Positions 1 through 64,000 of a stretch of 64,000 nucleotides of DNA are shown piece by piece; positions within the stretch are counted from its first letter, which is position 1, and every line of letters begins with the position of its first letter. This DNA is from Punctularia strigosozonata HHB-11173 SS5. Lineage: Eukaryota > Basidiomycota > Agaricomycetes > Corticiales > Punctulariaceae. The stretch is taken from contig NW_006767440.1 of assembly GCF_000264995.1 (NCBI RefSeq), positions 552,787 through 616,786 on the forward strand, written 5' to 3'. Under the pieces are notes generated by a model. That model ran no database searches. It saw only the letters and a program-made list of their open reading frames with translations, and was not told where the DNA came from. A program made the translations under genes and the position numbers.

Positions 1-1221
1 CAAGTGTACATGCAGGATGTGTATATAAGCTGGGACTATATGGAATGATATGATATCACAGAAGGGGCCATGCAAAAGTGAGGTGTCAGCAGTAAAGTAT
101 CAATTCCCAACTCAAACACTTATATCTACATTTGGTTTCTAAGCCCCTTGGACATGGACTAGTTCCTCATGTTATTGACACTGCAACCACATTCTATGTC
201 AATAGTTTTACTACCCCTCATACCTATAAGTCAGTCCTATAAATTGTCTGTCATCTGTCATGATTTGACAGTTTTATGGGATTTCTTGGCTTTTTTGTGA
301 CATTTTAGACAGAATATAGTCATATCATGAACCATATATGTAGATATGTAGAAAATTACCAGAGGGGGCTTTTCCTGATGTTATTGTGCAAATACACATC
401 AGAAGCCCATGGACAGCCTTGTGCATTGAACTTGGCCGTACGCAAACTGAAAATTTGGCCAGCTAGACTCCAAATCCATGCACAGGGAGGAAGGAAGCTT
501 AAATGAGTGAAAATAGTTCAAAGAGTAGATGATGTAGGGGTCAGGGCAGGACATCAGTCCATTAGGGAGCGATGGTGTCAACAGGCACAGCACAGTCTTA
601 CACAGGAATACAATAAGGGCCCCGAGTGGGACATGGAACGAAGGTCAAGGGAGAAAAATGGATGAGACACACGCACGAAAATCTGTAGGAGAGGTACAAA
701 CACGAACAACATGGACGGTCGTCTGCGTAAGAAACAAGTAATGTCCAGAGTTCAGCTGAACAAGGACAGTTTCCATCCATCATCTCTGAAACCTTGAGTT
801 ATAAGGGTAAAGTAGCAGACAGCATCTCGATGATTGTGTTCACAATGAACACATGCACCTACCAAGGGGTGCAGCGTATCTCCTTAAACCTGCTGTCCAT
901 CACCGTTCTTGTAAAAGCATAGATCCCCACAATTTCTGTATCGTGGGCGGGCCCAATGGCAATTCGTGATCGTGGTGGGTTGAAAACCTGGGAGTCGGAA
1001 CCTGCGCGCATCAGTGCGCGCTATACCCCCACGTTGATGATAGCGGGTTACACTGACACTTCCGCATGGGAATTTTCCCACTCAAACAAGCACATGCAGT
1101 CGAAGAGACAGTCCCAATCCGTTTTTTGATTGTGTGGGTATGAAAAGCTGTCAACTGCATGCACGAGTTTATGGCTACAAACCAGTCAGTGGAGCTCATT
1201 AGCAGAAATGAAAGGTCTTCC
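1..1221. other. AT-richer left flank without a recognisable gene
   Basis: The first ~900 bases are visibly richer in A and T than the rest of the window, and the only open frames are short and look random. No splice-site chain, family motif or terminal repeat is seen. It may be intergenic DNA or an old insertion that continues outside the window. Confidence 0.4.
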
Positions 1222-3539
1222 TCACCGTGTCAACCAATAGACATGGACCTCATGTTTGACAGCACACAAGATATGCAATTGTTCGTCATCCACAACATCG
1301 CGTGTGGAAGCGCCGCTGAAATATTGGAAGTCTTTGGTGAGTAGAAACAGCTTTCCATCGTAACTTTCTTCCTCCAAGCTCCGAATGCGACCAATATATG
1401 ATACCGAGCCTTCTATGGCCATCAATGGCATGATTGGAATATATCCTTCTGACAATCGATGGCGTGATACCCATCGGAGATTCTGGAGTCCACGAAGAGG
1501 CGCCATGAGTCGTGCGTAATGCTCGTCCTTACGATACAGTCGCAAGGCGGGGAACGGATCTTGGTAATGATCGTCAAAGACCTTTCGGAAGTACATCAGC
1601 TCGCAACATGGGGAAAGACTCGACATGTTCAGCAAACCTGGGGAGATGTCCTGAAGGGACTGCCAGATATGCCCACTACTATTCCGGTGCACGCAAGACC
1701 GATAGGATCATCTTCACAGCGCATGGTAAGCCATTCTCGATATGACGAGGGAATATAAAGCGAGTTTGTTATAGCATGTTGGTGTAAATATGCTCGACTG
1801 TGCTCGTCCCACCATGGGGCAATGAACTCGATGTTGTGCATTGTGCTGACATCTAGTGGCATTCTATTTCGCAATTCATAGTCAGTATCCTATCGCAGGT
1901 GAAGTGAAGGCTGGAAGTGGCTCACTCTTTCAGGACGCATACTATCGCAAATGCGAGCCTGTCAAGCACCGCTGCAGAAGGTGCGCGCTTTATGCTTCTG
2001 TAACGCCGGCGTTGCAGATCCATCGGACCCATTGACCACTCGGTCAGCATCGTGAGGCGAGAATCAGAGAGTGGGTGTTTCCATGATCGAAACAGGCGCG
2101 ACATCGGATCTTCTGCGGTGCACAAGCATTTCAACTGACGAGCATCTAGTTTGCTGCTCCAAATGTGCATTGAAGCATCCAGGGAGGCATTTCCCAAGAG
2201 GCGACCATGTTGCTCTTCCAGAACCGCGCCGAGAATGTCGATGATTGAGCGATTATGAGTCATCATCTCGGGAGAGTGGCTCCTAAAGTCATGTAAGGAT
2301 CATTCTATCCAGACCATCGAAAAAACCGACCTCAGTTCCAATACTGATAACCATAGGTTCACGCAATTGCTTGCGTTAGCAATCATGGCGCCCTTGGTGT
2401 ACACTATAATGAGCAGGTCCGACAGAACAGTGTAGAGAATCGGATCTGTGCATGTGGACAGACAAGACCATAAATACGCAACAATGTCGGGCGTGAAGCT
2501 GACTGTTGACAGTGATAGAGCCCAGAGAGCACTCCATTCTACCAGGTAAGAGCTCAGGCAACTGATGGCCACCAGTTGGATGTCCGTATACCTGAGATGT
2601 ATTCATGCTCATAAGCGTCGGGAACCGATAAAGACGATGATTTCACTAACTTGATAAGACCAAGCACCACCTTGAATTGCTTGTCCATGCGTTTGGTCAA
2701 TGCCGCAAAGCGGGTATCTGTTCTTGATGCGTACAGTGTTCGGCCCGAGTCCCATAGCGCTGAACGTAAAGCATCCAGCTCGTTAATTTGGCTGAATCCC
2801 CTTGATTCTACTACAGAGATGAGAGCTCGACGCGATGGAGCAAGGAGCATTGCTCTCGAATGCCTGTCGGCGAAATCTAGACTTCGCAGGAGCCGCAGCA
2901 ACGAGGGTTCGACATCCAAAGAAATGAACACAGGAACAAAAACCCGATGGAGGGAGCAAAAGGCGGTGATATATTGCAAGGACACTGCTCTCGAACTCGT
3001 GTTGGATACGCTGAATGCAAAAAAAATCTGAGTGATTGTTCGTCGGAGAACGAGGGGGCTCACTTCAACCACCGGACAAGTTTCAGACATGCTTTGCGTA
3101 TGCGCTTGTTTTCCGACAGCACCTCGAAAGCCGGGTCCCGACAATACGTGCACCACAGAGAGCGAGATGTGAAGAGATGTCGGAAGAGTCCTGGCAAACT
3201 CGAATGTCGCTTGATTCCCCGGAATGTCTCGCTGACATCTTCCTCATGCTGGCATCGCAACGTTCTAGTGGGAAGCGTAGGTATGTCGGCGGCGCTCCGC
3301 AAAGCTTGGGATATGGTCGCATCTGGTCCATGTCCGAGCTGAACGGCAATGTTGACCATGACCTTGTCGAGATAAGCGCCGCAAAACGTCAAGAGAGCAT
3401 CGAGAGAGCGCCCAGGGCCAATCAGACCATCGTCTGTATCATTGGTGCTTGAGGCGATTGATGTATGGTCAACATCGAGAGGAGACATCCAAGAAACTTC
3501 GCGACTCGGAGACATAGCGCTGGGACATGTAAAGCACAT
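1222..3539 (-). CDS. Uncharacterised multi-exon protein
   Basis: I do not recognise this gene. On the minus strand a chain of open exons starts at an ATG at 3537-3539 and ends at a stop at 1222. Plausible exon joins lie near 3070-3030 (donor GTCCGG or GTGAGC), 2590-2545, 2315-2250, 1920-1860 and 1720-1650; the last join could not be fixed. The product would be roughly 600-700 residues, with no signal peptide and no transmembrane run. A leucine- and serine-rich helical segment (YITAFCSLHRVF region) sits in the second exon, and a charged stretch near the end reads like a substrate or chromatin protein only vaguely. It resembles the fast-evolving orphan proteins of mushroom fungi. Exact exon borders are uncertain. 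Confidence 0.5.
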
Positions 3540-4577
3540 CGACTCGGGGGGATATGCACCAGCGAGTGCTTATACGTAGTAGTAATGCTTGCTGCCGAAA
3601 GGCAACAAACTAGACGTACCGAGCTGTGTAGAGCTATACGCTCGTGCCTATAACAACCGTCGCGAAGTCGACGCTGTGAGTTGGCAGTGGCGAAGCGCAG
3701 CTGCTACATGCTCCCAGGTTCGCGAAAGAGGCACCTAGATAAGGACGCGCAGCCCAAACATTCACAGATCATTCACAGATCGACTGCGCAGGGCAATGCA
3801 GGGGTATAGATACATATTTTGGTGTTGGGCCGTGAACTCGCCTCTCATCGGAGCAAGGCTGACTTCATCCCGGAGACCGTCATGTCGAGTACCCGAATTC
3901 ACGCGAGTTAAATTGCACTGGCGAAAACATGTTCAAGCCACATTATGTCGCGAACTGGGCTGAGACATTAGTTGAGACTGTATCTTGCATAGTGATTGGT
4001 TCGGTACGAGACCCGGAGTGGACCAGGATGAGTGGCGATCGTGCACGTGAAGTGTTGCGCGTGCCTTGCAGAATTGTCGACGTCGGTCGGGCCCGCGAAT
4101 CCGGGATTCGCCCTCAGCAGGGACGATAGAGAAGCCAGGATGTGGCAAAGAAGGGGGAAAATTAGTTCTGTATTGCTTTCACTTTTGGTTTCTGTTCGGT
4201 AAGAGGTACAGTGTATAACATCGGTAAATTTCGTAAACAGACATCAGTATCATGACGAATTGCAAGTGGATAGAGACGAGGCGAGCATTGAAGACATTCC
4301 AGAAAAGACAAACAGCGTTTTGAATCAAGCGGATCGTTACAGCATCGAGCGATTGGTGGCATCGTCGTCTTGCGACACCCAGGCCCCTTCTGCCATCTCG
4401 GCGTCTCTTGGACGTCGGCGATGGATGGCCGACATGCATATGCAGGCGCGCAACAGCGCTCAGGCTCAAACCGGCTGGCGGCGAGTCGACCGAGCGTCTC
4501 CGGCGCGTCCGTCGCAGACGTCAAGCATATGGGTCGGCAGACGTACAAGGAGGTTAGCTGGTCATGACTCAGACCGT
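3540..4577. other. Intergenic stretch between two minus-strand genes
   Basis: No supported gene. It holds a small 11-bp direct duplication (ATTCACAGATC, about 3761-3782). The right part (about 4150-4577) is probably the 3' untranslated region of the EDC4 gene. The long frames crossing 4162-4986 are shadows of that gene. Confidence 0.4.
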
Positions 4578-7500
4578 CTAGCGGGAGCGACCGAGCGCCT
4601 CTTGCACGTCCGAAATGGTGCGTACGGTGTCGTTGAGAACGGGAGAGCCTCCCGGGAGGATGGACAGCCTCTGCTTTGTGGTGTTCAGCATCTGCTGAAC
4701 GTTGGGGAGCACTCGCGAAACATAGGGTGAGATCATGTGGTGAGATGGGTTCAGGGTGTTCGCTGCGCGCAACAGCCACCACAGCGTAACCTTGAATGAC
4801 TCGTCCGCCGGGGAGGTCTCGGCGATGGTGGCGGAGAGCCGGTGCACAAGCGTGAGGATCACGGCCTGGGAGAGGGGACCGTTGCCGGTGAGGGGCATGA
4901 CGACCTCCGGGTTGGACCGCGCTAGGAGCTCGCGCAGCTGCTGGGGATCTTGCGTGCCCAGAACGGTAAGGTAGGTGTCGTCCCACTCGTCATTTTGCAC
5001 GGGCCGTGGTACTTGTTGCGGGGCGGTTGCTACCGCCGGAGGAGGGATGGCGGGGTGCGAGGCCTGGGGAGCCGCAATGGGCTGGGAGAACCACGGCTGC
5101 TGCTGCAAATTGGGCTGCTGCTGTATGTACGGGCCATGGGTCGTCGACGACGGGTAGCTCGACACAGGCGGATTGGATATCGGCATTGGTCGCGTATGCG
5201 GTGAGTTGAAGTTGCCGGACAACGATGGAGAGCCCTTGTTGCCTTGGTTCAGGCTCAGATACTTGACTTGATCGTTGAGCGAGCGAACGGATTGCTCCAA
5301 GTCGCGAACAAGAGTCTAGAATAGATGTTATAATCGGCCTCGCCCACGTCGAGCATTCCTACTCACATCTTGCGCACGGAACGCATCGGTCTGCCAGGCC
5401 AGTACATCCTTCTTGAGGCTGAGCATCTCGGCGTGCATCTCCCGTGTCAGGTCCTGATGCAACTGGGAGAACTGTTGCGTGTACGCAGGGATGAGCGTCT
5501 TCGTCACCGTGTCCTTGACATGCCGCTCGATCGCCGGAGTGATGTTGGACGCAAAGTTGCGCGCAATCTGGTTCGATACATCAGATCGAAGGAGCAGTCT
5601 CTCGACCTCGGCGGGCAGGCTCTGGAAAGACGAAAGGCAAAAACGCATGAGCACATTCCATCGCATACATTGCCGATAAGATAAAGTTTCATTAGACGGC
5701 ACAGCTTACCTGCTTGATGGCGTCCGTGAGAGACTTGGTGACATGACCGTCGAGCGCGGACTTGATCTCTGTCCGGGTGATATTCTCCAGGCTGGGCAGG
5801 ACCGAGTTCTGCACCTCGCTTTTGACGGCCACCTCGACGACGCGTGTCGTGTTCTTCGTCAGCTCCGTCGAGATGAGCTTGAGTATCTTCTCCTGCCGTT
5901 GGAAATCGGCAGCCTGCTCGCTCGCGCGCACTTCCTCCATACGTTGATCTGAGAGAGATCGCGGTGAGGGTTCTGGTCAAGCCGCGGGAAGACAAAGGTT
6001 CAGCCCCGAAGAAGACGCTTACGTTGCTTATCGAGCTCCTTCCCGACCAGACGACCAAGTCGGGTATGCAAGTTCTCCTCCAGCTTCCGGATCTCCTTCG
6101 ACAGCGCTGATCCGAGCGCGCCCTCAGTGATTCCGGTCCCCTCGACTGCCTTGCCCTTGTCTTTGCCGTGGTCGTTTCCGCTGCCGCTGCTCTCCTTTTC
6201 CTTCCACCCGACGTTCTTGCCCTTACCCTTGCCTTTCGGCTCCGCCTGCCTCGGCTCCTCGCGCGCGAGCTCACTGTCCAGCTCGTCCGTAGGCGGGGTC
6301 TTGGGACGCTGCACTGCCGGCACCGGCTCGCGAGCATAATCCCTGGGCGACGGACCCGAAGTCGTCGGCGGGGGTGCCGGCACAGCCGAGCGCTGCGACC
6401 TGCCCTCCGGCTGCTGCTTGGGTTCCGCCGGGGGCTGAGGGGGCTGGGCGTAGGACGGGGGAGGGTGCACCGCCGGCGGAGGGGTGTACTCTGGGAATTT
6501 GCTCGCCGTCGACACGAGGGCGTTATCGTACCACTCCCTGCGGATCAGCACCTGGTCCACACCGCTCGAGTGTACGGAGAACGCGACGAGCGCGAGCTCG
6601 CCAGGCGGGACCTTGGCCGCGACGCACGCCGCGTGCGCCTCCTCGCCCGTCGGGTCTGCGTCCGCCGTCAGGATCACGAAGTGGATTGTGGGCTTCGGGC
6701 CAGCGAACTCGACGAGCTGGTCGACCCATGCCTTGCCGACCTGCTCCTCAGGCGAGCCGAACGCGGCCGGCGGCTCGAACGCCAGCCGACACGCGAGCAT
6801 GCTGTCCCGACGGTTGTTCGCGACCCAGAGCGTCTGTATGCGCGAGTCGTAGCACGCATGGCTGAACATCTCCGGGTCGTCGCGAGCACCATTAACGAAC
6901 CGAATAGTGGACAGCACCGTCTTGTTAACATGCGGGAGCAGCTGATAGATAGTGCCCTTCCGGCGGCCGAGGATCACACCGTGGTCGTGCAGTATGAGCG
7001 AGGACGGCGTGTCCTCGCCCGGGATCTTGGCCGACCAGAATGAGGCGCGATCGTGGATCGTCCAGTAACGGAGCACCGAGTCATCGGAGATTGTTGCGAG
7101 GCCGTAATTGAGCACGTCAAAATCGAACGCCACGAGTGGCTGCAAAACTTCGTCAACGGTTGCCACGGGATGCAGAATCAATACAGGCGACGTACCGAAG
7201 GGATAGAGAAGACATCGCCGACACGCTGTAGCTCATTCTGCGGGACGGGGTCGCCGCCGAAAAGGTGCGCCGCTTCCTCGATGTTGATCAAGTAAATCTT
7301 CGTCTCGGACGCGACAGCGACCGTGTTCGCCTGCTTGGGGTGCCACTTGACGGAGTGCAATGCCTCGCCATCAAGAGCCGGGAAGACGCAGAGGAGGATT
7401 CTTCCCCTAAGCAATCGCAATGAGTCCAAGGAAACAACAAATACGGACGACGACGCGCCACTCACAATGCATCGTCGGTGACGACTTCAGGAAGCTCCCA

Positions 7501-9487
7501 GACGACAAATCCGCCGTCCGAGGTCACGCCGGCAAGCCTGTTCCCGAAAACGGCCATGTCGTTGACCACGGTGGACGGCGGGAAGGTGGGCGGGAGTTGA
7601 AGCAGCGTACGGTCACCGCTTGAGCGTGAGATGACACGAACACGACCTGTACATATAATGTCAGACGGCCAGTGAGCTGTGTAGTAACCACGGAGCACAC
7701 CTTTGGTCATAGCGTATGCGACCCAGTGCGTCGCGCCGATAGTCGTGCCCGGCAAGAAATTCTGGTCGACCTTGACGAGCGCGATAGCCGTCGACTTGAC
7801 GAGGTCCTGACTTGCCCGGATCTCGTCCAGCGGCTGCGACACATCGAACACGATCTGTTGGCCTTGTGACCTGGACGTCCATCGTCAGTCAGCACCGAAT
7901 ACCCGGGCAAGGTGCAGTTGAAGAAACGTACTCGGGGCTGCCGTAGCTCCTCCCTTGCTGTCCCTGCAGCTGAGACTGGGGCTGCTGCTTGCCGCGTCCC
8001 TTGCCACCCTTTGCGCCGGGAACAGGCGAGCTCCTCTCGCGCCGGTGACCCTGAGATTGCCCCTGCGGGGCCGGCGCACCGATCGCGTGCCCGAGCGGGG
8101 ACTCGACCGAGCGTCCTGACGACTGCTGCTGCAGGAGCGGCCTCACCTGCGACTGAACCGGCGCCTGCTGCTGCTGCGCACGCGGGGGCGAGCCCCTCGG
8201 CGACTGCACGCCCTTCTGCAAGATCTGCAGGGGCGCGGGCGGCGCCTGGCCGCCATGGCCGACGTTCTGCGGCTGCTGCGCGACGGGCGTGAGCTCCTCC
8301 GAATTGTAGTACGAGTCATATTGAGGCGAGGACGAGGACGAGGGCGGGACGCCGCGCGTCAGCTGCTCCATCAGGTTCTCGACGCTCTTACGCTTCGGGT
8401 CCATCGCCCAGCTGGCGAGGCCACGCTCCTCCTGGTTGGCTTGCACCCCATGAGGAGATCCTTGGGCGGCGGGCCCCTGGCTCGCAGTGGGCACGGGGAG
8501 CGGCTTGCTGCCACCCGCGGGCTTCTTGCCAGAAGAAGCGAGCGCGTCGAACGGCGATATGAACTCGAACATCGACTTCGGCGGCGACGGCTGGGGCGGG
8601 GGGAGGTCCTGGTGCGCGATCTGGTGCGTGAGGCCGGGCTGAGGGGCCGGAGGAAGCATAGGTCCGATGGGCGGGAGGCCGTGAGTCTGCGCGTGCGGCG
8701 AGTTGATCATCTCGAATGGGTGCGGCGGGGGCGCGTACGAGGCCTGCTCGCTATTGCCGGCGTGGAAGTACTCGGGCTCCGGGCCCTGGGACGGGAAGAA
8801 TTGCTGCTGTTGCTGGGGTTGAGGCGGAGACTGGAGGTGAGGCTGCGACTGCGACTGGGGAAGGGGATGCGGCCCGTATTGAACGTGCTCGGGTGAGGCC
8901 TGCGGGGCGGGGACGGTGCCCATGAGCTGCTCGAGGAGCACGCGGCCTTGGTCGTTGGACGCCGACGAGGACGGCTGGACGTGACTCTGCGACGACCCGG
9001 GCGGCGTCGGGATCTGCTGCGGCCCTCCTTGAACTGGAACTTGCGACGGGAATGGAACGGGCTGGCCTGCGGGATGCGCGGGGGCGACGGAGCCGAGTAG
9101 CGAGAGCAGCGCGCTCTGCCGGTCGGCCGACGTCTGCGACTGCGACTGGGCGGACGAGTGCGAGGCAACAGACATGGGCGTCGTGGGCGCAGAGTTGTTC
9201 GGGATCTGCTGCTGCTGCTGTTGAATCGCGGCCCCTACGATCTGCGAGACAGACGACGCGGGTGCGTACTGCGAACCGTTGCCGGGCTGGTTCAGATTGT
9301 GGAACAGGGCGTCGAGGTGGCTCGGCGACGTCGACTGGGCCGGTTCCCTGTAGGAAAGCGTCGGCGACGGGCGCTGGTGCGGAGGCTGCACGGACGGTCC
9401 TGAGCCTGCCGCCGTGCCGTCGAGGCTGGCAATGTCGGGAGTCGACGGGCCACGGCTGTAAAGGGTGTCGTGCGCGGAACGGTCCAT
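4578..9487 (-). CDS. EDC4/Ge-1-like mRNA-decapping scaffold
   Basis: Scaffold of the mRNA decapping complex in P-bodies, expected to bridge the Dcp1-Dcp2 enzyme and other decay factors. Eight exons can be joined by hand: 9487-7932, 7870-7701, 7646-7466, 7406-7196, 7139-6023, 5948-5710, 5621-5367 and 5315-4578. They total 4467 nt, a whole reading frame of 1488 residues, close to animal EDC4 (about 1400). Order of parts: a Gln/Pro/Ser-rich disordered N-terminus (1-515) with short poly-Q; the Ge-1 WD40 region (about 519-790, including VKWHPKQANTVAVAS and FDFDVLNYGLATISDD); a Pro- and Lys-rich linker; a long coiled coil (about 890-1240); and a C-terminal helical domain with a YLTVLGTQDPQQLRELLAR motif. 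All introns are 51-88 nt GT-AG. Family assignment rests on domain order and WD40 text; the fission yeast counterpart is Pdc1. Confidence 0.85.
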
Positions 9488-11411
9488 CTGATGGGCTGGC
9501 CTGATTTATGAACAGAGGGGAGCGGGCGGAACGGTGAAGGGAAGGAGGGGAGGACGAGGGGGATGGAGATGAGATGGGCCGCACAGAGATTTTGGGCGAG
9601 GCGACTGACGCAAACAGCGCGCTGAACACGCCGTAGCCTCGTGTCGGCCCTTGCCCACGCTCAATCGCACGCTATCCTGCGCTATCGTCCCGCGACGTAC
9701 GTTCCCGGAACGATAAGGCGTGTTCGCTACGAATTATCAGAGAAATAGCGCGCCAATCATCCCCCTTTGTTGTTCGTTCATCGCACCCATTGTGCGAGGC
9801 GGGTTCGCGTCCAGGTCCACGACCGCGCCATATCACGAATGCTAACGGCTTGCGATTGCCCTCGAACCTGAAGACTATCAGTACCGCACTTATGTCGCCA
9901 GAGTTCCAGAAATGGGAGTCGTCTATATGCGTCTACATGGATCTATATGTGCCTATATGCGCTCAATCTCGGACAGTCGTCGAGGGATTGTCCATCTCTC
10001 GCCGCCATGTTTTCCAATACGGTCGATTGCCTACAAACGCCGTCATGGGAAATCCGCTCCGCAAGTACGTACTTTTCGACATACAAGAGGATATCCATCA
10101 CAGCCAGACAAAGACTCGGTCCAGCCGCACAGGACAAAGGCATCACATTCACCTCCTTGGTCGTCGGACAACAACACGCTCAAACCCCGGATTTTGTACC
10201 CCCTGGCCGACCATGGAGTCATGGCGTTATCCCGCTACTGCTGTCCAATGACAGGCTATCTTATGTTTTCGTTAACGCGCATACGGCGCTTCATCCGCAG
10301 AGGATTGCATGCAATCTCCTTTCACGCCAAAACATGCGGATGAAAGCCGCTGACAAATTATCTTTGTAGCCCACACCCCCCAGGAGAAGGCTGCTTCCCG
10401 TTGGCCATGCCGGAGTGGAGCAGGAATCCGCTAAGCGATAACTTCCTTCGGGTTGCCCATAGACCCAGAACAGCATGATAGCCAGGCTGACTGGAAAGAC
10501 GCTAGATCCTCGTGTTCGCGATTACCACGTCCGCTACGGACTTTATCCACGTTATCTCCGCGAGGATAGGGTATTCAACGTTTCTTCGCGACATATGCCC
10601 TAACGGACGAATCCAGAGTAATACACACGTTCGCGTCAAATGATCATACATCCAAGGCACGTCTACCCCGACCTCGCAATCTACCCGCCGACCCGGCTGG
10701 CCCTGCGAACCCCAAAGCTCCCTAATCGCTCACTCGAGGAATACACGCAACTTCATAAGCGCCCTAGGACAGCCAGGACGGCGCGTGTTCGAAGCCGTGA
10801 GATTCAATGCGGCAATATGTAGCCCTTCCATCGCGCCTCCCGCACCGTTGCTGTATGCTCCTGCACCAGTCGGATGCCCAACGAGTCCACTTGTATATGT
10901 CGTTGAATGGAATGATATGTTCGCTCTCTGCTTTCCAACAGGACCGAAGACCATTCAATGGTCTGATGGACGACCCAGCACAAGTAACGGATTTTCATTA
11001 TTCGCCGACCGCGGATCCTGATTGTGCCCGCATGTTCACCAAAGCTGTACCGAGAGGTACAGCATCTTTTTCAGGCTGCGGGATATCTCCACGCCGAATA
11101 TCCATATGCGCTGCCGCCATCAATTACGACGCGGAATAGTTCGGTCAAAAAAGTCCCTCTTGGGCGTGCCTGACGTTCGGCCGGACGGGCGCGAACGCCT
11201 CATATCAGGCACTTTCACATCCAGATCTCGCGGACTGGCGCGGCGAAGCGGACGGGTCTAAGTATTGCTGGGTGGCTCCGTTGTAAGCCTAAAAAGACGC
11301 TTCGGTGAAGTGCCAGTCGGCGAAGTGCATGCGGGATTGCCGCGGACGTGTCGAGACAACGGCGGTGGCGCGGATATCAAATAGCAGACAGTGCCAAACA
11401 CTAGCAAAGGG
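9488..11411. other. Intergenic region upstream of EDC4 and of metallothionein 1
   Basis: About 1.9 kb with no supported gene. The part next to 9487 should be the EDC4 promoter and 5' UTR; it is purine-rich just upstream of the start. The part next to 11.4 kb should carry the control region of the metallothionein gene, but I could not point to a specific metal-response element. Confidence 0.4.
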
Positions 11412-11417
11412 TATAAG
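11412..11417 (+). promoter_or_regulatory. TATA-like box of metallothionein 1
   Basis: TATAAG lies 78 nt before the start codon at 11490, followed by a C/A-rich leader without ATG in the final stretch. The spacing fits a short-leader, inducible fungal gene. Confidence 0.5.
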
Positions 11418-11489
11418 TAAGCGCATGCCCGCGATCTCTGTTCCTCAGCAACTCACTCACCTACATCCATCACCATCTACAAACACAGA

Positions 11490-11732
11490 ATGTTCACCGT
11501 CAGTCCTGCCTCCCACCTAGAGTCACGACCTTTCTACTTACCATCGTTACAGACCACCACCGTCCCCGTCGACACCGCCGAGGGCTGTGCCGCCAACGGC
11601 TGCAAGTGCTGCAACGAGGCTAGCTGCCAGTGCTGCTCGCCGTAAGTCAGATATGGCGTGTGCCTTGTACGTTGTCGACTGACGACACTCCCGGATAGCT
11701 GCGCGTGCAAGCCTGGCGCATGCACGTGCTGA
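11490..11732 (+). CDS. Metallothionein, 43 residues, 11 cysteines
   Basis: Small cysteine-rich protein expected to bind Cu(I), Zn or Cd in thiolate clusters in the cytosol. Three tiny coding exons: 11490-11498 (ATG plus two codons), 11553-11641 and 11699-11732, joined by 54- and 57-nt GT-AG introns. They sum to 132 nt. The product has 11 Cys out of 43 residues, no aromatic residue except one Phe near the start, and two Cys-Cys doublets (CKCCNEASCQCC), then CACKPGACTC at the end. The ending matches the CxCKPGxCxC tail of basidiomycete metallothioneins and of the second copy at 14965. Exon layout is identical to that copy: a 9-nt first coding exon, then a 34-nt last exon. The gene is too short for ordinary gene callers. 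Confidence 0.82.
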
Positions 11733-14700
11733 AGGCCTCGCTGCTGAGAGACCATCTCCGCGTAGCCGATATCGTTGACGTATCGTGCCTCGTTGATGTA
11801 TAACAACCTATATGCCACGAATGAGTTTCGAATTGTGTACGTCTTTGTCCCCGAAAGACCGACGAAAGGATTGGCAACCTACCAGTCTCGTCGCCGCGCC
11901 CTTTGAGAACCACCCTCACACGAGCAAGCCCAAGCTGTTGAACTACAGCGGGATTCTTGGGTTCCCGATACCTGATGCTGTCAGGCCCGATGCTACGCGC
12001 CCCGATTTCAGCTATCAACCCTTCCGGCGCAGCAGACGGTGACTCGCCTCACACGGTAGACGTCACACTCTTTGAATCACCTCGGTATCCCCCGGAGTTA
12101 TGTCATTCTTGGACGATGTATGACGCGAGGCACAAGATACTGTAGACGACGCGCTCGCGGTGATTGTAGCCTAGAATCTGCATTAAGCGATTGCCCCAAG
12201 AAGCCATGATCGTGAACGTGTATCGCGCACCTGAGTCATCGAGCCACCAGCATGCACCGCCGGCGACCATTGTCTCCTGGACTTCCATATCGACGTTCTA
12301 AACCGCCAAGCCATCAGCACGTGAACTTCAACCCTCGATGATGCAGACAAATACGCACCTTGCCCGGATGACCGACCCGCGGAACACGGTCGTGGCTTTA
12401 GTCGGCCGCATCTGGGTATAGGGCGTTGTGCACCGGGTTCGAGGTTCGAGAACACTGCGTATGCGGCAAGAAGGGCAACATAGCACGACGTCAAGAGCTG
12501 TTTGAAATGCGGCGGTGAACGGCCGCGCTCATCATCCAGACACGAACATAAAAATACGTATTTCTAGAAGCGGAGAACGACGGAAAAGGGCACTGAAGTG
12601 ACCCGAGCACGAGAGCGCCATCGTACGCGTGCGGAGGGCCCAGAAGATCGGAACAGACCATGCAACGGCCGAATAGCCCCGGGATTGAAAATGAGGAGCT
12701 GCGCGCTCACCTTTGCCGCTCTCGGGAATGCCTAGCTCGTCTGCAACGACGAGATGATGACCTTCAAGGGGTAGATCTTTGCGAGCTCCTGGAGTACTCC
12801 AGTCGTCGTTTGTCAACTTGTCGTAGCGAGACCTCTATCGGCTCCAGTGTTCTGAACAAGCGCTGTATGTAAGTCGATTGGGGGCGAGTACAAGACGAAC
12901 AAAAGCCTGCACAATGTAGGGGATAGCCCATCGACCATCACGGCACGTCTGCAGCAGCATACAGTATGTAGTTCGAGGGCGCAGCCGGGAATGAGGCCAG
13001 GCCGCCCGTCTCCTATATAACACGAGGGCTATGGGTACCGTCCCGGTCATGGACGTGTGAACTGCAGACTGGCTCCAGTGCCGCGATGGTGCTCAGCGCT
13101 CATCCTTTCCGTGTCCCTGATCAGTACTCGCACTTTACCCTTGTCAGCGAGTTCGACGTAGCATTGAAATCGTTCATTATTTGGAGCTCCCTAATTGGAC
13201 GGAGTTCACACGCTATCGCCTCCGGGATGCTTGCAGCTGCTCTAAGCAACCCAATATTCTAACGAAATCAGTACAATGTAACACTCGTGGACATGATCAG
13301 TTCCCTCTCGTCTCTCAAGGTTTGCAGGATTCGAGCTTCCGCGGACGATAGATATGATAATCACGACGGCACCTCAATTCAAATGCAAGCCTTGCCACAA
13401 TTTTCGAATGGCAGCGACATCCGAAGTCCGCAGGAAGGACGGGCCATCCACGTAGCATGATACTTCTGCGAAAGCTCGACTGAGACCGACGAGGGGATGA
13501 TGTAGAAAAGGGCTTGTGGTTGCTCTGACGAGGTCATGTGAACGGGGGCAATGGACCGTCAGCAACCACCGCTACGGCCAACTCGATATTCAAGTCGCCT
13601 AACTGCAGCGTCGAAGGCGTTAGGCAGAATCCGCGGCTGCGAAGGACGATGACGGCTGGACGGTGCGGCCGCCGAAAGACGAGAGCACTCGCGCGCTTGT
13701 GTCCCCTCAATGCACCACATGCGGTCGGAGGGGACGCTGGAGAGAAGCGACACGGGGTCAGAAGTTGAGGATCCCGTACCCTGTGGTGCGTACGGTAGCT
13801 GATGACGCTCTCGACGAAAATTCCTAGTGTGTAGGGGCCAAAGGTCTCCGCGGTGTCGATATCGCTCTTCACAACGCATGGAGAGACCGCGCCTTCGAAG
13901 AAGGGCACTTCGCCATTATTTCCGGCATTGGTTCTCAGTCATGCCGCTTTGTGATATCGCCCTCGTATGTCGTATCTGACCCTAAATATGGTCTGATTCA
14001 GCATGACGGATGCATAGGGAATTACGATTATTGCCTACCCTTTTCGCCTGATAACTGATAATCCCGAACGACAAATACCAGTTTATTCAAGTCCAGCGCA
14101 TCGCGCGTCCGCCCTCCGGTCGATTGCACTACTCCGAGCCGAAGTGAATACTGAAAGACGTGGCGGAATAGCGACGGCAAGTCGTTTCTGCATACTGTTG
14201 ATGCACGCAGCGATGTCGTTGCGCATGGTTGCGTGTGCTAAGAGGAGCAGGTCCGGACGTACCACCAGCAATGCATCCTCCGCGGAAAGATCCCCTACGT
14301 TCTCCACGTTCCTGGCTTCCACGAACAAGAAGCAAGGCTCAATCCTATCAGCCGATATCCTGTTCAAGTGCGAAACCTGGAACAATGGCTGCCACTCGTC
14401 ATGATCATGAACATCGCGGATGGCAAAGTGGAGAGGCAAATACGGGGGCCTTAACCTTAGCTCACCGACTCTATGGGTACACCGGGTCCGTAGTCCACAT
14501 TGAAGCAGGATCTTTGAGTCCTTGACACGCGCTTAACCTGCATGCGCATGCTGTCGAGATCTCTCTCACAAGAAGCCGCTGCGGCCTGTCCATGTGCATC
14601 CGCCTTGGCTGTAACTAGCCTCCTGGGTTCTGCCAGTGCGCCGTCTTATTTTTGCCAACGTTAACTGCCTAGCCTCAGGGCTGTACGGCTGCTCGCAAGA

Positions 14701-14964
14701 GGGTGTGCCGTCCAATGGCGGTCGCTGCCTGGTCGGCGCTGAGCGGCTTCGAGCAGTCTCAGATTCGGATCTCGCGGTGGGGTGACTCCGGGCCCCCTGT
14801 GCGAGTGCCGCGAACCGGATAGGGAACTGCGGTGGCGCTGGGGATCAAAGTGCAAACACACACAAACACTGGAGATCTGATATAATCAGCTCTCGCCGTG
14901 CCTTGGGTCTCTCCAGGAAGACATACACACCTGTATCCACTCCCACCTTCATACACTGTTCAGA
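11733..14964. other. Unresolved region with fragments of coding-like sequence
   Basis: No complete gene could be built. On the minus strand several stretches look protein-like: 12103-12288 (contains SGARYTFTIMASWGNRL), 12700-12816, 13760-13908 (contains DTAETFGPYTLGIFVES, which faintly recalls an aldehyde dehydrogenase) and 14083-14439. They are interrupted and could belong to a fast-evolving multi-exon gene or to decayed genes. Nothing supportable is seen on the plus strand apart from the probable promoter of the second metallothionein near its right end. Confidence 0.3.
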
Positions 14965-15184
14965 ATGTACACCGTTAGTCGCAGTCGTCGCTCGTTGTCT
15001 CAAGGGACCCTCGCTAACTCGGCAGATATGTAGACCACCAACGTCCCCGTCAACGCCAACGGCTGCGGTAGCACCAGCTGCTCCTGCGGTACCACGTAGG
15101 ACCCCTTCACCCATGCGTCGTCGACCTTTCGCTCATACATGTCGAACCAGTTGCCAGTGCAAGCCCGGCGAGTGCAAGTGCTAA
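14965..15184 (+). CDS. Metallothionein, 34 residues, 7 cysteines
   Basis: Second metallothionein. Coding exons are 14965-14973 (ATG TAC ACC), 15034-15095 and 15151-15184, with 60- and 55-nt introns; the total is 105 nt. The product carries seven Cys in the order C-x4-C-x-C-x3-C-x-C-x4-C-x-C, the same number as in the well-known Neurospora and Agaricus copper metallothioneins, and ends KPGECKC. There are no aromatic residues after Tyr2. A GATATAAT element lies about 85 nt upstream. It shares leader, intron positions and tail with the copy at 11490, so the two are paralogues that diverged in length: this one is the compact classical form. Metal preference cannot be read from the sequence. Confidence 0.85.
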
Positions 15185-15552
15185 GCGCCTCGCGCCGCGT
15201 CAGGCCCACGGTCGAAGCTGCCAGGGTGAAGCCGTTATACGATCCGCAGGCCCCTTTATGTTGCCATAGTCCATGTCCTTGATGTATGGTGATCTGTATG
15301 TAAAAAACTCATGGATCATTTCTGGATATTGTACATCGCCATGCCGAGAGACGCATTGAAGGACGAGATAACTCACCCACACATTCGGCGCCCGTTCATC
15401 ATTGCATCTGCATATCGCTCCCCCTCCCTTGAGGTCCGTCTCCCAACTTCCAGCCTTGTTCCTTCTCCACCCTCGCAGACCCCCCCCCCCCAACGGCAGC
15501 TATAGCTTCGTGCTATCCACGTCCGTCGCTATCATTAACGCAGGACCCAAAT
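15185..15552. other. Short intergenic stretch, convergent 3' ends
   Basis: This separates the 3' ends of the metallothionein (+) and the RabGGTase gene (-). It contains a C12-type homopolymer near 15480 and no supported gene. Confidence 0.4.
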
Positions 15553-17287
15553 TCAGCTCCTGCACCCACAACGGCATGGCTTCGGAATCAGCAACTCACA
15601 GATCTCCTCATACCTCCGCCGCCGCGCGGGATCTAACTCTATCAGACGCTTGAGTAACTCGCCGCATTCATCGGCGAGCTTATTTCGCTCCATGGCGGTC
15701 AACTCGTTTGAATGCGTCCTAATCGAGATCCGCTTGTAGTGGACGAGGGTCTCCATGCACCCTAAAGCCATGCTGTCAGCCACACTTCGCAGAGAATGAG
15801 CGAGCAAGACTGCGCACATTTGCTATCCGGCTGTTCGTCCAACAGTTCCTGGATCACGCTCATCTCGCGTTCCACCACGGCCCTATCCTTGCCTAGCCCG
15901 GCGGCAGCATCAGTATGCGCATATCGATTCTTGATGGAGGCGTTTTGGAAGCCAACGAACCTTCTCCTATGAGCCACCTGTGGTATAGCCAGGCACTCTG
16001 ATCGGCAGGGTCTGTGTAAAGCGCGTTGTGGACTAGCTCGAACTCTGCCCGTGCCGGTGGCAAGAAGGACCGTGTCAGTGCTACGTCAACGGGAAAGTCG
16101 TTGTGGACGGAGATACTACGTTCGCAAGGCGAAGTTTGAAGCTCGAAGATAGATGCTTCTAGATGCGGCCAGCACCGCTGTGGGTAAGATGGGCGCTGAG
16201 CGGCGTCGCCAGCGGCCCTCCGATCCCACAGCGTAAGACCGGAGCATGACAAGCACATTTCTGGAACTCGCCCGAAACGGCCGAGTGGGGAGGAAAAGTG
16301 GAGTGGGGTCACAACCTGCCCTGTGAGCGCTCACCTTCTTCCCGGCTCTGGACGGGATCAAGCTCGCCGTTGTCCCACAGCGTCTGGAGGACCTTGGTCC
16401 GCTGGTGCCATGCGCTGAAGTTGGAGAAGCTGGCCTCGATCTTGCGCGTCGTGTAGTCGAGCTCCGTGTGCGGGTGCCGAGGAACTGGCATGCTGGCGAG
16501 AACGTATCGACGATAGCCCCATGCATGGACTATAGCAACTGTGTCAGCGTCGGTCGACTTGGCCAGATATATGTGCATGCTGATGATGAACGTGGACAGC
16601 AGCTAGGGAGAATGGTCGGTACGCACAGTTCCTAGCATCGACGTCGAGCATTTTCTCAACAACGAACAGCTCCCTGTCCCAATGTGCCTTCCTCCAACCA
16701 TGGTCATCACCTGGTGGCCCGAGGGGGACGTTTTCGAGACACCATCGCCGGTGGTTCCATATCCAGTACACCTTCGGGTGCTGCTTGAGTGCTGCGGTGG
16801 TCATTTGAAGATCCGTTGACAGTAAGTCGTTGATCTGCTCAGGCGTACTGATCAAAAGCTTTGAGACAGAGGAACGGGGCTCTTAACGAGATGAATCATC
16901 ATACCTCGCTGGGAATAGTCCCTTGGTCATGATATTGCGCCTGTAATTCCATATGGTGTAAAACTCCGGGTTGAGCTGGAGCAAGCGGGTGGTAAGCTGG
17001 AAAGCATCCTGGCTCCAGTCTTCGCTCTTCTTCTGTGTATAGGAACAGGGCACGATGAGTACAGTCGCGATCGCGTACGTGTTGCGTAGTGTAGAGCGCC
17101 TGGGACGGTCCTCACCTTGGAAAATATAGTATCAGTCAAAGAAATATATTCGTTAAGTTTCGCCTGCTCTTTCTGTTTGCGGGCTGCGACGGCCTCAGGG
17201 CTTTGGCGGGCGCGTTTGACGCCGTGCGACTGTGCATACGAGTGAGTCTCGACAGATCCAGCGACGGTAGCATAGAAAACCAACCAT
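15553..17287 (-). CDS. BET4: Rab geranylgeranyltransferase alpha subunit
   Basis: Alpha subunit of the type II protein prenyltransferase, which with a beta subunit attaches geranylgeranyl groups to Rab GTPases presented by the escort protein. Eight coding exons join to 1029 nt (342 residues): 17287-17285 (the ATG alone), 17229-17116, 17032-16905, 16847-16627, 16529-16335, 16044-15961, 15892-15818 and 15761-15553. The product begins M-S-HGVKRAR, like the MHG start of the family. It shows repeated prenyltransferase-alpha motifs: NPEFYTIWNYRR, HPKVYWIWNHRRWCLE, ARNFHAWGYRRYVL, FSNFSAWHQR and DQSAWLYHRWL. Intron 5 (16334-16045) is 290 nt, unusually long here. The last few residues (after RRYEEI) may be altered if a further splice exists. 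It is divergent from SYF1, with 170 bp between the start codons. Confidence 0.85.
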
Positions 17288-17457
17288 GGTATGATCGAAT
17301 ATCGGAAGGTGCAGTGGGGGGCAAGAAGGAGAGGCACTTGTGCGCGCAAGACGCGGTTCAGGCTCGAGTTGACGCACGCAGTCACGAAACGCGCCTTCGC
17401 TCTTGCGCCATCCTCCCTTGCTTGCCCATTGCGGGCTCGGTCCTCTCGTTCGACAGA
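17288..17457. promoter_or_regulatory. Bidirectional promoter, BET4 / SYF1
   Basis: Only 170 bp separate the opposed ATGs of the RabGGTase alpha gene and SYF1. Both promoters and 5' leaders must overlap here. No TATA box is evident, as expected for housekeeping genes. Confidence 0.5.
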
Positions 17458-20400
17458 ATGGCTTCCAACGACGCAGTCACGGTAGAAAATCTCGCGGCAC
17501 AATTCCCGCTAACGTTTCCTGTACCCTCGCCAACGACACACTCGGAATTATTGACCCCCGGCGACCTCAACCGGGAGGAGGACCTCCTGCGCAACCCACA
17601 GTCTTTCAGGCATTGGTGGACTGCCATCAACAATGTCAAAGACAACTATCGTGCTCTGCAACGGAGCGGGCAGGAAAAGCTGGATGTCTCGCCCGAGGTT
17701 GCAGCCCTCCTCGGCCCGCTTGCTTCGCCGCTCTCCAGGATCACACTCCAGCGGTTGACCTACCTGTATGAAGGTGCGCTGAGGTACTTTCCGGGGAGCT
17801 TCAAGCTGTGGAGAAGTTATCTGGCAACGAGGATGAACTTCGTGTTGGGAAAGCTGGAGACAAAGAAACGGGCCGGGGGTCGGAAGAAACTCCCGGAGAT
17901 GAAGGACGCATTGGAGGAGGAGAGGGAGGAGCTGGAGAAATGGACAGGAGGCTTGGATGGGATCGTCGGCTGGGAGGAGTGGAAGTCCCTAATAGCGACG
18001 TTCGAGCGAGCGCTCATGTGGTTGCCGAAGGCACGTCCGCGTTCACGTAGTTCGTACGTGCTTTGATCTGACACGTCCACCAGTTCCCTCGATTATGGCT
18101 CATGTACCTCTCCATCTTCTTCCATCCATTCTGCCCTCCTCAAATTTCGCATACACACGCTCGTCGGACATACGACCGTGCCCTTCGCACGCTTCCTCCC
18201 TCTCTCCACCACCGCATATGGGTCCGCTACCTTCTATGGGCCGAGCGGCAAGGTGGCATTACCACTGTCGCCATATTCCGTCGCTACCTCGCCGTCGACC
18301 CCAGCGTCACCGAGTATTACACGGCGCTGCTTCTTGCCGAGAACAACCCTACGCCGCGGCCGCTCGAGGCCGCTAAGCTGCTCCTCAGTTTGGCACGAAA
18401 AGCTGCAAAGGGTCAATATACGAGTCCAGAGGGCAAAAGCCCGTATCAGCTCCTGACTGAATGGCTCGAGGTAGTCGAGAAGTACGCGGAAGAGGTCGGT
18501 TTGGACGTCGAGGACACCGACGCAGCGGGGAAACAGGCCGCCCAGGTCGAAGAGGCGAAAAAGGAGGTCGATCAAGCCACTTCAGAGCCCGCATCGGTGC
18601 ATGGCCAATTGATCCGCATAGCCGGTCCACCCGTCACCGTCAACGCCGACGGCACCGCTGTCCGGCCGTACGACGAGGACGAAGACCCTACCTCTTCCCG
18701 CAAGCTCAACATCGAGCGCATCATACACGAAGATGGCCTTGCCGTCTACAAAGACCAAGCCGGCCGTCTCTGGACCGGCCTCGCCACGTATTGGATCAAG
18801 CGCGCTGAATTTGACCGCGCGAAGGCAACGTTCGAGGCTGGGCTTGCGTCCGTGCTCACGATCCGCGATTTCACGCAGATCTTCGATGCGTACGCCGAGT
18901 TCAGTGAGAGCCTGATCAGCGCGATGATGGAGAGCATCGCGGAGCCGGACGAGGATGAAGACGAGGAGAGCGCACAGGAGACGGAGAAGGAGCTCGACGA
19001 GAAGATGCGGGAGTTTGAGCAGCTAATGGATCGCCGGCCGTTCTTGCTGAACGACGTGCTACTACGGAGAAATCCGAATGACGTCCAGGAATGGGAGAAG
19101 AGGCTGGCGCTATGGGGAGAGGACGATGACAAGGTATGTGGCTTTCGTTACCCCTATACTCTGTCTCAACGGTGCTAATATTGCGGAACCAGGTTGCGGA
19201 AACATACAAAAAAGCTATCGAGACCATCAACCCCCGTAAAGCCACGCCAAACCTCTACCGTATCTATGTCAACTTCGCCAAGTTCTACGAAGAGGGTGGC
19301 GTATCAGGCAAGGCTGAGTCGGATATCATCAGCGCTCGCAAGGTGTTGGAGAAGGCCACGAAGGTCCCCTTCAAGACCGTAGAAGACCTTGCAGAAGTTT
19401 GGTGTGAATGGGCGGAGATGGAACTGAGGCATGAGTAAGGGACTAGTCCACATTTGGCCCATACTGTTACTCACGATCGTTCAATCGCAGCAACTACGAC
19501 GAAGCGATTCGGGTGATGCAACGGGCGGCTGCTGTGCCCAAAAACACCAAGATCAACTACCACGATCAGGTATGTCTATTTTCGCTTCGGTACGTGCGCC
19601 GTGCTGAGATCCGTCCAGACGCTTCCCGTACAGGCTCGCCTGTTTAAGTCACTCAAGCTTTGGTCATATTACGTCGACCTTGAAGAGGCTATTGGCACCG
19701 TCTCCACCGCCAAGGCCGTCTACGAGAAGATCCTTGAGCTTCGGATTGCCAACGCGCAGATCATCGTTAACTATGCAGCCTTCCTCGAGGAGAACAAGTA
19801 CTTTGAGGAGAGCTTCAAGGTGTATGAGAAGGGCGTGGAGCTGTTCACCTATCCGATCAGCTTCGAAATTTGGAATATCTACCTCAGCAAATTCGTCAAG
19901 CGATATGTAAGTGCCGAAGTTTGACTTGTGTTTACCTTGACTGAAACGCATGGCCATTCTCTGATAGGGTGGAAGCAAGCTCGAACGAGCGAGGGATCTG
20001 TTCGAGCAAGCGCTTGACAAATGCCCGCCGAAGTTCTGCAAACCGATTTTCCTCATGTACGCTCAGTTGGAGGAGGAATACGGTCTCGCGAAACGAGCGA
20101 TGGCAGTGTACGACCGTGCCACGGGGGTTGTGCAAGATGATGACAAATTCGAGGTGGCCCATGTTCCTGACTACTACGTCGCAGAGCTGACTTGAGACGT
20201 TTGCTCCAGATGTTCACAATTTACATCGCGAAAGCCGCCTCGAATTACGGCCTCCCTGCCACCAGGCCCATCTACGAGCGTGCCATCGAAGTTCTTCCCG
20301 CCCGGCAAACAGCCCAGATGTGCCTGCGCTTCGCCGCCCTCGAGCGCAAGCTGGGCGAGATCGACCGAGCCCGCGCGATCTACGCGCACGCCTCCCAATT

Positions 20401-20785
20401 CTGCGATCCGCGCACGAACCCGGGCTTCTGGGCGGAGTGGAACGCGTTCGAGATCGACACGGGCAGCGAGGACACGTTCAGGGAAATGTTGCGGATCAAG
20501 CGGAGCGTGCAGGCGCAGTTCAACACGGAGGCGAGCTACCTCGCCGCGCAGACGGTGGCAGCGAGGGACGGCGCGTCGGCGAAGCAGCTGGAGGAGGAGA
20601 GTGCGGCGCTGGCGGATCCGATGGCACAGGCCGAGAAGGCTGCTGTTGCAGGCGGCGCGCCGAGTTTCGTGGCGGCGAAACAGAGCACCGGGACGAAGGA
20701 GACAGGGGAAGCTACGCCCGCTGCGTCTTCAGCTCCGGCCGGCAACGCGGAGGAGATCCATATATCAGACGACGAAGATTTGTAA
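17458..20785 (+). CDS. SYF1: Pre-mRNA-splicing factor SYF1 (HAT-repeat protein)
   Basis: Core member of the Prp19-associated complex of the spliceosome (XAB2 in human, Cwf3 in fission yeast), a nuclear scaffold made of half-a-TPR repeats. Seven exons: 17458-18030, 18084-19133, 19193-19434, 19491-19569, 19634-19906, 19968-20153 and 20210-20785. They sum to 2979 nt (992 residues), somewhat longer than human XAB2 (855). HAT motifs recur throughout, for example RRTYDRALRTLP, ARDLFEQALDKCPPKF and NPGFWAEWNAFE. An acidic Lys/Glu stretch (about 295-340 in the full product) and an acidic tail ending ISDDEDL are present. The first intron (18031-18083) begins GC, not GT: reading through it meets TGA, while removing it restores the conserved PK-FPRLWLMYLS junction. 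Confidence 0.9.
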
Positions 20786-21200
20786 CAAAACGTTGTTCGT
20801 CGTTGCCTGTGCTGTTGTATCTGGGCAAACCTTGCGTTGCAACTCTCAGTGCTAACCTGTACAATTGTTGTCCCGAACATTGACACTGGGAACTCCGCGT
20901 TGCTCCAGATCTGCAGCCCATTGTATGCACGCACCAGTCGATCAGGTATGAGTGAGTGCGTATGGGGCTAAAGCGTGAGTTCAACGCCGGCCGTAATATG
21001 ACCGCTTTCGAAATTTGCCATATTTTGAGTTTTGTTCACTTACGAACGCATTGCCTGCAGCTCTAAGTCTCACTGCTGGCATCGCTTCTCAGACTCTCCA
21101 TGAGTCCTCGAAGGCGCCCTGTGACCTGTAGATGTCTTCTTGTGAAGTGATTAGTTATCGGCATTTGATCCTCCCATGGACGCAGCTGGAACCGGCCCCC
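20786..21200. other. Intergenic, SYF1 3' end to GST promoter
   Basis: Nothing beyond an expected 3' UTR and the upstream region of the first GST gene is seen. Confidence 0.4.
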
Positions 21201-21208
21201 ATATAATG
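21201..21208 (+). promoter_or_regulatory. TATA-like box of first GST
   Basis: ATATAATG lies about 95 nt before the start codon at 21298. Confidence 0.4.
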
Positions 21209-21297
21209 GGCTCAAGTCAAGCGCATGAGCATCGATCAACCAGGCTTTCCTCCCCGACATCTACACAACAAATCAGTCGCTCTCAGTAGCACGGACG

Positions 21298-22135
21298 ATG
21301 ACAAACGAGATCGTCTTCTACGACATCCTTGCCCAGAAGTCGACGGCGAAGGAGCGCGCTTGGAGCCCGAATACGTTCAAAGTCAGGTAGGCGTCTTAGA
21401 TACAACGTTGTCGCGACATACCTGAGGATGAGTTTGCTTTACAGATACGCGCTTGCGTTCAAGGGTCTTCCCTTCAAGACCGTATGGGTCGAGTTCCCCG
21501 ACATCGCAGGTGCCTGCAAGAAGATCGGCGCACCACCGACAGAAACCAACCCTGACGGTTCGCCATACTACACCCTACCCGTCATCCAGGATCCTTCGAC
21601 GGGCAAAGTCGTCTCAGATTCGTGGGCTATCGTCGAGTACCTTGACAACACCTATCCCGATCGCCCTGCGTTATTGCCCAAGGGAACACTCGGCCTGCAG
21701 TGGGCGTTTACCTACACATCGATGCAGGTGGCCATCGACGAGATGCTTGCGAACATGATGTTTGATGTGTACAAACTGCTCCCCCCGCGCAGCCAAGACT
21801 ACTTCCGCGTCACCCGCGAGAAGTTTTTCGGTTGTAAGCTGGAGGAAATCTCAACGGGCCAGAAGTACATCGACCAGTGGGGAAAGACGGAGGCCGGTTT
21901 CACAAAGATCAAGGACGTGATCAAGAAGAACGGCGAGGGCGCGCAGTTCGTCATGGGCGATACCGTCAGCTTTGGGGACCTGTTCCTCGCATCCTGGCTG
22001 CTCTGGATCAGGCAGACGGCCAGCGGCGAGCAATGGGAGAAGGTCCGAGGTTGGGATGCTGGATTCTGGGGCAAATTCGTCGATTCTTTGGTCAAGTATG
22101 AAGTATACGATGAGGGTGAAGTTTACAAGGTGTGA
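21298..22135 (+). CDS. Glutathione S-transferase, FuA/etherase-like type
   Basis: Predicted cytosolic glutathione S-transferase of the fungal FuA class (related to bacterial beta-etherases), a class expanded in wood-decay basidiomycetes and linked to detoxifying wood extractives and lignin fragments. Two exons, 21298-21386 and 21445-22135, sum to 780 nt (259 residues). The N-terminal thioredoxin-like domain holds AWSPNTFKVRYALAFKGLPF, where the serine of the WSPN motif is the likely catalytic residue, followed by TLPVIQDPSTG (cis-Pro) and VSDSWAIVEYLD, which contacts glutathione. The C-terminal helical domain ends with the conserved GDTVSFGDLFLASWLLW and the WDAGFWGKF region. A paralogue follows 499 bp downstream with the same intron position and phase. 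Confidence 0.88.
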
Positions 22136-22558
22136 AGTGGTTGTCCCGTTAATGTACTTATACGAAGATCCAAATGCTTAGCCATACTCTGCTTGTATGG
22201 CGTCTTGAGATGAAGTAAGTAGTCGCTAGATCGGCTTCTCCGGCCACGTTGATCCGGTCACCCCACGTCACCGTTTTCGAACGGTGCCAATTTATTCGAT
22301 ACCTTGCTCAAGTACTGGTTCCTTCACGCAGAGCGCCAGTACCCTTCAAGCTTCAAGCCTGCTATGATTACATCTTCACGAAGTATACGCTGCACTCGAC
22401 TACGACACGCCTGCTTTCAGCTGCAGTAGTATGGATCACGCCATACGGAATCATTTTGCATCAGCATTGGCAGGCTATCGCGTACTCCCGCATGCCGCAT
22501 TGCGAGTCGCGATTGCAATCGCAAGATCCATATGAAAAGGGATCACGGCCTCCGTGCA
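22136..22558. other. Spacer between the two GST genes
   Basis: No gene. It should hold the terminator of the first GST and the promoter of the second. Confidence 0.4.
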
Positions 22559-22564
22559 TATATA
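22559..22564 (+). promoter_or_regulatory. TATA box of second GST
   Basis: TATATA followed by GGGAGGG, about 75 nt before the ATG at 22635. Confidence 0.5.
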
Positions 22565-22634
22565 GGGAGGGTGGTTTTATCGCTCGGGTCACATCACCCG
22601 CGCCTGCCCAACCTTACCCCTTTACGAGGTAACG

Positions 22635-23473
22635 ATGTCGAAAGCAATCGTTCTCTACGATGTCGCGGCAGAAGGGTCAAAGGCAGAGGAACGCGCATGG
22701 AGTCCGAATGCTTGGAGGATACGGTGCGCAGATGATTGCCACGCTGCGCTTCAGATCGTCTCCGTGCTCACATTGCGCATCGTAGATATGCGCTTGGGAT
22801 CAAGGGATTGCCGTTCAAGACGGTATGGGTCGAATTCCCCGACATCGCGGATGCTGCCAAGAAGATCGGCGCCGCTCCGACCGTGACGCTAAATGGAGCC
22901 TCGTCATACACTTTGCCTGTGATCCACGACTTATCCACGGGGAAGGTCGTCTCGGACTCGTGGGCCATCGCGGAATATCTGGACGAGACCTACCCCGATC
23001 GACCTACAGTTCTCCCCAAACCCACGCGCGGCTTGCAGTCATATTTTGTCGCCACCGCGAGGGACGCGATCATAGGTGACCTCGCGAACATTGTCGTGTT
23101 CTCTACGTACAAGCACCTGCGCCCGCGCGGTCAAGACTACTTCCGCGCAACGCGGGAAAAGCTTTTTGGCCGTAAACTGGAGGACTTCCCTCAGGGTGAG
23201 CAGCTGCTCCCGCACTGGGCAAAGCTCGAAGCCGGGTTCGGGAAGTTCGCAGACGCCATAAAGAAGAACGGCGAGGGCAGCCAATTCATCACGGGCGATA
23301 CCATCAGTTTCGCGGATCTTGTACTTGCTGGCTGGCTAATATGGCTTAGGCAAGTGCGGGGCGCTGAGGACTGGGAGAAAGTCCGGAGCTGGAACGGCGG
23401 ATTCTGGGGGAGATATCTGGACTTTATCCATAAGCACGCTGTTTTCGATGAAGGCGAAGAATACCAAGCATGA
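22635..23473 (+). CDS. Glutathione S-transferase, FuA/etherase-like paralogue
   Basis: Tandem copy of the preceding GST. Exons 22635-22723 and 22786-23473 sum to 777 nt (258 residues). The first exon is exactly 89 nt in both genes and the intron interrupts the same Arg codon before YAL. Key segments are kept: AWSPNAWRIRYALGIKGLPF, TLPVIHDLSTG, VSDSWAIAEYLDETYPDRP and GDTISFADLVLAGWLIW. The copies differ most between about residues 65-75 and around the substrate-facing helices (QSYFVATARDAIIGDL against QWAFTYTSMQVAIDEM). This suggests the same chemistry with changed substrate range. Its promoter is TATA-type and separate, so expression need not match that of the first copy. Confidence 0.88.
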
Positions 23474-23889
23474 GGCGACAGATTGTACGGCATGAAATCA
23501 GAATCTCTCTACCATCACAGTCGAAGAAGTGCGATATTCAGGCTGTCATATGACAATACAACAAGGCACTCGACGCACTGCAAGGGCTGAGGGCTACTTC
23601 AAGTGCAGGAGTTCGCACGATCAACGATGGCTTGTGCCCCGTCTGGTTGGTATGCGAAAGGTTATGGGGAGCAGGCAACTGCGACATCACTGTTTCGCTC
23701 TCGTCCGTGGGCGGGGGGCAAGCACGGTAGGTGCTGATTATGGCGTACTCTGGTAGAAGCGACGAGTACACGCTAGAGACATCGGCGTAGGCAGAGGGGG
23801 GATCGCCGAGTTCATTCCGTATGATCTTCGTAGATAGGTGGATCCGTCAACATGTTCCATACGGATCTAAGCTTCTTGTTCCCGTCGGG
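23474..23889. other. Intergenic, convergent 3' ends
   Basis: No supported gene between the second GST (+) and the next minus-strand gene. Confidence 0.4.
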
Positions 23890-24752
23890 CTACGTCCAGC
23901 GGTCAATCTCGGCCTCGCAAAGGTCTTCCCATTCTGCGTCCCAGCTGTGCTCTTCGAGGTATGGTTGGGCGACCCATCGCGCGATAACTTCGCGAGAGAC
24001 GTCAAAGGGAGTAGAATGGCTTCGAAGGGAATTCACGAGTTCGACATGCATTTCGAAAGAGCGGTGGTAGTGTTTTGGTAAATGCGACAGAGATGTCACT
24101 GTGAAGACCGTTCAATGATAATTCTATGAAGAGGGGGCACGACAGCGTACCGAATTTCTCGAAAGGCCAAGTCACCCAAAGGGGATCCGACGAACACCAG
24201 TTCCATCCCTTCGTCTTATGAGCCTCCAACAAGGTGCCCTCTAGACTGTCGACGATGGCAACCATCTTTTGGAATTGTTTGCGCTGCGATGATGTTGGAG
24301 CACCGCGGACGACTGTCGACTGTTATATCCTCATACCATTTTGGCGATGACGGTGTCTAGTTGGATGATGCTTTCCTCCATGGTCTCAAGTTTGGGGCCG
24401 ACCACTCGGTATTGGGGTTGACTCCCCGATGGGACGAATGCAAGGGTATTACTGCAGAAAAATCCCAAATCAAAGAATGAACAAAGACACGGCAAGGGCT
24501 CAGTACATACTCTAGTTCTGTTCTTGCATCCACCAGATTCTTTGCCGCCTTCAATCCGTCGTGCAGGACGAGATCATCCCATGTTCTCGTGCACCCCCGT
24601 AGATCTTGCAGCGCAGATCGCAGTTTACGATGATACGGCGATTCAATGGGGCCACGAGACGTCGATGAGGGAGAGTTCGGCTGCTTGGGTTTCGAAACCG
24701 GGGAAGAGTTGGGCGTGGATGGGCCGCGGAAGGAGGCAAGACGGCTGCTCAT
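23890..24752 (-). CDS. Conserved basidiomycete-type protein of unknown function, 232 residues
   Basis: Four exons, 24752-24511, 24451-24337, 24283-24151 and 24098-23890, sum to 699 nt (232 residues), all with canonical GT-AG introns. The N-terminus is Ser/Pro-rich and disordered (MSSRLASFRGPSTPNSS). It is followed by helical segments: RKLRSALQDLRGCTRTWDDL, a coiled-coil-like region around METMEE-like text (LETMEESIIQLDTVIAKM), then a Trp-rich C-terminus (GWNWCSSDPLWVTWPFEKF, WVAQPYLEEHSWDAEW). The text reads as a well-constrained protein and I believe similar ones occur across mushroom fungi, but I cannot name a function. No signal peptide or membrane segment is present. It shares a 256-bp divergent promoter with TRAPPC13. 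Confidence 0.75.
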
Positions 24753-25008
24753 GGTGACCGAGCAAAGATGATGAACCGCCCATGGCATATGTACATAGTC
24801 GTGCTCAGCTTCATTCATCATCAGCTCTTCGCTGGCCCAATAAGCAAGAGTCAGGCTCCCCTCAAGCCTCTGACTACGATTATATCAACATAATAGCAAC
24901 GAGCGCGGCGCTACGTAGCTTCTGGACTGCCTACGGAGGTTGGCTCAAAACTCTAGCTACCACGGAATTCACAAGCACTTGAAACCCCTCTCCGATATTC
25001 AGAGGACC
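24753..25008. promoter_or_regulatory. Bidirectional promoter, unknown gene / TRAPPC13
   Basis: 256 bp between opposed start codons. No TATA box is obvious. Confidence 0.4.
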
Positions 25009-27107
25009 ATGGAAGGCCCCAATCATCTCCTCTCGCTCAAGGTCATGCGGGTCTCCGTGCGTTCATGGTGCATACGACGAAGACCCCCCTCTCATTGCTC
25101 TCGATAGCGACCCGCGTTGGCTGGTGCTTGGGAGCCGTTTTATTCCAGTTCACCCTCCTTCTCTGCTCGCTCGACTGCATCCATACTGTCCTTGCAAGGC
25201 AGCGCGCCATTGCCCGGTCATCCGAAGACACTCCGTGACCTGTCCAACCCCACCAACCTCCTCACATTGCCCGCAGCCTTTGGCTCCATACAACTAGGAG
25301 AAACATTCACATCTTGCCTTTGTATCAACAATGAAGCTGCAGTGGATGTGCAGGCCGTCAGCATGAAGGTGGAGATGCAGACCGCGACGACGAAAACAAC
25401 ATTAGCCGATATTGGAGGACCAGACTTTACGTTGGCACCAGGCGGCGTGTCCGAAAACGTCGTCAGCCACGAGATTAAGGAGCTCGGGCAGCATGTCCTC
25501 GCATGCACGGTATCGTATCGCTTGCCCTCCAGCGTTCGGCATGCGCCTGCCGGCTCAGTCGATCCCGCGAACCCCCACCTCGCGACCTTTCGCAAGTTTT
25601 ACAAATTCGCGGTGAGCACATCAACAATTGTAATCACGAGGCTTCATTGCTAATGGAACACTATCCTCAGGTCACGAATCCCCTTTCCGTGAAGACTAAA
25701 GTGCATGTCCCGCGCTCACCCTCGGCGCTGCTCTCGCGTACCGAGCGCGAAAAGGTCTTCCTCGAAGTCCACATCCAGAACCTCACCCAGGACGCGATGT
25801 GGTTCGAACGCATCCAATTTGAACCTTCCGACGGATGGCAGCACGATTCGAGTAGTGCCACGCCCGTCGTGTCCGAGTCGCTGATGCAGCCGCAGGACAC
25901 GCGCCAGTTCCTCTACGTCCTCTCTCCCCTCTCCATCCCCGACTTTCCCGTGACGCACGCCCCTGGGAGTATCCTGCCCCTCGGTCGTCTGGACATTTCC
26001 TGGCGCTCGGGCTTTGGCGAGCCAGGCCGCCTCATCACCTCCACCCTCTCGCGTCGCATCCCCCTCCCTCCTGCTGCCCCCGCGCCTACCGCACAGTCAA
26101 CCGCGCCTCATCCGCCCGCATCTGCGGTCCCTCCCTATCTGCAGCGCAAGGCCAGCGTATCTGGTGGCGGGCCTATCCGATCGGGCTCTCCACAGCTACC
26201 CATCGGCGCGCGACCGGCCACGCCGCCCTTAGGACCCGTCCCTGCGCGCACAGGCTCACCATTCCGCAACCGGCCGGCGAGCGTAGCCCCGAGCGCGCGG
26301 CCCCAGTCTCCAAGCCTCGTCGGGGCAAACGTACCGGGTACCCCAGCGCCGGCGCCGGCGGCTCCTCCTCCACCGCCCGATTTCGACGTCGACCTCGTGG
26401 TGCGCACCCCGCCGCCGAACCCCGCACCCGTCGAGGAGCCCGTCACCCTCGGCTTCACGCTCTCGGTATCGGCGCCTTCGCCCCCAGCCGGGCGGCGCAG
26501 GGTGCTCACCCTTGCGGTGCAGCACGTCCAGCCGCCCCGCGTCGCGCCCGCGCCGAGGCCCGCGCCGCCGAACCCGCACGAGCCCTTCACGCCCCGCCTG
26601 CCCTCGTCCGGGTTCTCGACGCCGACGACGGTCGTCGCGCCCAAGCCCGACTTTGCGCGCGCGCTGGACGAGAAGCTGCTGGTCGCGTCCCCGCGCGTGA
26701 CGGAGCGCGCCGCGGGGGTCGCGTTTCCGCCACCGTTTTCCGCCACCGTCAGGGCGGGCGGAGCGCTTTTCCTCGGAGGTTCGGTGACGGTGCTAGAGAA
26801 AGTGGTGGTGGCGCCGCGCGAGCAGCGCGAACCGGTGCCGCTTGAACGGGAAAAGGCGTCGCTGGACGAGTCGACTGCGACCGTCGGCCCGCCGCCTCCC
26901 GCGCCTCGGAGTGTCGTCTCGCGGGATTTCGAGCTGACGTGGTTGCCGGTTCGGACGGGGTTCGTGACGGTTGGCGGGGTGCGCGTGCTCCTGGTGGACG
27001 ATCATACAACCGTCGAGGATGGCGAGGACGCGCCTGCAACGATCACTGCGGAGGCGAGGGTACTCAGGCAGTGGGACGTCGTCGCTGAGATGTGGGTCGT
27101 CAGTTGA
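25009..27107 (+). CDS. TRAPPC13: TRAPP complex subunit 13-like protein
   Basis: Accessory subunit of the TRAPP tethering complex (TRAPPIII in animals), acting in ER-Golgi and autophagy traffic. Exons 25009-25056, 25108-25611 and 25671-27107 sum to 1989 nt (662 residues). The start MEGPNHLLSLKVMRVS matches the MxxxxxLxLKVMRLxxP opening of the DUF974 family, and the first intron falls inside it. The family core follows: FGSIQLGETFTSCLCINNEA and HVLACTVSYRLPSS, then KVHVPRSPS and EVHIQNLTQDAMWFERI. From about residue 330 to 470 a Pro/Ala-rich disordered insert of high GC is present. The C-terminus returns to beta-rich text (FELTWLPVRTGFVTVGGVRV). The insert makes it longer than human TRAPPC13 (about 417). 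Confidence 0.85.
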
Positions 27108-28156
27108 AGGGCGCCAGTGTACAAGCTCGTTGGACTTATAGCGCGCTACCTCCACCCCTTTGTATCCATATTGGCTCAGCTGGTCGACATTCCCTGACGG
27201 ACCTCCTCTCCGTCGTCGACCTTCCACTGCAATCCTAGAGCTCAACATCAGCGTATACGGCGCCTCTACCGTCTTTCTCCTATCGATCAACTCGACCCGC
27301 ATCGCCTTCACGCATAGATAGCATGGCACTCCTCTGGCACACCCATACAATATCCCCGAATCGCGGACCCATCGTGATCGTCAGTTTGATTGCTGCGCGT
27401 CAACCGTGGATGTCCGCATATATCTCCGATGGTGGCGGTATGTAGCCGCCAGGCGGCCCCACCTCTCCATCTCTGCGGCGATTCAGATGGTATCCACGCA
27501 CGACGCGCGCCTCGAGCTTCCTGCCTGGCCAGGTAACCGCAAACCGCACGATCATCGTGGCATCGGTCGGTGCAGGAATAAATATTGCAGTATGCTTTAC
27601 TGTGTTATCACGGTCTCAACACTGATCACGTTGGCCGGCCTCCGTGAAACTTGGTGCGCACGCGCGCTGGTGCCGTAAAGATGGCGCTCGAGGAGATCGC
27701 TACGCAGTTGCGGAGTGTTCAGGAATACTTGAGGGACAACCGGGCCTGATTTCCATTCTGTACGATGGCATGCATGCACCCGAACAGCGCCGGACTGATC
27801 GACCAACAAATTATGAGCGCGGCCTTGTTTTCCTTGCGCGTCCATGAGTAAGGCGCTAGCGGGCGTGGCATACGTTACGAAAGGAATAAGTTATGTACGT
27901 TGAACGTGAAAAACGGACGATCGTTGGTGGCACATGCGTTCCGTCGTTTCTAATCACACGAGGTTAAAACGTGCGAGACGTTCGATTGGACGTCGCGCAA
28001 AAAGGAACAAAAAAGCAAAGAAAACAAAGAACGGTTGGCAGCTCGTCTTGGCCACCGGGAAACGAAAGAATCGAACACAGAGAAAACCCATCGAGTGTTG
28101 TTTCTCCCGAGGCGAGGGAGAGGAGTCGAACCGTACCACCGCAGATCGCGAAAATG
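27108..28156. other. Intergenic, about 1 kb, convergent 3' ends
   Basis: No supported gene. The right end lies downstream of the membrane-protein gene on the minus strand. Confidence 0.4.
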
Positions 28157-29366
28157 CTACACCAACAGCCCCTCCTCCCCCCTCCTCTCCCGCTCCCGCT
28201 TCGCCTTCCGCCTCTTCGCCTCGTGCCGCTGCTTCCTCCTCCTCGCCTCCTCCTCTTCCGCCTCCCGTTCCGCTCGCTCCCGCTCCCGCTCCTGCTCCTG
28301 CTCCTGCTCGCGGGTGTACTGCCGATGCAGCGCCGCGCGCGACTCGGACACCTTCTCGAACACCGGGTCGCGGAACGCGCCGGGCGCGAACGCGGGCGGC
28401 GGCGCGTCGTCGTCGTCGTCGCCGGCCGCCGTCTCGCCGAACGTCGTCCACGGCTCACGCGCGGGTGCAGACTCGTCTCCCACCCCTCCGTTTCCTTCCT
28501 TTCCTTCCTTTCCTCCCTCTCTTCCTTTTGCTTCTCCTCCTTTTGCTGCGCGCTGCGTGAACTCGTGCGAGGGCGCGCGGCGCTGGCGGCGGCGGCGGAG
28601 GGCGAGGTAGAGCGCGGAGAGGGCGAGGGCGAGGACGAGGGCGAGGGCGAGGACGATGCCGGCGATGGCGCCGGGGGGCAGGGCGCGGTGCGCGGCGGCG
28701 GCGCCGCGGGGGGTGCTCGAGGAGGCGGAGGCGGAGGCGGAGGCGGGGAGGCGCGAGATCGTTTCGGTGGGGGAGGTGGGTTGTTGGTGCGGGACGGACG
28801 GAGACGTGAGGGACGGGGACGGGAAGGGGGTGGCGGGGGGTGGGAAGGAGGAGGTGGGCGAGGATGGCGGGGTTGTTGTGCTTGAGGGGAAGGGGGAGGT
28901 GGGCGAGGATGGCGGGGTTGTTGTTGTGCTTGAGGCGGCGGAGGCGTTTGCAGTCGCGCTGGATGAGGGACCGCTGTCTGCTCCGCTGAGACTTGAGCTA
29001 TCGGTGTTGGCGTTGTCGGTGGCGGGAGACGCGGTGGAATCCGACGACAGCGGGGTTTGTGTCGTCGGATTCGTGAATGCGCCGTCGTCCGACGTCGTTG
29101 GGATAGTTCCGCCGGTCGCCCTCTGTAGCTCTGCGGATGCTGACGATATTATAGCGCTTGACGCAGGGCCTTTACATGGGGCTGCCCGTCGAGTGCGTCA
29201 GCGTTCGACGTGCCACGCGAAGGCGGAGAACCACACGGAGACGCGTACCGGCGGCGGGGTGATTCTGGCAACATTGCAGAAAATCCTGGTCGTCGGTGAA
29301 TTGGCTGAATTGGCTGCATGGATGGTTAGACTTTTGGTCTCGCTGTTGCGACGGGTGGAATCTCAT
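28157..29366 (-). CDS. Single-pass membrane protein with Ser/Thr/Pro-rich ectodomain
   Basis: I do not recognise a family. The stop lies at 28157. The frame is open from 29181 and can be joined to 29366-29249 through a 67-nt intron, giving 1143 nt (380 residues) from the ATG at 29366; the true 5' end may lie further up because this start shows no signal peptide. The ectodomain is rich in Ser, Thr and Pro and likely O-glycosylated. A membrane helix (GAIAGIVLALALVLALAL, about residues 205-230) is followed by a basic stop-transfer cluster (LRRRRQRR). The cytosolic tail has a poly-Asp run and ends in a long Arg/Glu/Lys-rich helix. This layout is common for fungal cell-wall stress sensors and similar receptors, but that is only an analogy. 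Confidence 0.6.
28843..28935 (-). repeat. Two-copy ~46-bp tandem repeat inside the ectodomain
   Basis: Two nearly identical units encode PPSSPTS-type segments followed by SSTTT, differing by one Thr codon. This is a typical length-variable minisatellite in a mucin-like region. Confidence 0.7.
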
Positions 29367-29713
29367 AGCAGCGCTAGCCCTTTTCCCGATGGATCCGATT
29401 CCAAGGAACAGAAACGAGAGGGTGTGCAGAGAGTACTCGCGGTCACGGACCGCTGAGATGGCGAAGGGGGGCGAAGAAAGCGAGAGAACTCAGAGCATCG
29501 GGCGGTTGGGTGGCCAGCACGAAGGGGAAGATGAAGGGCAGAAATGGGAAAGATGGGCGAGACGAAGAGGCGGTCAGGCGCTGGTGGCAGCCTGTGCGGG
29601 CGGTAACAGCGGTCCATTAGCTGATATTTCCCCTGCGGACAAGGGAAGCAGATGCAGTCCGGGGCGAGAAGGGCGGGACGAGGGCATCACGGTGGCTGCC
29701 AAGGCGCTCATCA

Positions 29714-31389
29714 ATGCTCTCAGCCTGCTTCCGCCACGCCCGGAGCCCATCTGCATCTGCATCTGCTCGTATCATCGCCGGCACTGCATCCCCATCTTAC
29801 CACCACCACCAGTTCTTCCGCGCCTTCGCCGCCTCCGCCTCCGCGCGCACCATGAAGGTCGTCCCCGTCCCCGTCCGGAGCGACAACTACGCGTACCTGC
29901 TGATCGACGAGGCCGCCAAGAAGGCCGCCGCCGTCGACCCGTACGACGTGCCCAAGGTCCAAGAAGCCGCAAAGAAGCTCGGCGTCGAGCTCGTCGGCGT
30001 GCTCACCACCCATCACCATCACGATCACGCCGGCGGCAACGAAGTGCGTGTTTCTATAATCTCATCTATTCTTTTTTGCACGCCCTTTCGTTCTTCGTTG
30101 CGGCCGGGGTAACTTTAGACCTCTCTTTCCTTGGGCGTGGACGTTTTGCGATCTTTCGGATGCGCTGCTATCCCTCGCCACCGTACCCTTCGTCTCCGTG
30201 TGTCCCGCGCGCGCCTGTGCCGGCCATGACATGAAGCTCTGCTTCGGTCCTGTTTCGATCTCTGTTCCCGTTCCACCTCCGCACCGCCGTTTGGTTCGAT
30301 GGCACGATGACGACGAACGAACGACGTACGACGCTGACCTGCCTTTTCCAGGAGTTCGTGAGTGCCCCTTCTTCCTATCACGTCGGTGTCCCAGTAAGCG
30401 AGGTTCCTCACCCCATCCTCGCTGCCTATAGTCGAAGGCGTACCCCAGCGCGCCGATCTATGGCGGTAGCAAGCAGGTCGCCGCGGTGACGCACGTCGTC
30501 AAGGACAAGGACGAGTTCACGATCGCCGACGGCATCCACGTCAAGTACGTTCTGCACTTCACTTTGTAAAAAAAAAAGCTCTGCTGTGGCGTGGACGTTC
30601 GTTTCATGTTGGGGGGCAGGGGGGCGGAAGCGGGCCATCTTTAGATCGCCTGGCCCTGCGCTATATCATTATGCTCGCGACCCCCCCCCCCCCCGCGCCC
30701 CCCTACGCCCTGACCGATGCGGTCCCTTCCCTTCGCTCCCCTCAACACACCTTCTCCGGACCGACCCCGCGGGGACCGATGCGATGCTAAACGCGCTCCC
30801 GACAGATGCCTCGCCACGCCCTGCCACACCCAAGACTCGATCTGCTACCACGTCACCTCCACCTCCTCCTCGCCCTCCTCGCCCTCCTCCCCGCACCCGG
30901 GCGGCGTCTTCACCGGCGACACGCTCTTCCTCGCCGGCTGCGGCCGCTTCTTCGAAGGCACCGGCGCCGAGATGGTCCGCGCCCTCGCCTACCTCTCCTC
31001 CACCCTCCCGGACGCGACCGTGGTGTACAACGGGCACGAGTACACCAAGGGCAACGTCGCCTTTGCGCGGTCCGTCGATCCGGAGAACGAAGAGATCGCG
31101 CGGTTGGCGCGGTTGGTGGAGGAGAGCGAGAGGGGCGAGGTGACGGGGAAGACGACGATCGGGGAGGAGAAGGGGTGGAACGTGTTCATGCGGTTGAAGA
31201 CCGAGCCCGTGCTGTAAGCGTCGCTTTTTCTCATATATCTTTTTTCTCACTCATCGGGATCGCTATCGACTTCTTCCCGTTTCCTCTCTCTGATGTAAAC
31301 GTAGGACGGCGATGGGCGTGACGGCGGACTCGCCAGAGGACGTGATCATGGACAAGCTCCGCGACGCCAAGAACGCGTTCCGGGGGTAA
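29714..31389 (+). CDS. Glyoxalase II (hydroxyacylglutathione hydrolase)
   Basis: Hydrolyses S-D-lactoylglutathione to D-lactate and glutathione, completing methylglyoxal detoxification. Exons 29714-30043, 30352-30357 (6 nt), 30432-30544, 30806-31213 and 31305-31389 sum to 942 nt (313 residues). The metallo-beta-lactamase metal site THHHHDH is intact, as are [26 protein letters not shown] and NGHEYT. A 46-residue Arg/Ser/Ala-rich presequence precedes a second in-frame Met ([13 protein letters not shown]) at 29852. This allows a mitochondrial and a cytosolic form, as known for the human enzyme. The 6-nt exon adds Glu-Phe and restores the spacing between the metal motif and the IYGG motif seen in the family. 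Two introns are long (308 and 261 nt), the latter with A and C homopolymers. Confidence 0.87.
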
Positions 31390-32130
31390 AAAGACACCCC
31401 GACCCATGCCTCTTGGTTCCGGTTCAAGGACGTGTAACCCAGTATAGTTGACAAACGCGTAACAAGAAAGAAAAAAACAAGACTATAAAAAGTGCTCGTC
31501 TCTCGTGTATGTGTGTATCATTCACCCTTGTATATGTATATATATAAAACGATTATGTGGCTCGCGGACTCGACTCCAGATGCAGGATCACGACGTTTCG
31601 AGTGGTTTCTCCGCACAGGCTTTCGCTTGATGAACGGGATGCAGCCGGGGCGTGGCGGCGGCCTTTCCGTTCGTGAGTTGTTTTCCGTTCCTTCTCTCTC
31701 TCTCCTCCCCCCCCCCACCCCTCCCGGCAGTCGAACCGTGCCGTTCGTACACACTTGAGAAACTGTCTCATCGGTAGCAGCGTTTCGCGTGTTTCGCTTC
31801 AGTGGACGCGAGAGGGTCGGGCGGTCCGAACCCGCGATTTATCATGTCCGTATAAGTGATACTGCAGCCCGACGTTTCGCGATCGCTCGTCAATCCGTCA
31901 CAGATCCGCCCGTCGAAAAAAAAACGCGGGATCGGGATCAGTTTCCTCTCAAACGCAACCGCAACACCTCGTAGCAACTCAGGAGCAACTATCTCCTACT
32001 GCTGCTGGACCACGGTATGAATACAGGGGTACCTCAAAAAGACAGGGGACTCTTGGTATAACTTTCTCTCTATTTCTGGATCACGGTGAGCACAGGCGGA
32101 AGGAATGTTAACGTACGCCGAACCCGAGTA
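31390..32130. other. Intergenic, one copy of a dispersed repeat
   Basis: No gene. Positions about 31541-31630 match 36039-36130 (TATATAAAAC start, then a 30-base near-identical block containing GATGCAGGA and CACGACGTT). T- and C-rich homopolymers occur near 31700. Confidence 0.4.
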
Positions 32131-32245
32131 TGTAGGCTAGAGTAGGCCTCCGTCCCACATTGCCCTTGTGACGAGACCGCTTCGTCGACGCCCAGCCAGC
32201 TGAGCCTCGGCGAAGCGACCATTCACAAGACTAAGGAGACTAAAA

Positions 32246-33355
32246 CTAGCGATAGCCGGCTCCCTCGGTGTTGGCGCCAGCGGCGCCGTATACGTAGCGG
32301 CGCCGGTCGGCCCGGCCGTCGTGTTGAAGCGCGGCGCCGGGCTGATTTCCTGGGACAGTTCGCTGCATCCCGAGTCGACGCAGCAGACGGTCCCAGAGCA
32401 GCCCGGCGAGGTGCGCAACGCAGCGACATGCATATTTGCATGCATATTGGATGGCGTACCCGCGCACGACTACGCACACCATCAGCCACAGGATCATCTT
32501 CATGTCGGCTACCAGTCGACGAGGCTGGTCTACGACCACCCAGACGGAGACGATGGCGGTGGCGCTCTTGAGATGGACGAGGGCATATTTGCATGCACAT
32601 TTGATGGCGTACCCGCGCAGGACGACGCGCACCATCAGCCACAGCACCGTTTCCACGTCGGCTATTAGTTGACGAGGCTGGTCTACGACCATCCAGACGG
32701 AGATCACAATGGCGGTCTTGACTTGGACGAATAGGGGTTCCAAGTAGTGCGAGAGCACGAATGGCGATATGCTCGCCATCGTTTTAAGAGGATCGTCTCT
32801 GAGCGCGCGGTAGGCGGCGGTCGCGGCGGCTCCGACCAGCGGGATGAAGATGCGTGCGTTGTACAAGATCCCCAACATGTGTGCGATCATGATGTCAACC
32901 GCAATGCCGTCTTCGACTTCAGCTAACAACTGAGTGGCATCTGCCGTCAATCGATACGTCAAACCGAAGACAAGGTACGGATCCGTACCATGTCGGTACG
33001 ACGTCGACCGGGAATACACATCTCGTCAGTGCGGCGTCCTGCCTCCTCCAGCCGCTGTCTTATACGTCTCTCATGTTTGGTGGCGTATGGGATGCTGTAC
33101 GTGTGTCATCGAGGCGCGATGTGTCATGTCCGGAACACAGAACTGGACCATCTCAATTGAATCGTTACAATCGGGCGGTGATCCACGCGGCGTCCTGCAG
33201 GCAGTTCCGTTCTTCGAAAAGAGGGACCTTGCAAATGCGCTTCCTTTCGCCCTCGATAGTGCCCAGGCCTTCCATCCTGGTAGCGATGCCAGGGAAATGA
33301 ATGCAGGTTCGGTACAAATCTACCGAACCCATGTACCACACCGCCCGGTGCTAGA
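32246..33355 (-). pseudogene. Uncharacterised hydrophobic protein, copy A (probably decayed)
   Basis: Minus-strand frame 33019-32246 encodes 257 residues rich in Val, Ile, Leu and Trp. It contains an internal duplication of about 50 residues (SVWMVVDQPRQLIADVET and SVWVVVDQPRRLVADMKM). It ends in a WDRLLRRLGMQR motif shared with copy B (33701-34592). Upstream sequence to about 33355 also aligns with copy B, including the region of its first exons (GTTACAATCGGGCGGTGAT against GTTTCAATCGGGTGATGAT on the plus strand), but the position of the ATG of copy B reads ATA here. No known family is recognised. The copies look like a tandem segmental duplication, with A the more damaged or restructured one. 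Confidence 0.4.
32431..32730 (-). repeat. Two tandem ~150-bp units within copy A
   Basis: Units of about 150 bp (32431-32580 and 32581-32730) share long identical words such as GCATATTTGCATGCA and GACGAGGCTGGTCTACGACC. 150 is a multiple of three, so the frame is kept and a 50-residue hydrophobic block is doubled. Confidence 0.75.
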
Positions 33356-33564
33356 GCTATAGAGGACCAGGGCAAGGACCAGTCGTCCTGTCCGCGCCTT
33401 CTATGCAAATACGATCGCTATCGTATCGATATTAATAACCGAAGAGCAACTCTGAGTATCGCTCTCTCATACTACTGGATTACGAGTACAAAATGGTCTG
33501 CCGAGGTCTCTGGCTCCGCCAGAGTTCGAGTACATAGGTGCGTCCGACATTGCCTGTGATGACC

Positions 33565-33610
33565 AGCCGCTTTGCGGACGCTCAGCTTGCTGAACGTCCG
33601 CAAAGCGGCT
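33565..33610. repeat. Near-perfect 22-bp inverted repeat (hairpin)
   Basis: Arms AGCCGCTTTGCGGACG-CTCAGC (33565-33586) and its complement (33589-33610) pair with a single mismatch around a two-base loop. A weaker version lies at 32175-32220 at the equivalent place downstream of copy A (CGCTTCGTCG paired with CGGCGAAGCG). It sits just past the 3' end of each hydrophobic paralogue. Confidence 0.8.
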
Positions 33611-33700
33611 GCCCACCAGGCCAAATTTCGCGATACCTCGTCACTGGCATAAGGACCATAGCCATCGACCCGACTCCGAGGATCCTAATGGCTGGATCCA

Positions 33701-34592
33701 TCAACGCTGGGGCCGTCGGGTTGAAGCGCGGGGGGCTCCGGCGACATTCCGCTGCATCACCCAAAGTCGACGCAGCAGAATGTCCCAGAGCATCTGGGCG
33801 CAACGCACGACCAATCGCCATGTATATTTGATGGCGTACACGCGCAGTGATATGCGCACTGTGCCCCATACGACCATCTGCACGTCGACGATATGTTGAT
33901 GACGCTGGTCTACGACCCATGCACCAACCCAGGCGGGGAATATCATGGCTGCTTGGACGAGGAGGATGCGGACGATGTAAAAGAAGAGCACGAGCATCGA
34001 CATGCGCTCTATCAATCGGATAGGTTCGTCTCTGGCCCGCGAGAGCGCGTTGCTATATGCGGTACTTGCGGCGGCTCGAACTTGAACCATTGCGACGGAG
34101 GTGGGTGCATAGTATGACAAGATCGCCAACATCATTCCGATCATGATGCTACCCACAATGTCCGCTTCAGATAACGGCTAAGTGTCTGTTGTGAATCGGT
34201 GCGCCTAAGCGGAAGAGGTGAAGAGATTCCGTACCATGTAGGTAAGATTGAAGATCGCTTCACTGAGGCGTCCTGTCTCGTCCAGCCGCTGGCTTATATG
34301 TCTCCCGTGCCTGGTAGCGTATGGGGTGGTGTATATGTGTCGTTTAGGTGCAACGTGTTATGGCTGTGGAATGCGATATTAGACCGTATCAATTGAATCG
34401 TTTCAATCGGGTGATGATCCACGCAGCGACCTGCAGGCAGTTTCTTGCTTTGCATGAGAGATACCTTACGAATGCGCTTCCATTCGTCCTCTTGGCCAGA
34501 CCCTCGAACCTGATAACAGTGCCGGGTCGACGAGGCCAACGTAAATAGCGCAAACCTACCGAAACTCCCACATCGCCGGTGCTAGACGACAT
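33701..34592 (-). CDS. Uncharacterised hydrophobic protein, copy B
   Basis: An ATG at 34592 opens MSSSTGDVGVS, followed by a plausible intron (gtaggt...cag), a 40-nt exon and further short exons near 34490-34350. The largest exon (about 34156-33701) is open and strongly hydrophobic in its first half (LVLFFYIVRILLVQAAMIFPAW), then has WDILLRRLWVMQR near the end, as in copy A. Two to three membrane helices are likely. Exon borders in the 5' half are uncertain and the function is unknown. The two copies and their flanks (about 32130-33400 and 33520-34620) are related over their whole length, so this is a tandem duplication of about 1.2 kb. Confidence 0.4.
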
Positions 34593-36641
34593 GGGCTAGA
34601 GCCAGATTAGCCCAACCGTCCTGCCCGCGTAGGTCAAAAGATAACTTCTCGAACCCCGCCTCGTTGGGGGCTGGCATGCAGTTCTAGTTCTGTCTTACGC
34701 ATTGAGCTCGTGTGCCACGACACCCTGTCTAAACAGAGGACCTCGTGCACTGATTGCACTCAATCCGTAGAGGCAGGGAGAGCGGAGATTACAAAGTTTC
34801 CGAGCTTCTGTGCCGTCCAACAGGTAGACTTGGGGGCGTAAAAAGGTCTATTCCAGGCGCGGTCCCAATAGCGGAACAGCGGATTCTGGTTTTGTGACGT
34901 ATTGCCTATGAGGAACGGTGTTCGTCGATGGCACACTCGATGCGCAGTGTCTTCTACGATCTGAAGACGAGGGGAAAGCCCGGCGATGTGCAACAGTGGT
35001 CAAGATTTCCCTGCGTGAGAGCACGAACCATCCAAGAATATCAACCTACAGCGCCACATACATCGCATCATCATCTCGAATCCCCTTTGTTCGCTCGTTA
35101 ACGTTCCACGTCTGAGTTTTCCTTGATCTTTGGCTTGTTGCTTTGGAAAGTGACGCCCACCGAGACGTTCTCCGCCTCGACTCGCTCGGTCATGAGACGG
35201 ACCATACCCTCGACGGAGAGTCGTCCAGGGCGTGCAATCCTCCTCGTTCACGGTTACGCGTCGTAGTGACGGGAGTGGGCGCGGCTCCCGGTGGGAGGGA
35301 TCCTCGTTGACAAGATAAGGGGTGACGATTACGCAAGCCGTACATATAGCTTGCGAGTTGCACTGCGGTCGCAGACTGCGCGCGGCCATCCCGCGCATAC
35401 GGTGCGGCTCTCTTTCTCTCCGGATTTTAATCTGCAGCTACATCTCAGAATAACGTCCCCGTCTCCTGGAGCTTCCGCCCCCCCCCCCCATTACAGTCTC
35501 ACTTGGGATAACCACAAACAATACGTCAAGGCACCCGCAAAGGTCAGCTGCAGAACAAGAATACTGCATGTCGTTCGCTCCATTCGCGCGCCTGCAAGCC
35601 CGTCTCCGATGTGCTCCGCCTCCATGGAAGACGTCTCTGTATCAGGCCTGCGTCGCTCGTCATGTTCCGATAGCACGAGCCGTCGTTACCTCCCATGGTT
35701 GCAGAACGCTGATGCCTACCCGTCTCCGTCCGCACTCCAACTCAGAGCCATGTCTTCTTCTAAGATTCAACGCCGTCGTGTGCCGCGACGATCCTCCCGA
35801 ATGCGAAAAACTTTACTCTGCCTGTTTTGCCTTGCTTCTCCTCGCCTCAGAACCTCCTCCCTTATCCATCAAGATATCCGACCCAACGCCGTCCGCCGAA
35901 CGGACAACCATCCCGCAGTGTCTGAGAGCCGGTATGATCGGCCCACGCTCTTGGTTTCGGGCCGTGTCAAAGATGTACCAGTGTGATTGGCAAACGAAAA
36001 ACGGGCTCGTCTTCGTGCATGTAGTACCTTCAACCTTGTATATAAAACGGCATGTTGCTTGCGTACTCCGGATGCAGGAACACGACGTTCCGAGTGGTTA
36101 ACACCCAGGATTCTGTATGCTGGACGGGATTCGCAAACGCTTTTCGCGCGTGTCGGTGGATCGCGCTCGTGACGACCTCTTTTCCAAGGGCGAACAGCTG
36201 ATCCGCCATCGGTGTCGGTTCTTTTGCCTCACAGACAAATGTACCCCGTACTGGACAAGAGCCGGTCGGAAACAACCTTCTCGACAACGCCATGTCGTGA
36301 CGATAGGGAGCCAGCCAGAGCCTGACGTGCGGCAGAGCTGCTTTTCCCGTAGGATCTTCTTGTCGGCCTCGGTTACACACGTTTGTACTTGTGGGGGATA
36401 TACATCCTAAAAAGGCTTTGTCGCACTCGAGCTGTCATTGTCAAAGGGACGCTTTGTCCTTGGCCCTTTCTGTGCTGCAACCGCAAAGCATGCGCAAAGG
36501 GATGCCGTTTGAGGGATAAAGGCGAAATCGGTCGGATAGGGGCAGAGCCAAATCCGGCGCAAGAAACTGGTGCATCAACCAATCAGCTCTTCGGAATCTT
36601 TCTTTCATCGCACACGGTACTTCAACTCGGACTTCGACCTG
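34593..36641. other. About 2 kb without a supported gene
   Basis: Several frames of 100-230 codons exist on both strands (for example 35291-35986 and 35568-36101, plus) but they overlap each other in different frames and have no recognisable motif, so I do not call them. The second copy of a dispersed repeat lies at about 36039-36130. Confidence 0.35.
36039..36130 (+). repeat. Dispersed TATA-containing repeat (copy 2; copy 1 at 31541-31630)
   Basis: Both copies begin TATATAAAACG. After a variable spacer they share a ~30-base block (GATGCAGGA, then ACGACGTT and CGAGTGGTT), and both continue with GGACGGGAT/GAACGGGAT-type similarity. It may be part of a duplicated gene promoter or a short non-autonomous element; ends are not defined. 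Confidence 0.5.
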
Positions 36642-36649
36642 TATATAAG
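36642..36649 (+). promoter_or_regulatory. TATA box of F-box gene
   Basis: TATATAAG, about 160 nt before the ATG at 36801; the leader between is pyrimidine-rich. Confidence 0.5.
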
Positions 36650-36800
36650 CCAGGCGACTCTACTAGAGCTCGATAAAAGCATCGTGGTCTCAGCCTGCTT
36701 CGTTGCTTCATTCCCCCATACTTGCCCTCGGAAGCCTTGAAGGAACTGTCGGACCTATCGTCGTTGCCAGTGGAGCAGACACGGATCGACTAGCCAGGCC

Positions 36801-38874
36801 ATGGATCCTATCGTGTCTCCGAATACGTGAGTCGTGGTATCGATTGATGTCCTCTGGTAGACTCATGTGATCGTCTGTCAGGCTCGCAGAAACTTCGTCT
36901 CCCGATCGTCACGCCTCGAGCGTTTCACGCGGACTCACTCAGCGCGACGAGCAACGACAGCAGGTCGATCGCAAGATTCACGACTTGTGTCTACAAGCAC
37001 AAAGAATCTTGGGTCTGTTCCGGTCAACGGACCCTCAGTATCCACCGGGCACGAACTCAGACGCGCTACTCCTTGAGCTCGATAATGCCATCTCATGCTC
37101 ACCACCAGCAGATGTCGCCGGACAAGAACATCGTATACGACTCTCATCTCTGGGCTGCGAAGCGATGGTAAATCTCCGCGACCGGCTCAGATTACTTCAC
37201 GAGGAGCGCAATTCGCTAGCCCCGATTTCCCGACTGCCCAACGAAATTCTCATGTTCGTCTTCGTGTTTTGTGTTTCCCGTACCGAGCACGATTTCAAGT
37301 ACGACTCCCGCTCCGTGACCTTGTTCCCGTACACACACGCATTCGCCAACGTCTGTCGATTCTGGCGACAGCTCGCACTCAACCTGCCCTCTGTCTGGAC
37401 ACACGTTCCCCGTTCCTCGCTGCAGTTGACCCGGACCTTTTTATCGAGGTCGAGGAACTTTCCGCTGTTTCTGAATAGCTCGTTATCGTACCTGGCGACT
37501 ACGGATCCAGAAGCCCAAGATTTGGCGCTCTCTCATTTAGGACGCGCGCGTATGCTGGACTATAACTACTTCGTCGTCGCGGGCCACGAGGCAATTCTTT
37601 CTTCCCGCGCCCCCTTACTTACCTTGTGTCGTCTTCATGCCGGATTGAATAAGAATGGAGGGCGATTACCAGACAACTTCCTAGGCCGCGATTCGCCGCA
37701 CCTTCGCACCCTCAGCCTGGAGGGAATATCTTTTGATTGGGACTTGATGCGTTGTGCTTCCCTTTTTCAGAACTTGAGGAAACTATCTCTCTTGCAACTG
37801 CGCGCGAATTCATTCCCCACTGCTGAGCAACTGGTGACGGCTCTTCAGAAGATGCCGTTGTTACAGGATATCCTTATAATAGCAGCGCACAAAGAGGTGT
37901 TGTTGCCCATCGAAGGGTGTTCGGTCGTGGTGGTCTTGCAACGCTTGACAAAACTCACACTGCACGCCCCAGTCTCGCACGTCTGCGATCTGCTCGACCA
38001 TATCCGTGTTCCTTCCTGTACTAGAGTGAGCCTCGACCTCTACCACTCCGAATCCGACCTCGACAACGGTCCCTCCCTGATGGCTTTCCTTGACCGGCAT
38101 TGCACCTTCAAAGGCGATGGACCCCCTCTGCGATCCATAAGTTACAGGCTATATAACGAGAAGGAAATCGAGTTCTGGGTGCACACCGATAACGACGAGT
38201 TTTCTGAGTCTCAGCTGCTGATCCTGAATCTCTCTCTGTTCGACTCGAGAGGGCTGCTCACCCCTGTCGTCCGCAGGTTACTGCTCGGGGGAATCGGCCT
38301 CGTGAGGATGATTGTGGAGGGGCACTGGGACTACAAGATGACCGAGGTCGAGGCTATGATCAACCTCATCCTCACCCGGTGCTCTTCGGCAACGACGATC
38401 GAGCTGGAGAACATCACTGCTTGCGAATTCGCCGTCCAGTTGCTGTTGGGCTTCACCTCGAGCACCAGCCCTGACGTTACTCCCGTCATCCCTGATCTGC
38501 TGCCATCGCTGCGGCGGATGTATATGAACCTCCATGGACATAGGTCCATCCCTCAGTTTCGCGTTTTGTTGCCGAGACTGCTGGCTCTGAGGACCGGTAT
38601 GGAGCTCGATATCGTCGGAGCCAACAGACTGAAGGAGGAGTACGTGGAGAGGCTCCGCGAGATTGCGGATCGTCCCGAGCTTGTGAAGGTGTCGATTTTA
38701 GAGGGGAGCGACTACGATCCCGACTGTCGGGAGTTTGGGGGTGGGGGGTCGCACGTGGGAGATGGGGAAGAAGAATGGGACGAAAGCTCGGATGGAGGAG
38801 AAGAGGACTCGGACGCCGGCTCAGGCTCGGATGGGGCTGCGGAGGGGACGTTGGCCGAAGTCTTGGATGCATAG
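36801..38874 (+). CDS. F-box protein with leucine-rich C-terminus, 672 residues
   Basis: Predicted substrate adaptor of an SCF ubiquitin ligase. The first exon is 26 nt (36801-36826), followed by a 55-nt intron and one large exon 36882-38874; the total is 2019 nt. After a Gln-rich linker a coiled segment (LHEERNSLAPISRLPNEIL) runs into the F-box (about residues 95-145, ISRLPNEILMFVFVFC ... NVCRFWRQLALNLPSVW). The remainder has irregular leucine-rich repeats (LRTLSLEGISF, LRKLSLLQLRA) as in many mushroom F-box proteins. The C-terminus is Gly/Asp/Glu-rich and disordered. Such proteins form very large, fast-changing families in basidiomycetes; the target is unknown. Another member lies at 49147. 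Confidence 0.85.
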
Positions 38875-39270
38875 AGTGAGCTCCACCGATTCCAGTGGGA
38901 GGGCACCTAATCTCACATCCACTCTCACGTTCTCCTCACGCTCCAGAGGTCCCGGAGGACCCATCACAGGCTCCATGCATCGAACGATTGTACGCTAGCT
39001 CCGTGCGTTTTTAGAAACTCGAACGACAGAGTTGCTAGCCATTTATTTGATACATGCGGTGATTCGTGTTAACGTCATCCTTGCTATCGTGGAGTGGATT
39101 AACCTCCGGGTAGCCTCGATATTCCGAGTCGTGAGTATACAACCTATCTGTGGCGTTGTGCGCGACCGCGTCAGTGATCAACCAACTCTTGAGAAGACCC
39201 GCTTATTGCCTCAAGTTTCATGAACTCACATCACGATAGACCAGACAGCTCTTGCCAAATCTTCGCTCGG
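38875..39270. other. Intergenic, convergent 3' ends
   Basis: Nothing beyond untranslated flanks of the F-box gene (+) and the BTB gene (-). Confidence 0.4.
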
Positions 39271-40313
39271 TTACCGATTACCTCGTTTCTTCAAGTTCCC
39301 CTTCGTCGTGACTGTGTTCTGTGTATCATCCGCGGTGTCCTCCCTTGGAACGGGTGTCAACGGGGCAGGATTAGCGGGCACATCGCTTTCTTCGGCGGGG
39401 AACCGGGATGAAAATGCGCTGACGACTGTGGAAACCACTGTCTCTCCAGGGACAACCACCCTCGCATCTCTTATACGCTGCCGTCTCTCGGAAATGGCTA
39501 TCACGTCGTCCAACTCAAGCTGTTCCGCCTCCTGCAGCGTCAGCGGCTCGTCTCGCTGACATATGGCTACGTAGGCATCCTTAAGCCAGCCTGGGATATT
39601 GTACCGGCGCCCTAACGCGATCCTGTCCACCGGAAGCGCAAGCGGAAAACACTCGCGTATGGCGAGCTCACGGATGGACCTGAATCCCCAGGTCGTGGAG
39701 AGGCGGAGTATGGCGGTCCAGTCTGCCAAGGTTTCCGCCATGTACTTAATGTAATCACTGCAAGATCACAGGTATCAGTACTCTTCGCATTATATAGAAC
39801 AGCACGACGGCGCCGTCACCTCCGGTAAAAGATATCCAAGAAAAGGTCGAATTCGTTGCAGTTGATGTCGAACAGACAGATAACCGGAATGGCATGCGAC
39901 GAGCACTGTTTGCATACGAGGCGCCTGAAGAAATCGGAATCTCGCAAGAAAAAGTAGCGATGAACCTGATATTCCGTGTCTGCTACCTATCGGTAGGTCA
40001 TACAACGCGTATGACGTTTAGTATATCACTTCAGACAGCACAGAGCCCGACGACGTACAATTATCCGCAAGTTCCCATCTGGTATGAAAAACCTGGAGCT
40101 GCGCCCGACTGTCTGGCAGAAGGCATCGCCCAAGGTTTCATCCTGATCCACAGATGCTTCCTCAGCTGGATCGCTGACCGGGGAGACGGGAATGCCACTC
40201 TTCCCAGGGACAAGGGAACCCTGATCCTGGGCACCGCTATGCGCGGAGGCGGCATGCGTCCCCGTCGCCCAGGGCAAAGATCCTACCGACTTTACTTTCA
40301 CTGCTGATGGCAT
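39271..40313 (-). CDS. BTB/POZ domain protein, 302 residues
   Basis: Three exons, 40313-40059, 39986-39820 and 39757-39271, sum to 909 nt (302 residues). After a short disordered N-terminus, the BTB fold begins at about residue 75: FFIPDGNLRIIV-ADTEYQVHRYFFLRDSDFFRRLV, then ICLFDINCNEFDLFLDIFYR. The C-terminal half is the helical region typical of basidiomycete BTB proteins (LADWTAILRLSTTWGFRSIRELAIRE, LGRRYNIPGWLKDAYVAICQRDEPLT). BTB proteins of this type are presumed adaptors (for example for Cul3 ligases), but the partner is not known. The family is expanded in mushroom fungi. The tail is Lys-rich (LKKRGNR). Confidence 0.85.
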
Positions 40314-40877
40314 GTTTCGCGATAGTGAACAGTGAAGCTGCGGTATACCCTGAGGGAGGGGTGTAAGAGCGGGAGAAACGTAGCATGGGCGACAGATAGG
40401 CAGATATACCCTCAGAGCGCGATTGACGTCGACGCAGCATCGTGGGCATGTAGTACAATTATAGCACAATGCTGTTCAACCATGTCCAAAGGGCCTTTGG
40501 GAACCGCGGGTGCTTCATGCGTTCAGTGCGCTGAATAAGGCTGAATAGCACCTTGTCGGCGATGTCAGGTGCCGCATGGGTTTGGCCACTAATCGGATCG
40601 TACCGGAAACATACCTACCTACCGAAGAAGATCTAGAGCAACGTGTGCGATACAGGCTAGATGCTACATAATTTGTAGTCTCAGAGTAAAGCGAGGCATT
40701 GATTCGCTTTCGAAACGCCCGGAAGCGGAACCATTGAGATCGGGCGTCATCAGTCAGCCAGTGCATCTCGCACCTGGTGTATCTCATACTCTTGCTCGAA
40801 AGGGGTGACTTTGTTCGTGATGACCAACGACAGCACATCGAATGCTAGATCCGCGATCGTAGTTGTGCCCCAAAAAC
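40314..40877. other. Intergenic, about 560 bp
   Basis: This holds the upstream region of the BTB gene and the 3' end of the AlkB-like gene, both on the minus strand. No further gene is seen. Confidence 0.4.
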
Positions 40878-42481
40878 CTAGTTGACATCCGGCACAGCAT
40901 GCGGGTTTGTATCCGAGCCGTGCAGATTGGGATTGTCTTTGGCGAACGGTCCTCGGCCTTCCGCCACGGCATCCATGATCTTCCACGTCCCGCAGCCCTT
41001 GCCCTCGTTCTGGGAGCCACCGTAGCACGCCCACCAGTAGCGGTCCGGGCAGTCACCCATCCGGTGCTTCATGTCCGGCCGCAGGATCATCGGCACCCCA
41101 CACTTGCAGCGCGGCGTGAGGTGCGCCGCGAAGTCCGGGCGATAGAAACGGAAGGTGATGTTGATCCGAGCATTGGAGGGCTCGATGGGTACCTCGGGTC
41201 GATCTGGGTGGGGAAACGACGGGCGGTACAGGTCGATGCTAGTCTGAGGCGGAATAGCGTGCTTGAACTTTTCTTGCGTCGTGGCGTGCATGATGATCAA
41301 CTGGCTTTACCCGTCAGCTTCGCAATCGGGAGATCGGTGCCCACTGGCATCAGAACTCACCGAGTTGTGCGGTAACGGTATGTTGAATGTCCGCGCCTGG
41401 CGCGTGCCGATCTCGTCCGTCGGTATTACCTCCCGCAAGCGGAACACGCGCCTCGTCCCCAGCGAGAGGGACGCGATAGTCGGATAGGGTCCTAGATACG
41501 TGAGCTGGTCCGAGTGTAACCCGACGCTCGATTGAGCGCCTTCGTAGCAGTTCGACGCGGCGACGTTGGCGCGCCATAGCGGACCATCCGGGCTCGCTCC
41601 GCCCCACTCGAACGGGAGCCGCGGTCGTTTGCGCATCTGCTCGTTTACGACGGCCTCCACGATCCTGCACGCCGCCTCCATCGCATCAGGGAACACCTCA
41701 GGAGGGTCCGTCCGTCGGCCGTTGTACCTGCGATGCTAGGTCGTTTGTGGCTGACGTAACTCCCGCGCCGTGCTGAGGCTCACCAGAGCTGGGCGGCCTC
41801 CTGCCACGACTCGTTGTCGTCGATGCCGTTCGTCTTCCTCGCGAAGAAGGACGTTTTGTGCGGGCTTTCCACCAGGCGGTCAAACAGCCACCACTGATTG
41901 GGCTTCCACCCGACGGACTTGTCTACCATGGTGTAGAACAGGTGGCAAGCGAGCTCAGGAGGAAGAATAGAGAGGTGCAGCGTGCAAGAAGTATGCTTGG
42001 CGACCAGTTCTGGAGTGGTAAGGGTCATGGGCGGTAGCTGCGGCGCCTTCTTCTCCGATGAAGGAGGGGGGCGCAAGACGCTCATCAGGTCTGCCACAGG
42101 CTTCGTGGGAGACGGAGAGCTAGCAGTCGGTCTTGCTAAGCAGGAACGAGGTTTCTTCGCTGAGGCCGAAGCAGAGGGGAGGTCGTCTTCGCTGGCTGAA
42201 CGTGTATTCGGGGATGAAGTCGCAGCGCTAGGGGAAGGGTTGGCCTGACTCAACCAGTCGTTCATCACATTTGACTTGCGTTTCCTCTTCTTCGTGCTCG
42301 TTGTTCGCTCATCCTGAGGATGCCTGGACACGGCTGTAGAATTGATCAAGTGGGCTGCGCGCGACGCGTCGCCATCACATTCGACCAGTGCGTTCAGTAT
42401 GATCTCGGTGCTTGGTGTTGGTGAGTCGAGAAGGCTAGCAACAACAGCGACCAACACATCTGTGTCGTTTTGCGAACTCAT
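40878..42481 (-). CDS. AlkB-like 2-oxoglutarate/Fe(II) dioxygenase with CUE and GRF domains
   Basis: Predicted nucleic-acid demethylase of the AlkB family (closest in style to ALKBH2/3). Exons 42481-41784, 41727-41361 and 41300-40878 sum to 1488 nt (495 residues). The N-terminal CUE/UBA-like motif (TEIILNALVECDGDASRAAHLIN, about 28-50) suggests ubiquitin binding. A Ser/Pro-rich linker with a basic patch (KKRKRKS) follows. The catalytic core has the HxD pair in SVGLHSDQLTYLGPYP, the distal His in the KFKHAIPPQ segment and the conserved Arg in NARINITFRFY. The C-terminus carries a GRF-type zinc finger (CKCGVPMILR ... RYWWACYGG ... GCGTWKIM), a single-strand nucleic-acid binding module. All expected metal and cofactor residues are present. 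It is divergent from the M24 peptidase gene (192 bp). Confidence 0.87.
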
Positions 42482-42673
42482 AGGTAGGTCTGTAAGCAGG
42501 ATGAAGCTTGAGAGGAGAACGCATCGTTCCCCGATGAGCGAGGACAAACGCTACGTGACTATGATTGCACGTCACATGGTAGCACACCGAGGCACACCGT
42601 CACCCATCTCGTCCACAGCATGAACCGGAACGGGCTTCCGCTCGTCTCAACTTGAACCATCCCGACCTCTTTC
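42482..42673. promoter_or_regulatory. Bidirectional promoter, AlkB-like / M24 peptidase
   Basis: 192 bp between opposed ATGs; no TATA box. Confidence 0.4.
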
Positions 42674-44579
42674 ATGACAGAAAGTAAGGATTTGGAGAGC
42701 GCCGTCCCGAATGCTATGGCCGGCCCTGCACGCGACGAAGGAAAGGTGCTTGACGATGAAGCGTTCTTCGTCGTGAAGCTCGGTCCATCCAAGATAAGAG
42801 CGTCGAAGCCGGTCAGAACCCTGCCTGTTCGCCTAAACATGCGCTATACTGAGCGGTCCAACGTCTGCAGGGCGTCCTGTTCCTCGCATTCTGCGCTGCG
42901 CTCTACCTGTGGATCTCGTCCTCGTCCATCCGACGCACGACACCGACGGTCCCAGCGACGTCCCCGGAATCCTACGCCCACCTCGCCTCCCACTGCGCAT
43001 CCATCCCACCCATCTCCGCCGACGAGTTCCACGCGCGCCAGACCGCGCTCGCGCAGACGCTCGCGTCGCTCAACGCGTCCGCCTACATCGCCGAGCCCGG
43101 CGCGAACGCCCAGTTCTTCGGCAACATCTCCGGCTCGAGCTGGCACCTCTCCGAGCGCCCGCTGCTGCTCATCGTCCACCCCGCGTTCGACGCTTTCGGC
43201 GGCGGCGGCGACGTCCAGCCCAAGATCACGATCCTCACCCCTTACTTCGAAGAGACGCGCGCGAAGCTGCTCGAGGTGCCCGCGGCGGACGGCGTGGAGT
43301 ACGCCGCGTGGCCGGAGGAGGCGGACCCGTACGCGATCGCCGTCGCCGCGATCGGGGGCGGCAGCGGGAAGATCTTCGTCGACGCGTCCATCCGGCACTT
43401 CATCGTCGACGGCCTGCGCGGCGCCGTCCCGGACTCGGTCGCCGTCGAATCCGCGCCCTTGGAGATCCGGTACCTGCGCGAGCGGAAGTCTCCCGCCGAG
43501 CTGGAGATCCTGAAGTGCGTCAACGAGGTGCGGCGGGCTTCTTTTGTGTCCGCGTGCGCGCATCATAAGGGGGACGACGTTTGTTGACGGCTGTTCCCTC
43601 GCTCAGGTCACGGTGCTCGCTATCCGCGAGGTGCGCGATAAGATGTACATCGACATCCGCGAGTCGGAGGCGCGGGACATGATCCGGGCAGCTCTCGGCG
43701 CGGCGGGCCTCCATGACCTAGACTCTCTCGTGCTCTTTGGAGGTACGTACGGTCGAAAAAAAAAAACACGTACTCGCGTGCGCACCGGCTCACCCAGATG
43801 TGTTGGTGCCAGAAAACGCCGCGCTCCCGCACGGAAGCGGCACCGACCGCGTGCTGGGCAAGAACGACTTTGCCCTCTTCGACTGCGGCGGAGGGTTACA
43901 CTCGTACTTCAGCGACGTGACGAGGGTACCGGTACCCCCCCCCCCCCATCCCACCGCTACTCCCGATAATCTCACGAGGCTGATCCGCGTTCCCATACGT
44001 CCAGACCTTCGCGCTGAAAGACACGGTCCTGTCCGAGGAGCAACTCGCGCTATGGAAGCTCGTGCACGCGGCGCAGACGAAGGCGTCGACGTTCAAGAAC
44101 GGGACCATCACTCGGGAGGTCGACGAAGCCGCTCGGGCCGTCATCGAGGACGGCGGGTACGGGAGGTACTTCACGCATCGGCTCGGACACGGTGCGTGCT
44201 CTCCCGCACGTCTGACTAGCAGTGCCGTTAGACTGAACACGCCTCGCGCCAGGTATCGGACTCGAGGTCCACGAACAACCCTACCTCCGCGGCGGAAGCT
44301 CCGACGTGCGTGCCGGCCGACGGTCGATACGCTAGAGACCGCGCTGACCGGTTCCCGCAGGTGATCCAAATCGGCCACACGTTCTCGAACGAACCCGGGA
44401 TCTACGTCGAGGGCAAGGTACGTTCGCTTTCGACGACACTATCGTGGGGTCCAGAAGCTTGACAAGGACCGCAGGTCGGAGTCCGTCTGGAGGACTGCTT
44501 CTACGTTGATGAGAACGGCGATTTCACCTTCTTCACCGCCGGCGTCGGAGGCCAAGCGACTTGCCCCTGGTCTCCGTGA
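42674..44579 (+). CDS. M24 family Xaa-Pro peptidase with N-terminal membrane anchor
   Basis: Metallopeptidase of the aminopeptidase P/prolidase family, which cleaves bonds next to proline. Exons: 42674-42811, 42871-43527, 43607-43742, 43813-43925, 44005-44191, 44253-44305, 44361-44417 and 44475-44579, total 1446 nt (481 residues). The first donor (GTCAGA at 42812) is a choice; GTGCTT at 42746 is an alternative. Right after it lies a hydrophobic helix (GVLFLAFCAALYLWIS), so the protein is probably a type II membrane protein. The creatinase-like N-domain follows. The pita-bread domain keeps the five metal ligands: Asp in ALFDCGGG, Asp in FSDVTR, His in RLGHGIGLEVHE, Glu in SNEPGIYVEG and Glu in VRLEDCF. 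One intron contains a C13 run next to the splice donor. Confidence 0.85.
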
Positions 44580-44842
44580 ACGCGCCGACGGGTGTGATTG
44601 ATAACATTGGATGTAGGGTTTACTTTAGGATAGGGACAATATACAGTAGGGGGGTGATGTTCCAAACTCGGATAAGGTACAGAAGACCGAAGGGGGGCCT
44701 ATAGATAGGGCTAGATACAAAGCAAGGTCTACAACGAAATTCACGAAGCGAAGAAGTTAGTCGTGAGCCCAAAGCGAACAGGTGAGTAGAGCGAAGACAG
44801 AGAGGGGGGTAACGAGCGTGGTGGTTATTCGAGTTCAGGACC

Positions 44843-45679
44843 TTACAAAGGCATCTCGTCCGGGGTGGGCGAAGGAAGCGGCACGGACGCAGGGGAGGCT
44901 TGCGGCATGGGAGGGGTGGGCACGCGGAGGGACGGCGAGGAGGAAATGTCCTCGATGTGCCCAAAGGTCATGTCGGGTGCGGCCTGGGGCGCGGCCACTT
45001 CGTACGAAGGGTGGCGGAAGAACGGGTTCCTGGTGTGGGTGCGCGAAACCGGCGAGCCTGGAAGGCGTGTTCAGCAACAGATCTACAGTGGATGCGGAGG
45101 AGGATTTTTGCGCACCGAGAGGACCGTAAGGGCCCCAGGTCCTCGCGACGAGGACGTTTTCCTTGTCAGAACCGGTAAGTTGGGCGTCCTCTTCTACGAT
45201 GGAATGGGACACGCGCATGGGGCTGAACCGACCGCCGATCGGGCTGCGCTCGCCCGCAACGGTGGCGCTGCGCCGCGGCAGGAACGGCGCCGAGAACGCG
45301 GATTGCAGCGCGGGGGCGGGCTTCAGGATCGACAGGAACTCCTCGATCGCTTCCATGCTCGGGCTACGTACGAGTCGCTGATCAGCGATAGGGCACGGTC
45401 GACGGATGGCTAACGGAGCACGCACCGCGAGGCCGAGCGCATGGGCGACGGGGACGACGACTCCGAGAGCGCCGGGCTTCGTGCGGGGCTCGCGGGCAGG
45501 TCGTCGCCTAGCGACATGCGGTCGAACGCGTCGACGGCCTGCGGGACCGGCACGAGCCGGATGGGCGCCGGGCGGGGGTGGAAGGGCGCGTTCGGGCTGA
45601 AAGGGGCAGGTCCCGACGCTATGCGCATGGGGCGCGGGGCGACAAGGATGGGGCCTTCTTGCGAGATGAGATCGACCAT
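44843..45679 (-). CDS. Pro/Ser-rich disordered protein with an apparent frame change
   Basis: I do not recognise this gene. It starts at an ATG at 45677-45679 (MVDLISQEGPILVAPRP) and splices 45426 to 45363 (62-nt intron). It continues with RPSMEAIEEFLSILKPAP, a mildly amphipathic helix, then a Ser/Arg-rich region. Near 45060 the reading that looks biologically sensible moves to the next frame. Upstream text ends TVDLLLNTPSRL, while the best downstream text (PGSPVSRTHTRNPFFRHPSY to PLPSPTPDEMPL, stop 44843) is in another frame. This may be a sequencing indel, a real frameshift or an unseen tiny intron. Staying in the first frame gives a stop at 44835. Predicted disordered, possibly nuclear; function unknown. 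Confidence 0.5.
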
Positions 45680-46514
45680 TATTGGAACGTTATGCAGGGG
45701 ATAATAGCGTGGCTGTTGGGCGCGATTAATTGTACACGAGAGGGGCGGTGGGCAGCGGGGGAAGCAAAGGGACTGGAGATGAATGATGCCACCCCCGCTT
45801 GATTGGCCCCTCGAGCTTTGTTTGGCCATGCTTGAGCGCTGTGGCGTGGATGCGCTTGGGCCTTTTTGTTTCGAGCCATGGTTCGTCGTCGGTTCGTTCC
45901 TCGTCGTCGTCGTCGCCGCCGATGTCGAAGCGACAGTTCAAGATGATATGCGAGCCACCCACGGGCTTGTCCGCGATCTGTCGGAGCAATCGCGCGGGAT
46001 CTATCGTGGATCGGTCATCCTGAGACCGAAGCGCAGCTGTGCACGAACTCCGCGTCCGGACAACCGTACTTGCAGAGATTAACCTTCTCAGGGATCTACT
46101 TCGGGACCTACATAATATCACGGAAAGCTGCATAGCTACCGTCGGTGGCGGCTTTTCATATTCCGAGCCTGGAATACCTCAATTGCATAGAGGTACGGAA
46201 GCACATGCAAATCACCTCTGCATACACAAATGCCACGTTGTTGTTGCGCTGCGCTGATGTCCAACATTGCATGTCGCGGTTCACAACTTACGCTATGCGT
46301 TTCCATGCTGCCAACATTGTCCAGGCTGCTGCATCAGGCAAGGCAATTTACTCCTTGACGCCGGACCGATCACGCGAGGTGACGAAACCTACGACGTGGT
46401 TCTTCCATCCGAGCTGCTCACACCCAGAGTCATGTCCTCTCTGCACGAGGCGGCGATGCCGCCCTCTTCCCTCGCGGACTCCACCGCGCTGCTGGCACGG
46501 CCCCGAGGCGCTCG
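45680..46514. other. Upstream region with a weak coding-like stretch
   Basis: The minus strand between 46133 and 45726 is open for 135 codons and includes an acidic segment (GGDDDDEERTDDEPWLE). The reverse strand is open too, and no family is recognised, so no gene is called. Confidence 0.3.
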
Positions 46515-46521
46515 TATAAAA
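46515..46521 (+). promoter_or_regulatory. TATA box of small gene
   Basis: TATAAAA, 64 nt before the ATG at 46579, followed by a T/C-rich leader. A strong match to the consensus. Confidence 0.6.
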
Positions 46522-46578
46522 GGTTGGCGCAGTTGCCCCGTTTTTTCATCTCTCTCTCCCGACAGGCAGGCCTGAGAC

Positions 46579-47077
46579 ATGGCAGCCTCCCCCGACACTC
46601 CCTTCAAATCCTTCACTCTCATCGTCGCCCGCGATAAGGAGGCAACGCTGGCCCGGAAACACCCAGCATGGCTCAATCGGTACAGGCCCTATGCCCCGGT
46701 CGCGGAGGAGGAGTACGTTATGGTACGTACCCCGGCTCAGACTCAAGCTGCTGAAAGCACGGTCCACTGAATTCCACACGCAGTACTCCATCGATTACAT
46801 CAAAGACGACGACGATGGCCGCAGCGAGTCCAACGTACTGTTTCCCCTCTCATTCGCACCTGACGAGCAGCAACTCACGATGAGACAGCCCTCGGCCTGG
46901 TCGACCAAAGACAGCGCGGCGAGCTTCAGCTTCCTTGACTTCACCACCGACACATCGCACGAGATGCGGCGCCTCCAAGTCCAGGACCCGACTCCGGCGC
47001 ATCGTCGCGCTGGCCCCAGGATCATGCGCCTGCTATCGCGGCTCGGATGCTGCTGCCGACGTCTCCCGCCAGATTAA
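46579..47077 (+). CDS. Small uncharacterised protein, 145 residues
   Basis: Two exons, 46579-46722 and 46784-47077, sum to 438 nt (145 residues). A strong TATA box and short leader suggest a regulated, well-expressed gene. The N-terminal half is acid/aromatic (FKSFTLIVARDKEATLARKH, WLNRYRPYAPVAEEEYVM). The C-terminus is basic and cysteine-containing (LLSRLGCCCRRLPPD), which could be palmitoylated; this is inference. No signal peptide. I do not recognise a family. Confidence 0.65.
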
Positions 47078-49146
47078 GATCACAAGAGAAAAAAAAGAGA
47101 GAGACCTGGGTAGTTCTGTTTTCCCGATCGCTGACCACTGGACCCCCCACCGCCCGACGCCTACTTTGGGACGTACGCGTGGCCTAGCTCTGACTCGCCG
47201 CGGGGACGCGCCACCTGCTCCTCATCCGGAAATGCCCCATACCGAGTCACCGACGCCCTCGCTCCCGAGGACCGGACCCACAGCTCACCTCCGAAACCTC
47301 CGTCGCATCTACACACATTATCATCTGCATCATCGTCATCATCATCATCATCGTCATCGTTCCCGTCCGTCCGCAATCAACACACCGCCCCTCTATCGCG
47401 CTTTGACTCGTACATATCACCGACCCATCCTCACCCCACTCATTCGTTCTTAGTCAATACGTCACTTTCTTGTGTAAAGTATGCATACCAGTAAGGCTAC
47501 ATCGCCGTTGTAACGTGTTACAGCATTATCATAAAATATCGTAGTCTGCACCCGTAACTCGGAGGCGCTTGGAGCTTAAGACCGACTGCTCGCGTGCCCG
47601 TCGAGCCTGGGCGTGCACGTCGTCGCTGGGACGCACGACGAGCAAACGATGGAACGCGAAGCGGAACGGACCACCCACCCACAGATCTCGAACATCGACA
47701 AGGGTCTCACGAGATATACATGCGCTCGAACGGTCGACATCTAGCGAGGGGGCGAGAGGAAAGTCAGGCCGAAAAGATAACCGCCAGCGTGATGCACAGA
47801 CGTGTGTTACCTTTCTTGAACGTGTTTTCGCGCTTCGTCGCGGATCGACGACGGCGGGAAACATCCGCCCTTTCTCGACCCCGCCTGCACGACCGCTCGT
47901 GTTCTTTCGGGGGCCCCCCGGGATCGATCGGGCTGTCGTCGTCGCGTGCAGAGCAAGGGAGGAATTGCGTCCGACGAGCAGCGTTTCACGACGTCGCGAT
48001 CCTATTAGGATGCAGTTTCGGTGCGCGTCGGGCCTCTTCGATGGTTTTTCAGCAGGGTCTTCCCGCTCTCCGTGGCATATTGCCGCCTCCGTCTGTTTCG
48101 TGAGCCTGTTCACGTCGCGGTGCATCATCCCTTCAAGATCCATGCCTAGGGTATAGGTCGATGAGCTCCAGGCCGACGGTGTCCTAGCTCTGATACATAA
48201 AGGAGGCGGGCAAGGTGAAATGGGGGTAACGAAAGGGCGCAGGGAATCTTTTGCGTCCTGGGTAGCTGGCCGGCGTGAAGGTGTTCTCGTCATTCCACTC
48301 GTCGACATCGTCGGAACACGATCAGGTCTCTGATCTCTCTACTCGTCAGTGGCAGCAAACTGGGAACGGCTCTGGACACGATGCTCACAATCTTGAACCA
48401 CACCCAAACTCTTCCTGCTTGACGCGGTCGCATTCAAGCTCCATCCGATGATATCTTTTTCGCCCGGTTCTTCGCTCTCATACGTTGCTTCCTGCTGGCC
48501 ACAGTCTTTGAGTTACAGTGAGCACGATAGCTGCGAAGAACAACCGAGTAGGTCTACCTACAGCGCAGCGCTTTGGAAAACGGTTACGAGAGCAAAGTAT
48601 CGCTGATTAAGTTGAAGATGTTTCAAGAGCACCATGATGAGTGGGGACTACGAGCGGGACCGTGACCGCGAGCTTGTTAAACCGAGGATGCATAGAAGTA
48701 GGAGCTCATTTTCGGCCAACGCATACCGATCGTGATACGGCATGCGACCCGGTGACCTGCTCCGTCGGGCATGCCTTCTTGACGTCGTTCTGGAATTGTG
48801 GATGAAGTGGTGGAGACATGGGTCTGGGTTGGAGGGAGAGACGAGTAGGTGAATCGAGTGAAGATTCAAGTGCGAGGAGTATTTGGCGAAGAGCGCGCCT
48901 CGACGTCGTGTTGGCTTCGCTGATAGGGGCTAGCCCGTACACGTTTTGTCGCCGCGACCACTGAGAAACCACTGAGAAATTCAACCTCATTTACGACCCT
49001 ACTTACTGGCACCGCGCAACGACGCGGGTCAAAGTGGAAATACGCGGAAATGCCGAAACGGTGAGCTTTTGCACGTATGCTCAGCTCATACCTGACTCTG
49101 TCCCCCCTTTGTGGATGATGCCAGCGTGCGAGTCGATAAGGAGCAA
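47078..49146. other. About 2 kb without a supported gene
   Basis: This contains a CAT/CGT trinucleotide microsatellite (about 47325-47365), a relic resembling the 3' end of the acyl-CoA synthetase gene (47488-47575) and a 259-codon minus-strand frame (48308-47529). That frame shows little amino-acid structure except short acidic and basic runs and overlaps open plus-strand frames, so it is not called. Confidence 0.35.
47488..47575 (-). repeat. Relic similar to the 3' end of the acyl-CoA synthetase gene
   Basis: Aligned with 55496-55595, both contain GCCGTTGTAA, TCATAA(A/G)ATATCG and AGTCTGC followed by a ...CTTGGAGC... block at about the stop codon of the synthetase. Similarity is roughly three quarters by eye and stops just beyond the last codons. 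It is probably a fragment left by a duplication. Confidence 0.5.
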
Positions 49147-50844
49147 ATGGCAACGTCCTCGGAATCAGACGACAACCAGGACCTCATAGGTGCTCTCTCG
49201 TACGATCCGGAGCGAAGAGCTCGTCTCCTGGAACTAAGCCATGAATCGCGGTGGATACGAGAAGAAAAAATACGTCGTATGCGTGTCGAGCACAACGCGG
49301 TGCAACCCATCAATCGCCTCCCTCCGGAGCTCTTGGCAGAGGTCTTCGCGTTCAGGCAGACCAACCCATATAACGGTTTACCACGTGGTATCACCGATTG
49401 GCCTCCGTCTGTAATGCTGGTATGCCGCTCCTGGCACTACGTAGCCCTGAACGTCGCCCAGGCACTTTGGCGATGGTTAGACCTCGAAGAAGGACCGACT
49501 CTCGCGGTTGCCCTCGGCGACCGTTTCAATGCCGGTTACCTTCGCATCATGTGGTACAACCGTCAAGGTGAAGAACCCTCTCTCGAGTCGGTCGCGGCCT
49601 TTAGGTATTTGTGCCTCAACCACGCTTCGCGCATCGAACGGTTCGATATCCACTTTGGGTGGGTGTATTCGGTGGACGTCCTTGCCGCACTGGAAACCGC
49701 GTTGGATGCGCTGCAGGAGCACACGACCGCTCTGCGCACCCTTAAGATCGATTGGTCCGCGCATCACGTCGACGACCGTGCTGTGCCCCAGGATCAGATC
49801 ATCACCCGGCTCTGCCAGCTGCGCGCCCCCGCTCTCCGAGACCTTGGAGTCCCATATCTGATCCCCGGCTTCATGAAGTCCAGCGCAATGTCCTCTCCCT
49901 CTCTGCGCCATCTGTCAATCGGCCCTGGCGCCTGTCGCGCCACACGGAGCACGCTGGCTGCTACGATGCAGATGCTTTCAACCCTTCCCAAGTTGGAAAC
50001 CTTGCATGTGGACGACTGTTTTCTTCAAGATCCACGCCGGCCGGTGCACTCCGTGTCCCTGCCAGACGTGCATCTATCTTCGTTGCGCAAGCTCTTTCTG
50101 CGCGCAGAAATCCCAACATGCCTACTTTTCCTTCCGAAAATACACATACCGGGTTCGCTCGCGAATTTCACCGTGCATTTCATCCACGACCACCAAGACG
50201 AAGAATTTCCCGACGCCCGCGCACTCTGTGAGCTCGTGCGAGCGAAGCAACAGCTTGACGCGTTTTCTGTCGGCATCGAGCACTTCAGGATCACTCTCAA
50301 AGGAGGCAAACTCAGGGAAGGTTGTCCGATTCCGTTTGCCTACCCAACGGTCGCGAGCTTCTCAGGGTTTCGCAAAGAGAAACGCGTAAGCATCTACCTC
50401 GACTTCCTATCTAGTATGGGGACGTCCGTCGTAGCACTCGAATTTTGGGAGTTGTGGAAGGGTGACCCGAGCTTGCGGGACATCCTGTCTAAACGCCCCT
50501 TTATCCGCCATATACGCGCAGTCGACAACCATTTCGTCTCGTCTATCTTCAACGCGATACGTACGGAAGAACAGCCTGGGATGCGACCGCCGAGCTGTAT
50601 CCTCCCGAACTTGACGTCCATGGAGATCCAGAGCCCGAGTTATGATTTCCAGTGGTTCGACCTTTGTCTCGCCGAGCTCACATCGCGATGCCTGTCGAGC
50701 GAGCCTACCTTTCGAACCCTCACACTCACGACGCACATAAGTCTTGGGATAAGTCTTGGGGAAAGACGGCTGAGGAAACTTAGGCATGTTGTCCCGGAGG
50801 TGCACGAGAAGAGCGTGCGCTCGTCGCCGCGATGGATGGCATAA
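49147..50844 (+). CDS. F-box protein, 565 residues, single coding exon
   Basis: Uninterrupted frame from the ATG at 49147 to the stop at 50844. The frame is open a little further upstream (GTG at 49111), so an upstream exon is possible. A helix with RARLLELSHESRWIREEKIRRM leads into the F-box (about residues 55-115: QPINRLPPELLAEVFAFRQ ... VMLVCRSWHYVALNVAQALWRWL). The rest has degenerate leucine-rich repeats (LRHLSIGPGACRAT, KLETLHVDDCFL). Same general class as the F-box gene at 36801, but not a close copy. Predicted SCF adaptor; the substrate is unknown. Confidence 0.83.
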   Translation: MATSSESDDNQDLIGALSYDPERRARLLELSHESRWIREEKIRRMRVEHNAVQPINRLPPELLAEVFAFRQTNPYNGLPRGITDWPPSVMLVCRSWHYVALNVAQALWRWLDLEEGPTLAVALGDRFNAGYLRIMWYNRQGEEPSLESVAAFRYLCLNHASRIERFDIHFGWVYSVDVLAALETALDALQEHTTALRTLKIDWSAHHVDDRAVPQDQIITRLCQLRAPALRDLGVPYLIPGFMKSSAMSSPSLRHLSIGPGACRATRSTLAATMQMLSTLPKLETLHVDDCFLQDPRRPVHSVSLPDVHLSSLRKLFLRAEIPTCLLFLPKIHIPGSLANFTVHFIHDHQDEEFPDARALCELVRAKQQLDAFSVGIEHFRITLKGGKLREGCPIPFAYPTVASFSGFRKEKRVSIYLDFLSSMGTSVVALEFWELWKGDPSLRDILSKRPFIRHIRAVDNHFVSSIFNAIRTEEQPGMRPPSCILPNLTSMEIQSPSYDFQWFDLCLAELTSRCLSSEPTFRTLTLTTHISLGISLGERRLRKLRHVVPEVHEKSVRSSPRWMA

Positions 50845-51487
50845 ATGCCTTTGCGGGCTTGATTATGATGAAAAGGTCTGCATCGCGATCAGCACATCCT
50901 TGCATGCTAAAGCATAGCGAATCAGCAAGAGACGGCGGAATGTTGAATGGGGACCCATCGATGATCGCATGAGCAGTCACTGTAACACTCTGTACAGTGC
51001 CTCCCATGGTTCACGACCGTATTGATAGAATTGTATATCGTACGCCGTCCTCCTCGTACTTTGCTGTTGACCGTAACATCCACGATAGCCGTATGTTCGA
51101 ATTTGGGATAACAACGAGAGTAGTACAGATGAACTATTGAGGACGCTCCGGGTGCCGGTTGGGGACGTGTATCATCGCGTCCACGTTCACCGCGTCGATC
51201 GTTGACCCCGCTCCTGGAATCCTGGATGGAGGCAATCCAACATTGAAACACATTTGGGTGCCTGCCTGCCTATTTTGGATGATTAGGGGCTTCCGCGGAG
51301 ACGCGACCACCCCCTTTCGCCGCATTTGGACGGTTGACTGCCTCTTTTGGAATAGCTGTGCTCTCCGTGGTATGCTTGCCCTTCACAAGCTTCACATCCT
51401 TGCGGGATACCAAGGTGCATACCATCCCGCCTGTCAAGCGGATAGTCTGCATTCACACACAGAGATGCGGTCTTCTGCCGCTGGTGG
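50845..51487. other. Intergenic, upstream of the micro-exon gene
   Basis: About 640 bp with no supported gene. A plus-strand frame at 51159-51683 runs across the TATA box and into the first exon of the next gene and is treated as chance. Confidence 0.35.
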
Positions 51488-51493
51488 TATAAA
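51488..51493 (+). promoter_or_regulatory. TATA box of the micro-exon gene
   Basis: TATAAA, 161 nt upstream of the ATG at 51649. The interval has no other ATG and includes a pyrimidine-rich leader (CTACTTTCTCTCCAACC). Confidence 0.55.
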
Positions 51494-51648
51494 GATCTGC
51501 GTGCAGCGCGTTGGGAAAGCATCAGCTACTTTCTCTCCAACCTCCACCAGCAACCGCGACCTGTTCCCCGAAGACAAGATACCCACGACATCGCCTCAAC
51601 ATAACGTGACAAGAGCAAGACGCGTTCACGACGGCAACAATCCACGCA

Positions 51649-54600
51649 ATGGACACCGACTTCGCTGTCTTGTCAAAGTATAAGCCTTCGCAACCTTTGC
51701 CCAGCTTTAGTCATTGGCACTTGGACAAGTCTAGATTATGTTTGTGGGCCCCATCCATCCGAGGTACGCTTAGATTATGCGGAGACCGTTTTTAGGCCGT
51801 TGTCACCGTCAGTCGTCTCCACAAGAATGTAAGTTTGACGACACGCGAAAGGTTATACGGCTTGCTGAACCCTCCTCAGATCATCTTCGGTGACATCTGT
51901 CGTCTCATATCATGTGTGTCGCAGTCTTATTCTCGAACATGCTGACTGTCTTTCACAGGACGCGGAAGGTACGTGCTCGCTTGCTTTGGATAGGCTCGCT
52001 GACTGTCAATTTCAGAATTGTCATCGAAGGTGCGTACCGGTTTCTCTGTCTCAAGTTACTGACTCTTTCACAGCGTGGTCACTCAAGGTACGTGTTCCTT
52101 TCGGCTTGGATTGAACGGAATGACTTTCATTTTCAGAATTGTCATAAAAGGTGCGTACCGATTTCTTTGTCTCAAGTCACTGACTCCTTCACAGCGTGAT
52201 CATACCGGGTACGTTTTCCTTCCGTCTTGGATAGAACGGACTGACTGTCATTTTCAGAACTATCATCGAAGGTGCGTACCCCGTTTCTCTATTTCAAGTT
52301 ACTGATCATTTTACAGCATGATCGTTTAAGGTACGTTTTCCTTCCGTCTTGGATCGAACGGACTGACTGTCATTTCCAGAATTTTTACCGAAGGTGCGTA
52401 CCGGTTTCTCTTTCTCAAGTTACTGACTATTTCACAGCGTGATCATTCAAGGTACGTTTTCCTTCCGTCTTGGATCGAACGGACTGACTGTCATTTCTAG
52501 ATTTTTTATCGAAGGTGCGTACCGGTTTCTCTGTCTCAAGTTACTGACTATTTCACAGCGTGATCANNNNNNNNNNNNNNNNNNNNNNNNNNNNNNNNNN
52601 NNNNNNNNNNNNNNNNNNNNNNNNNNNNNNNNNNNNNNNNNNNNNNNNNNNNNNNNNNNNNNNNNNNNNNNNNNNNNNNNNNNNNNNNNNNNNNNNNNNN
52701 NNNNNNNNNNNNNNNNNNNNNNNNNNNNNNNNNNNNNNNNNNNNNNNNNNNNNNNNNNNNNNNNNNNNNNNNNNNNNNNNNNNNNNNNNNNNNNNNNNNN
52801 NNNNNNNNNNNNNNNNNNNNNNNNNNNNNNNNNNNNNNNNNNNNNNNNNNNNNNNNNNNNNNNNNNNNNNNNNNNNNNNNNNNNNNNNNNNNNNNNNNNN
52901 NNNNNNNNNNNNNNNNNNNNNNNNNNNNNNNNNNNNNNNNNNNNNNNNNNNNNNNNNNNNNNNNNNNNNNNNNNNNNNNNNNNNNAAGGTACGTACCGAT
53001 TTCTCTTTCCTCAAGTTACTGACTATTTCACAGCGTGATCATTCAAGGTACGTTTTCCTTCCGTCTTGGATCGAACGGCCTGACTGTCATTTCTAGATTT
53101 TTTATCGAAGGTGCGTACCGGTTTCTCTGTCTCAAGTTACTGACTATTTCACAGCGTGATCATTCAAGGTACGTTTTCCTCCCGTCTTGGATCGAACGGA
53201 CTGACTGTCATTTCCAGATTTTTTATCGAAGGTGCGTACCGGTTTCTCTTTCTCAAGTTACTGACTATTTCACAGCGTGATCATTCAAGGTACGTTTTCC
53301 TTCCGTCTTGGATCGAACGGACTGACTGTCATTTCTAGATTTTTTATCGAAGGTGCGTACCGGTTTCTCTGTCTCAAGTTACTGACTATTTCACAGCGTG
53401 ATCACTCAAGGTACGTGTTTCTTTCACCTGGGATTGAACGGACTGACTGCCACTTTCAGAGAAAACTCCCAAGGTGCGTGTCGGTTTCTCTGTCTTCTGT
53501 TACTGATTATTTCACAGGACGATCCTTGAAGGTACGTCTTCCCTTCATCTGTTTGAGCACACTGATTGGCATTTGCAGAGATAACTCCCAAGGTGCGTAC
53601 CGGTTTCTCTGTCCTGAGTTGCTGACCTTTTCATAGATCGTCCGAGGTGCGTGTTTCCTCTCGGCTACAAGCGAGCGGGCTGACTGCCATTTTCATAGGC
53701 CGAAGTAAAGGTGCGTGTTGGTCTCTCTACTCCAAGCTACTGATCCTTTCACAGCGCGATTGCCGGAGGTACGTTTCTACTTTGATCTCGTTCCGAGCGG
53801 ACTGATTGCCATTTTCAGAGAGCGACGAGAAAGGTGCGTGCTGGTTCCTCTGTTTCGAGTCACTGACTATTTCACAGGATACTACAAGGTGCGTGTTCCT
53901 CTCTTTGAATCGAACGGACTCACTGGTATTTTCAGAGAGCAGCAGGAAAGGTGCGTGTTGGTTTCTCTGTTCAGGTTACTAACGCTTTCACAGGATGCTC
54001 GTTCAAGGTGCGCGTGTTTTTTCCCCCATCTCATTCCGAACGGACTCACTGCCTTTTTAGAATGCAACGCGAAAGGTGCGTGTTGGTTTCTCTTCTAAAA
54101 CGACTGACCCTTTCACAGCACGGGTATTCGAGGTGCGTTTTCACTGTCATCTTGGAGCGAGCGGACTGACTGCCGTTTTCACAGACCGACGGGAAAGGTG
54201 CGTGGTGGTCTCTCTGTATTAAGTTAACTTTTTGTCAGCGTAGTTGCTCAAGGTGAGTGCTAGTTTTGTTGTGAACTGAGCGGACTGACTGCAATTCACG
54301 GAGAGCGATGGAAAGGTGCGTGCGGGTTTCTTTCTCTCAAGTTGCTGACTCTTCCACAGGGCTCCCGGTCGAGGTGCGTACTTTCCTTCGTCGTGGTTCG
54401 AGCGGACTGATTTCTGTTCAAAGAGAGTAGAGGTAAAGGTGCGTGCCCGTTTCTTTGTCTTAAGTTACTAACTCCTTGACAGAGTTCTCGTTCGAGGTGT
54501 GTGTTTTCCCGGCCGTATTGGATTGAACGGACTAATTGTCATTTGCAGAGAGTAACGGAAAAGGTGCGTGTCGGTTTCTTTGTCTTAAGTTCTGACTCTT

Positions 54601-55127
54601 TTACAGCGTGATCGCTCGAGGTGCGTGCTACTTTCGTCTTGTGCCGAGCGGGCTGACTGCCATTATTCTCTAGAGCTGGGAGAAGAAGGTAAACGCGCCT
54701 TTTTCTTTTTGCTGCAAGTCGACGATGGGCTAACCACCAGTTGCAGGGCGGCTGCGATTTGGCGTTCCGCTCGGGGAAAGAAAGTAAGTCGCCCATCCAC
54801 CGCCTTGTCACAGAACTGCAGTTGAAACCCCTGCAGGTTGATGTTAAGACCACGCAGTCGGCCAAAATCAAGGTGCGTCGTTCCGACCTTTGCGAACACG
54901 CTGATCAGCTGTATCACAGGATGCCGGATAGGTGCGTGTCTTCATTGACTATCGGATGCGGTTGATTGTCTCCTACCGGACGCTCGTGCACTCATGTCCC
55001 TCCCAAGAAAGAAAGTAAGTGCCTTTCCTCGGTCGTCGGCTGCTTCCCGCTCCGCCAGAGAACCGCGGTGACACCCCCACAGGTTGATGCTGAGACCATG
55101 AAGATCAAATGTACGAAAGGCGAGTAG
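51649..55127 (+). CDS. Micro-exon gene: about 48 visible exons, most 10-15 nt
   Basis: I recognise no family. From the ATG at 51649 a 115-nt exon is followed by exons of 16, 34 and 10 nt (51813-51828, 51880-51913, 51959-51968). A long series of 14-nt exons follows (52016-52029, 52074-52087, 52137-52150 and so on to 53410), broken by the assembly gap. A diverged series of 10-15 nt exons runs from 53460 to 54688. Last come exons of 37, 36, 12, 7 and 45 nt (54747-54783, 54837-54872, 54920-54931, 55008-55014, 55083-55127) ending in TAG. Introns are mostly 44-51 nt, with donors GTACGT/GTGCGT/GTAAGT, CTGAC-type branch points 10-20 nt before the acceptor, and CAG/TAG acceptors. From 53579 to the stop the spliced frame is open in one phase if two GTAA donors are used; the product there is charged and disordered. 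Full inclusion of the homogeneous core meets TGA. Splicing is predicted, not observed. Confidence 0.6.
52016..53410 (+). repeat. 121-bp tandem repeat, homogeneous core of the micro-exon gene
   Basis: Each unit reads: 49-nt intron (starts GTACGTTTTCC, ends CATTTCTAG), 14-nt exon ATTTTTTATCGAAG, 44-nt intron (starts GTGCGTACCGG, ends TATTTCACAG), 14-nt exon CGTGATCATTCAAG. Units near the gap are almost identical; those at the edges diverge. Beyond 53410 the same alternation continues in strongly diverged form to about 54690. Confidence 0.95.
52567..52985. other. Assembly gap (419 N)
   Basis: The gap interrupts the tandem core inside one CGTGATCA exon and resumes at the end of the alternate exon. 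419 is about 3.5 repeat units, but resuming 10 nt out of register with the 121-bp period suggests the length is an estimate. Confidence 0.95.
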
Positions 55128-55577
55128 CTCTATTTTGGCGAGAAGCCTGACTGGTTCCTCAGTCAGAGGGAACGCGAAAAGTCGCGAGTCCTCCTCTCAC
55201 GTCTGATGGCTTCACTAGCATTCGTCGAAAAATGGACTTGCGTTGCGATAGCCCTCGGTTCTCGTCGCACCTGGTCGTTCTCGACAGCGCATTATGCTTG
55301 GAGGCGAGTGTCGCCTTTGTAGCGAGCGTTGATGCAATCACTGATCCTCTTGCTCAATGCAAGTTGTGGGACAGTTCCAATCCGAGCGAAGGTCGGTCGA
55401 TATCGTTGCAACGTCGCGTGCGATGTATTCAAGCTTGTCGGGGTCCGGTTCCGTACCAAATTCGAATGTTGTTCATGGTATGAAGATTATATATACAGTA
55501 AGCCTAGATTGCCGTTGTAATGCATCACCACACCGTCATAAGATATCGAAGTCTGCGTCCGTATTCCGTGGTAGCAT
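55128..55577. other. Convergent 3' ends
   Basis: 450 bp between the micro-exon gene (+) and the acyl-CoA synthetase (-). No gene is seen. Confidence 0.4.
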
Positions 55578-58530
55578 TTAGAGCTTGGAGCCGCGGCTGG
55601 CGGGTTCGCCGAGGGCGTACAGCCCGTCAAGTTCGGCCTTGTACTTGGCGTATGCGTCTTTGCTAGAGACAAGATGATGCGTGAGCAAGAGACGCATTAC
55701 GAGCGATGTCTCGAAAGAGATCCTCACCGGCGAATCTTGAGCGTCGGGGTCAAGGTCCCGTTCTCCACTGTGAAGGGGTCCAGGGAGACATGTATGCGCT
55801 TGATCTGCTCGAATCTGGCGAGCTAAAAGTTAGTGTGATCTCCTACGATGAACAGACGGTGCACACGGACCCTTTGAGCGCGTTCCGCTTCGCCTCGGCG
55901 CTCAAAACCTTGTGGATCGCGTCGACAACCTTGGGGTCACGCGTCGCCTCCACGAGAGCGGCTCCGTCTTCCGCAGCGACGGGCTTGCTCCACGCCTTGG
56001 AGGCGAGCACGGCCAGCTGTACGGGGTCGGGCACGACGACAGCGACGAGATACGACTGTAGCGAGTCGCCGTGCACGTAGAGTTGCGCGACGATCGGCGA
56101 GGCGCTGTACAGGCCCTCGACTTTCTCGAGCGCGACGTACTCGCCCTGCGCGAGCTTCATGATGTTCTAAAATGCGGGTCATGAGTAACACGGACCGGTG
56201 TGGGAGCAGCCTTTGAGGTACAGTACCTTGACTCGGTCGATGACCTTAAAGCGACCGAATTCGTCGATCTCTCCGACGTCGCCGGTGTGGATCCAACCCT
56301 CATCGTCGACGGTCTCCTTCGTGTTCTTCTCGTCTGCAAAACCGGAGCATCAGTTATTGTTCATGGAAAAAGGGACCGTGTGAGCTATACCTTTGTAGTA
56401 CGCCTTGAAGCAGTTGTCGCCGCGCACGCAGATCTCGCCTCGAGGGTTAGGCTTGTCCTCGGAAGTGTAGTTCATCGCGGGAACGTCAAGCAGCTTGATC
56501 TCGCAGCACGGCTGCGGCGAGCCGATAGTGCCTGAGCAGGTCGTGTCGTCTGGCCACGTCCGTGTGCACGTTCCGCAGTTCTCCGTCATGCCGTATCTGA
56601 GCGGTATATTCAGCGCGTGCTCGCCTTCCGCATCGCATTCGTGTGCGAACTCACCCCTCGATGACGGCGGCGGGGGCAAAGAAGATCTTCAGGTGCTCGA
56701 TGACCTCTCTGCTGATCGGCGCCGACCCAGTACACAGCATCTTGATCTCGCCTCCGAGCACCGCTTGGATCTGAGAGACGCACGCGCTCGTTCAGTATAC
56801 CAGCATCGGTCTTCGCGAAGATGGCCAGGTTGTGCGCACCTTCTTGAACACGAGCCGATCCCACAGCGCGTGCTCCCGGATGCCGGTCGTCCGGAAGCGC
56901 TCGAGTTTCGCCGCGACCGCTTTGCGGAAGAGCGTGCCCTTCACGCCGGGGGTGTTACCCGCGACCATCGCCGACTGGTAGATCCTGTTCAGCACGCGCG
57001 GGACGGAGGGCATGAACTGAGGCTTGAGGATCTGCGCGTCTTCGAGCAGGCGGAGCGGGTCGCCGGTGAAGTAACCGATCGATCCGCCGGCGCAGATGAC
57101 GCCGGATTCCATGGCGCGCTTGCGATGCGTTCATGATTCACGCTATTCGCGAAACATCACGCGAAAGGGAGATGGCGTACCTCGTAAATGTGCGCTAACG
57201 GAAGGTAGGAGATCATGCGGCCCTTGTCGGGGATATCCAACGCGTACAGGTTGGCTTGGGTGGCGGCAGCCAAGTTACCGTGTGTCAGCAGTACACCTTT
57301 GGGATTGCTAGTAGTGCCCTGCAGCGGTGTTTGTCAAATTTCTGTCTCAAAGCTCATGTCTCACGTCGAAATGCTCACGGAGGTGTAACATATCGTCGCG
57401 AGCTGATCGGGCGTCGCAGGGATGGGTTCGATCAAGTTCTCCTTGCCCAAAGCCTCCACTAAGAGTCATGTTCAGAGACTGGTCTCCACATGAACGCGGA
57501 ACTGTTGAGCTCACGTTCTCGTAGCGTCGTCAGTTTGATGTTAACCGAGTCCGCCCACGAAGTCAAGAGAGGCTTGGCTTCGGCGGAGAGGTCGTCTAAC
57601 GATACTACCATCTTCAAGCACGGTATCCGCGGCGCCAACTTGAGCACGGTAGGGATATGTTGCGGGCCGACAAAGACTACTGTCAAGTACGCATGGTTGA
57701 TGCTAATAGAGTGGTCAGCGACGGTGTCCAATTATTCTTGAGAGGGGGGGGGAGTGATAAATACATGTATTCTGTGGATGACGATTGGTCAACGAGGTCA
57801 GTAAGTATTCTGGGACATGCTCACCGACGGAGTCCTTGCCAAGGGTATCGTACAAACTGACCGAGACCTTTTGGTACGCGTTCATCGCGAGGTCGATGAT
57901 CTGCCATTCTTTCGACAGGTCAGTTGAGCCGCATACGTAGCACTACGACGGAGGGAGGGAGGGCTCACCGGGCCTATTCTGACTCCACAGACCGACGGTC
58001 TCCAGTTCACCACCACCGAGCGTGCCGTCGCGGAACAGCTTGTAAACGGCGCTGCCCACAGCCCGTCGGCGCGCGTCCACCTGGGCGTACGTCTCCCAAA
58101 CGTAGTGCTTCGCGAAGGTCAAGGGCGACGTGCTGAGCAGCGGGCGGTGCCCGAGCATGGGCTCGTCTCGGGACGCTTTGAGGCCGACCTCGAAGGCTTC
58201 GGTCATCGTCCGGAGGTGGTTCGGCGTGTCCAGGGTGAACATTCCGTAGCCGCCTGCGCAGCCCTCGTCAGCAACCTTTTCCCTTCGATCCCGAAATGCC
58301 GACTGTTCACGTACCATTGCGATAGTGCGCTGTTTCAGGTCGCGGAAGAACAAAAGGTGGAAGAGGTGATGAGTTTCTGGCCGCGTGCGCCCACGGCCGA
58401 GCGACGCACCTGTCTGCCCCGGCTTCTTGGTGCCAGGCACGGGCACGGATTGCTTGGTTAGGTCAAAGTTGGGCGGGAGCGCGACCCGCTTGTCGTCGGG
58501 TGTAGGCGCGAGTTGGGGTAGTTTCGACAT
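55578..58530 (-). CDS. Long-chain acyl-CoA synthetase with peroxisomal signal
   Basis: Activates fatty acids to acyl-CoA via an acyl-AMP intermediate. Fifteen exons: 58530-58410, 58329-58315, 58253-57969, 57908-57825, 57771-57765, 57702-57515, 57458-57379, 57318-57181, 57118-56840, 56770-56655, 56596-56391, 56333-56227, 56166-55871, 55814-55728 and 55662-55578. They sum to 2094 nt (697 residues), the size of yeast Faa1/Faa4. Motifs present: GQT-AHYRN near the start, the ATP loop [38 protein letters not shown] and [21 protein letters not shown]. It ends ASRGSKL, so a type 1 peroxisomal targeting signal is predicted and a role in feeding beta-oxidation is likely. Two exons are micro-exons: 15 nt (AHYRN motif) and 7 nt (completing VEYIINHA). 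Confidence 0.92.
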
Positions 58531-59037
58531 GGAGGGAGCTTCGCGCGCGGACGTTGCAATCCTAACGAAGGGTTCAGGAAGAAGAAGGTGCTCGGGTTGC
58601 GATCAGTGCGGGGGAGCGGGGGGTTGCCCGGGGTTGCACGCTCGAGCGGTTTGTGATGGGTGTTCAGAGTTGAGACAAGCGCGTCTCGGTTCTGAAATGG
58701 CGAGGAGCTGACCGGAGGAGTCGGCTAATGGCTGGCAGAGGGCCCCCGAGCAACGACACATATGGGGGGCGCGGATCCTTTATTCACATGGGTCAGGCCG
58801 CTGGGTATCAGTCACCCGGCACCGTCCACTGCGCATGATATCGGTAAATCACGATCACCGACGGGCGCAAAGTTGAACATGTAAGAAGTGAACTAAGGGT
58901 TCAACCTGTTCGAGCCGAGCGATGTACGGTATATTATAAAAGCACATAGTCTGATATTTTACAAATACATAAGGATATAGACGATGCGTACGTGGTTCAT
59001 TGCGTAGGTATCGTGGCAGATCGGCCGGGGAGCGGGA
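58531..59037. other. Intergenic, about 500 bp
   Basis: Upstream region of the acyl-CoA synthetase and 3' flank of the penta-EF-hand gene. No gene is seen. Confidence 0.4.
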
Positions 59038-60224
59038 CTAAGCGGCATTGGCATCATCACATGCGAAGGCAAAAGTCAGGAACAGGGTGGGGTAACATGA
59101 CCAGGGGTTTTCAAGGAGCTTGCAGTACAATCTACGAAACTCCATGAGACACGGTCACAATCCGAGACGGGAGGAACCACTCGTACCTTCATGAACTGCT
59201 CGTAATTCACCGTTATCCAGCCATCGCGATCCGTGTCGATCCTGTAAGGGTTATAAGTCGTCCAACCTGGCTCCATTGTTTTGCTATGCAGGTCACGTAC
59301 CGCTGGAAGGACTCCGTCAATGTTTTGACGACGACGCACGCCCTCACGAAACGATCGAACGTGATGCCCGGTGGGGGCCCGTAACCTTCCGACGGACCCG
59401 TAGCTAAGCGGAACAGCGACGGTCAGCGAAAGAGAGGGTGGAAGAAGGCATTGTCACTCACCATATTTCTGCTCTATCAAGCTCAAGATGGAGGGGGAGA
59501 GGTTGTAGCCGAAGCTGCGAAGAGCGGCTGAGAGCTCCGGTCCCTCGATGGATCCGGAGCGATCCTTGTCGAAATGACGGAAGACGTTCTGCCAGTCGGC
59601 GATGTATTTCCACAACCCAGAGAATTCTATAAGGGGGTGGGGGGATCAATGAGCTATCGTTCAAGTGGATGGGACAAGGATGAAAAGGCATGGGAAATGC
59701 GAAGAGGCGGGGGGAGTTTGTGCGGTGCGCGAGTCAAGGATATGGGGAGACCCACCAGCAAAGCCAATCGTACCGCTACGATCCGTGTCCTGTACCGTAA
59801 TCAGCTGAGACCAGACGTCGAGAGATGCCACCAGACACGCACGAAAATGTTCATCAGCATCTTCACGGTATCGAGGTCAAAATCTATTATCGCATTAGGC
59901 GCCCGAGTCTCGCCCCGCATCGCATCGACTCACTCGTCCAGTTTCCTGGCGGTCAGAGTCAGCACACGAGCAGATAAAACAACTCGGATCACACTTACCG
60001 TTCACAAGAGCGCGCTGCAGCTCCGTCACGCTGATCGACCCCGAGCGGTCCACGTCCACGGACGAGAACCACTGCCAGAGCTGGGGGTCCGCGCCGGGCG
60101 GCGGACCATATCCACCGCCGCCGTAGGGCGTCGAGTAGCGCTGCGGGGGCGGACGGTACGATGCATTCGAGGGCGTATGTTGCAACTGGGCACCGTAAGA
60201 CTGAGAAGGCCTTGATGAGAACAT
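59038..60224 (-). CDS. Penta-EF-hand calcium-binding protein (ALG-2/peflin type)
   Basis: Calcium-sensing adaptor of the PEF family (yeast Pef1, human PDCD6/PEF1), implicated in membrane traffic and budding. Exons: 60224-59999, 59945-59934 (12 nt), 59883-59843, 59789-59756, 59626-59462, 59403-59301 and 59241-59187, then an uncertain last exon, possibly 59118-59038 (total 717 nt, 238 residues). The N-terminal 60 residues are Gly/Pro/Tyr/Gln-rich, as in peflin. EF loops: DVDRSGSISVTEL, DTDRSGTIGFAEF, DKDRSGSIEGPEL and, last, DTDRDGWITVNYEQF; the fourth is degenerate (GITFDRF). The 12-nt exon encodes the GNWT link before FDLDTVKMLMNIF. The C-terminus after FMK does not match the usual PEF ending, so the last splice may be wrong. 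Confidence 0.82.
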
Positions 60225-60806
60225 GGTGGTCGGTGAACGAGTGAGAAAGAGCAAGGAGTTCGTCTGCCCTGAGTTAGATCGGGCGCTCAGATTAGAGGCA
60301 AGTCACCCTCTTATAGCACGACCTTACGTCACATTGACTGGGCTGCATGGAACAGCCTCATCGCCAGTGCGGTGCACAGCAGTGCAGTCCTCGGGAGTTC
60401 GGGTGAGTCAACGCCAGGCGCAGCTATGGACACCAGATGGTGCTCATGAGACTGGAGATATAGAATGCCATTGCATGCAAGTCCTGGAGGTATAGGATTG
60501 GGGAGATCCGTAGAAAGCTACAGACGAAGCAGGCCTGCGCAGGAATATGAACGGTGCAGCCTTACGAACTCCATTCTTGAAAATTTGAAGGCAGCTTCAT
60601 ATCCGAAGATAGGTCTTGCAGCAACATCAGTAGAGTAGCAGAGACCCGCGTAGCTCGTCGCTTGCACGACTCCTCGAGGACACCTGCAGGCAAAGCCATC
60701 AGAGAAAGAGTAAAGGCTGTACGTAGAGGTATCTTGCTCTATTTCCGGCTTCCGGCGTCGTCTTGCACCGGTTCCGGACTGCCATCCCCACAGCAGCCTC
60801 GTCGTT
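60225..60806. other. Divergent promoter region, PEF gene / HAD hydrolase
   Basis: About 580 bp between start regions of two divergent genes. No gene is seen. Confidence 0.4.
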
Positions 60807-60813
60807 TATAATA
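60807..60813 (+). promoter_or_regulatory. TATA-like box of HAD hydrolase
   Basis: TATAATA, 76 nt before the ATG at 60883. Confidence 0.4.
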
Positions 60814-60882
60814 ACACCTCGCTTCAGCCTCGACCCTGGCTGTCTTTCCAACGTTCCATCTATAATTCGTCAATTGCGGAGC

Positions 60883-62145
60883 ATGTCGTATTTAGGGATC
60901 AAGGCGGTGATATTTGACGTACGGCCACTTTACAGCTGTACCTGTGTTGGCATTAACCGTGGGCCTAGGTCGGAGGCGTAGTGTGCAAGAGTCCTCTGAT
61001 TGCCATAGCTGAATATGAACGCCAACACGGTTTGCCAAACAACTATATCAATTGTTCCATGTGCGTCGTCTCTGCGCGAGATGTTCAGATGCGGGCTCCG
61101 CTCATCCAGGGTCTTTAGCGTCGCTCGCGGGCGTCAAGGCGCATGGCAGAAGTTCGAGCGCGGCGAACTGCAGCTGTACGCGTTCTACGACGCGTTCGGG
61201 CGCGAGCTTTCCGACTTCGAGAGCGGAAACAGGTGGTACCGCGAGTACTGCGCGAGGAGGCAACTGAGTGCGTCGCTTGAGCCTCGTACATGGTCATATG
61301 TGTGTCGTTTCATTACTAAACCTCCGGATCCCTTTCGCAGCTTGTCCCGAGCTACCCCAGTCGCTCAATATCGACGGGCGCGAAGTAGGTGTGTTCTGGC
61401 CCTAAACCAGGTCGATAATGTACTAACATGGGTGTCAGCTCTTCGGACGGATGATGCGTGGTTCTCATGAATACGACGCCGTTGTCGTCGAAGCCATCCG
61501 GCGCATACGAGGCACGTCCTCCATGTCTACCAAAAAAAATATCCTGACGAATACACCTCCAGCGAGCGGAAAATACCGCGTGATCGCGCTGACGAACAAC
61601 TACGCCGTCGCCTCGGACGGCATACCGCAGGACGAGCTGCGTTTCCTCGGCTGGGACGAGGGCCCGACCCCGGCCCGCCTCCGCGCGCTCTTCGACGATT
61701 TTTGCGACTCGAGCGCGCTGGGGATGCGGTGCGTCGCCCACTGTCTGAATACGCCGAACCCGTCGGTCGTACTGACGTCCCTCGTCAGGAAACCCGAGCC
61801 CGAGTTCTACCTCTTGGCATGCAAGCGGAACGGGATACGGCCGCAAGAGGCGATCTTCCTCGACGATCTCGGCATGTACGCGCTGCACCTTTGATCCTCT
61901 CGATCGGGGACGACCGAACTGACACCACGGGCGATTTTCGGCAGTAACCTGAAAGCTGCGAAGGAGCTGGGCATGGACACCATCCGTGAGTCGGGCACGC
62001 TTGTGCACGTACACCTCCGCTGACCAAGCTGATCTTTCTGCTTGCTCCAGACGTGCCCATCGGTGGCTCGCTTCAGGCCATCAAGAAATTGGAGTTCAAG
62101 CTCGGGGTGGATCTCACAAGCCCGACACCGTCCTCGAAATTATGA
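60883..62145 (+). CDS. HAD-superfamily hydrolase with C-terminal SKL
   Basis: Haloacid-dehalogenase-like hydrolase of the ACAD10/epoxide-hydrolase-N type. Exons 60883-60918, 60969-61060, 61119-61267, 61341-61384, 61439-61511, 61563-61728, 61789-61875, 61945-61985 and 62051-62145 sum to 783 nt (260 residues). Motif I is IKAVIFD-VGGVV, with the nucleophile Asp kept and the second position Gly, as in the DxGGV subgroup. Motif II is VIALTNNYA; motif III/IV Lys and Asp lie in RKPEPEFYLLACKR and AIFLDDLGINLKAAKELGM. The C-terminus reads PTPSSKL, a type 1 peroxisomal signal. The intron at 61512-61562 is a GC-AG candidate of 51 nt; retaining it would add 17 codons in frame, so either form is possible. 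Substrate unknown. Confidence 0.8.
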
Positions 62146-62992
62146 CATGGCGAACAGCGTGTCGAGCTTTGGGGGCTATTGCTTGTTCGATCTGCTCAAC
62201 GAAATGTAATGGACGAAGTTTGTTCCAAGGAATAGCGTAGATAATCTATTACATTCCGTCTAGAAGGGCTTGTCGCACGCGGGTATCTTGTCCTCGTAGT
62301 AGTTTCCGAGCTAGTTGTCGCCTATGGTTACCACCGACGCGTGCAGACAACCACGAAGCACTCACCACCGGAACCTTGACGAGAATATCGCGCTTGATTA
62401 AGGGTGTCACCGAAAGTAGCTACAGTGCATGTTGCCAAATCAACGTGGTGTTCGCAGACCATGGAACAGCTGGACGCACCAAGAGGGCAGCAGTGCCTGC
62501 CGCAGCGCCAAAGACGACCGAGCTGGTGCCCCATCGCTGCGATAGAGACTACATGTGCGTGTGATCAGGGGTTGAGTATAGAACCTAAGACGACAGGTGA
62601 ACCCGCATGCACGACAGCTACGCACGGTGTAGGAGTGAGAGCCGATGCGTCGCCACGCGGGGATGGGGTGGAACTGGACCTATCGTCAAGGCAACAAACC
62701 AGTGTCAAAACGCTGCACTCCAGCCAAGAGAAAGGAGGGGTATGCGAACCCGAGACATATCTTGAGCGAGAGGAACGATTCGACGAGACTCACGAGAGAG
62801 GATGAAGTTGGAAAGAGTCGGAACTGCCGGCAGACGCCGAAGCCGCAGAGATTCTCAGCCACCGACCCTCTGCTTTCCCACTTCATCCTCCCGCGTTTTC
62901 CTTGGCTCCTGGTTTTTTTCTCTCTACGACGATCATCATCACGTTCTCTCGGCTCGTTCTTAGCAGACAAACGAGGACAGATTGTTATCACC
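62146..62992. other. Intergenic, about 850 bp
   Basis: No supported gene. The right end is the pyrimidine-rich promoter and leader of NOP16. Confidence 0.4.
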
Positions 62993-64000
62993 ATGGCGAA
63001 CCCCAGGCAACGTCGTAAGGCCCGGTCTTCGTCGCACAAGCCCGTATCCCATTCGCGGCGAGCAAAGAAATTGCTGAAGAAGCAGCCGGGTATGCACACT
63101 CCTTTATTGGTACTCGATCTTTATCCCGTGGCCGAAAAACCCAAAACCGTCGTTTCCGTTTGATCTTTCTCGTAAAGCCCCCTCTTTTCTGATGGATATC
63201 TCTGCGAAGCCATACGCGGTCCCAAAGTTCTCCAAGAGGCTTGGGATCCCCGGAAAACCGTGAAGCAAAAGTGAGCCCTCTTTCCAACGGGCGTGTTTCT
63301 CCCTCCCCATGCATCGTGCGCATATATGCTGACTCAGACAACTCGACCAATCTCCAGCTACGCGGCGCTCGGTCTGATGCACTCACTCAACCCTGTGGCT
63401 TCGGGGGGCATGGAAGTCGACGGTCCCGTCGCGGGACCCAGCAACAGCTCAGGGACCGCTGGGACCGAAACCGAAGCTTCGACTTCGACGCATTCAAATT
63501 CCACCACGGGCTTACGGCCAGGGTTTGGCAGGATCGTCCGAGACGCCGCGGGGCGCGTGGTGGACGTGGAGCTGGGAGAGGAGGAAGAGGAAGTGCCGGC
63601 AGCGGATGGGGAGAAGGGCGACGGCTCTGATGCGTTCACGCCTCTCGCCACTGTGGAAATCCCGCAGGAAGGGACTGCTGCCGATTGGGCATCGGTCCGT
63701 ACGCGCGGTGGAGGAGGAGGAGGGGCTACGTCCGGATCGGGCAACGAGGTCGTGCAAGGTGCGTTGTCGTGCATCGTTACCCTCCACTTCCTTTCTATTT
63801 TCCTTTCTATTTTTTTTTCCCTTTCGCCGCGCATGTGCGTGTGCCCGTGACACGATGATTATCGTCGCCGAGCGCGGATCGCTCGAACCTTATCTCTCGC
63901 TCGCCCTCCTTTCTCTCGGTCTCGGGCGTGCCGGTACTGACGTTGCCTATCTTTCCCTCCACACTTTTGCAGCTCTCGCGCAGATGACGTCGGAACAGCG
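62993..64000 (+). CDS. NOP16: Ribosome biogenesis protein NOP16 (partial, runs off the window)
   Basis: Nucleolar protein needed for 60S subunit assembly. Exons 62993-63089, 63210-63270, 63358-63758 and 63973 to beyond 64000, in phase throughout. The start MANPRQRRKARSSSHKPVSH is the typical basic Nop16 N-terminus, followed by AIRGPKVLQEAWDPRKTVKQ-NYAALGLMHSLNP, the most conserved family segment. The third exon is an acidic, Gly/Ser-rich disordered region (LGEEEEEVPAADGEKG), and the last visible text is ALAQMTSEQR. The third intron is 214 nt and T/C-rich. The C-terminal conserved block lies outside the window. Confidence 0.88.

Follow-up and report, generated by a model that had tools for sequence, protein, structure and literature searches.

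A tandem repeat carrying its own predicted introns forms a micro-exon array in the basidiomycete Punctularia strigosozonata

Can a fungal transcript be assembled from dozens of exons of 10-15 nt, and would such a transcript encode a protein? The question is raised by a locus of Punctularia strigosozonata HHB-11173 SS5, located within a 64,000-nt stretch of contig NW_006767440.1 (positions 552,787 to 616,786, forward strand), which was analysed as a whole and is referred to here as the window. Exons of 10-15 nt fall far short of the sizes that exon recognition normally requires. The genome, of 33.6 Mb, has short introns. The original prediction, made from the letters of the sequence, described the locus as one protein gene built from such micro-exons.

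The locus was segmented with a script that chains donors, branch points and acceptors, and six introns at the 3' end were set by hand (three added, three changed), mostly by comparing neighbouring units. On the plus strand, 46 visible introns and 47 exon blocks were obtained between 51649 and 55127 (Table 1). Among the 44 complete internal exons, 41 are 16 nt or shorter and 26 are exactly 14 nt, while the 39 array introns (introns 3-41) measure 41-53 nt, with a median of 45 nt. The donors are GTGCGT in 25 of the 46 introns, GTACGT in 12 and other hexamers in 9; the acceptors are CAG (36), TAG (7), AAG (2) and GAG (1). The alternation of micro-exons and short introns that had been predicted over 3.4 kb is thus recovered. 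The same holds for the proposed TATA box and start codon; the ATG at 51649 is the sole ATG between the TATAAA at 51488 and that point. Further exons had also been expected within the assembly gap, whose length fits about three more 121-bp units (77 + 121n = 430, giving n = 2.9 by arithmetic). Assembly errors could be present in the gap and in the near-identical core. At the 3' end, a terminal exon motif is duplicated (KKVDVKTTQSAKIK / KKVDAETMKIK, at 54774-54872 and 55008-55127). Its two copies stand in differing frames when all exons are joined, and by eye their introns have diverged and the exon is better conserved than the introns.

Table 1. Features of the micro-exon locus in window coordinates
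Feature	Position	Strand	Remark
Putative TATA box (TATAAA)	51488..51493	+	Consensus match only
First exon with ATG at 51649, open in frame	51649..51763	+	
Leader: introns 51764-51812, 51829-51879 and 51914-51958; exons of 16 and 34 nt	51764..51958	+	
Micro-exon array, 5' part, up to the gap	51959..52566	+	
TGA at codon 74, first in-frame stop of the frame with all exons included, exon 8	52197..52199	+	
Assembly gap, 419 N within the array, inside one exon block	52567..52985	.	
Near-identical core units, adjacent identity 0.96-0.98; B exons CGTGATCA(T/C)TCAAG	52986..53410	+	
Older, diverged 3' units, adjacent identity 0.62-0.79, splice signals kept	53411..54688	+	
Terminal part: exons 54747-54783, 54837-54872, 54920-54931, 55008-55014 and 55083-55127	54689..55127	+	3 introns hand-set
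TAG at the end of a 112-codon open stretch in the 3' half (all exons included)	54929..54931	+	
Final TAG, in frame with the chain of A exons	55125..55127	+	

Two other identities were considered for this stretch and rejected. For a structured or small RNA gene, Rfam searches gave no match at E<=1 (51000-56000) or at the gathering score (window), no tRNA was detected, and the folding z was -0.18 for a core stretch and +2.95 for an old stretch, the latter being less folded than its shuffles. For a gene on the opposite strand, the minus strand contained no chained introns, and no stop-to-stop ORF of at least 100 codons within 51649-54541; a minus-strand ORF of 121 codons is located at 54542-54904. 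In the neighbourhood, the window includes a gene for the splicing factor Syf1 (17095-19175, plus strand; Pfam HAT_Syf1) about 32 kb from the array, a piece of which has its PDB matches among spliceosome chains, 9l5r being the best, and a TRAPPC13 domain elsewhere. Two long, uninterrupted F-box-like ORFs (49144-50841 and 36871-38871, both on the plus strand) fall below the Pfam cut-off, and the second had no match in PDB sequences. An ORF resembling an AMP-binding C-terminal domain (55846-56166, minus strand), also below the cut-off, is convergent with the array gene.

The array is a tandem repeat with a 121-bp period (TRF). Each unit consists, in this order, of micro-exon A (14-15 nt), intron I (about 44 nt), micro-exon B (14 nt, shorter in some old units) and intron II (about 49 nt). 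In an alignment of eighteen units, adjacent ones share 0.62-0.72 identity between unit 10 and the 3' end, and nine old units on the 3' side share a mean identity of 0.66. The core is considered recent because its units are 0.96-0.98 identical. The array appears to have grown by local tandem duplication, with its newest copies probably in the middle. An ancestral half-unit of 60 bp was also considered, and the two halves proved no more alike than shuffles that keep the motifs (P=0.11 and 0.41). Since the halves have no detectable kinship beyond the splice motifs, the 121-bp pair is taken as the unit that spread.

No comparable run occurs in the rest of the window or in shuffled sequence. When introns are defined strictly and only exons of 6-17 nt may join them, the longest run counts 20 in the array, rather than the whole array, because the gap splits it. 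By the same definition, the two strands of the remaining window have longest runs of 1 and 2; the array's own minus strand gives 0, and 300 Markov shuffles give 0 or 1. A genome-wide scan for three GTRCGT donors at intervals of 53-71 nt gave 35 matches, 25 of these in the array and 10 elsewhere, and the reversed control gave 11 against these 10, which indicates no excess outside the array for GTRCGT donors. The splice signature itself is the ordinary intron style of this genome, as the pattern GTRCGT..CTGAC..CAG has 1218 genome-wide matches versus 222 for its reversal. Two looser genome-wide scans gave no clear excess over reversed controls (401 versus 365, with about 30 matches within the array, and 224 versus 334, with about 31). 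In searches of the genome for paralogues, DNA from the 3' array, the 5' end and the 3' end each matched its own locus alone, and viral contigs contained no match to a 25-base array pattern. Additionally, the pattern scans returned two matches in inverted orientation about 23 kb apart (C4:1097342-1097540 on the plus strand and C4:1120320-1120518 on the minus strand of the genome) and three near-identical matches (C2:376375, 394303 and 413582) at a spacing of about 18-19 kb, which likely belong to a repeat family.

The diverged units reveal which parts of the repeat have been kept. Among the nine old units, mean pairwise identity is 0.91 in splice motif columns versus 0.61 in other intron columns (P=8e-6 over columns), and intron interiors exceed exon bodies in identity (P=0.005), P values that are descriptive only because columns and tandem copies are non-independent. 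Exon bodies are no better conserved than introns (A 0.57 and B 0.38 versus 0.61), and the last two exon bases are invariant. A separate alignment agrees, with 0.84-0.93 for the motifs, 0.54-0.68 for intron interiors and 0.46 for exon bodies (gaps excluded). Splice columns that stay nearly fixed in units about 66% alike argue for real splicing. Signals kept while the rest drifts are the pattern that selection for splicing would leave, and no such constraint is seen in the exon bodies. A satellite that is not spliced and resembles splice signals by chance, or a misassembly in the region of the gap, would account for some of this, given that near-identical copies repeat any motif by descent, that the gap sits inside the repeat, and that unspliced stop-to-stop ORFs on the plus strand of the array reach 129 codons (53709-54095) and 123 codons (53265-53633). 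Nevertheless, we consider this explanation very improbable: the motifs persist, on one strand only, in copies that differ at one third of their sites, and the array adjoins a TATA box followed by an ATG-free stretch up to the start codon.

With all exons joined, the frame opened by the ATG ends in a TGA at codon 74 (position 52197), upstream of 39 visible introns. The frame drifts because each pair of A and B adds 28 nt, and the visible core after the gap has stops in each of the three frames, since A and B make up 28 nt and B contains a TGA in one frame. Ten of the 44 internal exons are divisible by three. The longest open run comprises 112 codons, lies in the old half and ends at 54929-54931 (P=0.03-0.29 in six tests on two segments); inside the old array exons alone, the open run is 84 codons (P 0.09-0.32). 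Codon usage singles out no frame of the array exons. The joined post-gap exons gave z values of 1.7, 2.8 and 3.4, all above shuffles, with scores negative throughout, and in the first eight exons the ATG frame scored 1.75 and one of the other frames 2.4. As a reference, an F-box ORF that also belonged to the training set reached 4.9 in its own frame and about 0 in the others. Pfam returned nothing in the 73- and 112-residue readings, and the first 73 codons had no homologue in a protein database that is seemingly poor in fungi. The latter result says little, because an F-box neighbour was also without a homologue among 8000 scored candidates of the same database.

Over the visible sequence, full inclusion of the exons therefore does not give a protein gene, and the original prediction has to be divided. 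A spliced gene of micro-exons is favoured by the strand-specific, kept signals. The single protein gene is unsupported, given the stop at codon 74, the closed frames of the visible core, the few exon lengths in threes and the absence of a frame preferred by codon usage. The final exon had been thought to complete that gene with its stop; with all exons joined, this stop (55125-55127) is out of the open frame with the ATG. A gene in decay would reconcile some of these observations: the 3' half would represent an older micro-exon protein gene, whose frame was broken by a recent expansion of the core in this strain. The near-identity of the core units, and hence their recent origin, agrees with this proposal, as does the 112-codon run. 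However, that run is statistically weak and has its own upstream stop in exon 24, outside the core, and exon lengths come in threes in no more than 10 of 44 cases, and we regard a decaying gene as quite unlikely.

A different picture emerges when all B exons are skipped. The resulting chain of A exons contains no stop between the ATG and the gap, nor between the gap and the final TAG (55127), whichever boundary is chosen for exon 36. Openness on both sides had P=0.0017-0.008 against in-exon shuffles and 0.17 under exon-order permutation. The 16 unique A exons contain 6 stop triplets versus 11.7 in shuffles (P=0.007), while the 15 unique B exons contain 8 versus 9.5 expected (P=0.33). Furthermore, of the 11 A exons that follow the core, 6 have a length of 15 nt. 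All three features favour a reading in which the locus is a protein-coding micro-exon gene that operates through exon choice. A-only isoforms, with joining introns of about 107 nt, would be open, an included 14-nt B exon would serve as a frameshifting poison cassette, and B-skipping would act as a switch between protein and decay.

Several observations weaken this reading, which we hold to be rather unlikely. Intron I, leading from A to B, has a GTGCGT/GTACGT donor and a CAG/TAG acceptor in 19 of 19 cases; as these are the most uniform sites, B looks like a used exon, not a dead one, and the A acceptors include one GAG and one AAG. Both sides also stay open in 17% of exon-order permutations, and 10% of random subsets of 14 of the 28 exons are open to the final TAG. 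Three exon chains (A, B, and A with B) had been tried, and by arithmetic the length of the gap is a better match for four A exons than for three, the number needed to preserve the frame. The A-only isoform, at which these sequence features weakly hint, is accordingly treated as a lead and not as a result.

To the explanation that we consider best supported, a spliced and self-excising tandem repeat that is not translated through with all exons kept, we give an even chance. Its anatomy, the tandem repetition and the constraint on the splice signals are direct observations. The locus would be transcribed as one unit, most of it made up of a tandem repeat that includes introns. Tandem duplication would multiply the unit, and the unit's own splice sites would travel with each new copy, so that nearly the whole unit would be excised from the RNA and about 28 nt left. 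Owing to the 28-nt frameshift and the TGA in B, a full mRNA would reach a premature stop with dozens of exon junctions still ahead, and the full-inclusion RNA would most likely be non-coding or a product of nonsense-mediated decay. What is kept would be the splicing of the array rather than an encoded peptide. Transcription and splicing are both inferred here. We count against this explanation the 112-codon run, the openness of the A-only chain, the stop depletion in A exons, the post-gap codon-usage z values, the 129-codon unspliced ORF and the by-eye conservation of the terminal exon. A bolder formulation, which we regard as unlikely, is that of the first fungal gene made of a micro-exon string, with about 50 cassettes in which in-frame A and frame-shifting B alternate. 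Splicing choice would then yield either a variable repeat protein or RNA decay, and a self-excising minisatellite would have turned into a splicing switch.

If spliced as drawn, the locus would be an extreme case for the fungal spliceosome, with 39 array introns of 41-53 nt separated by exons of 10-15 nt. In fungi it would also offer a natural test of intron definition, exon skipping and nonsense-mediated decay, and gene annotation would be prone to overlook it. Within one locus, the gradient from new to old copies shows how tandem duplication can multiply introns and which signals are retained by selection.

A literature search, with subscription journals mostly outside its scope, found no fungal precedent for a micro-exon array, in line with the earlier statement that no such fungal gene was known to its author. 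Micro-exons as such are known in fungi. According to the passages cited, P450 genes of the white-rot fungus Phanerochaete have exons down to 6 bp and frequent introns of 45-55 bp (PMC1184071), and Xlr2 of Trichoderma includes a functional microexon (PMC11121469). In contrast to the array, these micro-exons lie within ordinary coding genes, and the passages concerned mention no tandem strings (PMC1184071, PMC11121469). An annotation paper on Ganoderma states, in the part cited, that very short exons can be misaligned by long reads (PMC11590231), and the cited part of a paper on Cryptococcus contains nothing comparable (PMC3990503).

Among animal systems, the MEGs of schistosomes and tapeworms resemble the array in their strings of very short internal exons and in being hard for gene finders. 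As described in the sections cited, MEG exons are mostly multiples of three, Schistosoma introns span 0.1-5 kb, and the products are signal-peptide proteins (PMC7653826, PMC10526429). MEGs are defined there by at least seven exons, of which at least half are micro-exons (<70 nt, divisible by 3) in runs of at least four (PMC7653826). In the array, by contrast, 10 of 44 exons among the 47 exon blocks are divisible by three, the longest run of these is 2, the introns measure 41-53 nt, and the exons derive from a 121-bp repeat. The bicycle and megacycle genes of aphids likewise have many micro-exons, more than 100 in megacycle. The section cited describes internal bicycle exons that almost all start in phase 2 and proteins with signal sequences and CYC motifs (PMC9168663). 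The array departs from this phase-2 rule: its phase drifts because of the 14-nt exons (26 of 44), and no frame is open across it under full inclusion.

The stwintrons of Ascomycota are similar to the array in that neighbouring short fungal introns are removed consecutively, but in a stwintron one splice element of the external intron, its donor, branch point or acceptor, is split by the internal intron (PMC9024468, part cited), whereas here complete introns are separated by blocks of 10-15 nt. Introner-like elements (compare PMC4457414) are near-identical introns present in many genes, from which the array differs in that the 3' array DNA matches its own array alone in the genome, within the limited sensitivity of that search. 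Work on Drosophila has argued that nonsense-mediated decay can shelter newly gained introns (PMC2809761, part cited). Internal tandem duplication is a known process by which introns multiply, the duplicated stretch carrying introns or splice signals with it, and the 24-bp AGGT exon repeat of fission yeast is a fungal example of such intron gain (PMC4974935, part cited). The array fits this process, as its 121-bp units each carry two predicted introns. The cases named in that part of the source involve one or a few introns (PMC4974935), whereas here 39 array introns are found at a single locus.
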